This document shows, in pieces, positions 1 to 64,000 of a stretch of DNA of 64,000 nt (the stretch's first letter is position 1; each line of letters starts with the position of its first letter). Origin of the DNA: Globisporangium splendens. Lineage: Eukaryota; Oomycota; Peronosporomycetes; Pythiales; Pythiaceae. The stretch is from contig VFIW01000007.1 in the NCBI GenBank assembly GCA_006386115.1, forward strand, positions 902,693 through 966,692. The letters run 5' to 3'. The notes below the pieces were generated by a model. The model did no database searches, had not been told where the DNA came from, and saw nothing but the letters and a program-made list of their open reading frames with translations. The translations under genes and the position numbers were made by a program.

Positions 1-171
1 ATCACGACCATTGGCCGAGCGGCACTGCAACAAGCGGCACTCCACTTCAACGGCCTGCGCGCCACCACCAATGATATCAACAGCAGCAGCAGCAGCAGCG
101 CCAGGAGTGATGGTCGCGGTCTGAGGAGCTCACCCAGTAACCCTCTGTCCATCTCCTTTGACACCATCTGA
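1..171 (+). CDS. possible 3' end of an upstream gene (partial)
   Basis: Frame 1 is open from the first base of the window to a TGA at 169-171, 56 codons including a run of serines encoded by AGC repeats. No start is visible, so it can only be the tail of a gene beginning to the left. The low-complexity serine stretch and the short length make this weak; it could equally be promoter DNA of the GMP synthase gene. No family recognised. Confidence 0.25.
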   Translation: MTTIGRAALQQAALHFNGLRATTNDINSSSSSSARSDGRGLRSSPSNPLSISFDTI

Positions 172-208
172 TTGGCTGAAAAGGTCTTACAGAGCGGTGA
201 TTGGCTGA
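170..208 (+). promoter_or_regulatory. two inverted CCAAT boxes upstream of GMP synthase
   Basis: The 10-mer GATTGGCTGA occurs at 170-179 and again, perfectly, at 199-208. Its complement contains CCAAT, the NF-Y core. The second copy lies about 135 bases before the GMP synthase ATG. Two exact copies spaced 29 bases apart suggest a real promoter element; binding by NF-Y is inference. Confidence 0.4.
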
Positions 209-344
209 TTTGGAGGCGGCGTTTGAGTGGACTGGCACGTGAGAGGGTGTGTGTCGAAGTTGTGAGGCCGCCAGATCACATCGCAAGGCAAAACGGAATT
301 CGACTCGAAGAGCAAACCACTCCCGAATCTGAGAACTCGCAGCC

Positions 345-2092
345 ATGTCGGACTCCCCAGTGACCAACCGCCCGCAAGTCGCGATCCTGGACTTTGGCTC
401 GCAATACAGCCACCTCATCGCCCGTCGTGTGCGAGGTAAGCGTCATGCTGCTCGAACGGTTTCTATCGTGTGCATGGTGTCGATGTTGACGTTTGGTTGT
501 GAAACGATGTAGAACTCCACGTGTTCTGTGAGCTGTACTCGTGCCTCGTCGACGTCGAAGAGCTCCAGAAGCACAAGCTCACTGGTGTCATCCTCTCGGG
601 TGGTCCAAACTCGGTCTTCGACGAAGGCGCGCCGCACGTCAAGCCTGGCGTCTGGAAGCTCATTGAAGAACTCAAGCTCCCTGTGCTTGGTGCGTATTCT
701 GATACGTGGTACTACTGTCTCGTCTATGGCGAAATGCTGCAAAAATGTTGACTGTTTTGTATTTTGTGATGACGTAAAGGTATCTGCTACGGTCTCCAGG
801 AATTGGCCTTCACCAACAACGGAACTGTTGCGCCATGCGAGCACCGTGAGTACGGCAAGGCCATCGTGACCAAGAACGGCAACCCAACTGCTGGTCTCTT
901 CGACGGTCTTCCAGACGAATTCCAGGTGTGGATGAGCCACGGTGACAAGCTTATCACTTGCCCAACTGGCTTCGTTGACATCGCCACCACCGAGAACTCG
1001 CAGCACGCGGCCATTGTCAACACGGAGAAGAAGTTCTACGGTATTCAATTCCACCCAGAGGTGACCCACTCGCCACTCGGAAAGAACATCTTGAAGAACT
1101 TCGTCGTCAACATCTGTGGTTCGCCAACCGACTGGGACATGAAGAACATCGCGGACGCTTTCATCGAAGAAGTGCGCACCCGCGTTGGCCCAGATGGACA
1201 CGTCATCGGTGCGGTCAGTGGTGGTGTTGACTCTTCGGTTGCCGCCGTCCTTCTCCAACGTGCTCTTGGTGACCGTTTCCACGCCGTCTTGATCGACAAC
1301 GGTCTTCTCCGTCAGAACGAAGCCGCTGAGGTCGTTGAACGTCTGCAGAAGAAGCTCGGCATCAACCTGAAGTGCATTGACGCTTCGGAGCGCTTCCTCA
1401 CGGCGCTCAAGGGTGTCACTGAACCAGAGACCAAGCGAAAGACCATCGGCAACCTCTTCATCGATTTATTCCAAGAAGAAGCCAAGCGTATTGGCCACTC
1501 AGTGGACTTCTTGTTGCAGGGCACTTTGTACCCTGATGTGATCGAAAGTATCTCGTACAAGGGACCATCTGCCACGATCAAGACCCACCACAACGTCGGT
1601 GGTCTTCCAGAAAAGATGCACTTGAAGCTGATCGAGCCATTGCGTGAGCTCTTCAAGGATGAAGTCCGTGAACTTGGTATGGCTTTGGGCATTGACGAAG
1701 AGAGTGTGTGGCGCCACCCATTCCCAGGTCCAGGTCTTGCGATCCGTGTGCTTGGCGAAATCACGAAGGAGGCGCTCGACACGCTCCGTCAAGCTGACAC
1801 GATCTTCCTTGATGAACTCCGCAAGGGCGGCCACTACAAGACGACCGGCCAGGCGTTCTGCGTGTTGCTCCCAGTCAAGTCTGTCGGTGTCATGGGTGAT
1901 GGCCGTACCTACGAAAAGGTGATTGCCATTCGCGCGGTCAGTACTTCGGACTACATGACCGCGGACTGGTACCACATGCCATACGAAGTGTTGGGTCGCA
2001 TGTCAAACCGCATCATCAACGAAGTGCGTGGCGTGAACCGTGTGGTGTACGACATCTCGTCGAAGCCTCCAGCTACGATCGAGTGGGAATAG
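345..2092 (+). CDS. GMPS: GMP synthase (glutamine-hydrolysing)
   Basis: Makes GMP from XMP, ATP and glutamine in the cytosolic purine pathway. Three exons: 345-435, 513-689, 780-2092, joined by GT-AG introns of 77 and 90 bases, giving 526 aa, the usual length of the family. The N-terminal class I glutamine amidotransferase part has the nucleophile Cys92 (GICYGLQ) and His181/Glu183 (FHPEV). The ATP pyrophosphatase part has the PP-loop SGGVDSS at 236-242, and the dimerisation domain ends in IEWE. The ATG at 345 opens the conserved N-terminus ([12 protein letters not shown]). Splicing is supported by continuity of the family sequence across both junctions ([12 protein letters not shown] and LPVLGICYG). 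The gene appears intact. Confidence 0.96.
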
Positions 2093-2734
2093 ATTGATTG
2101 CGACGCCCTTGTTTCTGAGTGTGAACGGAAGAACTCAGGGCAGAAGCGAGCGGAGAGAGAAAGGAGAGTACATTTGAGTCCAGGCTTTTCATTCAGTATA
2201 TAAAATATAGCGCGGCATATGCAGTGTTGGCATGTGTGCACTGACGGCGTTCTGGATGGCATCAAACTTGGAGAATGGGATGTGAATCCATGCCCAAGTG
2301 ATCCCAGCCCGAGCTCGCTGCCAGTGCACGCATGCGACCAGCACACAGGATAGAAAATAGGAACGTGCACGCTTTGTAGACAGCAGTTCATAGAGAGCAC
2401 ATATACACATACACACAACGAATTCGTAATTTAGATTGCGCTTTGCATCATCGTGTTCCTGGTTGCTGTCCGTGAAGGACCAAAAATGCATACAGGATGA
2501 CCTCATTTCTTTTTGTCCTCTACCTCAGTAAATCCGTGGCTCTAAGTCGTAGCAATTGTGCGGCAACAAGCTCGGTCTCATTCGTTAACACCCTTTCTTT
2601 GATCACCTCCGCATTGATGAGCTCTGTGCACTTTCACCAAAGTCTACTGTGAAAAGGTTTGAAGTTGCCACTAAGTACGCTATACGTACCTAGCGAGTAA
2701 CTGTTCTCCCTTTCAGCACAACAGAAGAAAGCAA
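2093..2734. other. intergenic: GMP synthase 3' flank and MFS promoter
   Basis: 642 bases with no convincing gene. Open frames on the minus strand here run into the GMP synthase coding region and have no family features. An AT-rich stretch near 2197-2211 may belong to the 3' end of GMP synthase. Confidence 0.5.
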
Positions 2735-4372
2735 ATGGCGCCACCACTGCCGTCCGCAGGCGCTCGCGCTGCTATTGATGCCGCACGCAGTGACGCACAA
2801 CACGCAGCACATGCGCCAGACGTGCGAGCGCCGTTCATCGCTGACAATGACGCGCGCGACACCGACCTGGAGAAGCCGCTGCTAGCATCCAAAGACGCAG
2901 AATTCGTCCGACACGCCGCCACAGCGTCGCCACGGAGAAGAGGTGTCCTCAAGGCGTTGTTTCCCGAGCTCACGTCGCAGGGCGTGATCATCCTGCTGTG
3001 CCTGATCAACCTGGTGAACTACGTGGACCGCGGCATCATCCCGGGTGCGCCCGAGAAGTTCGAACACTTCATCTCGCGCACGCTGCACATCGACGTGACG
3101 CAGCAGTCACTGTACCTGGGCATCCTCGCGTCCGCGTTCATCGCGAGCTACTCTGTGTGCACGATGGTGTTCGGGTACCTGGCGCTCACGCACCGACCAT
3201 TCCGCACGATCGCGTTCGGCATGTCCATGTGGGTGCTCGCCGTGATCGTGTGCGGCTTTGCCAAGTACATGGAGAGCTACTATGTGCTGCTCTTCGGCCG
3301 CATCCTCTCGGGTGTCGGCGAGGCCTCGTTCCAGTGCAACGCGACGCCGTTCATCGACACGTATGCGCCGAAGGAGAAGCGCGCGCTGTATATGGGCATC
3401 TTCTTGGCGTCGATCACCGTCGGGACTGCGCTCGGGTACGTCTACGGCTCGAGTCTGGCGTCGTTGTCGTCGTTCGGCTGGAGCGCCGCGTTCTTTCTCG
3501 AAGGCGCGCTCATGGTCGCGCTCATCCTCGCGTGTCTGGTGTGCGTTCCCGCAGAGCTCGATGTCGTGCCCAAGGACCACAGCCACCAGGTAGACAAGAA
3601 GTCCGGCCACGAGTCCAAGAGCAGCAGATCGTTTGTGGCCGAGTGGTGGGCCATCTTCAGCAACCCGACATTCGTGCTGGTGGTGCTGGGCCATGCCGCG
3701 TACACGTTCTCGCTCGCGGCACTGAGCGTGTTCAGCCCCGTGATCTTCATCGGTCTGGGGCTGTTTAAGACCGAGACGCAGGTATCGATGGTGTTTGGCG
3801 GGATCATCGTGGTCACCGGCACGATCGGGACTCCCCTGGGTGGCATCTTTGTCGACCGATTACTAAAGCGCAAGGCCAAAGACTGGCGCTGTTACGTGTC
3901 AGTGGCGTCGCTGTTTTGCTTTGCGCTCATCGCTGAGGCGTTGGCGCTGATCATGATGCTGTTTACAGGCGTCAAGTACGTGTTTCTGGGGTTCCTGGCA
4001 TGCTGTTTCCTGTTTCTGTGCGCGCTGTCGCCGGCCGAGACCATCGCGGTGATGGAGCTCTTCCCAGCGTCGCGTCGATCCATGGCGATCGCCGCCAATA
4101 CGCTCGTCATCCACGCGCTGGGCGATGTGCCGTCGCCGATCATCCTGGGGTGGCTCAAAGATACGTGGGCACCTCGCTGCGGTACCGTCGAGATCGACGG
4201 CGAGGCGAAGCTGAACCCGGACTGCTGGAAGGACCGCGCGGGGCTGCGGGATGTGCTGCTCTTCGCGGTGCTGTGGCTTGTGTGGGCCGTGCTGCTCTGG
4301 GGCGCCGCGCTCGTGGTCATCAAGCGCATCCAGCGGCATAAGAGCAGCGCAAGCACTGCGTCCCGTGTATGA
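2735..4372 (+). CDS. spinster-like major facilitator transporter
   Basis: A single-exon 545-aa membrane protein of the MFS, Spns (spinster) type. After a soluble N-terminus of about 70 residues there are about twelve hydrophobic segments. Typical marks are NYVDRGIIPG after TM1, GRILSGVGEASF in TM4-5, APKEKRALYMG in the next loop, PLGGIFVDRLLKRK in the central loop, and LFPASRRSMAIA in the second half. Spinster relatives move sphingolipids or lysophospholipids out of lysosomes or cells; the substrate here cannot be read from sequence. The LCB2 cluster further right makes sphingolipid bases, but any link is speculative. A close paralogue lies at 10552-12147 on the other strand. The ATG at 2735 follows an A-rich context. 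Confidence 0.88.
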   Translation: MAPPLPSAGARAAIDAARSDAQHAAHAPDVRAPFIADNDARDTDLEKPLLASKDAEFVRHAATASPRRRGVLKALFPELTSQGVIILLCLINLVNYVDRGIIPGAPEKFEHFISRTLHIDVTQQSLYLGILASAFIASYSVCTMVFGYLALTHRPFRTIAFGMSMWVLAVIVCGFAKYMESYYVLLFGRILSGVGEASFQCNATPFIDTYAPKEKRALYMGIFLASITVGTALGYVYGSSLASLSSFGWSAAFFLEGALMVALILACLVCVPAELDVVPKDHSHQVDKKSGHESKSSRSFVAEWWAIFSNPTFVLVVLGHAAYTFSLAALSVFSPVIFIGLGLFKTETQVSMVFGGIIVVTGTIGTPLGGIFVDRLLKRKAKDWRCYVSVASLFCFALIAEALALIMMLFTGVKYVFLGFLACCFLFLCALSPAETIAVMELFPASRRSMAIAANTLVIHALGDVPSPIILGWLKDTWAPRCGTVEIDGEAKLNPDCWKDRAGLRDVLLFAVLWLVWAVLLWGAALVVIKRIQRHKSSASTASRV

Positions 4373-4583
4373 TGTGGCTGCCTAAGAACATGCGTTCCTG
4401 CTGCATGATGTGAATACACGACAGGTGCACGCTCAATCTATTGTGTGTTTGTGTGTCTGTGGTGGAAAGAAAGTCTTATGCATTGTTTGGCAGGAAACCT
4501 CATATAAATTAAGCATCTCCGATCGAGTTTTATCGCTTGTACGTTCTTTCTCTTCCTGCTTTCCTCTCGTTCTAGTTTAAAGC

Positions 4584-7500
4584 TCAGTTCTGGGCACTAC
4601 CACTCTCTTCGTCTTCTTGCTTAATGGACTCACCCACAGTCGCCTCCGCCATTTTCACGTCCATTGCGTCGTCCTGGCCACCAGATGCATCGCAATGCAG
4701 CCCAATGCATTCACACACTTCCTCCGACAGATTCGCTGCTGTGCCATCACCACCCTCTTCCTTCACAAATTCACAGAGCAGTGCACGCAGATCGGGCTCA
4801 TCGTCCAGCACCACACGAAGCTGCGTCACGGGCAGTTTGTGCAGCAAAAGCGGGAACGACGCTGGCTGGATCAGCGCCGCGCACTTGACGAAGCCCTTCC
4901 AGAGCGCGTCCTCCATCTCCCACACGTGTCTTTCCACAAGGATCTCCAGCAACGCCGTCATGTCCTGCTGCAGGTTCGGGTACGCCGTGACACTCAGGAT
5001 CAGAGTGCGCAGCGCCAACTTCGAGATCTTCTCGTCCTGCACGAGCACGCGACATACGTGGAGCAGCACATCCGAGGGGAACGCGTGGCGGTGCTCGACG
5101 CACAGGTTGATGGCCTGGATCACCTTCTTCTGCATCGCCGGCTCGCTCTTGAGGTCTACGTGGTGCAGTGCCACGAGCAGATCAATAGGCGCCACGACCT
5201 GCGGCGGCATGGCCTCGAGCAGCTTCGTGATCGCGACCGAGAGTCGTGGCGGAGGCAGCAACAGCAGTGGTGGCAGTAACGGGAACAAAGTCTCGGCGCG
5301 GATGCTTGGCAGGATCGGGATCAGCACCGAGATGCTGTCGGGGATCTGCGCATGCGCATGGTACAGACCGAGCACTTGCTGCACCAACTCCTCCGTCGCC
5401 GCTGCATCTTCACTGCTGCTGCGCGTACGCACGGACAAGATCTGGATGATGTGGCACACGAGACCGAGCGCATTCGCCTCGAAGCCATGCAACTGCACCA
5501 CGACGTTCGACGTGCCGCCGCGCTGCTTCAGGTGCTTGATGAGCTTCTCGATCGCGTGGAAGATCACCTGACGCACCGACTCGGACGCGTGCGCGTACGC
5601 CGCGATGACGTGCACCAACAGCGTCGGCTTCTTTGCACACAACGCCAGGTACAATTCAATGCGTCGCAGCGTTTCCGGTTCGTCGTTGTCCACGGGTTTC
5701 GAGAGCTGCATGTCCTGCTCATGCTGCGCCGCAAAGGCAAGCAATTCGGTCGCCAGCGCTTGCTCTGATGCCTGCATGGCACGAAGCTGCGCGTCCAGCC
5801 ATGCAGACTGGTTGACCGACGATTTCGTGTCAACCGGCGCTTTCTCTTCTGCTTCTGTAGCTATAGCAGCGGATGCCTCCACATCAACGTCACCTTCTGC
5901 CGCTGTGTCTGTCGTGTTCGATTCTTCATCTTGGTCTTCACTGACTGTGACTGTTTGCAGCGAATGCACCAAATGAATCGCAAACTTCTCGATCGGTTCC
6001 TTCAACGGCTCCAGTGCGTACAACTGGTTCGCGACACAGCGAATGGATGAGTTGCGGCACTTTTCATCGTCATGGCACGTGTACCGCAGCAGCATGCGCA
6101 GCGCGGGTGTCTGGCTCACAGCGCGCTCTCTGATCAGATCACGCAACACTGTGATGCCGAGCACGACGCCATTCGGCTCGTCAAAGAGCTTGGCGAGCAC
6201 CACGAGCATCTCGGTCGTGATACGTGGCAGCTGCAGCACCAGAGCGCCAAAGAGCTTCTTGTCGCTCGCCGATGACAGATCCATCTTCTGGAGCAGCGTG
6301 CCGAAGAAATACGCCACGGCTTTGCGGTACAGCGCGTCTGTCGGCACCAACATCGGACTTTGTTCCGTAGTACTCACCTGGCACGTCGTGAAGCGCGTAT
6401 ATTCGTGGTAGAGCAGCGCAGTTGCAAGTGTCGAGCGCACGGCGTAATCTTCGAGCACGAACGCCAAGATCGTCTTGTACACGGCTGGAAGAGCGACTGT
6501 TAACTGGTCCTGCTGTTGTTCAGACACAATCGGCTGGTTGCGCTCGTCTGTGAGCAGGAGCCACGGACTCGAGGCAAGTCTGCAGAGCACGCTTTCGCGC
6601 AGTTGCTCGTCGCCACGGATCGTGACGCCGTATTCGTTCTCGAGGATGCGCGCGAGCGCCGCGACGGCCATTTCGCGGCACCAGACGCCGTCCACGGGCT
6701 TGAGAAACACCTGCACCACGTTGTCCTCGGTGACTGAGATGAGCGGCTCGGCCACAGACGACGCGTTCTTCGAGATCCAGTCGCTGACCTCGTCCACAGC
6801 CTCGGCGTCGTCAAAGATGCGCACGAGCGCCGGCTGCTCCTGCTGCAGCTGGGCCGCGATCCGAGGATCACGTCGTCTTCGCGGATCGCGCATGCGCTTG
6901 TTGCTGTTCTCGATCGCGAGCACAGACGACGGTGTCGCGAGGCGCGCGAGCAGCACCACCATGCGCGCCTTGAGCTCACTGGGCGTGAGGTCCAACTTGA
7001 GGTTCGCCGGAGGGGGACTCGGGAATTCGGACGCAAAGCTCTCGAGCACCAGATTCACGACGGTCGACGACGCCATGTTCACGATACCTTCGTGTGTGAT
7101 GGCGACTGGTGGACTCGTTGTGGTTGATGCTGAAGCCGCGGGGATACTACTGCTATTCGGACCGCCACTGCTGCTGTCGCCGATGCGATGACGCTTGTTC
7201 GTGTCGTTCTTGACTCGTTCCGTCATCGTCTGTGCCGATCGCTTGCCGATCCTCGTCTTTGAGAGTGGTGTCCCCGTCACGTACTTGCGGCGCGGTACCT
7301 TGCTGTTGCTGATGGCGCGGAACGCGCGCTCCGAGGCGCCGAGCGCGATCAGACACTCGGTGACCTCGTCCGCGAACGCCTGCGCACCAGGGTGGCTCAG
7401 CAGCTTGACGAGGTTCGCCTTGAGCGTCGCGTGCACGACGCCCGTGTCCGAAATGCTGTTGTCGTAATTCTGGAGCGCGACGAGCGTCGGAAGGATCTGC

Positions 7501-8360
7501 GCCATGAAGTGCGGGCGCAGCGCTGCGATCAGCGAGAGCGAGTTGAGCGCCACGCACCATTCGCGCTTCCCCAGTGACCCGGAACTCTCTAAACCTCTAC
7601 TGAGGCGCGCACACATGCGCTCAACAACCAGGCCACCGAGCTTCTCTAATGCGCTTTTCTCGAGCACTGGATGCGCAGATGACGATGCAATGCGGTCGAG
7701 CGTGACGTCGTCGGGCTGCACGTTCGAGCGCGCTGGGTCGCGGTACATGGCGGCATCCTTGGACACGGAGAGCAGCAGCGCCGCACACTCGAGGAGCTTC
7801 CACGCACGCAGCCACACCAGCACGCTGCGGTTGTTGTTGTTCGCGTCAGAGGCGCCGCCGATGGGAGCCAGCGGCGCCGTCGCCACGATCTCCATCGCCT
7901 GCTCCACTGTGCTCGTCACAGCGACCCAGAGCGCGCGCTTCTGCTCAATAAGCGCAATATCACTGTCGCTACTGCTGTCGTTGGCGTACACGAAGGCCTG
8001 CGAGAGACTCGAGAGCGCCAACTGGATGGCGCTCAGCACGTTCTTCTCGGTCGTGAAGCTCAGCATGAGCAGCGTGCTGCTCACGTCGTACACGTCGCGC
8101 AGGAACGCGGGGCTGCGCTTGGCGGACTGGTTGAGGAACTGGAGCACGGCCGCGACGAGCGCCGCGTTCTGGTGTTGCGCCAGCGTGGTCATAAAGGGCA
8201 TCGCGGCGTGCAGCAGCGCGTGTGCGTCGCCCGACGGATCGCGGTGGAACGCGAGCTCCTGCACGCGCTGGAAGAGCGCGCACTGGTTCGCGTTCGAGCC
8301 ACTCGTGGGAACGTCGCCCAGCAGCGCCAGCATCTCTCGCTCGAGCGCCGGGAGCTCCAT
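4584..8360 (-). CDS. SYMPK: symplekin, pre-mRNA 3'-end processing scaffold
   Basis: A long intronless gene of 1258 aa from the ATG at 8360. The frame stays open to 8480, but those 40 extra residues are atypical, whereas MELPALEREML is a sensible start. Symplekin is the HEAT-repeat scaffold of the cleavage and polyadenylation machinery in the nucleus. The N-terminal third is helical HEAT-like sequence. The middle carries a low-complexity linker with basic stretches such as KRMRDPRRRRDPR. Residues about 1015-1195 match the symplekin C-terminal domain, with landmarks DLLVALHHVD, AINLCVEHR, VERHVWEMEDALWKGFVKC and LRVVLDD. An acidic tail follows. It is divergent from ARP1 across a 420-base promoter and convergent with the MFS gene. 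Confidence 0.9.
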   Translation of the reverse strand: MELPALEREMLALLGDVPTSGSNANQCALFQRVQELAFHRDPSGDAHALLHAAMPFMTTLAQHQNAALVAAVLQFLNQSAKRSPAFLRDVYDVSSTLLMLSFTTEKNVLSAIQLALSSLSQAFVYANDSSSDSDIALIEQKRALWVAVTSTVEQAMEIVATAPLAPIGGASDANNNNRSVLVWLRAWKLLECAALLLSVSKDAAMYRDPARSNVQPDDVTLDRIASSSAHPVLEKSALEKLGGLVVERMCARLSRGLESSGSLGKREWCVALNSLSLIAALRPHFMAQILPTLVALQNYDNSISDTGVVHATLKANLVKLLSHPGAQAFADEVTECLIALGASERAFRAISNSKVPRRKYVTGTPLSKTRIGKRSAQTMTERVKNDTNKRHRIGDSSSGGPNSSSIPAASASTTTSPPVAITHEGIVNMASSTVVNLVLESFASEFPSPPPANLKLDLTPSELKARMVVLLARLATPSSVLAIENSNKRMRDPRRRRDPRIAAQLQQEQPALVRIFDDAEAVDEVSDWISKNASSVAEPLISVTEDNVVQVFLKPVDGVWCREMAVAALARILENEYGVTIRGDEQLRESVLCRLASSPWLLLTDERNQPIVSEQQQDQLTVALPAVYKTILAFVLEDYAVRSTLATALLYHEYTRFTTCQVSTTEQSPMLVPTDALYRKAVAYFFGTLLQKMDLSSASDKKLFGALVLQLPRITTEMLVVLAKLFDEPNGVVLGITVLRDLIRERAVSQTPALRMLLRYTCHDDEKCRNSSIRCVANQLYALEPLKEPIEKFAIHLVHSLQTVTVSEDQDEESNTTDTAAEGDVDVEASAAIATEAEEKAPVDTKSSVNQSAWLDAQLRAMQASEQALATELLAFAAQHEQDMQLSKPVDNDEPETLRRIELYLALCAKKPTLLVHVIAAYAHASESVRQVIFHAIEKLIKHLKQRGGTSNVVVQLHGFEANALGLVCHIIQILSVRTRSSSEDAAATEELVQQVLGLYHAHAQIPDSISVLIPILPSIRAETLFPLLPPLLLLPPPRLSVAITKLLEAMPPQVVAPIDLLVALHHVDLKSEPAMQKKVIQAINLCVEHRHAFPSDVLLHVCRVLVQDEKISKLALRTLILSVTAYPNLQQDMTALLEILVERHVWEMEDALWKGFVKCAALIQPASFPLLLHKLPVTQLRVVLDDEPDLRALLCEFVKEEGGDGTAANLSEEVCECIGLHCDASGGQDDAMDVKMAEATVGESIKQEDEESGSAQN

Positions 8361-8780
8361 GGACGCAGGCAGAAGGAGGGAGACGAAGAGCAGCGGAAGG
8401 TGGGAATGTGGCGTCGATGGTGCTTTCTCTGTAGGCGGTAGTGGCTCTAGCGTTGATCCTCCCTCAATACCAATGCACAATGCAATGCATTATTGATACC
8501 GGTACAATACCAGTCCATTCCTTCACAGTAAAAATGCCTTTTTTGTTTCGGAAGCTGATGCCTTTGTCGAATACTCAGACTGTGACGACTCCACAGTGTT
8601 GCAAAACAATGATCCTGCAAAAAGACTGCTTTGCATCTCGTTCTGATTCTATCCAGTCACCCAAATATCCACTGTCTGTGTCTTTGCTTTCCATTCCCCC
8701 TCTTTCAAGATCGTTGCTTTGAAGCTCGCTATATCATCATTATTACCAGACGAAGAAGAGAAGACGACACTAGCAGGACG
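8361..8780. promoter_or_regulatory. divergent promoter region, symplekin / ARP1
   Basis: 420 bases between two head-to-head ATGs must hold the promoters and 5' leaders of both genes. It contains a direct repeat of AATACCA (8467 and 8505 area) and a pyrimidine-rich stretch before ARP1. No TATA box is evident. Confidence 0.5.
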
Positions 8781-10155
8781 ATGGCGAACGCGGTGCTGGG
8801 CAACCAGCCGCTGGTGATCGACAACGGCAGCGGGCTTATGAAGGCGGGCTTCGCGGGCGGCGAGACGCCGACCGTGGTGTTCCCGTCGTTCGTGGGCCAG
8901 ACCAAGCACACACGCATGATGCCTGGCGGCGCGTACGAGGGCGGCGACACATTCGTGGGCAACCGCGTGCAGCACCACCGCGGGCTCTTTAAGATCCAGT
9001 ACGCCATGGAGCACGGCATCGTGCGCGACTGGAACAGCATGCACCGGATATGGCAGCACGTGTACTCGAAGGACATGCTGAACGTGCAGAGCGAGGACCA
9101 CCCGGTGCTGCTCACCGAGGCGCCGCTCAACCCCGTGCAGAACCGCCAGCGCGCCGGCGAGGTGTTCTTCGAGGCGTTCAACGTGCCGTCGCTCTTCGTG
9201 TCGCCGCAGGCTGTGCTCAGTCTCTACGCGTCGGGCCGCACGACGGGCGTGGTGCTGGACGTCGGCGACGGTGTCTGCCACGTCGTGCCGGTCTACGAGT
9301 CGTTCACGTTGCCGCACGCGATCACGCGTCTGGACGTCGCGGGGCGAGACGTCACGGCCCACTTGCAGCTGCTGTTGCGCCGTGCGGGCTACAACTTCCA
9401 GACGTCGGCTGAGCGCGAGATCGTGCGCGAGATCAAGGAGAAGCTCTGCTACGTCGCGTTCAATCCGGCCAAGGAGGAGCAGCTCGAGGCTGAAAAGTCT
9501 GCGATCGCCGTCAAGGACCTACTGAGCTCGTCCAAGACGAAAGCAGGGTCTGCACCGTCGGACGATGCGTCTGCGTACTACCTGCCCGACGGCACGCTAC
9601 TGAATGTGAGTGTGGCTTGGTGGTTCAACTGTGCTGATGGCAATGTCTAATGCTGTTGTGTATGGATCTGCGTAGATTGGCGCCGAGAAGTTCCGTGCGC
9701 CTGAAGTGCTCTTCCGCCCAGAGATCATTGGGTCCGAGGGAGGAGGTGAGTGCTGGTCGCTGACACCTTGAGAAAGATACTTTTTTTTTGTGTGTGTGTT
9801 GATTCCTACTCGTACTCACTGTGTTACTGCTACTGCCTACTTAGGTGTGCACGAGTGCCTCGTGCAGGCGATTATGAAGTCGGACATGGATTTGCGGAAG
9901 ACGCTGTTCTCACAGATCATCCTCTCGGGCGGCTCGACGATGTTCCCCGGCTTCGGGGACCGACTGCTGGCGGAAGTGCGGAAAAAAGCTCCCAAGGACA
10001 TCAAGATCCGCATCTCGGCGCCGCCCACGCGTCTGTACTCGACGTGGATCGGCGGCTCCATCCTCGCGTCGCTCGCGACGTTCAAGAACATGTGGATCAC
10101 GAAGAGCGAGTACGAGGAGTACGGCGCGTCTATCCTGCACCGAAAGGCGCTGTAG
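8781..10155 (+). CDS. ARP1: actin-related protein 1 (centractin), dynactin filament subunit
   Basis: ARP1 forms the short actin-like filament of dynactin, the dynein adaptor. Exons 8781-9605, 9676-9745 and 9845-10155, with GT-AG introns of 70 and 99 bases, give 401 aa. Actin-fold landmarks: [15 protein letters not shown] (phosphate loop), PMEHGIV-like [33 protein letters not shown], the second loop [15 protein letters not shown], and [12 protein letters not shown]. The C-terminus HRKAL is ARP1-like, as is [10 protein letters not shown]. Conventional actin is excluded by these ARP1 signatures. Compared with the animal protein there is an extra Ser/Ala-rich stretch of about 24 residues near 242-265, just before YYLPDG. 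The ATG at 8781 is chosen because upstream codons are not conserved. Confidence 0.95.
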
Positions 10156-10551
10156 AGACTCGAGAACAATCAACTACACATGCGCGTACACAAGCAGGCA
10201 CACACGAAAAGCAGGATTACAGTGGCAATGGTTGACGAGAGTGAGTAGGTCGTGCCACTTTTTTTTTTGAGTAAATATGAATGGGGAACTGAAATGGACG
10301 GCGCGAAGTTATTTTGCTCGGTTGTGCCAGATTGCAGCTGCCAGCTTCCAATGCAAAGCGACCGAGAGACGTCAAACTATCGACGCACAGGTAAACAGCA
10401 ACGCATTGATGATCATTTATTACATTGTAACGGGGAACTGCCGCTATGTGAATATCCCTTGACGATGAAGGGTACTTGGAAATTGAACTTCGAGGACTAA
10501 AAACCCTCCCCAACGTGGCCACGTTGAAGAACCGACACAAACGAAGAGCTC
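10156..10551. other. intergenic between convergent ARP1 and MFS genes
   Basis: 396 bases holding two 3' flanks; no gene seen. Short open frames here overlap the flanks only. Confidence 0.5.
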
Positions 10552-12147
10552 TTACGCTTGAAGCGAGAAGCGCGCCTTGCTTCGCTGACTGCGCTTGAGC
10601 ACGATGAGCGCGATGCCCCAGAGCAGCACGGCCCACACGAGCCAGAGCACGGCAAACAACAGGACGTCCAGCAGTCCCGAGTGGTCCTTCCAACATTCCG
10701 GGTTGAGCTTCACTTCGTCGTTCACCTCAATTGTACCACAGCGCGGCGCCCAGGAGTCCTTGAGATATCCGAGGATGACAGGCGACGGCACATCGCCGAG
10801 CACGTGGATGATCAACGTGTTGGCCGCGATCGCCATCGCGCGGCGCGACTCCGGGAACAGCTCCATCACTGCGATGGTCTCGGCGGGCGATAAAGCGCAC
10901 AGGAAGAAGAAACAGAGACCCAGGAAGCCCAGGAACACGAGCTTCGTGTCCGTGAACGCCATCATGGTCAGCGCCAGCACTTCGGCGATCACGGCAAAGT
11001 AAAACAGCGACGAGACCGACACGAAACAGCGCATGTCCTTGGTCACAGAGTCGCGCTTGAGCAGCCAGTCGACGAAGATGCCGCCGATCGGCGTCCCGAT
11101 CGTGCCGGTGATCACGATCAGCGCGCCAAACACCACCGAGACCTGGGTCTCCGTCTCGAAGAGCCCGAGACCGATGAAGATCACGGGGCTGAACACGCTC
11201 AGCGCCGCGAGCGAGAACGTGTACGCGGCATGGCCCAACACAACCAACGCGAACGTCGGGTTGCTGAAGATGGTGCACCACTCGGCGAAGAAGGATTTGC
11301 GCGGTGGTGGCTCCACCATCAGTTCGATCTCTTCAGCAGTGAGGATACGACTACCAACAGCAGCAGCAGCAGAGTTCTTTGCGTGCGGTATGTCGTGGCT
11401 GTGGTCGTTGGGCACCACGTCGAGCTCTTGGGGAACGCAGAACAAGCAGGCGAGGATGAGACAGACCATGAGAGCGGCTTCGACGTAGTACGCAGCTTCC
11501 CATCCGAGTTCCGACGCTGCAAAACTCGACCCGTAGATGTACCCGAGCGCAGTGCCGACCGTAATCGAGGCCAAAAAGATGCCCATGTACAACGCTCGGC
11601 TCTCTTTCGGCGCGTGGGAGTCGATGAACGGCGTTGCATTGCACTGGAACGAGGCTTCGCCAACACCCGACAAGATGCGGCCAAAGAGCAGCATGTAGTA
11701 GCTCTCCATGCGCTTAGCGAGGCCACACACGATCACCGCGATCACCCACACGGACATCCCGAACGCGATCGTGCGGAACGGCCGGTGCGTGAGCGCCAGA
11801 TACCCGAACAGCATCGAGCAGATCGAGTAACTCGCCACAAAGGACGATGCGAGCACGCCCAAGTAAAACGATTGCTGCGTCACGTCGATGTGCAGCGTCT
11901 CGGAGATGAAGTTCTGGAACTGCTGCGGCGTGCCGGGGATGATGCCGCGGTCCACGTAGTTGAGCAGGTTGATCAGACACACGAGGATGATCACGCCCTG
12001 CGTGCTGAGCTGGGGCAGCAAGCGCTTGTGTCCATGCTGGTGTTGTGCTGGTGGTGCCGCGTGATGATGCAGGAGACGCGTGGCTTCGGAAGGCGATGCA
12101 AGCGCCGGTGTTTGGGCCGGCGCTGCTGCTGCTTGGGACACCGCCAT
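10552..12147 (-). CDS. spinster-like major facilitator transporter, paralogue
   Basis: Single exon, 531 aa, with the same architecture as the gene at 2735-4372: NYVDRGIIPG, the long identical stretch around ALTHRPFRTIAFGMS, GRILSGVGEASFQCNATPF, ESRRAMAIAANTL and DVPSPVILGYLKDSWAPRC. The two differ mainly in the N-terminal tail (here Ala/Pro/His-rich) and in the central cytoplasmic loop, where this copy has extra residues with a MVEPPP stretch. Predicted function is as for the first copy: a 12-TM transporter of lipid-like substrates, not assignable further. The stop is a TAA at 10552-10554. Inverted orientation relative to its paralogue, with symplekin and ARP1 between them, implies an old duplication plus rearrangement. 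Confidence 0.88.
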   Translation of the reverse strand: MAVSQAAAAPAQTPALASPSEATRLLHHHAAPPAQHQHGHKRLLPQLSTQGVIILVCLINLLNYVDRGIIPGTPQQFQNFISETLHIDVTQQSFYLGVLASSFVASYSICSMLFGYLALTHRPFRTIAFGMSVWVIAVIVCGLAKRMESYYMLLFGRILSGVGEASFQCNATPFIDSHAPKESRALYMGIFLASITVGTALGYIYGSSFAASELGWEAAYYVEAALMVCLILACLFCVPQELDVVPNDHSHDIPHAKNSAAAAVGSRILTAEEIELMVEPPPRKSFFAEWCTIFSNPTFALVVLGHAAYTFSLAALSVFSPVIFIGLGLFETETQVSVVFGALIVITGTIGTPIGGIFVDWLLKRDSVTKDMRCFVSVSSLFYFAVIAEVLALTMMAFTDTKLVFLGFLGLCFFFLCALSPAETIAVMELFPESRRAMAIAANTLIIHVLGDVPSPVILGYLKDSWAPRCGTIEVNDEVKLNPECWKDHSGLLDVLLFAVLWLVWAVLLWGIALIVLKRSQRSKARFSLQA

Positions 12148-12656
12148 GCTGCCTGCGTGTCTGCGTGTCGTGAAGAGCTCCGATGGGAGAATGGAGACGG
12201 AGGTGAGCTGAGCTGTGCTGATTGCGCTCCTCCTGCTTTCTCGCCAACTGCGCGAGTGAACCCACTGCCCTATTCAGAGTGACACGCACTCTTAAGTTCG
12301 TCTTTCGAAGAACTCCATGATTTTTTTAACATGCGACATGCAACTGGTTTGATTGATCTGGAAGGGGTGGAATATGCGTACTTAAAGTGTGTTGTAACTG
12401 ACGGACGACTTGTGAGCGACAGTCTGACCTAAAACCGATCAGCAAACAAACGCAATTTATCTACACATTTATAGACAATACTAGAATGATACCCTCATGA
12501 AATGAAGACCTCCTTCTTCGTGAGCTCTTTTAACCTACGGTGCTGCTTCTTCTTGCTGAGAAAGCTCATAGAGTCTCTCGACGACCGAAGAGCTACGGGT
12601 ACGATGCAGCGGGTCGCTCGCTCACATCATCTCAATGAGCTACCACTAGCGCGCAT
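12148..12656. other. intergenic, MFS promoter side
   Basis: 509 bases, AT-richer than the flanking genes. No gene seen; only short open frames without family features. Confidence 0.45.
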
Positions 12657-13205
12657 TCATACTCTCGGACATGACGGAAGCAGTCCCTTTTGAAGATTGC
12701 GGCGCACAAACACATCCGACGTCGTCCACCACGGCAGCGTCCCAGTCACGGCTCCGAGAATACAAATGCCAAGGGAGTAGACATCCGATGCCAGCGTGGA
12801 TCGGTCTCCGCGCAAGCACTCGGAGGACTTCCACTGCTGCGCATCCTGCTGCTGCTTCGGGTCAATCTGGATTTCAGCGCTGTTGGGAATACACCCGAGT
12901 CCAAAGTCCGTGATCTTCGCTTTCTCATCAGCGCTGACCAGGAAATTGTCGCACTTGAGATCGTTGTGGATGATGTTCTGGTCGTGCGAGTACTGAAACC
13001 CAACAGCGACTTCGTACAGTTTCCCCCACGTGACCACAGATCTCCCACTCGGTTCTTGCCGAGCGAGGCAGTCTCGCAGCGTTCCATTTGCAGCACATTC
13101 ACCCGTTTTCCAGCATGGCACGCTCCAAAGAGCGTGACGACGATTGAGTCCGAACCACACGCGTAGCTCGTGCATAAACATTTCTTGGTTGCTGTCATCC
13201 ACAGT
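12657..13205 (-). pseudogene. protein kinase fragment (TKL type), decayed
   Basis: The minus strand encodes recognisable kinase pieces: HNDLKCDNFLV (catalytic loop, HRD changed to HND), ITDFGLG (Mg-binding) and SDVYSLGICILG (subdomain IX). Upstream, the stretch that should read as one segment (WFGLN, then VVTLFGACHAGKRV, then CAANGTL) is split between two frames, so there is at least one frameshift. The C-lobe ends early, at a stop after GLLPSCPRV. The N-terminal side is cut by the LINE at 13220. The same frame resumes beyond the LINE (revcomp of about 14666-14710) and reads into the TSD. It is a dead tyrosine-kinase-like paralogue of a type common in oomycetes. Confidence 0.75.
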
Positions 13206-13219
13206 GAGTGTTGGATCGG
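13206..13219. repeat. target-site duplication, left copy
   Basis: GAGTGTTGGATCGG, identical to 14652-14665, immediately before the LINE homology begins. Confidence 0.85.
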
Positions 13220-14651
13220 GCTGTCCATACAGCAGGATCTCTGTGGCCAGGACTGCAATTAATCCAATGGAGCGAATTACACAACATCCCAGGGACTACA
13301 GTTTATACGGTCCAGACTCTTCTCCGGCTGAAAGTCAACCGACTCTCCATGTGGAACTAGGAGAAAGCTGATCTATCCTGCTCGAATCCCGAATGTTCCC
13401 AAGTTGTCCAATCTTCTGTTCAACATCTATTCTGGGAGTGTCCGAAAGCCAAACTGGTGTGGAACTACTTTTATGCGCTATGGGCGAAGATCGGAATCAC
13501 TCCTGGTCACGACCCCGCAATCTGGATCTTCAGTCTGGATCTACCAGATACTCCAAGGCATGCATGGACCACGATCAAGAGACACATTATCGGACACAAG
13601 TTCTCCAATGAACATCTCCAAGATCATCTCTATCCCGTCGCACACATGCTGTGGCGATATATGAGCGCGTCGCTCATACAGACCATTTGGTGTGCGCATC
13701 TGCGACGCATGGATTCGGATCCAATCGAATCGACTGCTGAGATGGCGATCATGATGACCAGATTAGAGGCAGGAATGCGAAACCTCACACGACTCGCTGA
13801 AGCGCAAGCTGGAGACTCGGACGGTCACACGTTTGCAGCAGTTCTCAAGGTCTATGTCGACTGCTTTCTCAGCCAAACCGACGCCATCCCCTTGACTCCA
13901 AATGGTACTCGCGGCGTTTACCTGTTGTTTTTCGATGGTGGATCACGCGGCAATCCAGGACCAGGAGGGACCGGATCCATTATCGTGCGTGTCCACAAGG
14001 ACTCGCACACAGCCAGTTTAATTTGGACCGCCAGCATGGCGTATAGCAGGAAGGACACGACCAACAGCTTTGCCGAGTACTGGGGTCTCATACATGGACT
14101 CCGAGAAGCCCAACGCAGTCACTTCGAACCGTTGTACGTGATTGGAGACAGTGCACTCATTACCTCCCAACAGAGAATGCATCGGTCCCCTCGACAGCAC
14201 CGATTGGCACGTTTATACCAGACAAGTCGACGACTCGCGGATTGCATCGACATCCGAGGATGGTACCATCACTACCGTGCCTTCAACAAGATGGCGGACT
14301 CAGCCGCCAACCTAGCCATGGACACCAGAACCTCAACGCAGGTTCACTTCCCAACTCATCGAGCTGCTTTCAACAATCTCACCCAGGATCTTGACAACGA
14401 CGTCATGCATTGGCTTATGCGAAGTTCGGAAGACCCAAGGTCATTGGACAACACAAGGCAGCCTCACATAGGACCAAGAGAACATGCCATCCTGGTCAAA
14501 GATTATTTAGCATTCAGAAGTGATCTATTGCAATCCGCGCTGTAGACACATTTACACTCCTGTATGAAATTCGTAATGAAGATGAGGTAGGAGAATGGAT
14601 ATTGTAGGTCACGACGATGAACCTAAATATACCTCACCTTATAAAGATAAA
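13220..14651 (+). mobile_element. 5'-truncated non-LTR retrotransposon (LINE), copy 1
   Basis: Homologous over its length to the minus-strand element at 46.5-48.4 kb. It contains only the end of the reverse transcriptase region, a zinc knuckle (zf-RVT) and RNase H, then a 3' UTR with the A-rich end ATAAAGATAAA. Bounded by a perfect 14-base duplication, as expected for target-primed reverse transcription with premature stop. Inserted into a kinase relic. Not autonomous. Confidence 0.88.
13361..14545 (+). pseudogene. LINE polyprotein C-terminus: zf-RVT and RNase H
   Basis: Open for 394 codons after a TAG at 13358-13360. The same frame is also open before that TAG (end of the reverse transcriptase, NRLSMWN). 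First comes a zf-RVT-like module (CSNPEC...HLFWECPKAK). Then comes RNase H with the acid residues in place: Asp in FDGGSRGNPGPGGTG, Glu in AEYWGL, Asp in VIGDSAL and Asp in NKMADSAANLAMD. The RNase H core is unbroken, but without the upstream endonuclease and RT the fragment cannot move on its own. The stop at 14543-14545 is TAG; the other copy reads through to a later TAG. Confidence 0.85.
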
Positions 14652-14665
14652 GAGTGTTGGATCGG
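14652..14665. repeat. target-site duplication, right copy
   Basis: Exact copy of 13206-13219, directly after the A-rich 3' end of the LINE. Confidence 0.85.
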
Positions 14666-14829
14666 AAAATCCAACAGAAATCACAATAAGGTTGTTGTTG
14701 AACACTGAATCAACAGCAATAATCGGCATCAATTAATTGCTCCAAAGCCGATATAATTGCTGACGAAGATGAAAGCGAAAATCCGCGCGCGAGCGAAGCC
14801 ACTCCCGTGTGTCTTCTGCAGTTGGGCTT

Positions 14830-16240
14830 TCATGCGGTTGCACTGACTGCTTCGACCTCCGCCGGTTTCCCACTGTTTTTCCTGTTTTTCTTCGTCTTCT
14901 TTGAGACCACTTTGCCCGCCGCAGGTTCCTTCTTATCGGCAGCAGATTTTGGCTGGAGCAGGGAACCAAGCAACGTTGAGCCAAGGAAGGTGGTTGTGTG
15001 CGAAGGCAGCTTTCCACCTCCTTTCTCGATCTGAGCGAGCAGCTTGGCCGCTTCCAAGCGGTCTTGTTTTGTGACCTCAAGCGCATGCTGAAGCGTAAAG
15101 TGCTTGGCGCAGAACGAGATGCCTTCCCCGAGCGCAGGTGACTCGCATCTCTTCACAGAGCAAGATTTGCCCATGAACGTGGCCACAAGTCGCCGTTTGC
15201 TGCTGTTGCTTTTCTTGAACGTTTGCTTTCTCGGTTTCTTTACCTTTCGCTCGTGTTTCCTCTTCTTGAGCAAGCGCGAGCATCGCAGCCGCCACCGCCT
15301 TTGCTTCATCCTCAGCATCTTCTGCGTCTTTCTTGCGCTTCTGTTTCACTTTTTCTTCCAACTCCAGAATCTCCGGTGTCATCATCGGTGCTTCAAAGCC
15401 CGAAAACGTGCGATCTGCTCGTTTCTCTTTCTGGTGGAATCGCTCAAAGCAGCCTGGGTTCCCCATCCACCGAACACTACAGTAGCGGTCACCGCAGGTT
15501 TCACACAGGCGATCAGCAGCTTTGCCACATTCGACACATACTTTGTCTCCTAGTAGCTTCTGTCGCTTCCGATTCAACTCCGCCTCGGGACAAATGAGCG
15601 CGTGCTTGTCGCTCAAGCACACGTTGCAAAGTGCATGCGAGCAATGTCCGCAGCGAGAATCGCCCCACCGCGCGCAACATTGCTCACAATACACTTGAGC
15701 CTCTGTGATGCTTTGCTTGATGAGTTTGAGATCGTGGCTTGCTTTCTTGCCCTTGCTATGCGTCCTTGTCACACAGCCTTCACATAACGCATCCTGACAC
15801 ACCAAGCACAACTGAAACGCGACTCGCGTCTCGCATTCCACACAAATATGCGCCATCGGGTTGTAAAACTCGCACTTGTGGGTCGTGCGCCTGTGACCTC
15901 GGCCGTGAAGCCGCTGGAAGCAGCGCTCGCAGTAGTTCTCATCGCACCGGAGGCATCGTAGACACGAAAAGCGCCGACACTCGATGCAGTGAAAGAATTG
16001 CGCTTTCATGCGGTGCAGAGCCTGATACGTATGCCAGTTCGTGCTCGAATTTTCTGGTGCATGTCTGTCGTAGAAACACACAAGGCAAAAGTCGACATAA
16101 TCTCCCATCGGAGAGTAGCACTCATCGCATCGTCGCGCTGCTCGCTCGGCGTTGCAGATACTGCACGATGGACCATTTGCTGTGCCATCTCCCCACGCAT
16201 CTCTCGTATTCGTTTTCTTTCTCTTTTTCTCGAAATGCGG
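14830..16240 (-). pseudogene. Cys/His B-box-like zinc-finger part of a giant gene
   Basis: Minus frame directly continuing the IQ/WW/SAM frame after its TGA (16241-16243). The zinc-binding pattern starts about 45 codons before the first ATG (16108), with CSIC and CDECYSPMG, so the ATG is not the natural start. Repeated CxxC and CxxH groups follow (CIECRRFSCLRCLRC, CVECETRVAFQLCLVC, CGHCSHALCNVC, CVECGKAADRLCETC), resembling tandem B-box or RING-like fingers, and then a charged coiled coil. Near 15215 the frame must shift by one base within an AAAA run. After the shift a last finger (KSCSVKRC, SFCAKHF) and a Lys-rich tail end at TGA 14830. It might be a separate gene, but it has no start codon of its own. 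Confidence 0.6.
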
Positions 16241-19200
16241 TCACCGTTTCGTGACGCGATCTTGAATCATGGGACGGAACGGGGTGATTGCCCCCGAATG
16301 ACCTCGGGGCTCGTCCAACAACTTCTCCTTCGTTGGGGTGTACACAAAGTAAAAGCTCTTTGTGTTTTTATCGCAGCACTGCTCATAGTCGGATCGCTGT
16401 TGAGATTCCAGAAGTGCTTTCACCTCGAGCGCACAGTGCACTCGCCATGCACATTGGGTTTGAGTCGCCGAGTATGCACGGAATGCTTGCGTTGATACAT
16501 GCCACTGCCGCATTTTATGCATCCAAAACGTAGCCTGGCAAATGAGCGCGCTTCGAACCCACAGCAGCACTCGCTCGAGAGCTTCCTCACGGAGGTAGTA
16601 CGCCAGCTGAGCGACTGAAAAGCGCGGTTGCGATGACTGCTGCTTGGATGGATCGTTCTCCCAGAGTCCCTTGACAATCTTGTTCGGATACCGATCAATA
16701 GCTGCTTGCATGTACTTTTCTCTCTCTTGATCACTCAGCTTTGAGACTGGAGTCGTAGAAGCCAATGCAAACGCAGGCGCAGCAGATTCGGGTGGCGAAC
16801 AAAGTTTCGCGGCAACTTGCAGCACTGCCGAAAGATGACGTCGAAGCTTGCTCAGCTTCAAATTTGCTGCAAACACAATACATCGCTCCACACAACGCAG
16901 GAATAGCTGACAGATCTCTCGCTCTTGTGGCTCCAGTGTCGCATACTCCAGCGACGCAATCTCGCCAATACTGCTCAGAGCCTCATCTGGCCTTCCCGCA
17001 AACTCCCGAGGATGCATTTCCAGCTGACGAAACGAAATCGGGGTTGTAGACCCGCGAATGACTTTTACTAATCCCAAGGCACGTCCTTGCTGATTAGGAA
17101 GACTTTTTGAGACGATTTGAGTCACCAGACGTTCTGTACTGAGAAAATTGAACGGATGCTTCGCATTTGGTGCCAACGAGATCTCGCTTGAGCTTAATGG
17201 GAACTTTCGCTCAATGCGAACTGGTACGAGCTTGAGCAGACCAACTTCTTCTTTGGTCCAACCGAGCTTTTTAGTCTTCGCTTCGGACAGTGTGGCAATC
17301 TCGTCTACGCTTGCTTTGGACAGCTCTTTCATGTACTTGGAAAGCCCGAACCGGCTTAATAAAACAGCAGCGCTGACTCCTTCAAGACCAAACCCAATCC
17401 AGCCGATTTTACCAGCTTTCCGAACAGTGTTGTGCACCGAATCTACGAACGAGATCGAACCCAGAGTGTTGGCGTAGATGTTCTTTGCTATCAGCATCCG
17501 CACGATTGTCTGCATTTTGATCGCTGCATACTCGTCTTCAAAAGTGTACTCGGGTCGCTCCCACACCGTTTCGCCTGTGTTGGTATTGTAGTAATACGGT
17601 CGCGTTGAGCTAGCGACACGAACTTCCTTCCAGCCAAAACGTAACTCGACTTTGGTGAATCTCAGCCCAACATCTGTGCGCGTATCAGGAGAAACTCGTT
17701 TCTTCAAATGATCGTAGTGGTTCAGGAGCCCGATGATAGCCTGTCCGTGAGCGTTTGGTGGTCTTGAGTGTGCGGGGAACGCCCAATCCCGACGATTTTC
17801 GATTCGCATGCTCTTGTTGTACGTCGAAGTCACCTGACCATAAATGAACGCGTTCATTTGCACTTTCCAAGCATCTGTCTCCAAGCCAACGGTGGACGCA
17901 TCGTCGCGACTGGATTTTGCATGTTCTTTTTCCTTCCCTGCTTTTGACGCTTCCAGTTTGTTGCCTTTTCCCGAAGTGGCTTGCTTTTTGTCCTCACTGT
18001 TGTTGGATTGCGACTTGCGCTGTACGATTTCCTTTCGCTCCTTTATCCACGATACAATACGTCTGTTTGATGCCACTTGCAAACGAAAATTTAGTGTGAC
18101 GACCCGCGAGCGCTCTTCGCGTAGTTGATTCCACCGAGCTTCAAGGGCTCGCCGTCTTTGGTCTCGTTGCAATGCTAGGAGCTCGAGTCGAGCAAGAAAA
18201 GCACGAGCTGCTGACTGGATGACTATCGTTGCATCTTCTTCTTCAATCGTGTGCACAGGCTTTCCGTCGACGGCATACTGGCGGTTTGATCCATCTACAG
18301 TGGTAATGTCCTCGCAGTAATAGTAGTACGTCTGCGTCCTCCCATCCCATTCTTCTTGGTAGGGAAACCGAAGGGTTTGATGCAACACATCGAGTCGCGC
18401 CTCCATTGCCTCTTGATCCAGCCACTCTTCCAGCTCTTCTTGCTCTCTCTTACGTTCTGCTTCCCATATCGGAGTCGCGTGGCCTGGGTGGTACTCAGCA
18501 ATATACTCGGCTTGAATACGCTCCCGTCCTCTTCGGTTGCGGACTATCGACATGAGTTTTTTGGCAGCCCTTCGTCGCCACATGGATTGGACACCTAATG
18601 CAATCTTGTTTAGCTGTATCACTGAATCATTCCCTTGCCTCCACAATTTGGCTTTGTCCGCTACAGTCGCAGCTTTTCGAGCTAAACAGATTGTGTCCAA
18701 CAGCGCCTGGTTGATGAAACCCCAACTTGAAGGTCTTTGATCAGCTCCAGAAACTGTAGCTCCAAGGTTCGTCAGCGCGACCACTTCAACAGGGATATCC
18801 ATCAGATCACACATGCGCTCGTATCCGTATTGCAAGATGTCCGCACACCGCGCGAACCGCGTGTGGTCAGCTTTCTTCATGTCAGTCTCGAGGTGAAAGT
18901 ACGTCAAGACCTGCATATTTGCTTTCACGGTGGAAACACTGGTATACTCTCGGAAAAAGCTCTCGAGTTGCCACATGCTCACTCGATTCTCGTCCAGTGC
19001 ACTGACGAACGTCAACGCGCGTGCTTCAAGGCCTGGGAACTTTCTCAAATAAAACTCGCGAATGCTGTTCATGTTGGAGATCAGCTTCAGGCTCTGTTGG
19101 CTGTAAAGCGCTGACACTTCCTTCGGTTCTTGGGTTTCTGAGAACTCACGATGCCGAGATTTGAGCTCTTCGCCTGTCTCTGCGTGCTTTTTCGAGTGCA

Positions 19201-20323
19201 GGTCGTATTTTTCTTGGGCTTCAGACACCGCTTTCATCGAGTCCTCCAGTTCTTGACTACTCTTTTCTCGTTGCTTGCGCAGCGCGTGCGGCGGGTTTCT
19301 GAAATCTTTCATTTCGTCCAGGATCTCTTTGAGTGCTCTCTCGGCGGATTTCTTTCTTTTCTCCGCCGTCCGTAGGTTCATGAGCGCCAAGTCGCACTTT
19401 CTCTTGAGCTCGAGTTGCTGTTTCTTTGCAAAGCTGAGCGCACCACGCAGTTGTTTCGTTTCTTCTATTGTTTTGGCGGCGAACAAATTGGTCACCATCA
19501 AGTCCAGGTCTCCTTCATCTTCGATACCCAGTGCCTCAAGCTGCATACGGCAACTGTTTGGTTCTAGCTGCCAAAGATGTGCAATTGCATCCATCGGGTC
19601 AGGATTGCTGGTGAATAGACGGCTTTTCTGAAACAGATCCAAATATTTCGAATCCAGTCCAAGTCGCCGGAGCCATGTTGGCATCCCCATTCCTCTTAAG
19701 TCATCGTGCGGATCAAAGAATGCCGGTGATTGACGAATCATCGCGGTCAGAATGCCGCTCAGAGATCCATATTCCCGGAACGGATTCGTAAGTCTCCTTT
19801 TCTGAGCCCATATCAGCTTCTTCGCAATCCTTCGATGGGCGTTGCATCTCCATAGGCTTTGGATTCGTATCGCCATTCGGGTTTGCGGCTCATGCGAAAC
19901 AATCGACTGAGTCAGCATATTTCGGGAGCGCGTGCCACGGTAAAACCTCTGGATTTGCATCGCAGCAGAGTTGTACACTTTCATTTTACTCGAGTAGACC
20001 TTCTGGAATCCAGCAGCGATATAATCGGTCGCCGCCTGTCGTGCAAAAGTGACCTTGATCCGCGTGAGCTCGCGCTTGATTCGTCTCCACAACAAAAACT
20101 CTCGAGTTGCTTTCTGAATTTTTCGAGCACATCGCTCCCGCTTCGCAACCATACGATCGTTGTGTCCGCGAACTAGTGCCTGCATGCGTGTAGCTGCGTT
20201 CGCTTGCCTGAAGTAAGACTCACGAGCGTCATTTAGCGCAGAGATCAGTCTCTTGTACCGAAGATGACGAGTCAGTCGACCTGGAACTGCCTTGAGCCAC
20301 CAAAACTGCACGAATGTTGCCAT
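16241..20323 (-). CDS. large IQ-motif, WW-like, SAM-like protein (central part)
   Basis: A clean frame of 1360 codons. From the N-terminus: several IQ calmodulin-binding motifs (AATRMQALVRGH, SAAMQIQRFYRG, MAIRIQSLWR); a coiled coil at about 285-395; another IQ (GVQSMWRRRAAKK); a WW-like segment (EEWDGRTQTYYYY) with an IQ; a WW domain (YYYNTNTGETVWERPEY) followed by IQ (AAIKMQTIVR); and a SAM-like helical domain (LLSRFGLSKYMKEL, KKLGWTKEEVGLLKL). Probably a cytoskeletal or ciliary scaffold; no exact orthologue recognised. The first ATG at 20323 is probably internal, since IQ-bearing sequence continues upstream in 20435-22341. The stop TGA (16241-16243) is followed in the same frame by the zinc-finger part. 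Whether this is one broken gene or a readthrough gene is open. Confidence 0.7.
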   Translation of the reverse strand: MATFVQFWWLKAVPGRLTRHLRYKRLISALNDARESYFRQANAATRMQALVRGHNDRMVAKRERCARKIQKATREFLLWRRIKRELTRIKVTFARQAATDYIAAGFQKVYSSKMKVYNSAAMQIQRFYRGTRSRNMLTQSIVSHEPQTRMAIRIQSLWRCNAHRRIAKKLIWAQKRRLTNPFREYGSLSGILTAMIRQSPAFFDPHDDLRGMGMPTWLRRLGLDSKYLDLFQKSRLFTSNPDPMDAIAHLWQLEPNSCRMQLEALGIEDEGDLDLMVTNLFAAKTIEETKQLRGALSFAKKQQLELKRKCDLALMNLRTAEKRKKSAERALKEILDEMKDFRNPPHALRKQREKSSQELEDSMKAVSEAQEKYDLHSKKHAETGEELKSRHREFSETQEPKEVSALYSQQSLKLISNMNSIREFYLRKFPGLEARALTFVSALDENRVSMWQLESFFREYTSVSTVKANMQVLTYFHLETDMKKADHTRFARCADILQYGYERMCDLMDIPVEVVALTNLGATVSGADQRPSSWGFINQALLDTICLARKAATVADKAKLWRQGNDSVIQLNKIALGVQSMWRRRAAKKLMSIVRNRRGRERIQAEYIAEYHPGHATPIWEAERKREQEELEEWLDQEAMEARLDVLHQTLRFPYQEEWDGRTQTYYYYCEDITTVDGSNRQYAVDGKPVHTIEEEDATIVIQSAARAFLARLELLALQRDQRRRALEARWNQLREERSRVVTLNFRLQVASNRRIVSWIKERKEIVQRKSQSNNSEDKKQATSGKGNKLEASKAGKEKEHAKSSRDDASTVGLETDAWKVQMNAFIYGQVTSTYNKSMRIENRRDWAFPAHSRPPNAHGQAIIGLLNHYDHLKKRVSPDTRTDVGLRFTKVELRFGWKEVRVASSTRPYYYNTNTGETVWERPEYTFEDEYAAIKMQTIVRMLIAKNIYANTLGSISFVDSVHNTVRKAGKIGWIGFGLEGVSAAVLLSRFGLSKYMKELSKASVDEIATLSEAKTKKLGWTKEEVGLLKLVPVRIERKFPLSSSEISLAPNAKHPFNFLSTERLVTQIVSKSLPNQQGRALGLVKVIRGSTTPISFRQLEMHPREFAGRPDEALSSIGEIASLEYATLEPQEREICQLFLRCVERCIVFAANLKLSKLRRHLSAVLQVAAKLCSPPESAAPAFALASTTPVSKLSDQEREKYMQAAIDRYPNKIVKGLWENDPSKQQSSQPRFSVAQLAYYLREEALERVLLWVRSALICQATFWMHKMRQWHVSTQAFRAYSATQTQCAWRVHCALEVKALLESQQRSDYEQCCDKNTKSFYFVYTPTKEKLLDEPRGHSGAITPFRPMIQDRVTKR

Positions 20324-20434
20324 TCGAATACGTTTCGCATGATGGGTACGGAAAAATCACTTGATGCAGTGGTGTGCCATCTTCCTTTTTCGCATATTTT
20401 GAACCAAACATTGCGCTTGGTGTCGTCGGTAGTT

Positions 20435-22341
20435 TCACTGGATCACCAATACCGCGTTGTTCTTTTTCCTTGCCAAGTACGCAAGCCACGCACGACCTAT
20501 TTGCCGAGCCATATAGTTCCGTTTGTACGCCAGCACTTTCGCCTCGAGTGCTACTTCTTCACTCTCTTTCACGCGCAAACACCCAAGCAAGAGGAACGTA
20601 GACCATTCGTTGTTGCGTTGATACCAACAGCGCTGAACGACTAGCGCCGCATTGAATTCTCCCTCATTGATCTTGCTCAGCGCTCGGGCTGCTCTTTGTC
20701 CCAGGAACCCACGTATTAGTCGCTGCACCAGTAGAACTCGCGACAGCACATACTCGCGCTTTTGCCGCTGAGCACAAATGATGAGTCTTCGTAGGCGTCG
20801 AATACATACACTACGAAAAGTAGCTTGCACCAGTATCGCGGCAGTTTTCAACTTTTGGTACGCATGTAGTGCTTTAGCATCCTCACATACGCTTGAAACA
20901 CAGTGACTCTTCGCCGCAGTGCAAGGTAGTGGCACCTCGCTGCTCGCATGCGTTGCTGTGCCTGAATTGTTGACGCAGCTACTCGGTATCTGGCAGGGAA
21001 AACTCGAAAACGTCGTCGACGATACGCGCTCTGAACCAGTTCTGCAGCTTTCCATATCTGTCTTCGTTCCCCCCGAACTCGTGGTGGAATCTCATACTGG
21101 AGATTCCGACAAGGCGCAAGGTAAATGTCCCGCAATACGCGACTCCCAACGGGTGCAGAATCATGAAGGTGAAGAAAGCACTGTTTACCGAAGTGTCGTC
21201 TCACTTGCACTTGAATCTTTCGTGCAGCGTAGTCACGATCCACCCAAATGGCTAGCTGAGTAGTTCCCACCCATTTCGTCAGCGCCTGCGTCAGGTAGCC
21301 TCGCAAGACATAGTCGATGGCAACGCACAGTCGCTCCATTGCCGCAAGGCGCTGGTACTCTTTTCCTCGAGTTTGAAAGCGACAATGCTCGACAAACGCT
21401 TTCCACTGAACCAGCGCCATCCTTCGTTGATTGTCCTCAAACTCCAATATCTAGAGTACCACCGCACGGCGCATCTGACGACGACAGTACGCTGCACCTC
21501 CAGGCAGCTGAAAGAGGAATTTCAGAGGGAGCTGGTCACGCTCCGCTTGGATAAAAGTATGCATTCCGCTCCGCATCTGCATCTCTTCCCGTCGCAATTC
21601 ATCGATCTCTAAGCCAAGCGAGACCATGAACGAAGTGTTCACCCGCTTCGTTAGAGACCGCAAATGAGTTGAGTTCTGCTCACTTGGCTCGACAGGCGAG
21701 GTCAGAATTTCGTGAAGTCGATTTTGCTTGCACTCCGGTGTATTAATATTCTCGACTCTCTCTTCAGACTTGCTATTGGATTGACGCAACTGCTTCGCTG
21801 CTGGCGAGTGCGCTTGCTTTGGAGGCGCATCACTAATTGCTTTTGCGTGCCGTGGCCCTTTTCTTTGATTATTGCTTGCAACTACTGCAAGGCTCCCAGA
21901 TACAGGCGGCTTTGCCGATGGACTAGGTGAGCTGTGGGTCACATTCCCAAAGACTGCGCTTTCTTCTGTCAGTCCTTTTTGCTTCCACTCACTCCATTCC
22001 ATAATTTCAAGTCGATTTGCTGGCGGAGGTTTCCCTTCATCGTCGTCTCTCAAATGTCGCTTGAAATAGGCGGGTGACGAGAGCGGCATCTGCTTCGTTT
22101 TGAAGATCTCCAGCATGTGATTTGGGTGCAGCAAAGCAGAGGATGGGTGCGGAGCAGGTTCTTCTTCAACTCTAGTTTCCTCAACATCTTGGTCCGAGTC
22201 CATCGAGAGTGCACGCTCATCCATTTCGGACGTATGGAGGTTATTCGTCGTCGGATGAATCACTGGCAACGGTGTCAGCCGTGAGTTTTTGCTCATTGAG
22301 GAGCTCGCAAACGCTGGAGTAACTACTCGGAAGCGCTCCAT
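20435..22341 (-). pseudogene. N-terminal part of the IQ-motif giant gene, frame broken
   Basis: From ATG 22341 a Ser/Pro-rich, probably disordered region leads into helical IQ-rich sequence. An in-frame TAG (21451-21453) interrupts between RRAVVL and ILEFEDNQRRMALVQW, yet the same frame continues for 198 codons with IQ motifs (AARKIQVQVRRHFGKQ, AASTIQAQQRMRAA). At about 20855 the coding frame changes by one base in an AAAA run, resuming with TAAILVQATFRSV. A TGA at 20435 ends this frame. Between 20440 and 20306 the best coding appears in a third frame (KYAKKEDGTPLHQ), after which the main 16241-20323 frame begins. A 147-base intron (20452-20306) with a GTATTG donor is an alternative for this last gap. 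Confidence 0.6.
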
Positions 22342-22715
22342 TTTAAACACCCTTGATGGTGTCTACCGACTTGAGATACTTGAGGCAAGGGACATTGTGA
22401 TGCGGAAACCCTTCTCTTGATACTGCTGACCTACTGGATCTGGCGCGTTATCCGATGCTATGGCAGACGGGCGAAGCTTTGCATTGTCACCAGCTCGCTC
22501 TTCGCGGACATCCAGCGTACGATTCTTCTGACTTGCCCCCTCATGATATTTACCCAACGGCTTCTCAGACGAACCCGAGGCTTCCCATGCGATCTTTCTC
22601 TGTTGCTTCGCATTTGACTCATGCTTGGTTGACTTCTGCTGCCGTTTCTCTAAAGCCGGCAACTCTTTCCACGCTCCGTGACTACGACCACCAGTAGCGT
22701 CTCCGTATCGGTTGT

Positions 22716-23073
22716 TCACTTGATTTCGATTGTTTCCGAAGCATGGCCGTCGTGGATCTGGCCACTTTCTGGTTGCCCCGACACGGTCAGAAAGCCAAAG
22801 GCAAAGACGCATACAATTAGCGAGCAGGTACATTCCAAATCCACCGCACCAAAATGTACCTCGATGATAGACGCTGTTCTTGGTATTGCGCAGGACGCGG
22901 ATGACGTCGTTGACTGCATCCTGGCCGTATACACGCCCACCACCGTCGGAAGCAGACGTTGCGCCTGCCAGTGCCACCGCGGCGTGGAGCTCGGTGCCGG
23001 GCGACACATGCTGCGTGGCATCCAGCAGCCGCCGCTTGCGGTGCCGCGAGAGCGTCGACCGCGAGCGCTCCAT
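22716..23073 (-). CDS. hypothetical small protein (two-exon model)
   Basis: From ATG 23073 the frame reads an Arg/Ser-rich start and then VYGQDAVNDVIRVLRNTKNS. A GT-AG intron 22859-22769 (91 bases, donor GTACAT, a TTTCTGAC branch-like stretch before CAACCAG) would give exons 23073-22860 and 22768-22716 and a protein of 88 aa ending in ETIEIK. Unspliced, the frame runs to TAG 22363 (236 aa) through low-complexity sequence and would end only 21 bases before the next gene's ATG, which favours splicing. No family recognised. The leader upstream carries a CT microsatellite. Confidence 0.4.
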
Positions 23074-23082
23074 GCCTTCTGT

Positions 23083-23111
23083 TTATTTCTCTCTCTCTCT
23101 CTCTCTCTCTG
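23083..23111. repeat. CT microsatellite
   Basis: About 14 CT units just upstream of the small gene on the minus strand (GA repeats when read in gene direction). Confidence 0.8.
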
Positions 23112-24608
23112 AGTCTTACACAGAGACGCTCTCACTCATTCTCTCCCTCTCTATCCCCATTCCACACCCGCGCCGTTCGCCAGCACTAATGCACGCTCGG
23201 AGGCGTCTCTTCAGTGCGCACACGAGGTTTTTGGACTGAGTGTGTGGTTCAAGTGGGCGAAACTTGAGAGTGTGGGTGAAACTGAAAATGGGCGAAACAC
23301 AGTTGTCAACAGTTGTATTTTTGCAGCAAATTGGATAAACCCGCGTGTCAAAGTTTGGATATGCGGCAACATGGGTGGGATACAATTTCGAAAACGAAAT
23401 GTGGGTTTGTACAAAGTGGGTGGCATATGGATTATGCATGCAAATGGAGAAACTTCACTGATGTGTGCTAATGAAACACAATCGGATGAATACTCAAGTC
23501 CGTGATGATGTTCGTGCAGATAAAAGCTGAAGGAAGGAGTCTGCGTGGATGCAATTTCATCCGCAGCCATGTCAGCGCTTTCTCTGAGAGTTGGTATTGA
23601 TGGCTTTGAGTGCCGATGTGTCGCTAGTGATGGGTTCAAAACGGTCCATAAATTGTTTCTTCACCCACCAAAAGTCGGGAGAACACGGATATCGGTTCCC
23701 TCGATTAAACGACAAAAGAAGTGCACATTGGCAGCGTCCAGCCTGCTGCATCGACAGCAACTGAAAACCAATCACGCTGTTTCGTCAGATTTAGTAAGAA
23801 GCGTCCAAGCGATACACGAGCGACATACACTGCACCCCATGCAACGAGCCTGCAGAGACACATTTGTTTTCTTCTTTCTTGCTCTCCCCTCGCTTGTGTT
23901 GCGTTGTGATCCTTATGACATGATCAGCAAAGCTTATGTCGGCAGCTCTCGCAGTGTCGACGCAATCACTGTCACTCTCGATTTGCCAGCAATGAACGCT
24001 GTCCAATACGAACAGGTAATTCTACAACACATTGTATTGTGAAAGCTCGCTGCAAGACATTGTTTGGTATTTGATGGCATCAATTACATCTCTTCTGCCT
24101 ACTTATTAGCAAAGGAAGTAGACGCTATGGCAAAGAGTTTGCGATCGCGCATGTCACACTTGGTCCCATCACAGCGACCTATGTCACCCTCACCACCAGA
24201 GAAAAACAACCACAAAATAGAGTCCCTGCACAAAAAACCTCGCGTGCGCACGTCTCTATTGCAAAATACAAACTAGTACCAGTATATTGCCTTGCAAAAC
24301 GAACATCCATAGTACTCTGTGTTGTCAACGCATTACAAAAATGGCAGGTGTCCTACACAAAACGTTTGGTCTAATGTACTGACTGCCATGTCTCTCAAAT
24401 GCACTTGATCAAGTTACACACCTCACCATGTGGCGTAATCGAGCGATCCCCCCTTCCAAAGACGATGAGGTTGCTGCACCAACACAAGCGCGATCCCCCC
24501 AACCGTCGGCCATTCGGCGTTTTATCGGCGACCATCCGCACGGAGGCTTCTCGCTCCACTCCACTCCACTCCCCGCGTCCCCGTTGCATTCCCCTCCGCG
24601 AGTCCAGC
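23112..24608. other. gene-poor spacer before the LCB2 cluster
   Basis: About 1.5 kb with lower GC than the flanking genes. The longest open frame (plus, 23569-24042 from ATG) lacks domain features and shows no coding bias; I do not call it. 24400-24608 is the promoter and leader of the first LCB2 gene, with repeated CTCCACT just before the ATG. Confidence 0.45.
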
Positions 24609-26197
24609 ATGACGGCCGAGAGCGTGCCGATCGTCGCGGCCATCCTGTGCTACATCCAGTACGCCGTGCTGATCACGTTCGGCCATGTGCGCGAGCACGC
24701 CGGCCGCATCTTCGGCGGCTCGCGCTACAAGTCCACGTCGCGCCCCGGGTACGCGCCGTTGCTCGTCGCGTTTGAGAACTTCTACACGAAGCGCATCTAC
24801 CATCGCTTGCAGGATGTGTTCAACCGCCCTGTGGCAAGCGCCCCTGGTAAGTGAGACCTTGGAATTGTGCATTGACCTGCTGGTTGCTGTGCGTGTCTGT
24901 GCATCAATCGGTGAGAGGTAGCAGCAACGCTTTGTGTACTGACTGGGACGTCGTCTTGTTTGCACTGATAGGTGCCCACATTGATCTCATTGAGCGCTAC
25001 TCGCTGGATGATAACAAGACGCTGCACAACAAGGAAGGATGCATCCAGCGGTGTCTGAACCTCGGCTCGTACAACTACTTGGGCTTTGCCGACGACTGGA
25101 TGAACACGTGCAGCAAGAAGGTGTTCCCCGTGGTGCAGCAGTTCGGTTTGGCCTCGACGACGCCACCGATGGAGTTTGGCACGTCGCTGGTGCACCTGGA
25201 GCTGGAAGCGACCGTTGCGGAGTTCGTGGGCAAGCCAGCTGCCATCGTGTACAACATGGGGTATGCCACGAACGCGACGAGCATTCCGGCGCTGATGGGC
25301 AAGGGCACTCTTATCATCAGTGACGCGCTCAACCACACGTCGATCGTCAATGGTGCACGTGCATCGGGTGCCACGGTCAGCGTTTTCCGCCACAACGATG
25401 CCAAGCACTTGGAGCAAGTGCTGCGTCAAAAGATTGCGGTTGGCCAGCCACGCAGCGGTCGCGCATGGAAGAAGGTCATGGTCATGGTCGAGGGCATTTA
25501 CTCGATGGAGGGCGAGATCGTCGACCTGCGTGCGATTGTCGACGTCGCGAAGAAGTACAAGGCGTACATCTATGTGGACGAAGCGCACAGCATCGGCGCA
25601 TTGGGCAAGACCGGCCGCGGCATTTGCGAATACAGCGGCGTGAGCCCTGACGAGATCGATATCTTGATGGGCACGTTCACAAAGAGTTTCGGCGGTATGG
25701 GCGGGTACATTGCGTCTTCGCAGGAGATCGTTGACTGCATCCGCAACTCGAGTGCTGGCTCCATTTACGCGACCGCATTGTCCCCCGTGATCGCACAGCA
25801 GACGCTGACGGCGTTCAACATTATTTCGGGCAAGGACGGCACCGACATTGGTCAAAAGAAGCTCAAGGCGCTGCGCGAGAACAGCAACTACTTCCGCCAG
25901 AAGCTGCTCGACATGGGCGTGCTGACGCTGGGCAACTTTGACTCGCCGGTGATCCCCGTGATGCTGTTCCACATGTCGAAAGTCGGCGAGTACTCGCGCG
26001 AATGTTTGAAGCGCAACCTGGCCGTCGTGACCGTCGGATTCCCCGCGACGCCGCTGCTGCTGGCGCGCGTGCGCTTTTGCGTCTCGGCCGCGCACACTCG
26101 CGCCGATCTCGACGAAGCGCTCAAGGTGCTAGAAGAAGTGAGCGACATGTGCAACATTCGCTTCGACAAGAACCGTAAGAAGGCCATTCACGCGTAA
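24609..26197 (+). CDS. LCB2: serine palmitoyltransferase subunit LCB2, copy 1 (with intron)
   Basis: PLP-dependent alpha-oxoamine synthase that joins serine and palmitoyl-CoA, the first step of sphingolipid synthesis, at the ER membrane with LCB1. Exons 24609-24846 and 24972-26197 (GT-AG intron of 125 bases, donor GTAAGT) give 487 aa. An N-terminal membrane segment (AAILCYIQYAVLITFG) is followed by the family core: NLGSYNYLGFADDW, SDALNHTSIVNGAR, VDEAHSIGALGKTGRG, and the PLP lysine Lys317 in GTFTKSFGGMGGYI, the usual LCB2 form of that motif. VVTVGFPATPLLLARVRFC is also typical. The start ATG aligns with the two paralogues. It is the most conventional of the three copies and probably the parental one. 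No LCB1 gene is seen in the window. Confidence 0.93.
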
Positions 26198-29100
26198 GGA
26201 GAAGGAAGACGAACGGCTGCGGTATGTAGTTGAGTATCCCCACAAACGGGGCTGGTTGATAGGAGAAAAAGGAAATGCAGCGCATTGGCTCACAACCACA
26301 TGGTGCAAAGCACGTGGGTGCGAGTGCCGACTGCATTGCGCTGATGACGGGTGCTTGACGGAGGGTGCCTGTCCCCCTGATCCATATACACGTTCGAGCC
26401 GTTAGCTATTCTGCATTGATTAATAAATGAATGATACCTCTGTTGCTGCACCTTCGTCGTACTGCCACCTCTGCGAGATGTTGCTCCCAGAGATCACCGC
26501 ATTGATCGGATCGAATCGGAATGGAGCGGAAGCGTCAGCTGTTGCATGAGTCCAAGGCACTCAGGAGTTGCTGCTGGCAACATGGACAGCAGCAAATCGC
26601 AGGTGCTTGAAGAATGTCGAATTGAGTCGAATGATGTGGAAGCGCCACCTGCTCACGTGATGGTCTCGTGTCTGCCTTGCTGCAGGCGACTGGAAAGTCA
26701 ACTGGCGAACGTGAGGGACTGGCTCAGGCGGTGTGCAACGCACCCACTCGCCACTCATGTAGCCAGCTGAGGTGATCTCGAGCGAGCATCTGAGATGAAG
26801 TTTCAGGTCACATTGTCACTCTCTCTCTCTCTCTCTCTTGCACTGACAAAGTTTCACTACTGAGCAGTTGCGTAGACTGTATATATTATCGCAATGTACA
26901 AACATGAAGGCACTTCCGTTTACATTCATGAACGCAAACGACCGTCTCAAAGACACATGAAGCAGTCACGAGAGTTGAACAGGGTACTCATTTATATGGG
27001 CTTTACGAGTGCAAGGAAGTGCTGCAACCCATTTCCGAGTGACTTTTTTCTCCGACATGTCGTGCGTCATCGCTTGCTCGCCTTGCTTGCCTGACTGACG
27101 TCAACCATGACAACGCGACGACGGAAGGAGGAATCTGATTGCGCCTTCTTGTTCTGTGCTTCTGTCGATCTCAGGACCGTTCCCAACGGTCTGCATGCTG
27201 CGATTCTATTGGTTACCTTTGGAATGCTTATTCTGCAAAGAAAGGACTTTGTCCAGCTCTCTTCTACACATATAATATATATGTTCCAATTAGAAAAAAC
27301 ACTCGTATTGCACAAATTCAGCCAATCGCACTGAACTTGCTCCGTTTGCGTCAAACCTCTCTTGACTCACTCTCAGCAGTCTGCAAGAAGCAGCACAGCG
27401 CGATGGATTTAGCAGAGTTGAGCGATGCATTCCGCAGAGAAATGGACGACGACGTGTTTTTGATAATGATCCCGCTTGCGATGGCAATTTCGACGACAAA
27501 GCGAGTCAAAAAAAAAAAGAAGAAAAAAGTGACCCGAGATCGACTGTCGTGGAACCTGCACACGGATTTTCTTCTGTGGAAATCAGAGTCTAAGCAGCAC
27601 TGCCGAATAAGTCACGGCTGCTTCGAGAGACTCTTCTAGATTGTGGTTCCCTCCCCCGCCTGGCCGTCGATCGTCTGCAGTCTGTTCGAAGAGGCGCCGG
27701 TCACGAACCCTCATCACATGCCGGAATGCTCCAGTCACGTGCTAGCTGGCTTGCAGGGGAATCTATTGTATCACTGCGTGCGCCTTATTGCTGGGATTAG
27801 TCGCTCTGCTTTTTTTTTTGTTTTTTTTCGAACTGCTTGTCGCATGTTGGATGCGATAAACAACTCGGCGGAGCTTCAAATGGTGTTTCCAACGACGCCA
27901 TTGACAGTCGGACTTTGGCCACGAAAAGCCCTTCAATAATGAACTATCTGGACCAACAATCTTCGTGTCTAAAGTAATAATCGTTTTGCACTTGCAGGAG
28001 AGGTCGTGCGTGCTCTCGGAGCAAATGCTGACTGCTGCTATTCAAGCAGCGCAACAAGGCTCTGCAGATATTCTCTGTCGATCCGACCTGGAAAATTCCT
28101 TGCATTTCATTTTATCCAATCGGTGTCGGACAACAGGCTTGCGTGTTTTGAGTAATTCTATTGGCCAAATTGAAAGTTCTTTACAGCAAGTCGTAGCATT
28201 CGATGCAAAAGAGCAGCAGTGGGGTTGTGGCTGCATTCGTCCATAAGGGAAGGTTCCACCAGACGGGAAACGCATCCCGGAGAATCGACCGATACCGCGC
28301 GGAAATCGTTGAATCCCAACAGCAACTCGCGACGCCGCCACGAATATGTATGAACGCCATACACGCAAGGATGACGCGAATGAATACATTCGAACTCTTG
28401 TAAATGGCGGCGCTTTGTGCATTTATTGCAAAACGGCATGGACCTGCTGCGAGCCTTCACTGCAGTGGGCACTGAAGTTGGAGCAGCAAATCATTCAGTG
28501 GAAGATCGATCTGATTTTCAAGGAGGAGCTTCGATGTACCCTCTAAAACTACGAACCCGTACAAATGCATAGAATACATAGCCCGTTACAAAAATGTACA
28601 CAACGAAATTGTTTGCTGCGCAATCGAACCTTCGTCTTTTAATGGATGCGAATAATTGAGCGGTAGATTTTGCGTCGAAGACGACGGTGCAAAGTGTGCA
28701 CTACGACCGCGTTCTCAAACGCACGGACCCTGAGACGCGCACGTGTTGTCCTGATCAGAAACTTCCTGCCCGACTTTCTCTGCACACTTCGCTGTCTTCG
28801 TTTCGCGTCGTGCCATCGCGCACTTTCTTAAGATGTTGCGCCATCCATACAGCAGTGCATCGAAGGCATCTGTGACCCCAAAACACTGCGAAAAGGACAG
28901 TCCCGATCTGTCTCCTCACCCCAGCGTCCGTCACGACAATCGTGCACCAGAGACTAGAAACCTGGGGAGAAGGAAAGAGAGTGACCTCCGAGGATTTGGC
29001 AGATGGACGCCCACGCAAACGGGACCGAAGGATGAAGCTCCTGCTCCCCTTTCTCTCAAACCTTCAGGTGGGTGATGCAAGCTGCTGCCAGCACGCGCGG

Positions 29101-29249
29101 GCAGCTCCTCTCCTCTCGTCCACGCAAACTTCCTTCGCGATCTTTTCCAAGTAGCTACGCTCTCTCATACGCGCTTTCACCGCCGCGAGATCACATCTCA
29201 CTCCAGCCAGTAGCTCTTCACTTCTCCAGACGTAGGCTACTACGCTACG
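26198..29249. other. 3 kb spacer with duplicated segments, no gene
   Basis: No credible coding sequence. About 26640-27130 matches 36470-37010 in the same orientation (for example GCGACTGGAAAG followed by CAACTGGCGA, and CTGACGTCAACC near each end). The stretch from about 28350 onward matches, inverted, the upstream region of LCB2 copy 3. A CT microsatellite lies at 26818-26839 and poly-T/poly-A runs are frequent. 29100-29249 is the leader of LCB2 copy 2. Confidence 0.5.
26640..27130. repeat. diverged segmental repeat, left copy (LCB2 3' flank)
   Basis: Matches 36470-37010 in direct orientation with many substitutions and indels. It lies in the 3' flank of LCB2 copy 1, so the right copy appears to be the flank of a lost LCB2 gene. 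Confidence 0.6.
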
Positions 29250-30775
29250 ATGTCGCAGGAGCACGTGCCGACCGTCGCGGCGATCCTGTGCTACATCCAA
29301 TTCTATGTGCTCGTGGCGTTCGGGAACCTCCGCGACTACCTCTCCTCCATCTTCAGCACGCTGCGATTGATCGCCCCTGAGACGCAACCCGGGTACGCGC
29401 CGATCACCAAGAGCTTTGAGCGGTTCTATGTGCGCCACATCTACCGCCGCTTTGGCGACTCGTTTTTCCACCCGGTGGCGAGCGAACCAGGTGCCCACAT
29501 TGAGATCTTCCGACGCGTGTCCACGGATCACAACCGCACGTTCACCAGGGTTGAAGGTCCGCCGCAGCGCTGCATCAACCTCGGGTCGTACAACTACTTG
29601 GGCTTTGCCGATGACTGGATGAGCACGTGCAGCAAGGGGGTCCTCCCCGCCGTCGACAAGTTCGCGCTCGCGGCCACAACACCACCGATGGAGTTTGGTA
29701 CTTCCTCTGTGCACGTGGAACTCGAAGCCACGGTCGCCGAATTCGTGGGCAAACCTGCCGCGCTCGTGTACAACATGGGGTATGGAACAAACGCGACGAC
29801 TATCCCGGCTTTGATGGGCAAAGGCACGCTCCTGGTCAGTGACGCGCTCAACCACGCGTCGATCGTCAATGGTGCGCGTTCCTCTGGAGCCACGATCGCC
29901 GTCTTCTGCCACAATGACATGAAGGATCTCGAGAAAGTGCTGCGCCGCAAGATCGCGGAGGGCCAGCCGCGTACCCACCGTCCTTGGAAGAAGGTGTGGG
30001 TTGCCGTCGAGGGGATCTACTCGATGGAGGGCGAGATCGTGGACTTGCGATCCGTGGTGGACCTCGCCAAGAAGTACAAGGCGTACGTGTACGTGGACGA
30101 AGCTCACAGCATCGGCGCACTGGGCAAGACTGGCCGCGGTGTCTGTGAGTACACGGGCGTCGACCCGAGCGAAGTGGATGTCTTGATGGGCACGTTCAGC
30201 AAGTGTGTCGGCGGGATGGGCGGCTACATTGCCGCATCACAGGAAGTGATTGACCATGTACGCTCGTCGAGCTCGGGGACGTCGTACGCCATGGGGCTGT
30301 CTCCGATCGTGGCCCAGCAGATCCTGACAGCGTTTAAGATCATCGCGGGCAAGGACGGCACCAACATCGGCCAAACGAAGCTGACGGCGCTGCGCGAGAA
30401 CAGCAACTACTTCCGCCAGAAGCTCATGGACATGGGCGTGATCACACTCGGCGACTTTGATTCACCCGTAATCCCCGTCATGATCTTCCACTTGTCCAAG
30501 GTGCGCGAATTCCACTTGCAGTGCCTGGAGCGCAACTTGGCCGTCGTGACCGTCGGGTTTCCCGGCACGCCACTGCTGCTCGCGCGAGTCCGCTTCTGCA
30601 TTTCGGCCGCACATACGCGTAAGGATTTGGACGAAGCGCTTGAGGTTGTGAAGGAAGTGAGCGACTTGTGCGCCATCCGCTTCGAGAAGAGCAAAGCCAA
30701 GCACAAGAAGATCGTATAAGCTCCGAGAAATACTAAAAATGACAAAATATAAGAACCACGCATTGTGTGCTCGCG
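28350..30775 (+). repeat. inverted repeat, left arm (LCB2 copy 2 and flanks)
   Basis: Sequence before and after LCB2 copy 2 pairs, inverted, with that around copy 3. Upstream both have CTGTCTCCTCA, CTTCGCGATCTTTT and AGTAGCTACGCTCTCTCA. Downstream TAAGAACCACGCATTGTG at about 30749 pairs with its complement at about 33613. Ends are approximate. Confidence 0.7.
29250..30719 (+). CDS. serine palmitoyltransferase LCB2-like, copy 2 (intronless)
   Basis: 489 aa without an intron; the position of the copy 1 intron (after the residues APG/EPG) is closed exactly. All family landmarks are present: a membrane segment near the N-terminus, NLGSYNYLGFADDW, SDALNHASIVNGAR, VDEAHSIGALGKTGRG, and the PLP lysine Lys318, here in GTFSKCVGGMGGYI instead of TKSFGG. 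The catalytic residues are therefore kept while the loop around the lysine has changed. The exact intron loss suggests origin through a reverse-transcribed message, or gene conversion by one. It should act at the ER in sphingoid base synthesis; whether it pairs with LCB1 or has shifted substrate is unknown. Confidence 0.9.
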   Translation: MSQEHVPTVAAILCYIQFYVLVAFGNLRDYLSSIFSTLRLIAPETQPGYAPITKSFERFYVRHIYRRFGDSFFHPVASEPGAHIEIFRRVSTDHNRTFTRVEGPPQRCINLGSYNYLGFADDWMSTCSKGVLPAVDKFALAATTPPMEFGTSSVHVELEATVAEFVGKPAALVYNMGYGTNATTIPALMGKGTLLVSDALNHASIVNGARSSGATIAVFCHNDMKDLEKVLRRKIAEGQPRTHRPWKKVWVAVEGIYSMEGEIVDLRSVVDLAKKYKAYVYVDEAHSIGALGKTGRGVCEYTGVDPSEVDVLMGTFSKCVGGMGGYIAASQEVIDHVRSSSSGTSYAMGLSPIVAQQILTAFKIIAGKDGTNIGQTKLTALRENSNYFRQKLMDMGVITLGDFDSPVIPVMIFHLSKVREFHLQCLERNLAVVTVGFPGTPLLLARVRFCISAAHTRKDLDEALEVVKEVSDLCAIRFEKSKAKHKKIV

Positions 30776-32422
30776 AGCATCATCCAGATTGACGTTTGGC
30801 ACACCTGATCGCACTGGTACGAAAGTTTGTGCATCGCGACAAGAATTGCGTTTTTTGCACGAGGTAAATAACACATAATCGCATCGCACTCTTGGAGGTG
30901 CTTGCACACACAAAGGACAACTGCAACCACCGTACACACATTTCATGATCGAGTCACACACACACACACACGCGGTTCTCTCCCCCCCTTCTGGTCGCGC
31001 TCTGTTTGGCGCTCTCTTCGCTCATTTCTGTTGTTTTGTGCGGACGAGGAAAAAAAAAAAAGCTACCTGCAGTTCTGTGGACGAGAAGCATGCTATTTGC
31101 TGTCAATTACAACGGTTACTGTGTGCACATATCTCCGCAATGCATAAAGCATTGGCGAATAAGCGAACTCACTGCTAGGAGTGACTGCAAATGAGTCCAC
31201 TTATCTGCAGTCGGACATTTTGAGACCCACACAAACTTTCAGTCACTTTCAGACAGAAGTGCGAGTCGACATGGACACGACTTTCGACAATCACAATTGC
31301 ATTCTGTATCTTCCATAATGCAACCAAATCAATACATTGCAATTATGACTGCAATGAATTTACTCGTTTCTGCATCATCGATTTTTCCTTTTCACCACGA
31401 CGACAAACAGGCATTTAATACGTGAGACCATTTAAACCAAAAGCATCTTTAACCCGTTTTGAGGTTTTATGTTTTGGAGTTGCTCGAGTGAATTCAGGCT
31501 TTTCTCCTTGATTTGGAGAAAGCAAACAAACAAACAAATCATGCGTCCTCACCTAGAGGACTCAGTCCCTGCAAAGTGGTTGGAATGCTCTCCGTACCGA
31601 CACGGATATTCGCACAGCACGCTGCTCAAGACGTGCACGCCGGACACTGGCTAAACAAGTCCGAGCGCAGAAGAACAAATTCTTCAGGTATCGTGCGCTC
31701 GCCCCGTCGTTACGTAGCTGAAACGATGCAAACCCGAGTACACAGTCCCCGTGTCAGCTTGGCTCGATCTGTCGTCTGGCGTTCCATGAATTTCATGCTG
31801 CAGCATACACCTGCTTCGTGATGTTCGCTGTGTCATCAGGTTGGTGTTGGTGCTGGTATCTGTGCCATGTTAAGTTCGCAGTGACTATGAGTGATGTAAT
31901 CAAGTTGAAGTTGGCTCTAGTCGTGTTGAGTTCGGATCGGTATCGCGTAAAGCTCGTATCGACCATGACTGATGGTAACTAACCGCACATCCTTGACACA
32001 CCGACTGTCGTCAGATGCTACCGTCCCGATCCACATAGAAGGAGCGAGCAAGAGTCATCAACCCTCTCAAAAGCTGACACACCAGATGACTAACGAACCC
32101 CGAGTTCGCATTCAGCGACCAAGGTAAAAGCGACTTTCTGGGAAAGACACTCCGAGTGAGGTCTCTCTTCAATCCCAGTCCACGTCCACTCCAGAAGAGT
32201 GCTCGGAAATGCACACGCCCAGTCCGCGCTGTGCTTCAATAGGGAGTGCACCCTTGTGACTTTGCCTTGCGGCTCACGCGAACCCTCCTTGATTGTGCGC
32301 TTCGTTTCCGCTTCCTCACTTCAGCATTCGCCTCCGAGCACGCAAGCGACAACAGACACCCGACTGTACTTCCACCACCCTTCACCACCGACTATATCCG
32401 CCTTCATAACTCAACTCCCAGC
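30720..32422. other. spacer and promoter of the secreted-protein gene
   Basis: 1.7 kb without a convincing gene. It contains a CA microsatellite (about 30955-30971) and poly-A runs. 31933-32422 is the part shared almost perfectly with the region before the second secreted-protein gene, so the promoter and 5' leader lie there. A short frame around 31540-31654 has no recognised features. Confidence 0.5.
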
Positions 32423-33485
32423 ATGAAGATCACCGCCACCATCGCTGCCGCCACTGCTGCCGCCCTGGCGTTCGTCGCCAACGGCGCCTCGGCTGCCGAC
32501 ATCAATGTCATCGGCGACAGAGACGCACCGACGATGATGCACACGGATGACATGGCCACGGACATGATTGCGCCGGTCGCGCGTGCCGTCGACGTCAAGA
32601 TCGCCACCAAGGACGTACTCAACCGACCCACGGCGCTCGTCAACAAGAACACGCTCGCCATGGACAACAACGTCTTCGTGTCGCGCAGCAACATCGTGTT
32701 CTCTCAGAGCGACCGGCTCGCGCTGGCACGGAAAGTGGAGGCACTTGTCACGACGGCCGACGCCAACAACATGGATACGGCCGTGCTGTCGCGGAACGTG
32801 CTCAAGGCGGTGTCGGGACGCGATACCGATACGGCCATGATGAACGAGGTATCGACCGTCGTCGTCGCCAAGGACGATGCCGCACTTCGCAGCCAGCGCA
32901 TCTCGGACCTCGTCGACGCCGTCTTCAGCGCCAAGACCGCCGAAGCTGACGATTTGAACAGCGAGGCTGACAAAAGCCAAGAGCAACGCGACGCGGAGCA
33001 GGACATCCAGTCGCAGACCCCTCGAGGCGTCATCCTCGTCATCGGCGCCAAGGACATCCTGCGCCAGCCAACCGCCGTCGTCAACAAGAACGTGGCGCTC
33101 AGCGACAACCAGATCATGATCTCACGCAGCCAGCTGGTGTCCAGCAGGAACGACACCGTCGCATTGGACGATCACACCAAAGTGGCGGATGTTGTCGCAC
33201 CAGCCAGTGCCATCACCGCCGACACCGCCATGAAGACCAAGGACGCAGGCGGCAACGACGACAAGTACCGCGTCGGCTTCTTGTTCGTCAAGGACGCAGC
33301 CAAGCGGGACGCGGTGACGACCACGGAGGGCAACGCGGAGCAGTGGTGGGGACCCGGTCTCGGTTTCGGCTGGCGCTACCCTTTGGGCTACTGGAACACG
33401 TTTGGCTGTGGTCTCTACGGCGGCGGGTGCGACTTCGGCGTGCCATTCGGCGGTTTCTACTACTGCTAGACGACTAGGCTGCTGC
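31933..33485 (+). repeat. direct segmental duplication, copy 1 (secreted gene unit)
   Basis: About 1.55 kb nearly identical to 37793-39345, covering promoter, leader and coding region. Only a handful of base differences are seen. The right end falls within GCTGCTGCC just after the stop. Confidence 0.9.
32423..33469 (+). CDS. secreted repeat protein, copy 1
   Basis: 348 aa from ATG 32423. The frame is open upstream, but this ATG begins a clear signal peptide (MKITATIAAATAAALAFVAN) with a likely cleavage after ASA at residue 24. The mature protein has an internal repeat: residues 57-101 (KDVLNRPTALVNKN, DNNVFVSRSN) and 204-248 (KDILRQPTAVVNKN, DNQIMISRSQ). A spacer rich in Asp/Ala/Lys follows, then an aromatic and Gly-rich tail (GFGWRYPLGYWNTFGCG) with cysteines at 329, 336 and 348, ending in YYC. 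No RXLR-type motif seen. Family not recognised. Secretion and multicopy state suggest an extracellular, perhaps host- or wall-facing, role, which is inference. Confidence 0.85.
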   Translation: MKITATIAAATAAALAFVANGASAADINVIGDRDAPTMMHTDDMATDMIAPVARAVDVKIATKDVLNRPTALVNKNTLAMDNNVFVSRSNIVFSQSDRLALARKVEALVTTADANNMDTAVLSRNVLKAVSGRDTDTAMMNEVSTVVVAKDDAALRSQRISDLVDAVFSAKTAEADDLNSEADKSQEQRDAEQDIQSQTPRGVILVIGAKDILRQPTAVVNKNVALSDNQIMISRSQLVSSRNDTVALDDHTKVADVVAPASAITADTAMKTKDAGGNDDKYRVGFLFVKDAAKRDAVTTTEGNAEQWWGPGLGFGWRYPLGYWNTFGCGLYGGGCDFGVPFGGFYYC

Positions 33486-33604
33486 CATCGACACCGCAGG
33501 CAGTAGGGAGAATGTGATGATCGAATTTCGTGAGTTGACCACCGCCACCTCTTGAGCTTTCACTGGCATTATTCGGTGCAACAAACGTTAATCTGGTCGA
33601 TGTT

Positions 33605-35840
33605 CGTGAGTACACAATGCGTGGTTCTTATATTTTGTCGTGCTCAGTGTGTGTCGGAGCTTATACGATTTTCTTGTGCTTGACCTCGTTCTTCAAGAAG
33701 CGAACGGCGCACAAGTCGCTCACTTCCTTCACGATCTCGAGTGCTTCGTCCATATCCTTTCGCGTATGCGCCGCCGAAATGCAGAAGCGGACTCGCCCGA
33801 GCAGCAACGGTGTGGCTGGGAATCCGACGGTCACGGCGACCAGGTTGCGCTTGAGGCACTCGATCTGGAACTCGCGCACCTTAGACAAGTGGAAGAGCAT
33901 GACGGGGATCACCGGCGAGTCAAAGTGTCCCAGCGTGATCAATCCCATGTCGATCAACTTCTGGCGGAAGTAGTTGTTGTTGTCACGCAGAGCAGCCAGC
34001 TTCTGCTTCCCCAGATTAGTGCCGTCCTTGCCCGCGATGATCTTAAACGCTGTCAGGATCTGCTGGGCCACAGTTGGAGATAGCGCCATGGTGTACCTCG
34101 TGCCCAAGCTCGACGAGCGCACATGGTCAATGATCTCCTTCGACCCGGAAATGTAGCCGCCCATCCCGCCGACACACTTGCTGAACGTGCCCATCAAGAT
34201 ATCCACTTCGCTCGGGTCGACGCCCGTGTACTCACAGACACCGCGGCCAGTCTTGCCCAGTGCGCCGATGCTGTGAGCTTCGTCCATGTACACGTACGCC
34301 TTGTACTTCTTGGCGAGGTCCACCACGGATCGCAAGTCCACGATCTCGCCCTCCATCGAGTAGATCCCCTCGACGAAGATCCACACCTTCTTCCAAGGAC
34401 GGTGGGTACGCGGCTGGCCCTCGGAGATCTTGTCACGCAGCAACTTTTCGAGATGCTTCATGTCGTTGTGTCGGAAGACGGCGATCGTGGCCCCAGACGC
34501 ACGTGAACCGTTGACAATCGACGTGTGGTTGAACGCGTCACTGAGCACAAGCGTGCCTTTGCCCATCAAAGCCGGGATAGTCGACGCGTTCGTCCCGTAC
34601 CCCATGTTGTACACGAGCGCGGCAGGTTTGCCAATGAATTCGGCGAGCATGGCTTCAAGCTCCGCGTGCACCGTGGTGGTGCCAAACTCCATCGGGGGCG
34701 AAGTGGACGCCAGCGGCAACGTGTCGATGGCGTGGAAGACGTCCTTGCTGCACGTGCTCATCCAGTCGTCGGCAAAGCCCAAGTAGTTGTACGAGCCATG
34801 GTTGATGCAACGCTTTGGCGGGGCATCAAGCTTGACGAACGTGCGGTTGTGATCGTAAGACACACGCTGGATGATGTCAATGTGGGCACCTGGTGCACTC
34901 GCAACCGGGACGAAAAACGAATCGCATAGACGGCGGTAGATGTGGCGCACGTAGAACCGCTCAAAACCCTTGGTGATCGGCGCGTATCCGGATGGTGCCT
35001 CGGGTTTGACCAAGTGCAGCGCGCTGGAGATGGCAAAGAGGAAGTCGCGGAGGTGCCCGAACGCTAGGAACACGTAGAACTGCATGTAGCACATGACGGC
35101 CGCGAAGGTGGGCACGTTCTCCTCCAACATCGTAGCGTAGTCTTCAATCTCTCTCGGAGCTCTGATTTGGACAACGAAGTGGAGTTGCTGAATCTACTGG
35201 AAGAGATGTGATCCCGCGACGGTGAAAACACGTGTGAGAGAGCGTAGCTACTCAGAAAAAGATCGCGAAGGGAATTTGCGTGGTCGGGAGGGAGGAGAAC
35301 GACCCGCGTGTGCTGGGAGTAGCGGCGGGTGCAGCCGAAGATGATGCGAGAAAGAGAAAGGGACAAGTTGCCTGCTAGCCCCGTTTCCCTCCATCTGCTA
35401 AATCGTTGAAGGTCTCTCCTCTTTCGTTCATCTCCAGCCCCAGTCTCGTGCATTTAGTCAGGGATGGTTGTCGTGGCTGGGATGAGGAGACAGGCCGAGC
35501 CTGTCTGTCGAGTCCTTCCTTGCTGGATCACAAGTGGAGGACTTTGATTGCTGGTGCATGGATGGCGCAGCATCCTGACTAGGAAGTTTCTGATCAGGAC
35601 ACCACGTACTGTGGGTTGCGCGTCTCCAAGTCTCTACTTTTGGCAAAGCGGTCACAGTGGGAGCACTCAAAAGTTCTGCAGTGAAGGCTCGCAACGGGTG
35701 TCCATGCCGTTTTGTTCATTACAATATACAAAGCGCAATAATCGTCGACAAAGAACTCATACTCTGGAGTATTTATTGCAACTTGCCTGCGTGTATGGTG
35801 CTCACACATGCATTTTGGCTCTGGTTGCAGCGTCGTGAGG
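33605..35840 (-). repeat. inverted repeat, right arm (LCB2 copy 3 and flanks)
   Basis: Partner of 28350-30775. Pairing extends beyond both ends of the coding region, less well conserved upstream of the gene. The arms face each other 3' to 3' with the secreted-protein gene in the loop. Confidence 0.7.
33661..35130 (-). CDS. serine palmitoyltransferase LCB2-like, copy 3 (intronless)
   Basis: 489 aa, intronless, closest to copy 2. The N-terminus begins MLEENVPTFAAVMCYMQFYV (membrane segment). NHGSYNYLGFADDW, SDAFNHTSIVNGSR, MDEAHSIGALGKTGRG and the PLP lysine in GTFSKCVGGMGGYI are present. It shares the altered SKCVGG loop with copy 2. Some normally fixed positions differ (NLGSY to NHGSY, VDEAH to MDEAH, ALNH to AFNH), which may mean relaxed constraint or altered chemistry. 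The frame is intact from ATG 35130 to a TAA next to 33661. It forms the right arm of an inverted repeat with copy 2. Confidence 0.9.
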   Translation of the reverse strand: MLEENVPTFAAVMCYMQFYVFLAFGHLRDFLFAISSALHLVKPEAPSGYAPITKGFERFYVRHIYRRLCDSFFVPVASAPGAHIDIIQRVSYDHNRTFVKLDAPPKRCINHGSYNYLGFADDWMSTCSKDVFHAIDTLPLASTSPPMEFGTTTVHAELEAMLAEFIGKPAALVYNMGYGTNASTIPALMGKGTLVLSDAFNHTSIVNGSRASGATIAVFRHNDMKHLEKLLRDKISEGQPRTHRPWKKVWIFVEGIYSMEGEIVDLRSVVDLAKKYKAYVYMDEAHSIGALGKTGRGVCEYTGVDPSEVDILMGTFSKCVGGMGGYISGSKEIIDHVRSSSLGTRYTMALSPTVAQQILTAFKIIAGKDGTNLGKQKLAALRDNNNYFRQKLIDMGLITLGHFDSPVIPVMLFHLSKVREFQIECLKRNLVAVTVGFPATPLLLGRVRFCISAAHTRKDMDEALEIVKEVSDLCAVRFLKNEVKHKKIV

Positions 35841-36411
35841 TATCGCACTCGGTGTTGGGATTCAACGATTTTCGCATGATGTCGTTCCTCTGAGATGCGC
35901 ATCAGACACCTGCGATGACGGGATCACTTCCACAACACACCAAAGAACGTGCTATTGTGACCGACTAGAACATGCCTCAGAGCAGCTCGTCAGCCAGGAC
36001 ATTTTTGACTTTTGCAATGCTCGATCGCTCGGTTACATTGGTCATTCTCGAAAAGAATGCTCGGAGAAAAGCACCACCGAGTTTTTTTCGCAGCGGCGAA
36101 AGAAAGTTCCGCTGATGGCACCATTCGAACAATCACAAAGCGACTGGTGCCAGTTTGCAACCACGATAAAAAGCCTCGCTGTTGAGCGATTTGAAGTATC
36201 TTTCTGACAGAAAGGTTGCCTCAAGTCGCATTTGTGGTAGCTGGCAATAAGCACACGATTGTTAGAAGTTCGTCCAAGTCATCAGAGATCCAAGGTTCAC
36301 TTTTGCAGCCAAGGGAGTCCCTTTGTCCTGGTCGGAATCCGCATGAGCCACTGCAGCCTAAACCTCCGCTTCATTGCGTTCCTTCCCACCTCGTCGTCAA
36401 AGAATTCCAGC

Positions 36412-36441
36412 GAGTCCAGCACGACGGTCGAGAGCGCGCTG
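36412..36441 (+). pseudogene. remnant of an LCB2 start region
   Basis: CGAGTCCAGCACGACGGTCG matches the start of LCB2 copy 1 (CGAGTCCAGCATGACGGCCG) with ATG changed to ACG, and GAGAGCG follows in both. It is followed shortly by sequence resembling the 3' flank of copy 1 (36470 on). A whole LCB2 unit with its body deleted is the simplest reading; the match is short, so confidence is modest. Confidence 0.45.
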
Positions 36442-36469
36442 TAGTGCACTCAATACAGAGCAGATTGTG

Positions 36470-37010
36470 TGCTTTACGACTCGCAAAATATCCTGCCTTG
36501 CTGAACGCGACTGGAAAGCCAACTGGCGAGCATGAAGGTCTGGCTCAGGTGAAGTGCGTGTGCAATGCACCCATCTGCTATCTATAGAGAGCATCCTAGC
36601 AAGACAGACAGGCCAAAATGAAGCCTGAGGTGAAGTTACAAACCCTAATTGAATGGGCTGGATCAGATGGCGACAGATCGTGCCAATCATGCGACGTTAT
36701 CACTCCTTTGCACACGAGATTCTTGAGCATTTGTCAATCAGTAACCGTTGTGCATTGTCGCAAATGAGCATAGTTGTCTTTATTTGCTGAAGCATTGTCT
36801 TCTGTCTGACGACTTGAGCAGGGTATCCGTTGATACAGGATTCAGCAGTGCAAGGGAAAAAGTGGAGCCATGCAAATTGCAGTTTCAGAAGTGCCATGCC
36901 CCTTTTTTTTTCCGACGTTCCCTGACGTGTCGCACGTGATTCATCCCTTGCTTTCTTCGCTGACGTCAACCGCAACAACACGACGAAGGAGGATCCACTT
37001 ATCGTCCTTT
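36470..37010. repeat. diverged segmental repeat, right copy
   Basis: Partner of 26640-27130 in direct orientation. Shared blocks include CGACTGGAAAG, CTGGCTCAGG, TTTCCGAC and CTGACGTCAACC with intervening indels. Confidence 0.6.
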
Positions 37011-37129
37011 TATGTCCCTATTGATCTCAGACACAAGATCTCCTCGTCGCGATCCAAAAGTCACCAGATCGTCCCTTTCCGACAGCTTGGTGATCTACAC
37101 CATTTGCACCGCTGGCAGAGGCAAATGAA

Positions 37130-37290
37130 ATGATGGAAGCAAGTGCTCGACAAAGAAGCGGACCTGTGAGCCGCATGAATGATCCGTGAGGCACAGTTGC
37201 TGGGGTGCACTCCCAGCAAAGTGCAGTGTGGACTGGGTGTGCATTTCCGACGTGGAATCGCAGAGAGACCACGCTCGGCGTGTCTTCTCA
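37130..37290 (-). pseudogene. inverted relic of the secreted-gene promoter and leader
   Basis: Reverse complement matches 32160-32290 in pieces: CGGAAATGCACAC, CCCAGTCC, GGGAGTGCACCC, and GCGGCTCAC. No coding region follows. It marks an older copy of the same unit in the other orientation. Confidence 0.5.
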
Positions 37291-37792
37291 AGGTAGACTC
37301 GCGTTCTTAGCAAGCTTTTGACTGGGCAGGTTCTTGCATGCATGGTTCTGACGACAGCCAGTGTACATGCAGAACGCTGGGACTCCAACCATCACTCACG
37401 GTCTCTGCAAGCATCGGTTCAGATTCGAACTCAGTGCAACAAGTGCTCACTTCAACTTGAAGACACTGACTGGCCAATAGTGAACCCGCGGAATAAACAT
37501 TTGTGAAAAGGTTGACCAGCACATCTGCACACCACGCCACTGACCTGGCGCGGACCGCTCACTAACCAACTTTGGCCGGGGACAGACAAAGTCTCGCTAG
37601 TATCGTTCAATTGCTCGCCCACCATCGTTACCTCAATGATAGTCACTGCTATTGAGGAGTGTCGTGTATATTGGCACTCGGGGTTGCGTCGCTTTCGTAA
37701 ACTAGGCGATTGGGTCCGTCGGTCTGAAGTTTCACGAAAGAATTGCTTGCATTGTTTTATAAAGTCCGCAATGCCATCCGAAACGTTAGGTT

Positions 37793-39345
37793 CCGATCGG
37801 TATCGCGTAAAGCTCGTATCGACCATGACTGATGGTAACTAACCGCACATCCTTGACACACCGACTGTCGTCAGATGCTACCGTCCCGATCCACACAGAA
37901 GGAGCGAGCAAGAGTCATCAACCCTCTCAAAAGCTGACACACCAGATGACTAACGAACCCCGAGTTCGCATTCAGCGACCAAGGTAAAAGCGACTTTCTG
38001 GGAAAGACACTCCGAGTGAGGTCTCTCTTCAATCCCAGTCCACGTCCACTCCAGAAGAGTGCTCGGAAATGCACACGCCCAGTCCGCGCTGTGCTTCAAT
38101 AGGGAGTGCACCCTTGTGACTTTGCCTTGCGGCTCACGCGAACCCTCCTTGATTGTGCGCTTCGTTTCCGCTTCCTCACTTCAGCATTCGCCTCCGAGCA
38201 CGCAAGCGACAACAGACACCCGACTGTACTTCCACCACCCTTCACCACCGACTATATCCGCCTTCATAACTCAACTCCCAGCATGAAGATCACCGCCACC
38301 ATCGCTGCCGCCACTGCTGCCGCCCTGGCGTTCGTCGCCAACGGCGCCTCGGCTGCCGACATCAATGTCATCGGCGACAGAGACGCACCGACGATGATGC
38401 ACACGGATGACATGGCCACGGACATGATTGCGCCGGTCGCGCGTGCCGTCGACGTCAAGATCGCCACCAAGGACGTACTCAGCCGACCCACGGCGCTCGT
38501 CAACAAGAACACGCTCGCCATGGACAACAACGTCTTCGTGTCGCGCAGCAACATCGTGTTCTCTCAGAGCGACCGGCTCGCGCTGGCACGGAAAGTGGAG
38601 GCACTTGTCACGATGGCCGACGCCAACAACATGGATACGGCCGTGCTGTCGCGGAACGTGCTCAAGGCGGTGTCGGGACGCGATACCGATACGGCCATGA
38701 TGAACAAGGTATCGACCGTCGTCGCCGCCAAGGACGATGCCGCACTTCGCAGCCAGCGCATCTCGGACCTCGTCGACGCCGTCTTCAGCGCCAAGACCGC
38801 CGAAGCTGACGATTTGAACAGCGAGGCTGACAAAAGCCAAGAGCAACGCGACGCGGAGCAGGACATCCAGTCGCAGACCCCTCGAGGCGTCATCCTCGTC
38901 ATCGGCGCCAAGGACATCCTGCGCCAGCCAACCGCCGTCGTCAACAAGAACGTGGCGCTCAGCGACAACCAGATCATGATCTCACGCAGCCAGCTGGTGT
39001 CCAGCAGGAACGACACCGTCGCATTGGACGATCACACCAAAGTGGCGGATGTTGTCGCACCAGCCAGTGCCATCACCGCCGACACCGCCATGAAGACCAA
39101 GGACGCAGGCGGCAACGACGACAAGTACCGCGTCGGCTTCTTGTTCGTCAAGGACGCAGCCAAGCGGGACGCGGTGACGACCACGGAGGGCAACGCGGAG
39201 CAGTGGTGGGGACCCGGTCTCGGTTTCGGCTGGCGCTACCCTTTGGGCTACTGGAACACGTTTGGCTGTGGTCTCTACGGCGGCGGGTGCGACTTCGGCG
39301 TGCCATTCGGCGGTTTCTACTACTGCTAGACGACTAGGCTGCTGC
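37793..39345 (+). repeat. direct segmental duplication, copy 2 (secreted gene unit)
   Basis: Partner of 31933-33485. Beyond 39345 this copy continues to match the third copy at 49.4 kb, not the first. Confidence 0.9.
38283..39329 (+). CDS. secreted repeat protein, copy 2
   Basis: 348 aa, differing from copy 1 at four residues only (N67S, T111M, E142K, V148A). The signal peptide, internal repeat and the C-terminal aromatic/Gly tail ending YYC are identical. The promoter and leader are also nearly identical to copy 1 for about 490 bases, so the two should be expressed alike. Start choice as for copy 1. Unknown function; the product is expected to leave the cell by the ER route. Confidence 0.85.
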   Translation: MKITATIAAATAAALAFVANGASAADINVIGDRDAPTMMHTDDMATDMIAPVARAVDVKIATKDVLSRPTALVNKNTLAMDNNVFVSRSNIVFSQSDRLALARKVEALVTMADANNMDTAVLSRNVLKAVSGRDTDTAMMNKVSTVVAAKDDAALRSQRISDLVDAVFSAKTAEADDLNSEADKSQEQRDAEQDIQSQTPRGVILVIGAKDILRQPTAVVNKNVALSDNQIMISRSQLVSSRNDTVALDDHTKVADVVAPASAITADTAMKTKDAGGNDDKYRVGFLFVKDAAKRDAVTTTEGNAEQWWGPGLGFGWRYPLGYWNTFGCGLYGGGCDFGVPFGGFYYC

Positions 39346-39357
39346 CGAGACAGCAGC
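39338..39357 (+). other. hairpin just after the secreted-gene stop
   Basis: GCTGCTG at 39338-39344 and CAGCAGC at 39351-39357 can pair around a 6-base loop. Present also after the third copy (49.46 kb) but not after the first, where sequence diverges inside this element. Confidence 0.5.
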
Positions 39358-39990
39358 TGAGACACCTCCCGCCGCAAGAAGAGAATATACCGCGAGAGAA
39401 AGTTTGCGCGGTGGTTAGCTAGCAAACTCGTCTGTTTTGTCAGCAGCAAGTGTGAGTGTGATTGGAGTGGAGAAATGTCGGTCGGTCAGTAGCCATAAAT
39501 ATGAATGTGCGTGAGTTTTGAGTCGGAGAGCATGCGCGAAATCACTTACTTCCAGTGTAGTTTTTTTTTGTTGCTTTCGTGCGCGAAATGGTTTCCAAGA
39601 CGATTGCGAAGTTCGTTGAGGTGGTCCACGTCCTTACCTGAACAGCAGTGCACGCTTAGCATGTCGACGTCAGTTGAACAAACTCCTTCCAACGATTTCG
39701 CGTTGTCCGTCCAATTACTGCCCCTCATGTGATCGAGAGGAATTCACACCAGGCCAGACGACACACAAACCAGTGCGGCGACGCTTGCTTTGCTCTAAGA
39801 TGTGATCGTGATTTTGATCTGGAAAGTTGAATACACAACCTCCTGTGAAACCTTCCTTGGATCGCACGGATTTTGTGAGAACGTGCAGTTCTATTTATCA
39901 TTGTGTTTTTGCCCATCCCACCAACCTGGGTTGAAAGCCTTGAACGGTCCGAGTCAGCTGCTCAGTACCGAAATCGAACGCAACGACGCG
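39346..39990. other. intergenic
   Basis: About 640 bases without a recognised gene. The frame that opens at 39802 begins upstream of the nucleoporin-like relic, but its first 60 codons look non-coding. Confidence 0.4.
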
Positions 39991-40862
39991 ATGCCGCCAC
40001 CGAGACAGTACGTGGTTTACGCCTCCAAGCACGATGTCGTCGTCAAGATGCGCAAGACGGCGGGTCGCCACACAGCGCAGCAGCAGAGCACTGCAGCGTC
40101 CCCAGCACGAGTCCCAGCGCCGTTTTTCGGCGGCTCCGAAGTGCTACGAGCGGCGGAGCGAGCGTTTGGCACACCTTCGAGCACGGCTTCTGGTGGAATC
40201 GGGGCGCCTGGTATCACGGGAAGCACCGAGTTGCAGCCGCAAAGCCAACAATCTTCCAGTCCGTTGAGCGTACGAGATCACGGCGCACTTGGTGCGTTGT
40301 CGTCTCCGTTGGCGTTTGGTGTTGGAACAGATACATCGTTTCGCGCCACAACTCCATTTAGTTACTCGCTAGGGGACAAATTCACGATTGGTGTTGCACC
40401 ACCAGTGCTTCGCTGCAAAAGACATCGTCGCGGCGCGAAAGCCCGATGGACACGAGCGCATTCGCACAACGCTGCAAGGCCAACAGGTGCTGCTGCTCTT
40501 GCGCGCCGAGCAGCAGGGAGGGCATTTGGTGCCAAAGCTTTCGGTCGCCACGAATCTGATTCAAACGATTTTGCGTCGGTGTGGCGTGAAGGTGACGGGG
40601 GATTTGCGGTGCGAAACGAGACCTACGCGTTCACTCCATCTGCCTTCAGAAACCAAGCATTGCCAGCGAATCTTAAGCTCCGTTCGTCTTGGGTGGCGCT
40701 GCGCCAAATGGCTCCGTGCCAAGCGCACCTGGAGTTCAAGGCAGTGGCCCCATATTCGACTCGAAGTCCACAGGAGGAGGCGGCTTCCAAATTGGCGCAG
40801 CGCTAGCGCACATGAAGGGCCGACGGATCCTGAAAGTGCGCAGGGCGTTCAGCAAGAAATAA
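39991..40862 (+). pseudogene. FG-nucleoporin-related gene, decayed
   Basis: From ATG 39991 (MPPPRQYVVYASKHD) the frame shows FG-type low-complexity sequence (APFFGGSEVL, ERAFGTP, SPLAFGVGT, PFSYSLGDKF). Further on coding-like pieces change frame several times: MDTSAFAQ in one frame, AFGAKAFG in another, and the end APFVLGGAAPNG to GGFQIGAALAHMKGRRILKV in a third, closing at TAA 40860-40862. The C-terminus resembles that of the intact FG nucleoporin at 53705-58540 (GGFSVGAAPPQAPKGRRILK). No introns explain the changes. Likely a dead member of the nuclear-basket nucleoporin family. Confidence 0.55.
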
Positions 40863-41295
40863 GAGCTGAAGAAAGGCGCGTTTTGATGTTCATGGTGCAA
40901 TGCTCAGTGCACAACGAAGAGCTCTTTTGTTTCGTTGTCCTTTGTCTAGTGTCGTATACTCTCTGGTATAATAGGTTGCATTAAATTGGTGTTGATCTGA
41001 ATCTCACCTGTCTAAATGTTCTCTACGCACTGATTTTATAGTGTGCTCTCGCGATCATCATCAATTCACAGAATTCCACCCACGATTCTCTTTCAGTTTG
41101 CTGACTTCATATGTCCAATGCTGTATCCTCTCTAATATAATATTTAACATTTGCAGTGTCTCCTACGCACATCCAGCTGCCTAACATCATCATCACATTA
41201 AAGGTCCCCCAAAAGTCCCTCCCGTTTAGAGCGCACAGGTTCTTTCTCTTCCGACCCCAAGTGTTATTCCGCCCCCCAAGAAGCCGCACACAAGA
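40863..41295. other. intergenic, promoter side of the CLEC16A-like gene
   Basis: 433 bases; nothing recognised. The AT-rich stretch near 41135-41150 precedes the next gene. Confidence 0.4.
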
Positions 41296-44200
41296 ATGTG
41301 GTCGTGGCTCACGGGCGGCAGCGGCTCCGGCGGGCGCCACCGCGCGGGGCTCGGCGGCTTCCTCTCGCGGCCGCGCGAGTTCTCGCTCGCCAGCATGCGC
41401 CACCTGCACGCGCAGCTACTGCGCTTCGCGGAGCTGGGCGACGCCGAGATCGTCGAGCTGCTGCGCGTGCTCTCGGAGTTTCTCGTCTACTCGGACCAGA
41501 ACCACGACCAGCAGCAATACGACAGCAAAGGCAACCAGCAGCATAACAGTGGCGAGTATGACGACAATGAGCGTGCGCGCGAGTCGCTCGAGTCGCTCGA
41601 GTTCACGGCGACGACGTCGGGCGCCGGCGTGTTCTTCGACTACTTCTGCGAGAAGAACATCCTGGCGCTGTTCGTGCAGCTGGGCGAGGCGCGGCCGAGC
41701 GTCGCCGTGCAGATCCAGCTGCTACAGACCATGAGCATCCTCGTGCAGAACATCGCGACGCGCACGTCGCTCTACTACTTGCTCTCCAACAACTACGTCA
41801 ACAAGCTGCTGCTGTGTCCGTTCGCCGTGACCAAGGACGACGACGTGCGCGACTGGTACGTGACGCTGCTCAAGGCGCTGTCGCTGCGGTTGAACGAGGA
41901 CACGGTGCAGTTCTTCTTCGACACGCGCGAGCACGACGGCGCGTTCTTCCCGCTCTACACGCAGGCGCTGACGTTCAAGCGGTGTCCCGAGACCATGGTC
42001 AAGGTCGCGGTCAAGACGCTCACGCTCAACGTGTACAAGGTGCACGACGACCGCGTGCGCGAGTTCATCGTGCGGTACCAGAAGATGGCGTACTTCCGCG
42101 ACACGGTCGAGTACGCGAACGAGCTCGCGCTCAAGATCCAGGGGCTGCTGAACCTTTGGTCGCCCAGCATGGGTGCCACGGTCATCGACAAGCTCGAAGA
42201 AGCCATCGACGAGTACATCGACCATTGCTTCTACCTGCAGGACATCCTGGACATCAACCTCCCCGAGCTCTGCTACAAGGTAGGCGATCTGTTGTACAGA
42301 CGCCATGTGAAGCGCTTTCTTGCCGCGAGCGTGCTGCCTGACTGCAATCCGCCGCCGCAACGCGTGTCGACGCGGCTCGCGCTCTACTTGCTCACGCGGC
42401 TCACAGGCATTTTCGAGCACGCGCCGCTCGTTAATGCGGTCGCGTTCATGTACGTTACAATGTTCTTTCTCGCGCTTTCTCTCTGAATGTGGAATTGTCG
42501 AGAACAACTTCAAACGTGCTTATGTGCGCTGCCATGTCTTTAGGTTGCTTTCTCCAGATGCCAATGAGAAATGTCCGTACTCGGCGGTTGCGCTCGGTGC
42601 GGGGTCTCGACGGAAAAGCGTTCGTGGAAAGCCTCTGGCGACCACGATGACCACACCGACTACGACAGCAGCAGACAAACAAGTGCCAGCGCTAGCAGCT
42701 GGAGACCTCACCAAGACCAAGCGGAAGAGCACCTTGAAAACAAAGAAAAAGAAACCTGCGCACGTGTTTCAAGCGCATTCAGTGGAAACCTGCGACTCGC
42801 CGCTTTGCTACCTGCAGACGCGGTTCGACCAGGGTGAGTGGCCTCTCGAGGAAGTCGAGGCGTTTGTCCCCGGACAAGCGAATAATGTTACACGTCAATC
42901 GATCCTGGCACTTTTGGCATCGAGTGATGAGTTGCTGTCCTCAGCTGCGCTGTTGCTGCTGCTCGCGATTGTCAACAATGACGCGATTGATCACACGTTG
43001 TTGCGCGAACTCGATTTGCTACCCTTTCGACACCGAAAGCGTCGACGAAGCATCTGGACGGCGTCCGAGTTGCCGCTCGTCCACGTACCCGAGGGATCCG
43101 ACAACACAGGCGACGGTGACGCGTCAGGCGATGAAGAGCGTGGCGAGAGCAGCGTCGTGTCTTCCACATCGTCGTCCAATCTCTCGGTCTCGTCCACATC
43201 TCACATAGAGGATGAAGAAGAGAGTGACGACAAGGGGGATGATGAGAAATCAGCACAGGAAGAACCGGTAGGTCAGGGTGACGACACAAATGAAACGAGT
43301 ACGGACCCACGTGGTTCATCCATCGATGGAAGCACGCGTGGATCGGATCTACTGGCAATGGAGTGCTACGTTGGACAGTACCCGCACTGGCTGATGGACC
43401 AGCTCCTCATGATTCTCTCGCGAAACCCGGACACGCGACTTTTGAACACGCAACTCGCTGCTCGGCTCGCGGTGGACATCATGGTGGCGACGAACTCGAC
43501 GCATTGGCTCTTGCCTCGACACGCCGCGGTGCTCCAGCAGATCCACTCCATCAGCACCCACCAGGTAATGGAGAGTATGCGCGGCGCGATGGCCGATGTC
43601 GATCTGTTTATCTACGTGCTCGAAGACGAGTTTGACACGTTTCAGCGAGCCAAGTTCCCGATCGCACTGAGTTTCAAGTCGTCGTCGCCATTTGAGTTCT
43701 TAGTACCCCCCGTGGTCGACTACATCTCGGATCGCAACGGCACGTTGAACCTGCGCAGCCCTGCAAACGAAATGGAGGTGTGCCGCAAGTCGATGCGGGA
43801 GTTCCTGACGCTGCGCCGACTTCGTCAACTCGTGGACGACCAGTACGTCGCCGACAACCTGGAGCAGTTTGTGGCGTTCCGCCACCCTCACACAAGTCTG
43901 CTGGATATGGCACGCACTAGCGGCACAACGGTCTCGATGGAAGGCATGGTCTTTCTCAAGTGCATCTGGCGCGAGCAGCGCTTTCTGCATTTGCCCGCGA
44001 AGCTACTCATGATCCTCAACCCGGAAGCGCTCGTGTTTGCCGAGAAAGACAAGCAAGCGTCGTCGGCAGCCCAGAGTGACAGCGACAGCGAAACCACGGA
44101 GGGAGTTGGGTTCGTGCGGCTCTTTGCGCCGATTCACCGCACGTACTGCACGGTCGACTCGAAGGACGATCGCGTGCTCCACGTCACGATCTCGTCCGCG

Positions 44201-44539
44201 GTGCCGGTGGACGGGTGCCGGAGTTACCACAAAGGAAGCAGTCTCGTCAAGGGCAAGTCGTCCCAACTAGGGGATGATGTCCTAAAGAGCTGGCACGTGT
44301 CGGTGCTGTTTGACAATCACGAGGATTGCAAACAAGCGAAGGCGCATGTGGATCTCTCTCGCGCCGAAGTCCGTGCGTTCAAGCTGCTGCAGATCGAAGA
44401 AAGTCTGAATACCCACGTGCAGATCACGCATTCGGCGAACGCCGTGAGTCCAAAGACCAAAGCGCGACGGCTCTCAATGGACGTCGAGGAAAAGCGGCTG
44501 CAGCAAGAAAAAGACGAAGAAGAGGCAATGAAGCGATAG
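41296..44539 (+). CDS. CLEC16A: CLEC16A / TT9-family protein with FPL domain
   Basis: Endosomal and autophagy/mitophagy-linked family (CLEC16A in animals, Ema in flies, TT9/GFS9 in plants). Exons 41296-42449 and 42544-44539 join by a GT-AG intron of 94 bases (phase 2, restoring M-LLSPDANEKCPYS) for 1049 aa. The FPL domain, about residues 30-195, has FSLASMRHLHAQLLRF, EIVELLRVLSEFLVYSDQN, and further on QIQLLQTMSILVQNI, TSLYYLLSNNYVNKLL and DWYVTLLKALSLRLNEDTV. The middle has an acidic, Ser-rich stretch. The second half contains the conserved region with WREQRFLHLPAKLLM-type sequence and ends in a charged helix. The start ATG directly precedes WSWLTGGSG, near the family's usual MWxW opening. 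Confidence 0.88.
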
Positions 44540-44635
44540 AAGACAGTGGGTTATTTCATTGTCGAGGCATCATTTGATTCGTAGCAGCACCTTCGAACGT
44601 GTGAAAGAACAAACGGATACGCAAAAAGAGATTAT

Positions 44636-46192
44636 TTATGCTTTGGTGTTCGTCGCGTGCAGTGTCGTCTTCGCTTTCGTGGTTTTGCTGTTTACGCTCG
44701 CTGTAGTTGACGTTCCAAGCACTTCGGCCTTCATTCGCAGGAAGACGGCGCGGATGTCGTGCGGATTGGCGTTGAGAAACTCGACTGGGAATACTGTCGC
44801 CACATCCGCCGTCAGGCTTCGTAGCTCCTTGGTGTTCTGTTGCCATGCATAAAACGTAAGCCGTGAATATAGAGGATGCACTGACCCAACAATTTTGTCT
44901 CTTTTTCTGCAGGCTGCTTTACCTTGAAGAGAAACGTAAGCCGTGAATATTGAGGATGCACTGGCCCAACAATTTTGTCTCTTTTTCTGCAGGCTGCTTT
45001 ACCTTGAAGAGAAACGTAAGCCGTGAATATAGAGGATGCACTGACCCAACAATTTTGTCTCTTTTTCTGCAGGCTGCTTTACCTTGAAGAGCGCGGCGAC
45101 TTTGGTGGTGAGGTTGAGCACCTGATCGGGTTCCGTGTCGCCGTAGAGAGTTTTGACGGCAGCGAGCAGCTTGTCAATGGCAGTGGTGCGTTCCTGCGCG
45201 ATTTCCTGCTGCAGTGCGACCAGTTTCCTGTGGATTTCTTGGCCGTCGACATCGCATGCATCTTTTGGGAACAAAGCAGCAGCATGCTTCACGAGAAACT
45301 TGATATCCTGGAGATCTGGGATGTGCGCGTAGATGGACTTGACCATGCCTTCGACGGTCGTCGGGTCGATGCGGTCAAAGTACAGGTTGCAGATCTTGAT
45401 TTCCAGGTCCGCAGCACGTTTCTTCCGATCATTTGCGTCTCAAAGCGCCTCGTATGTGCTGCGCATTGCCACTGGATCCACGTTTTCCAGCACTTGGATT
45501 CCTCTCGTAAAGTCTGGTGGTGGAAATAATCGCTCGGCGTTGCGGATCAAGCTTCGCAGTTCATCGGCGAGTGGGAAGTGCTTGAGCACGCGCTGCAGCA
45601 TCCCGCGGAGTGCAGTTGCCGATGGCGTGTCTGCGCATTCCATGCGATAGACTTCGTCACGGAGTTTCTCGAAGAGTGCGTGCTTTAGCTGGGCACGTTC
45701 GTCCTTGCGACGCAGTTGCGTCATGAGTTCCTGGCATCGGGTTGTCGTTTTCGTCAAGTCATTGGGCTCGTCGTCGTCGTCGCCAGAGCTTGGTGTGAGG
45801 TGGTTCTTCTTGATCCATCGCTTTTCCAACGGTGTGCTGCCAATGTCGAGCACTTTCACGTATTGCAGCCGTCCATATTCACACGGCAGTGCATGGATCG
45901 CCGTCGAGTTCACGTCGAGCACCTGTAGATGCACGCAGTTGGTGAGCGCCGCTGGGAGGCTCGTGAGCCGTGGATTGTGATTCAACCAGAGCACTTGCAG
46001 TTTGGCGAGACTCCCGATCGCATCGGGAATGCTCTCGAACAAGTTGAAGCTCAGATCCAATCGGAAAAGCGAGGTTGAGAGCTCCGGAGTCGAGAACAGC
46101 GCGCTCGGACAATGCTGCAAGAGGCATTGGCTTAAATGCAGCAGCCCATGCTTCTTTGCGTCCTCGATCTTGGAAGATACGCCACGCTCCAT
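44636..46192 (-). CDS. leucine-rich repeat protein with an in-frame TGA
   Basis: Starts at ATG 46192 with the helical cap typical of intracellular LRR proteins (SKIEDAKKHGLLHLSQ), then about four LRRs (LFRLDLSFNLFESIP, LQVLWLNHNPRLTSLP, LQVLDVNSTAIHALP, VKVLDIGSTPL), followed by a helical region. TGA at 45440-45442 interrupts at EAL-stop-DANDRKKRAADLEI, but the same frame runs on for 118 codons with sequence of the same helical type. A GT-AG intron 45082-44837 (246 bases, containing a triplicated 80-mer) joins VAALFK to NTKELRSL, and the frame ends near 44636. Full reading is 436 codons. CGA (Arg) to TGA by one C-to-T change is the likely cause. It could function as the 250-aa LRR part alone. 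Not assigned to a named family. Confidence 0.7.
44852..45091. repeat. three tandem 80-bp units spanning a splice donor
   Basis: Units start with AAACGTAAG at 44852, 44932 and 45012. The first and third are identical; the middle has two substitutions. Each unit contains, on the minus strand, the exon end TCTTCAAG followed by the donor GTAAAG, so the intron of the LRR gene has three equivalent donors at 45082, 45002 and 44922. Confidence 0.92.
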
Positions 46193-46369
46193 GATACAGA
46201 ACGCTGTCTAAAGCGAGCGAGTGGACGGAGTGGCCGATGAGTTCAAGGGGATCGGTGGAAAGAAACAACAGCAAATGCACGAAGCGTCGGCGACATCTTG
46301 GGTCTTTCTGGTTTATACATACTCATAAAGAGGTCTCCTCTGCTCCAAGGTCATACTGATCTGCCTGCC

Positions 46370-48981
46370 TCATACAGCTGGGTTGCGGTGAATGTAGGGC
46401 AAGTTGCTCGCGAGCGTCTTGATCTGCATGCGGGCTCCCTGCTCCTCGTCGATCGTCGCGATGCGTGGGTTGACGACAGCATCACCCTGTTGTGACTCGA
46501 GCAACTTTTTTTTTATAAGGTGAGGTATATTTAGGCTCATCTTCGTGACCTACAATATCCATTCTCCTGACTACTCTTCATTGCGAATTTCATCTAGGAG
46601 TGTAAATGTGTCTGCAGCGCGGATTGCAATAGATCACTTCTGAATGCTAAATAATCTTTGACCAGGATGGCATGTTCTCTTGGTCCTATGTGAGGCTGCC
46701 TTGTGTTGTCCAATGACCTTGGGTCTTCCGAACTTCGCATAAGCCAATGCATGACGTCGTTGTCAAGATCCTGGGTGAGATTGTTGAAAGCAGCTCTTTG
46801 AGTTGGGAAGTGGACCTGCGTTGAGGTTCTGGTGTCCATGGCTAGGTTGGCGGCTGAGTCCGCCATCTTGTTGAAGGCACGGTAGTGATGGTACCATCCT
46901 CGGATGTCGATGCAATCCGCGAGTCGTCGACTTGTCTGGTATAAACGTGCCAATCGGTGCTGTCGAGGGGACCGATGCATTCACTGTTGGGAGATAATGA
47001 GTGCACTGTCTCCAATCACGTACAACGGTTCGAAGTGACTGCGTTGGGCTTCTCGGAGTCCATGTATGAGACCCCAGTACTCGGCAAAGTTGTTGGTCGT
47101 GTCCTTCCTGCTATATGCCATGCTGGCGACCCAAATTAAACTGGCTTTGTGCGAGTTTTCATGGACACGCACGGTAATGGATCCAGTCCCTCCTGGTCCT
47201 GGATTGCCGCGTGATCCACCATCGAAAAACAACAGGTAAACGCCGCGAGTACCATTTGGAGTCAAGGGGATGGCGTCGGTTTGACTGAGAAAGCAGTCGA
47301 CATAGACCTTGAGAACTGCTGCAACCGTGTGACCGTCCGAGTCTCCAGCTTGCGCTTCAGCGAGTCGTGTGAGGTTTCGCATTCCTGCCTCTAATCTGGT
47401 CATCATGACCGCCATCTCAGCAGTCGATTCGATTGGATCCGAATCCATGCGTCGCAGATGCGCACACCAAATGGCTTGTATGAGCGTCGCGCTCATATAT
47501 CGCCACAGCATGTGTGCGACGGGATAGAGATGATCTTGGAGATGTTCATCGGAGAACTTGTGTCTGATAATGTGTCTCTTGATCGTGGTTCATGCATGCC
47601 TTGGAGTATCTGGTAGATCCAGACTGAAGATCCAGATTGCGGGGTCGTGATCAGGAGTGATTCCGATCTTCGCCCATAGCGCATAAAAGTAGTTCCACAC
47701 GAGTTTGGCTTTCGGACACTCCCAGAATAGATGTTGAACAGAAGATTGGACAACTTGGGAGCATTCGGGATTCGAGCAGGATAGATCAGCTTTCTCCTAG
47801 TTCCACATGGAGAGTCGGTTGGCTTTCAGCCGGAGAAGAGTCTGGGCTGTATAAACTGTAATCCCTGGGATGTTGTGTAATTCGCTCCATCGGATTAATT
47901 GCAGTCCTGGCCACAGAGATCCTGCTGTTTGGACAGCTTTGTTGACTGCTGCATCTCGAGTATCTTTGCCAATTTGTGTCCTCGTTGCTGCAACTTGTTG
48001 CCGATAGAAAGATCTGGTCGTATTGTATCGTCCGTTGCCACCCCATAGTTGCACGATTCTTGTGAAACGTGGATGTGCATGGAACGACACCTTCTGCCCG
48101 TTCAAGTCTCTTGTTGCCATGATGTCACAGTCCGTTGCGGAGTGAACTGTATGCGTAGCTTTGACTAGGGTCGTGTCGACGTGGGTCAGAGTTGCTTCAC
48201 TGGTGTGCAGATGCCATTCGTGGTTATAATGACGTTGCCCGTTGTACAGCTGAAGCACATTTGCTTGCTGTGGTCGATACAGAAGCTGTGGGAAGTTGGA
48301 TACCAACGTAGCACATAACCGCTCGAGCGCTCGAATAGACGGCCGGGAGAATCCGGAGATTCCACATGTTGGGATGAAGTTAAGCACTCCTGGTCTTATC
48401 CACTCCCATCGTGAGAAAGAGAGAGACCGCCCGACCTGTCCTTCTGCTTCTGCTTGTCTGCGTCGTCTGCGGCAAGCGCTTGTTGCAAACGCGCGCGCTC
48501 CTTTTGCAGGTCGTGGTGCCATTTCTTGTGTTTCGAGAGCGCCGTGTTCTTCTTGTCGCGCTTCATGGCATGCTAGAGGGACCAGAGAATCAGAACTCCC
48601 ACAAAGTCAGTACGAAATGTATCGCAGCGACTGAATTGCTGTTGTTTTGCCCATGTTACCCCGGGTTCACTCAGAATCGGCACGTTCATCCCGATCGGTT
48701 CGCCGGGATTGCCAGAGAGGAACGCAGTCATGAAGCTACTGCTTCCGATGGCGTCATTGTTGTTGCTCGCTCCGCGACTTTCTTTCGCCAAGTCTGTAAG
48801 AGTGAGAATAGCAAAGCTAAGATAACGCTCTCGGCAATAAACAGCAGACAATGGGAAGCGCCGCTCACTTACTGCTGCTCACGCCGTTGAATGGTCGGTT
48901 GCAGAGCATGACGCCCTTGTAGTTGCCGATGCTGACGGCTGCCGACGCATTCACGACGCCGTTGTTGCTACCATCCGCCAT
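46370..48981 (-). pseudogene. three-exon gene of unknown function, split by LINE copy 2
   Basis: ATG 48981. Exons 48981-48873, 48793-48660 and 48572 to about 48425 join by GT-AG introns of 79 and 87 bases, all in frame. Readable pieces: SIGNYKGVMLCNRPFNGV, FLSGNPGEPIGMNVPILSE, and a charged helix (KRDKKNTALSKHKKWHHDLQ, KERARLQQALAADD). The frame then enters the LINE. On the far side, 46370-46500 carries what reads as the missing C-terminus (QGDAVVNPRIATIDEEQ, KTLASNLPYIHRNPAV) ending in TGA 46370-46372. The gene is therefore interrupted by the element. I do not recognise the family; the clean splice sites show it was a real gene until recently. Confidence 0.7.
46506..48420 (-). mobile_element. 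5'-truncated LINE, copy 2
   Basis: Minus strand, longer than copy 1 at the 5' side (about 240 codons before the TAG, from a region with FIPTCGISGFS) and otherwise closely similar. It contains the zf-RVT knuckle and RNase H and ends in a poly-A (T run at 46506-46514). The coding frame has the TAG shared with copy 1 plus two private stops: TGG to TGA (DTPRHA-stop-TTIKRH) and AGA to TGA (SQQ-stop-MHRSP). No target-site duplication is found. The 5' boundary, about 48405-48430, is judged from where the host gene's frame ends. Confidence 0.85.
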
Positions 48982-49439
48982 TGTCAAGAGCGTTTTAGAA
49001 CCAAACTCGACTCGTGGATTGACGTGGTCCCGTGCGATGCCCAGCGGCAAAGAACGCCTCAAGTTTTTCACGAAATAGCAGAATGGCATGGTGTCTCCAG
49101 ACTTGCTCTTGAAGATCAAGCGCATCGGCTTTATATAGAGCGAGCAGCTACCATCTTATCCTGCAAAAATACATCCTACAAGGTATCTTCAAAACGCTGC
49201 CGGCATGACCTTAGTTAAAATGACGGGTAGTGGTTCGATATGAAATTCATCTCAGACAACTGCGTCAAAGTACCAGAAATTTCGGCATGTACACGATCAA
49301 TCAAGAAATCTCCAAACAGGTTCGCAGAACACCTTACACGTCGAACTTGTTGATTTTTACACGCAGATGAAGTAGTCCGAGCGCCAATTAATGACATCAC
49401 TTTTGTTTCGTTCCGACGTAACTACGGAACACATAATCC
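48982..49439. other. promoter of the split gene and spacer
   Basis: No gene. A TATA-like TTATATAGAG at 49131-49140 lies about 150 bases upstream of the ATG at 48981. Confidence 0.35.
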
Positions 49440-50476
49440 TCTCGCAGCGGGAGGTATCTCAGCTGCTGTCTCGGCAGCAGCCTAGTCGTCTAGCAGTAGT
49501 AGAAACCGCCGAATGGCACGCCGAAGTCGCACCCGCCGCCGTAGAGACCACAGCCAAACGTGTTCCAGTAGCCCAAAGGGTAGCGCCAGCCGAAACCGAG
49601 ACCGGGTCCCCACCACTGCTCCGCGTTGCCCTCCGTGGTCGTCACCGCGTCCCGCTTGGCTGCGTCCTTGACGAACAAGAAGCCGACGCGGTACTTGTCG
49701 TCGTTGCCGCCTGCGTCCTTGGTCTTCATGGCGGTGTCGGCGGTGATGGCACTGGCTGGTGCGACAACATCCGCCACTTTGGTGTGATCGTCCAATGCGA
49801 CGGTGTCGTTCCTGCTGGACACCAGCTGGCTGCGTGAGATCATGATCTGGTTGTCGCTGAGCGCCACGTTCTTGTTGACGACGGCGGTTGGCTGGCGCAG
49901 GATGTCCTTGGCGCCGATGACGAGGATGACGCCTCGAGGGGTCTGCGACTGGATGTCCTGCTCCGCGTCGCGTTGCTCTTGGCTTTTGTCAGCCTCGCTG
50001 TTCAAATCGTCAGCTTCGGCGGTCTTGGCGCTGAAGACGGCGTCGACGAGGTCCGAGATGCGCTGGCTGCGAAGTGCGGCATCGTCCTTGGCGGCGACGA
50101 CGGTCGATGCCTCGTTCATCATGGCCGTATCGGTATCGCGTCCCGACACCGCCTTGAGCACGTTCCGCGACAGCACGGCCGTGTCCATGTTGTTGGCGTC
50201 GGCCGTCGTGACAAGTGCCTCCACTTTCCGTGCCAGCGCGAGCCGGTCGCTCTGAGAGAACACGATGTTGCTGCGCGACACGAAGACGTTGTTGTCCATG
50301 GCGAGCGTGTTCTTGTTGACGAGCGCCGTGGGTCGGTTGAGTACGTCCTTGGTGGCGATCTTGACGTCGACGGCACGCGCGACCGGCGCAGTCATGTCCG
50401 TGGCCATGTCATCCGTGTGCATCATCGTCGGTGCGTCTCTGTCGCCGATGACATTGATGTCGGCAGCCGAGGCGCC
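49440..50476 (-). pseudogene. secreted repeat protein, copy 3, 5'-truncated
   Basis: Minus-strand copy whose homology begins abruptly at 50476, at GGCGCC corresponding to residue 21 (GASAAD) of the intact protein. Promoter, leader and most of the signal peptide are missing, and a TAG stands in frame 7 codons before the junction. From there to the TAG at 49490 the frame is unbroken and almost identical to the other copies, including the internal repeat and the YYC end. 49440-49489 matches the 3' flank and hairpin of copy 2. An internal ATG at 50425 could start a 311-aa cytosolic protein, but without a promoter it is probably dead. The lack of decay implies the truncation is recent. Confidence 0.8.
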
Positions 50477-50944
50477 TTTCTCATCGATCTGGAGCTAGAT
50501 GAATCCCGTTGGACCAAACTTGCGAGATGCGTGCGTCTGCGTACGTCTCTGAGTATTTTACTGGAATGAACTGAGAACCTCGTGTGTTTTTTTTTCTTTT
50601 TTGGAACTCGATAGACATCCGAAAAATGGATGGGAACATTTGCCAATCGATTCGTCAAGTCGGTGTTACCATCACTCGCGGTCAATGCGAACCTTGGACC
50701 TGAACTTAACGCGACTACCACCAACTTCAACTTGATGACACTGCGAACTTACAAACATGCAAACCAACTTGAACGCACAGCACAGCTTATCTCAGTTGAC
50801 TTGAGTAGAGGGCTACTCAGTGTCCTACTGACTTAGCTGTCTACTTCAATGTCTATGCTACTACTAAAGAAGCTTGTAGATACAGTAAGGCGCATGAGAT
50901 TGTGTACTCGGCAATTAACTGATGTGCCACATGTCAAGTATCTG
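50477..50944. other. intergenic
   Basis: 468 bases next to the truncation point; nothing recognised apart from a poly-T run near 50587-50600. Confidence 0.35.
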
Positions 50945-53188
50945 TCAGAGAAGAGTAAGCCAGTTAGCGTAGCATGCTTCCTCCTGCTCGTACTGGGGGG
51001 AAGCGCGCTTTGCATTTGCACGTGTACTGCTGTCACCACTTGGTGAAGGACCTACTCTTGTATCTTCCTTCTGTCTCGTTGCTGCTGTAGACGATGGCGG
51101 TTTTAATGAAGCTTTGTACGGACTCTCCGCACTCACTGCTGTCTCAAAGGGATCTTCGAGGTTTCCAACGTGCTTCGCTTCAGTTTTGTTTGTATTTACA
51201 TCGCTTCGCACACGCGGAGTCTCTGGAACTGTGCTTTGTTGTCTCTTGTCGTTGACTGGCGTCTCCATTTGAGGTGTTCTTGGTGAACTCGAAGCTTTCT
51301 TGAGGCTGTCGGCGCTTCCATTCCGAATTGTAACCGCAAAATCACCGGATCGTTCTGTGACCACGGACCCGACGTCTTCGCTTCGATGCGCAGGATTCTC
51401 CTTGACAAACTCGTAAATCTCACGCGGAACAGGCTCTGGGAGCTCGTCGACACGCATCTTGAAAACACGAGCGAGCATCTCGATCGCGACCACGTCGTCT
51501 TTGGGGAGAAGCGTCACTGCGAGTCCGTACAGACATCCAAACAACAGACAGGTTAAGGGAACCAAAACCGCATACCAATATATCCACATGCAAACATACA
51601 ACATGAGTAAGAAGTAGAAAAGGATATTCGTCCACCAAAGCGTCCGGTTCGGCCGACGCGATGCAGGTACGTTGCTGGGTCCCGTGGCAGATCCAGGTTC
51701 ACGACAAAGTTGACCTTGTCGACATCGATGCCTCGGGCAGTGAGGTCTGTGGACACGAGCACACGCGTGTGGAAGGCGCGGAAACGGTGCATCACGTCAC
51801 TGCGGGTCGCTTGGCTCTGTGAGCCAGTAATGCACGCTGCAGGCCACCCTTGTGACTCCAGTGCGGTCGCGAGTGCTTCAGCGCGGAATTTGTCGTTGCA
51901 AAACACGATGCACTGGTTGAACACGACATCAGAGAGCAGTGCCGTAAGCTTCACGATCTTGGCTTTCATGCCCAACGCATCAGTGAATCCTCGGCCAGCA
52001 GGGTTGTCGTTGCTGTCGTTGCGGCTAGGAACTACGCTGTAGAACTGCTTGACGTGGCGCAACCAGAGCTCTGGGTTCTCGTTCGTTTCCTCGCGTAGTT
52101 TCCACGCTGAAATATCCTCGATCGACGACGACGCGAGCTCCACACTCACGTCATCGGGCCCACGAACGCGAACAATCTGTTTGTTTGAGCAATGCAACAG
52201 CAGCCATATATGGTGGAATGATCGGTAAATGGACAGCGTGAGAACTGGATGTGTACCTGGGGGCTTTGCATCATTTGTGCGACGGTGGCCAACTGATCCG
52301 TCGTAAACGTAGCTGAGAATGCGAGTGTCTGTCGCAAAAAGAGAGGGTAAGTCACAACCACAAACTACAATAGCTGAGTGCGAGTGGCGACGCACGAACC
52401 TGTCGCCTCTCTGGCAACACGCGCACAATGTATTGGATCTACAGGCACACATATATATATAACTGGTCTTAAGAGTATCTGCAGCAAGGATAAACGCCTT
52501 TGTATCCAGTGTAAATGATAGTGGCGTACCTCATTTTCAAAGTCGCTTTGGATCAGCTTGTCCACTTCGTCCAGCACCAGGAGCCGCAGCATATGGCAGT
52601 GCAGGATGCGCTGCTCGACGAGCGCCTTGACGCGGCCTGGGGTGCCGATCACGATGTGGCAGCCGTGCTTGAGCTTCTCCTGTTAATGCATTACATGCAG
52701 CATATGTGAGTGGCGTAAAGCAGGTGGCTTCCGTACATGCGCATTCCATAGGGCGAAAAGAATCATGGACTTATTGGCAAACGTACCCGATCCTGAGCAA
52801 TGGGCAGACCACCAATGAAAGTCTGGATGACGCACGCGGGGCGGAAGCGCGCGATGTCGCGCACCACGGCGTCGATCTGCATCGCGATCTCGCGGGTCGG
52901 CGTCAGGATCAGCACCAAAGGTTCAATTGCATTGACACCAAAGGCGTCGCCATGCGGCTGCTGCTGCTGCTTTTGATTCTTGGCGATCACATGCTCGACG
53001 GCGGCGACGCCGAACACGGCGGTCTTGCCCGTGCCGGACTTGGCCTGTCCGACCACATCGTTGCCGAAGAGCGCGAGCGGCAGCGCACGCAACTGGATTG
53101 GCGACGGCACGCGGAAACGCATGTGCGCGAGCGCGCGCTGCACGTCGCCATGCAGCGGCAGGTCCGCAAACAGTGTCGTCGTTGGCAT
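50945..53188 (-). CDS. DDX20: DEAD-box RNA helicase, DDX20/Gemin3-like
   Basis: Six exons: 53188-52787, 52679-52530, 52438-52400, 52328-52257, 52176-51628 and 51526-50945, in frame throughout, 597 aa. Motifs: Q motif (RVPSPIQ), I AKSGTGKT (49-56), Ia TPTREIA, GTPGR, II DEVD (not DEAD), III SAT, V DLTARGID, VI HRVGRTGR. Just after motif VI the RFG...GLAVTLL and DELPEPVP sequence resembles DDX20, the SMN-complex helicase that helps assemble spliceosomal snRNPs. The C-terminal 150 residues are disordered. Four introns are GT-AG (107, 91, 71, 80 bases). The last, 51627-51527, is of U12 AT-AC type. ATG 53188 is the first ATG in frame near the Q motif (an upstream TTG is not used). Confidence 0.88.
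51527..51627 (-). other. U12-type AT-AC intron in the DDX20-like gene
   Basis: Read on the minus strand the intron begins ATATCCTTTT, the U12 donor consensus. It contains TTCCCTTAAC, close to the U12 branch site, and ends in AC directly before GGACTCGCA. Removing its 101 bases restores the frame RFGGR-GLAVTLL. No GT-AG solution gives the conserved sequence. Confidence 0.85.
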
Positions 53189-53704
53189 TTTGAGCAGCGA
53201 ATGGCTTCGAGCCAAGAGTTATTGGGAATAAAAGCCCGGTTAAACCTCATATATCTCTTTATAGTATATAAAATGCAATGAAAACTCGTGTAATTTTGTT
53301 ACAGTACATGTTTGTAAAGTTTTACTTTCAGTCATCGATTTATCTGTTACCAAAACCTCTACGTCTATGCTAGAGCTAGCAAGAACCCGTTTATTCTTGA
53401 TAATTCTTTCTTGGGGACAATGGCAGCGACACATGTGAACGCCTCACTCATTTGGTTGCCACGTTCTGACGAAATGCATCGATTTTTTTTAAATATACTT
53501 ACTATCCAACCCCACCGAGAGGACGAGAGACTTGGCGCGTCCTTCCTGAAGATGCAAGGCATGCTCTCCATCATACGGATTGACGCGCGTCTGTGTGAGA
53601 CGACTACTCTTCTTGCAAACTTGTCCGCTCGGGTGCTTCACTTCATGTTCGTCTTCTTTGCCAAGTCAGCTTCATTAATCCAAAGACTGTCGACTGACGT
53701 CCCT
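53189..53704. other. intergenic, helicase promoter and nucleoporin 3' flank
   Basis: 516 bases, AT-rich around 53255-53280 (TATAGTATATAAAA), about 70-90 bases upstream of the helicase ATG and a possible core promoter. No gene. Confidence 0.4.
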
Positions 53705-56700
53705 CTACGATGTGCGTTTCGAGCGAGCTTTCAAGATTCGTCGACCTTTTGGAGCCTGCGGCGGGGCAGCTCCAACAGAGAAGCCTCCGTCTTGTTGACC
53801 TCCGAACCCGCCAGGTGCACCGAATCCACCTGCTGGAGGAGCAAACGAGACTGGAGCTGGTGCACCAAATGCTGGAGCAGCAGGAGCTCCAAACGTTGGA
53901 CTAGGATTACCAAAACCTGACGACGGAGCTGGAGCACCAAAAACAGGTGCTGCAGCTGGACCACCAAAGCCGGAAGGCGGAGCACCAAAGCCTGACGACG
54001 CAGCCGGAGCACCAAAACCAGACGATAGGGTAGGGGCGCCAAAGCCAGACGCCGATGATCCAAAACCTTGAGCAGCGCTTGCTGCTGGTGCGCCAAACGT
54101 TGTCGTGGCGGCTGGAGCTCCAAAACCCGACGAGCCGAAGCCAGAGGTACTACCAAAAGACGACGACGGCTGAGAAATTGGAGCGCCAAACGCGCTGCTT
54201 GCAACTGGGTTGGATGCACCAAACGTTGTTGCGGGAGCTGAGCCAAAGGCACTAGCACCCGATCCAAAGGTTGTCGTGGACGGAGTCGCTGGAGCTCCAA
54301 AGCCAGTCGAACTTGATGCAGACGCACCAAAGCCAGAAGAGGCCGGAGCAGCGGAACCAAATGCAGACGGTGTCGTCGCTGGCACACCAAAACCTGAAGA
54401 AGCTGGTGCTCCAAAACCAGTAGATGGCGCAGACGATCCAAAACCGGAAGCGGCTGGCGCAGATGCTCCAAAGCCAGACGGTGCTGGTGTCGCTGAGCCA
54501 AAACCAGAGGAAGCTGGAGCTGATGCACCAAAGCCAGATGTTACTGCTGATGCACCAAAGCCAGATGAAGCAGGTGCAGTGGATCCAAAACCAGAAGTAG
54601 ATGGTGCTGATGCGCCAAAGCTGAAAGTACTTGGGCTTGGAGTTGCAGCTTGAGTCGAAGACCCAAAGGTGAATGCTGGCGCAGCACTCGAAGCAGTAGG
54701 CTGTGCGGACGAGCCAAAACCAGACGGGGTTGATGTCGATGTTGGAGTCGGACCAAATGAGGTCGATGCACCAAAGCCAGACGAAGCAGCAGGAGCTACA
54801 GGTGTCGTGGACTGTGCTCCAGACGACGCCCCGAACGTAAACGCTGGTTGCGACGTCACAGCAGGCGTAATTGTCGCTGGAGCTACAGTTGACGACGATG
54901 ACGCTCCAAACGTAAACGAAGCTCCGGTAGAAGCTGCAGCATTCCCGAATGACGACAACGACGCAGGTGCTGCTGGAGAAGCACCGAAGGCAGGCGCGGT
55001 CACGGGTGCAGTTGATCCAAAGGCTGGAGTAGCACTTGCGCCAAAAGCAGGTGCAGCTGATGGAACTTTTGGAGCTGTTTCGCTACTACTCTGGCCAAAG
55101 CTAAAAGCAGGCTTCGCATCTTGACCAAATCCAGAGCTAGGCTTTTCAGCTGGTGCGGAGCTTGGAGACGATCCAAACACGAACGCTGGCTTTGCATCAG
55201 CCTTCTCTTCGTCCTTGGCTGGTGCAGGAGCCTGTGGCGTGGTCGATCCAAAAGAGAAAGCTGGCTTTGTCTCACTGCTGCCACCAGCTGAGGTGGCGGA
55301 GCCAAATGATGGCACTGGGACTTTTTCGGCTGAGCTCGCGGCCGCCTTCGAACTAGGTGCAGGCTGGGAAGAACCACCAAAAGTGAACGCTGAAGCAGCT
55401 GGAGCAGCATCCGGCTTACCGAAACCAAACGATGCCTTCTTCTGAGCTGGTTCTGATGCATCAGAGCTCACCGTGGTAGACGCACCAAAAGTATTGGCAG
55501 AGTCTTTTGGCTTTTCCGTGGCAGTAGCTCCGAACGAAGACCCGAGGGAGCCAGTCTTGGCTGGTTCACTCAAGGTAACTAAAGGCTTGGAACTCATGTG
55601 ACCGAAAGTAAACGAAGGTGCAGCCGTCGCCACTTTCGTTTCAGATGCTTTAATCGATTCACTCGATTTCACACTGGTGGTAGTCAAGGTCCCAAACGAA
55701 AATCCGGTTGCTTGCTCCGGTTTTTTAGTTGCATCGCTTGCACTCGAGTTTCCAAAGGTAAACCCAGTCACTTGCTCTGGTTTCTTACCAGCTGGTTCTG
55801 GGACTCTAGAAGCTGAAACGCCAAAAGAGAATCCACTACTTTTTTCTTCGCTGCTGGACTTGGAAGGTGGAGTGAAAGCGTAAGAAGGCTTCGACGCACT
55901 ACCGGTCGAACCATCAGTCGAACCAAACGAAAACGATGTCTTTCCTGCATCAGCAGCCGAGACTGGAGGCGCACTGAAGCTGAACGACAGATTCGACGCA
56001 TCGTTCCCAGTCTTTTCCGCTGCTGGAGTCACACCAAACGTAAAACCTGATCCGCTTTTTTGCGTTTCTACCGGCTTAGCTGCCGCAGCAGTTACGCCAA
56101 AAGTAAACCCACTCGAAGCGATTTGACCTGCAGGTTTGTCAGCTGGCTTTGTTGCTGTTGAAGACACGCCAAATGTGAAGCCACTCGATGAACTGGACGC
56201 AGGCTTCTCAGCTGGTTTAGCAGAAATAGAAGCTCCCGGTTTGGCAGTCTCGCAGCAAGGGCACTTGGAATGTTCAGCTCCGTTCGTGACCGAACACGTT
56301 GGGCACTTCCAGCTTCCTGGTGCCAACTGCGTGAAACGAGCCAACGGATTCACGCCACTGGAAACTGCCGGCGCAGAGGATTTGGACAAGGCAGCACTAG
56401 TGGAGGTAGCTTGGGCAGCAGCACCTGCAGGCTTCGCCGTCTCGCAACATGGACACTTGGCATGAGTCGCTTCATTGGTCACAGAACACGTTGGGCACTT
56501 CCAGCTACCAGGAGCCAACTTGGTAAATCGAGCCAGTGGATTCTCTGAGCTGGAGCTAGTTGTAGCAATTGGCACGTCTGCAGGTTTCGCACTTGCAAGT
56601 ACACTTGCCTCGACCTTAGTGGTCGACTTCGTGGACAAAAAGTCGCGTCTTGCTCTTGGAGACGCAGGGACAAACGAGAACGGAGCCTCGACGGCACCGT

Positions 56701-58540
56701 TCACTTTCGTAGTTTTCTTCGTAGAACTTCTCTTTGGTGGCTCTCGCTGGGAAGGTGAGGGAGAAAACACGAATTGGATATCGTCGACATCCATCTCGAA
56801 CGCCTTTCTCTTCAAATGCGCATCAGCTTCACGGACTGGAATCGTAAACGCAAAAGTACCAAACTTTCTCAAACCACCTTGCTTCACGACTGGGGTCATG
56901 GACACAGCTTGAGGAGAAAACAACGCTGAAGAAGCCTTCGATTTCATCGTAGGCGTCCGCATCACACTCAGTGACTTGGAAGGAACTGTAGTTAATCTAG
57001 CAGGCGACGATGGAAAGTTCACGCGAGGAAGGGTGGTCGTTGGAGGCACAACATCATCTTCAGGCTCCTCATCGTCTTGCATGCGAGCATTCTCATTGTC
57101 GTCAGCGAGGGCGAGGTGGTACTTGGCCCATGACAATGACGTCTGCGGGGTCGGCTTCTTAGCTTCGCGCTCCAGCGGATTCTGAACCTTGTTCAACGTC
57201 GATAAGATCTTTTCAGCAACTGCCGAGGAGTAAGCACTGCGAGCCGCCGCATCACGTTTCGCACCAGTCAACAAACGCGAAGGACGCGGTTTTCGCTCCA
57301 CTCGTTCTTCGCGCGTCAGCATTTGGCCACGAAGCGCAATACCCGAGAAGTAAATCGGTCGGTTTTCGTTCGATCGCGCACGCTTTCCGTAAGGTACAGC
57401 AAGCTGAAGGTCGCCATTTGAGTCACTGTTTTTCTTCTCCAGGTCCGAACCTCGGCCATTGTCTCTCGAAGTCATCGATCCAGGAACGTATGCCAATTTT
57501 TTCCCAGATCCATTTGAAATCGATCCGATTGGTCGGTCCTCGAAGCCTCGTGCGAGCGCATTTTGTGTCAGCGCCAATGACGCCTGAGGGCTCGACTCGA
57601 CCAATCCTCGCAATTGAAGTGAGAGACGCTCGTATTCCTCATACGAGATAGTCCGTTTGTGCTTGATCACAGCCAATGGAGAGTCCTTTGGCGACCCAGA
57701 AAGCCGTGTGCGGCGTCTGTGGACACGGCGCATATCATCATCCGGTGATTCGTGGCCACCAATACGAAGCGCCTTGGATTTCTGCGAAGGAATAGGAAGG
57801 AACGCTTTCTGAGCGCTGCTGTTCTTCCGCCGTTGGGTTCGAAGAACAGGGCCAAGTTCCACATCGCGCGAGCGGGACCGCTTCGCGGAGGTTGGCGACT
57901 TCGATGCCGAGGATTGTGTAGATGGCGCCTTCGGTGAGGATGGCGAGCTTGCGCTTCGTTCCGGCGTAGCCGCAACACCGCTCACCAACTCCATGATGGA
58001 CTTCTTTGGAGAACTCGTGTGACCCGCTTCGCTCACCTCCTTCGTCACGCTCGACGCAGTCTCAATCTCTTCTTCGTCTTCCTCCGTCTGCTGGTCCATC
58101 TCTTCATCTTGTTGCTGATCTTCTTCTTTGTCATTCTCTTGACCATCCTCACGAGTAACCTTTTCTTTGTTGTCATTTTCCGTCGACACGACCGTCTCTT
58201 CCACAACATCAACAGTCGTCGTCGTGGCCTCTTCTGTCACCGACTGCATGCCGTCGTCGCTGTCCGTGAACTCATTATCGTCGTCTTCATGCTCTTCGCC
58301 GTCAAACGCGTCGTCGTCGCCCACCAGTTGGTTCACGATCGGGATGTAACTCAGAAAGCGGCTAAACAGTCCGCCGCGCTGCTGTGGCTTGCCGTCGTCG
58401 CCGAGAGCGTCCACTTCAGCGTGGCGGCTGCGACGCGAGCCAGCGACACCGTAGGGCGTGCCGGCGGCGCGGCGCTGCTTCTGGCGCTGCGCCTTCGTCG
58501 TCACGCGCGACGTCAGCGTCACGACTTCAGCGTCCGTCAT
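53705..58540 (-). CDS. FG-repeat nucleoporin with two RanBP2-type zinc fingers
   Basis: A nuclear pore protein of 1611 aa from ATG 58540 (the frame is open further up, but that part reads as leader). Near the N-terminus a hydrophobic stretch (GGLFSRFLSYIPIVNQL) resembles the membrane-binding amphipathic helix of basket nucleoporins Nup1/Nup153, then an acidic region. Residues about 680-705 and 745-770 are RanBP2-type zinc fingers (GSWKCPTCSVTN...CPCCETAKP, twice). From about 770 on the protein is FG-rich, first FxFG-like (FTFGV, FSFGS), then dense SGFGA repeats. The C-terminus GGFSVGAAPPQ-KGRRILKARSK is basic, as in plant and yeast basket nucleoporins that bind importins. The combination suggests Nup153/Nup1-like function in import and mRNA export. 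No intron. Confidence 0.88.
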   Translation of the reverse strand: MTDAEVVTLTSRVTTKAQRQKQRRAAGTPYGVAGSRRSRHAEVDALGDDGKPQQRGGLFSRFLSYIPIVNQLVGDDDAFDGEEHEDDDNEFTDSDDGMQSVTEEATTTTVDVVEETVVSTENDNKEKVTREDGQENDKEEDQQQDEEMDQQTEEDEEEIETASSVTKEVSEAGHTSSPKKSIMELVSGVAATPERSASSPSSPKAPSTQSSASKSPTSAKRSRSRDVELGPVLRTQRRKNSSAQKAFLPIPSQKSKALRIGGHESPDDDMRRVHRRRTRLSGSPKDSPLAVIKHKRTISYEEYERLSLQLRGLVESSPQASLALTQNALARGFEDRPIGSISNGSGKKLAYVPGSMTSRDNGRGSDLEKKNSDSNGDLQLAVPYGKRARSNENRPIYFSGIALRGQMLTREERVERKPRPSRLLTGAKRDAAARSAYSSAVAEKILSTLNKVQNPLEREAKKPTPQTSLSWAKYHLALADDNENARMQDDEEPEDDVVPPTTTLPRVNFPSSPARLTTVPSKSLSVMRTPTMKSKASSALFSPQAVSMTPVVKQGGLRKFGTFAFTIPVREADAHLKRKAFEMDVDDIQFVFSPSPSQREPPKRSSTKKTTKVNGAVEAPFSFVPASPRARRDFLSTKSTTKVEASVLASAKPADVPIATTSSSSENPLARFTKLAPGSWKCPTCSVTNEATHAKCPCCETAKPAGAAAQATSTSAALSKSSAPAVSSGVNPLARFTQLAPGSWKCPTCSVTNGAEHSKCPCCETAKPGASISAKPAEKPASSSSSGFTFGVSSTATKPADKPAGQIASSGFTFGVTAAAAKPVETQKSGSGFTFGVTPAAEKTGNDASNLSFSFSAPPVSAADAGKTSFSFGSTDGSTGSASKPSYAFTPPSKSSSEEKSSGFSFGVSASRVPEPAGKKPEQVTGFTFGNSSASDATKKPEQATGFSFGTLTTTSVKSSESIKASETKVATAAPSFTFGHMSSKPLVTLSEPAKTGSLGSSFGATATEKPKDSANTFGASTTVSSDASEPAQKKASFGFGKPDAAPAASAFTFGGSSQPAPSSKAAASSAEKVPVPSFGSATSAGGSSETKPAFSFGSTTPQAPAPAKDEEKADAKPAFVFGSSPSSAPAEKPSSGFGQDAKPAFSFGQSSSETAPKVPSAAPAFGASATPAFGSTAPVTAPAFGASPAAPASLSSFGNAAASTGASFTFGASSSSTVAPATITPAVTSQPAFTFGASSGAQSTTPVAPAASSGFGASTSFGPTPTSTSTPSGFGSSAQPTASSAAPAFTFGSSTQAATPSPSTFSFGASAPSTSGFGSTAPASSGFGASAVTSGFGASAPASSGFGSATPAPSGFGASAPAASGFGSSAPSTGFGAPASSGFGVPATTPSAFGSAAPASSGFGASASSSTGFGAPATPSTTTFGSGASAFGSAPATTFGASNPVASSAFGAPISQPSSSFGSTSGFGSSGFGAPAATTTFGAPAASAAQGFGSSASGFGAPTLSSGFGAPAASSGFGAPPSGFGGPAAAPVFGAPAPSSGFGNPSPTFGAPAAPAFGAPAPVSFAPPAGGFGAPGGFGGQQDGGFSVGAAPPQAPKGRRILKARSKRTS

Positions 58541-59630
58541 CGCGTGCGTTCGACACTCGCTGCTTCCTACGAACAGGTCAAACAGGGCGAGGTGCAATGG
58601 GAATGGAGGCGGGTGGCGCTTCCTTTGAAGTCGGTTTTGCGATACTGTGGGTGGCGGGTGGCCGCAGTTTTCCTTCCTTCCTTCCTTCCTTCGACGCGCG
58701 CGCGCAAAATGCAGGGTTGCCGCCTCTTGCACACTCGAATAAAACCTAAGGTATTGTTTCCAAGGTTTTTTGTAAATTGGATCCCAAACAGACAGATGGG
58801 ACAAGCAGTTTCGCTTCTTTTTCTGTGACGACGAGGTTTTGGCGAACGAGGTTTTTTTATTGTGTTGAGAAAGAAGCTTCGATTGAAAAATTACCGAAAC
58901 TTATTTTGCTTGGTGCAGAATTCTTGAAACGACTGCTGGTTCCCGCCAAAAGTACTCGCATACTGAACGCAAGTGTAAATGGTTTTGCACCTAAGCGGAG
59001 AGTTGAAGTGTCCCAAAGAGCGAAAGGGAACGAGAACCCACTGGAACCGTAGTTTTCACGAAGAAGGGGGAACCTGTTTGAGAAAATAAACGACAAAAGA
59101 GGATCATCATCTCTGCAAAGACACCAGTGTTGTACTCATAGTAAGTGACAAAAGGAGGGTGACAATAGTAGAGGGTGGACGAGAACAGCCGCATCCAGAC
59201 CCACACTCACTGAAAAAGGATCCATTCCCAACAGACACAGTGAGCAGCACTCATGCACATAACTGACGAGAACGTTCAAGCAAAAAAAAACATGTCGTGC
59301 TGTTGTTAGTCACTGCCCTCAGGTACATTGATCTCTGTACCCAAGTTCATTTTTTCCTTCCACACGGCAAGTGAGCAGCACTCACGCTGCCCTGTAGCAA
59401 CCACCTGTGCATATTATAGCTTCATGAGAATAGGTGAAGCCCGTCCCAATCCGGTGTGCGTCATTTGCAAGCTAAAACGAGATTATGTGGCAGCGATGTG
59501 TGACGAACCTGGAAGAGCTCCAGTCAGAACACACTGAACCCATTAAGCAAAGCGAAAAGATGTGTATGGCGTGCAGCAAAAATAAGAACAGCAGGTGACA
59601 CCTGGATACTCAAGTCTCGTCATGTGATAG
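58541..59630. other. intergenic, nucleoporin promoter and hydrolase 3' flank
   Basis: 1.09 kb without a recognised gene. A (CTTC)n-like microsatellite (58670-58691, GGAA on the minus strand) lies in the nucleoporin leader. GTGAGCAGCACTCA occurs twice (59240 and 59371), of unknown meaning. Confidence 0.4.
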
Positions 59631-60710
59631 CTACAGTACTTTTGCGATCGCACTAGCCACCTTCTCGGCATCTTCCACGTGCGGGTAGTGGCCGCCGTCG
59701 GGGTCTTCAAAGCACATCACGTGCGGCACGGCTCCCTTGACCCACTCGAGTTCTTCCTGCAAGTTGCCATAGTCCGGGTCTTTGCCGCCGTAAAACGCGA
59801 GCACGGGGACCTCGGTCAGCTTCCCGAGTTCATTATTCACCGCAGCCGCGACGTTGGCTTTGGTCGCGCGAGCATAACGGCCAGTGTTCACGACATTCGC
59901 CTTCTTGGCTTTCAGGTGGGTCTCCAAGAGCTGAATCTCCTGATCCAGGTCGTCGGGTGTCTTGCCTGGTGGGTACAGCGACTTGTAGTAATTCAGCCAG
60001 AGACCTGCGCCGTAGAGTTCACGGAAGAGCAGGTGCGAGAGCGGACGGAACCAGGTATCCATCGGTGAATCGCGCAACACTGGACCCAGTAGCACGAGCG
60101 CCTTGAACTTGATTCCTTGTTTGGCTTGGGTTGTAGCGAGCACCATGGTGCCGGCGCTCAGCGAGTTGCCCAGCAGGATGAAGGCGCTCTGAGGGTGCTT
60201 GGCGTGCAACTCGTCCAGAAGTTGAGTGACATCGTCCGCCAGTGAGTCAGGGCTGTATGCAGAGTACTTCTTTGTGGCGTCGTTGTCAAAATCCGTCGAG
60301 TCGCCGAAGCCACGTAGATCGCCGAGAAGCACGCGACAGCCCAGTTGCTCGTGCAGCAATGGCGCCAAGAAGCGGAATTGACGGCGTGAGTCCCCGATAC
60401 CCGGCAAGCAGACCGCAATCAAGGCGGGGTTCTCTTGTTCAGGTCGCGAGTCTTCAAAGTACATGTAGTTGGTTTTCTTTTCATTTGGGTACAGCCGGAA
60501 GCTCGTGCCGTTTGGAAACACTGGTGGAATGGTTACAATGGCGGAGGGAGAGCTGGAATTGCCCATGGCGTGTGGGGAGGGGATGTTCTTGGTTCGGGTG
60601 GTGGTGTGCTGCACTGGTGCAATTTGGAAGTGAGCTGCTGGTGTGTGTGTTGCCAGTCGCACGGGACTGAGCAACTCCGCAGTTATGTTCGTGTCATGAT
60701 CATCTTCCAT
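59631..60710 (-). CDS. alpha/beta hydrolase (serine hydrolase fold)
   Basis: 359 aa if started at ATG 60710; 311 aa from the second ATG at 60566. Fold landmarks (long numbering): a strand and oxyanion loop CLPGIGDSRR near 101-110, DLRGFGDS at 131-138, the nucleophile elbow GNSLS with Ser183 (GxSxS rather than GxSxG), the acid in YGGKDPDY (about 315) and His in DGGHYPHVED (about 343). The substrate cannot be told; lysophospholipase-like or monoglyceride-lipase-like enzymes are similar. The second start gives MGNSSSPS, a good N-myristoylation signal, so a membrane-attached form is possible. Intronless, no truncation seen. Confidence 0.82.
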   Translation of the reverse strand: MEDDHDTNITAELLSPVRLATHTPAAHFQIAPVQHTTTRTKNIPSPHAMGNSSSPSAIVTIPPVFPNGTSFRLYPNEKKTNYMYFEDSRPEQENPALIAVCLPGIGDSRRQFRFLAPLLHEQLGCRVLLGDLRGFGDSTDFDNDATKKYSAYSPDSLADDVTQLLDELHAKHPQSAFILLGNSLSAGTMVLATTQAKQGIKFKALVLLGPVLRDSPMDTWFRPLSHLLFRELYGAGLWLNYYKSLYPPGKTPDDLDQEIQLLETHLKAKKANVVNTGRYARATKANVAAAVNNELGKLTEVPVLAFYGGKDPDYGNLQEELEWVKGAVPHVMCFEDPDGGHYPHVEDAEKVASAIAKVL

Positions 60711-61249
60711 CGCTCATGGCTGCTTACGAAGTCATCGCCATACTCATCCTCGTCTCATCTCCACTCTGCACTCTATATAAATCGTCTTCGCCTAACTTTG
60801 ATTTCACACTTTTGGCTATTTATTGCATGATGACACCAGCACAAATTCTAGAATGTAAGTGCAGCTAAACTCGTGTATTTACTCTCGTAGAATGGTTATC
60901 GAGAGGTTCTGAAACAACGTATCACCATCATTCCTGCATCAGAACGACCATCTCGGTGATAATCGAGATGCGCACGTGGAAGTTGATGAGTACATGCACG
61001 CGATTGCATGTGGTGGATACTTGGCTGCATGTTCAAATACAGCAAGCCAAGTATCCGCCGCCACCAGTAGCAGTATACCAAGAGCCACGCCTTTGACTCG
61101 CGCTCCAAGCAATAAGACGATGAGTGTCCAGCGCATCGCGTTGTCAGCGAGACCATCCTTCCATACAATAAGGAGTCGCACTCTTGAGCTCTTCGGATCT
61201 GGGCATCAACGTTCCCCGTTGTGTGCAATCGCTCTTTGTGGCCTCCCTA
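60711..61249. other. divergent spacer, hydrolase / lectin-like gene
   Basis: 539 bases between head-to-head genes. CTCTATATAA at 60771-60780 is the only TATA-like element and reads well on both strands, 60-70 bases from the hydrolase ATG at 60710. The open frame crossing 60976-61250 shows no domain. Confidence 0.4.
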
Positions 61250-64000
61250 TGATGTTCTCGCTGGGATTGTTTGCTGGAGCCAGTCGCCAGTGCAGATGCA
61301 TGTGGCTGCTGCTATTGCTGTTACATGTCCTCACCTTGGACGATGCGCATGCTGCGGTCTCCCCTTCGGTCATGAACTCTATCCCGAGCAAGTTGTCTTT
61401 ACGTCGTCAACATGGCTGTCGGCGTGCGAACTGCATAGCGCTTGTGCTCATATCCTTGTCTGCTACGCAACAACGTGCCGCAATGTGTGCTTAGTGCGCT
61501 GGAACTTTGACGATGGCACGGACGGCTGGGCACAGTCGACGCCGATGGAAATGAGCATCGAGGTGGACGCGATCAACGGGAACCTGCGCGGCATCGTGCT
61601 GCCCAACAGCAAGTTCGGTCGTGCGTTCGTGGGTTCACCCGAGTTGCGGGTCGAAGTGCGCGCCGACGAGCGCGATCACCTCGTGTTTCGCATGAAGTAC
61701 GTCGGTCAGTGTGACCGCGGGATGGTGTCTCTGGAGCGGAACGCGAAAGAGCCGAGCGTCGATCCTGGTCCAAGGCGCGAGCGCACGGTGTTTCATGACC
61801 CAGTCGATATCCCGTTCAACGTGCGCGACAATGGCGTGGACAGCGATTTGCACTATATCCCGATCTGGAAGCACATCACAGGCACCGTCCATCGCGTGCG
61901 GTTCTATCCATGCATCGCGTCCCCAAAGACCATGGACCAGACTTCAAGTCAGCAGTTTGGACAGACTTTCCACATCGACTGGATCGCATTCGCCAAAGGC
62001 AAGATGCTGCTTAACTTGCTTAGCCTAGAACTTGGTATTGTCGCTTTCTCATATCTCAATCCTGCCGATATCTACATGTAGCTCCGGTGATCACCAAGGT
62101 GCGCGGATGCATTGATCGCTACTACCAAGAAAACGACGACACTGCAATCATGAACTGCACCGAGCACCCGCGGTTCACGAACGGCTACCATCACAACACG
62201 GCATTCGAGTGCTTTCCGATGGCTTTGCCGTTGGCGTCGACCTACAATTGCATGCGCGACGGCGACGACCATCGCATCGCGGTCAGCGGCAAGCACTTTG
62301 AAAAATCCGACGCGATCGTTACCATTGATGGCGTCGAATGCCTCGAGGTCGTGCACGTGGTTCCTGAGACCGAACTCGAGTGCTTGCTTCCGCCGGCGTC
62401 CTCGCAGTGGCTCGCGAACCCAGTGTATCCGTCCAAAGTCCGCGTCCAGAATGGACAACTGCACGATCTGGCTGACAAAGTCGCACTGCTTTCTTACGTT
62501 GCACCTGTGCGTGCACTCCCGATTCCCATCGTCTTGAATGTCGCGGCTCATGCGCTCGATGTGAATTGGGCGGCACCAAGCGATATCTGGGAAGCCATGA
62601 CTGTCACGGGATATCGCGTACGCTGGAAGAAATGCACGGATGCTGGGTACTCAGAAGCAAGTGAGGTGATCTTGGGCAATGTCACGTCCACGACGCTGAT
62701 TGCGCTCGAGCGCAATACGAGCTACCAGGTCCAAGTGACGGTCTTGACCGAAGATTACCGCGAACGGCAGCGTTGGCAGGATTTGGATCTCTATGGACGA
62801 CGTGCAATGTTGGAGAATGCTGTCCTTGGACTCGAATCTCCGTCTTCGACGTGCACAACGGCGCTCACAGTCAGTAAAGTGTCCGATAATGGCGCTGGCA
62901 AAACCGAAGTCAGACTCTAGTGCGTGTCGTACTGCTCCATGTAGATTTCACGTTTCCCAGGTTTGAAGCGCGGCTGCTTACAAATGTGAGCGCATCGACG
63001 GCGACTCCACTTACGAAGCCCACACTTGGACCAACGGGGGAGTTGGAAACCAAGACCATTTCGGACTCTACGTCAATGGCCACACCAATGTACGGAAATT
63101 GGTTCATCGTCATGCTTGTGTGGATGGCTACAGCCGACTCTTGTGTGCGTTGTCGAATGGCTTTAGATTCAAAATTGCAATGCTTCGGTCACGTGCTGTG
63201 ATAGGTACAATCCCGATGCCGTTGGTTCCGAGACGGCTTCATGCACATTCGTATCCTCTGAGACCGAAACACGCGTGTCGACGTATATAAACCGCAAAAC
63301 GGATCGCTCGCAGTCGACCAACGCATCCCACGCGATCCCATTCCCGGCCAAGACAATCCGAAGCTTCAACTCGTCACTCCCGAATGGCGCGTCTGCAATT
63401 GCGCCAGTCACTGGTAGCTGCGGTCCCGCATTGCGTCTGACGTCGTCGCTTTCCTTCCTAACGGGATCTGCATGGTACCCGCGACAAATGAACGTGCGCG
63501 AGGGCTTTGAGACGACTTTCACGTTCTGCATCTCGAATCCATCGACGTTTTGCAAAAATATGGACGACATGTACACGAATTGTCGGTCCAGGGGAGGCGA
63601 CGGCTTTGCGTTCGTAGTGCAAAGTGACCACGAGCTCGCGATCGGAGATGGCGGCATGGAGCTCGGGTACGGCGGACTGCGCAATGCGCTCGCGGTCGAA
63701 TTCGATACCTGGTTCAACTATGAGCAACTCGACGTCTACAAGAACCACGTGAGTGTCCACGCGAGTGGCAAAAACGAGGTGGACGAGGTACGCGCCAACC
63801 ACACGTACGCTCTCGGAGCTACGAGCAATATTCTGGACTTAACCGACGGCCAACACCTTGTCAAGATCCGCTATGACCCCAACCTGGACGACGGCAGCAC
63901 GTGCATCAGCGTCTTTGTAGCAGAGTCCTTGTCATGTGGACTTACCTGGTGACTTGACTTGTGAATGTTGGTTTATCCAGGCTTTTTGAAGATCATTTTG
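61250..64000 (+). CDS. secreted multidomain protein with FN3-like and L-type lectin-like parts (partial)
   Basis: Runs off the right edge. A signal peptide is likely in the frame of 61250-61370 (MWLLLLLLHVLTLDDAHA from 61301). How it joins the next exon is unclear; an acceptor TTAG at about 61494 precedes VRWNFDDGTDGWAQS. That exon ends at 61998 and joins 62082 through an intron with a GC donor. The next part (to about 62870) has Cys-containing IPT-like sequence and an FN3-like domain (GYRVRWKKC, ERNTSYQVQVTV). After a doubtful stretch (62870-63190), 63190-63952 carries a legume/L-type lectin fold pattern (GGDGFAFVVQSD, LGYGGLRNALAVEFDTW, NHVSVHASG). A further intron probably starts about 63950 (GTGACT to ATCCAG). 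Likely an extracellular carbohydrate-binding protein; the exon structure is provisional. Confidence 0.65.
61999..62081 (+). other. GC-AG intron in the lectin-like gene
   Basis: AAAG|GCAAGA donor and CATGTAG acceptor, 83 bases, phase 1. Both sides are well-behaved coding sequence (WIAFAK and APVITKVRG) and no GT donor is near. Confidence 0.65.
62980..63190 (+). pseudogene. possible integrase-core (DDE) relic inside the lectin-like gene
   Basis: In one plus frame the text reads YVNGHTNVRKLVHRHACVDG directly followed by YSRLL, resembling the integrase-core signature (LWHIDGNHKL...VIHGGIDGYSR) of a family of eukaryotic transposon-derived integrases, with Asp of the first position replaced by Asn. 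The piece is about 70 codons, without the rest of the domain. It could instead be ordinary coding sequence of the host gene. Confidence 0.4.

Follow-up and report, generated by a model that had tools for sequence, protein, structure and literature searches.

Analysis of a 64-kb stretch of the Globisporangium splendens genome (the window) indicates, almost beyond doubt, that a genuine minor-spliceosome (U12-type, A-type) intron interrupts a gene predicted to be the oomycete orthologue of DDX20/Gemin3. The sequence and frame of this intron, the genes for the splicing machinery and a protein-level signature in relatives are directly established. As an intron it is ordinary for oomycetes, in which minor splicing is already known. 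What the analysis adds is an apparent conservation in DDX20, repeated misannotation, long gaps between branch site and intron end, and an altered U6atac.

Intron 5 and its host gene

The gene was modelled on the minus strand as six exons encoding 597 residues, with exon limits chosen by visual inspection of reading frames and junction motifs. Introns 1 to 4 are of the GT-AG kind, and each of the five introns is in phase 0.

52787..53188, minus strand: exon 1, with the start codon at 53188 (gene model)
52530..52679, minus strand: exon 2 (gene model)
52400..52438, minus strand: exon 3, a 39-nt mini-exon, IQYIVRVLPERRQ (gene model)
52257..52328, minus strand: exon 4 (gene model)
51628..52176, minus strand: exon 5, with helicase motif VI and RFGGR at its end (gene model)
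51527..51627, minus strand: U12-type AT-AC intron (intron 5; direct sequence reading)
51618..51627, minus strand: 5' splice site ATATCCTTTT, a perfect match to RTATCCTTT
51552..51560, minus strand: branch site TCCCTTAAC, 8/9 to TTCCTTRAC (1 mismatch)
51554 and 51553, minus strand: candidate branch adenosines, inside the branch-site motif
51527..51528, minus strand: AC 3' splice site, the first AC downstream of the branch-site motif
50945..51526, minus strand: exon 6, starting at GLAVTLL and closing with the stop codon (gene model)

Intron 5 runs from 51627 (the A of AT) to 51527 (the C of AC) on the minus strand, a length of 101 nt. The initial annotation had described an AT-AC intron with U12-type marks here, and its coordinates, ends and motifs all proved exact. 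The 10-nt motif TTCCCTTAAC at 51561-51552 lies 25 nt from the intron end, and the distance from branch site to AC had been called longer than usual (about 25 bases). This holds against the 10 to 20 nt described for U12-type introns (PMC8199999), a range that is typical but not defining and is exceeded both here and in the RPL31 intron described below (36 nt).

Splicing 51627/51527 restores RFGGR-GLAVTLL in phase 0, as had been claimed. Among 37 frame-keeping junctions listed near intron 5 (GT-AG, GC-AG, AT-AC and AT-AG, each at least 40 nt), it is the only one to do so; the other 36 fail. The real window holds one motif pair, defined as RTATCCTT plus a branch site with at most one mismatch to TTCCTTRAC and then AC or AG. 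In dinucleotide shuffles of the window, at least one comparable pair arose on either strand in 8 of 300, a count that does not demand placement at a conserved codon. Intron 5 is this sole pair, and at one mismatch or fewer no other U12-type intron was found in the window, in which an Rfam scan also gave nothing above cut-off. Were intron 5 retained, the reading frame would run on for 24 extra residues to a TAA stop at the branch adenosines (open reading frame 51553-52530). By arithmetic, this stop in the branch site would yield a product of ∼428 residues lacking the C-terminal 193.

The predicted helicase contains DEAD (PF00270) and Helicase_C (PF00271) domains. Among the best 120 of 7583 matches, it most resembles a protein of Globisporangium ultimum (86% identity over 66% of the query). 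The proposed DDX20/Gemin3-like identity is supported by the N-terminal domain, to which the likeness to human DDX20/Gemin3 applies: human DDX20 is its first match among solved structures (138 bits), followed by CshA (130) and DDX39A (121). The full protein favours DDX39A, whose chains lead together with those of eIF4A, and DDX20 is absent from the best 60 of 190 matches; at 230 residues, the solved chain of DDX20 covers roughly a single domain. The best 120 of 7583 matches include 84 non-oomycete rows, of which 31 are named DDX20 or box polypeptide 20 (a visual count from abbreviated names); no other DEAD-box family name was seen, the remainder having general names or none. The G. ultimum model P0001 skips the 39-nt mini-exon, joining FENE to TLAFSATF. 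The neighbouring minus-strand frame (53705-58900) is open for 1731 residues; it contains FG-type repeats plus two stretches resembling zinc fingers, and by eye it looks like a nucleoporin.

Minor-spliceosome components and a second U12-type intron

In the genome (53.3 Mb, 195 contigs), family (profile and covariance-model) searches recovered three of the four minor snRNAs for which the initial annotation had proposed a search. U11 and U6atac each gave one match above cut-off (50.1 bits versus 39, and 78.6 bits versus 33 over the full model), and U12 gave one full-length match below it (47.3 bits versus 53). For the fourth, U4atac, family searches gave no hit at E values up to 0.001 or up to 10 (48/910 candidates scored in each); at the latter setting, 11 of 14 prokaryote controls gave below-cut-off matches. 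One pattern of complementarity to U6atac also gave 0 matches to U4atac, and the reversed pattern gave 5. Among minor-specific proteins, CENATAC (PF14968) is represented by three stretches on one contig, two above the cut-off of 25.3 bits (84.3 and 27.5) and one just below it (24.7); PDCD7 was not found in the genome (3 candidates scored). The misses for U4atac, PDCD7 and SMN Tudor carry little weight, as the control genomes are prokaryotes.

The pairing regions of U11 and U12 are intact, and the U11 5' end forms 9 contiguous pairs with the 5' splice site of DDX20 and 10 with that of RPL31, G-U pairs being allowed. In human cells, loss of CENATAC affects 92% of A-type and 24% of G-type minor introns (PMC8280824). 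From these sequences we infer that the organism probably keeps a working minor spliceosome. A link of the helicase to snRNP assembly may also be supposed; the genome has a Gemin2 family match at 167 bits, and no SMN Tudor was found in it (0 candidates). Near the U11 gene lies a weak match to the C/D-box snoRNA snoZ163 (L002:2271-2347, plus strand; 23.6 bits, below the cut-off of 39).

The gene for RPL31 (L007, G000:C125 near 396548-396745, minus strand) contains a U12-type GT-AG intron with GTATCCTTTTTG and TTCCTTGAC, whose GCAG end comes 36 nt after the branch-site motif. It alone stood out when the loci L001-L007 (snRNA, CENATAC and RPL31 genes; not Gemin2) were scanned for further U12-type introns. 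A U12-type GT-AG intron is likewise reported near the 5' end of L31 in Phytophthora sojae, P. infestans and P. ramorum (PMC2846911).

Conservation across oomycetes

Minor introns are established in oomycetes (PMC2846911, PMC10639083, PMC5608401). The Phytophthora examples, an AT-AC intron in a peptidyl-prolyl isomerase gene and the GT-AG intron in L31, share with the introns described here the RTATCCTT 5' splice site and a UCCUUAAC-like branch site, and the L31 intron is of the same kind as that in this genome. Unlike these, the host gene of intron 5 is DDX20, and the main text of that paper has no word beginning with helicase (PMC2846911). It reports further AT-AC introns, left unnamed in the parts consulted. 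A pan-eukaryotic survey lists minor introns in Saprolegnia and Phytophthora, also oomycetes, with dozens per Saprolegnia species, and DDX20, Pythium and Globisporangium are absent from its main text (PMC10639083). A literature search for Pythium ultimum with an AT-AC intron found no paper. In the available text of PMC6904755, U12-type introns appear solely in a reference title.

The initial annotation had called for comparison of the intron in related species. This was carried out at protein level on 36 oomycete-type rows (32 named oomycetes and four from source lgn) among the best 120 matches, set against 84 other rows from a first homology search and 84 from a second (the latter for the Ile-Ser-Phe test only; best 120 in each). 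Ile-Ser-Phe is the product of ATATCCTTT (ATA TCC TTT). Among the matches listed, a continuation with these residues occurs at the intron codon, directly after RFG or RYG plus two residues, in 6 of the 36 oomycete-type rows and 0 of the 168 others. The six rows belong to P. boehmeriae, P. ramorum, P. kernoviae (two rows), Thraustotheca and Saprolegnia parasitica. The signature was thus recovered in relatives, but 24 of the 36 listed rows join directly, a state that from protein alone is inseparable from absence of the intron. In the remaining comparison, the motif VI pattern (with the following F/Y/W and G/A) went unmatched in 6 of the 36. Of the 84 other rows listed from the first search, 79 join, 3 have no match to the motif pattern and 2 read otherwise.

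The S. parasitica insert comprises 17 residues, the last of them Tyr, as would fit a translated 51-nt AT-AC intron; in S. diclina these 17 residues are absent and the join is clean. Motif VI is missing from the G. ultimum model and partly missing from those of Lagenidium and P. oligandrum, and the Achlya model lacks the residues just after it. Such broken motif VI regions would fit a gene finder forced to GT-AG junctions. Two rows, from P. kernoviae (P0024) and P. cactorum (P0029), are non-matching in other ways. In P0032 and P0035 the frames seem to begin in an upstream intron and read through the junction without intron 5; these rows resemble unspliced genomic frames, which suggests intron loss in those species.

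The occurrence of Ile-Ser-Phe at the same codon in 6 of 36 oomycete-type rows versus 0 of 168 others makes the intron look old within oomycetes. The last shared ancestor of Saprolegniales and Peronosporales/Pythiales probably had it already, with later loss in some lineages. At the homologous codon, ATATCCTT and AC ends are predicted for the genes of P. ramorum, P. kernoviae, S. parasitica, T. clavata and P. oligandrum.

An altered U6atac

The U6atac gene (L003:1501-1639, minus strand; G000:C111:122599-122737) is the sole copy found; neither family search (46/1483 candidates scored) nor DNA search of the genome revealed another. Direct reading shows TATA 30 nt upstream of the modelled start, and the gene closes with a run of T. 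As in Rfam U6atac (RF00619), GGUUAGCA and the terminal U run are kept in a full-model match, but the 5' splice site-pairing box of the family, AAAGGAGA, is replaced by AGCCGAGA. In the standard register, which agrees with GG14/15:CC5/6 pairing (PMC4980772), U6atac pairs with +4, +5, +8 (U-G), +9 and +10 (U-G) of both introns. Complementarity to +4 to +9 is therefore broken, with +6/+7 unpaired because U6atac positions 12-14 read GCC; the Rfam consensus pairs without a break from +4 to +10 with both introns in this register. A downstream register, present in the consensus too, provides 8 contiguous pairs with the DDX20 site and 7 with that of RPL31, which argues against a simple loss of U6atac pairing. 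The best duplex with the DDX20 site has −10.0 kcal/mol, versus −11.4 for the consensus, over the first 32 nt of U6atac, and −5.6 versus −9.9 over the first 20 nt. Comparison searches for U6atac gave 0 matches in viral contigs and 0, then 1, in prokaryote genomes; that one match, in Paenibacillus, is by eye unlike a U6atac gene.

The odd U6atac may be characteristic of the lineage, an error in the assembly or a copy that does not function. We propose, tentatively and with more doubt than confidence, that the catalytic check of the 5' splice site has changed in this oomycete lineage: U6atac nucleotides 12-14 would have drifted and broken the +6/+7 helix, ATATCCTTT/GTATCCTTT would have been kept because U11 reads them, and the spacing from branch site to 3' splice site would have lengthened. 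If so, recognition would depend on U11, on proteins and on a small number of U6atac pairs (or the downstream register).

Alternative explanations

The U12-type class assigned in the initial annotation is backed by the sequence itself, by the matches to U11, U12, U6atac and CENATAC, by the RPL31 intron and by protein models of other oomycetes. It could still be supposed that the intron, despite its U12-type ends, is removed by the major spliceosome as a rare U2-type AT-AC intron because the minor machine is decaying. Major AT-AC introns do exist in human cells (PMC8280824), and both the altered 5' splice site box of U6atac and the failure of family and pattern searches to find U4atac would suit a decaying machine. 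A perfect 5' splice site, a near-perfect branch site, intact U11 and U12 pairing regions, CENATAC and the retention of a U12-type intron in RPL31 make this very unlikely.

A slightly more improbable reading is a shifted GT-AG intron of the major spliceosome, with donor 51635 (TTTG/GTGGAC) and an acceptor ending at 51517 (TCGCAG), in which the AT-AC appearance is due to chance. The junction 51635/51517 keeps the frame, and the models of Achlya, Lagenidium and P. oligandrum contain similarly shifted joins; however, it removes GGRGLA, counterparts of which are present in the 24 directly joining rows of the 36 oomycete-type rows listed, and it is at odds with the recurrence of Ile-Ser-Phe at the AT-AC boundary in six rows. 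The donor GTGGAC is also far from the usual GT-AG consensus. Least credible of all is that 51527..51627 is coding or a pseudogene feature: the homologous stretch in S. parasitica is annotated as coding, but here 101 nt with an in-frame stop are involved and their removal restores a conserved motif.

Proposed mechanism and implications

For the U12-type intron that we prefer, splicing itself, the order of its events, the age and losses of the intron and any dependence of snRNP assembly on it are what we infer from the observations above. U11 would pair with TATCCTTTT at the intron 5' end and U12 across the branch site, with CENATAC promoting the use of A-type ends; U6atac would then replace U11, and cutting would join codon CGA to GGA.

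The AT-AC intron appears to be kept in several oomycetes, in which gene models seem to break it. The animal orthologue of DDX20 helps to build snRNPs (PMC6904755), so that retention of the intron could feed back on splicing. Pairing between U6atac and the 5' splice site has been probed in cultured cells by CC5/6GG and GG14/15CC mutants (PMC4980772). Should the odd U6atac prove real and active, this organism would provide a natural test of how much of that pairing a minor spliceosome requires.
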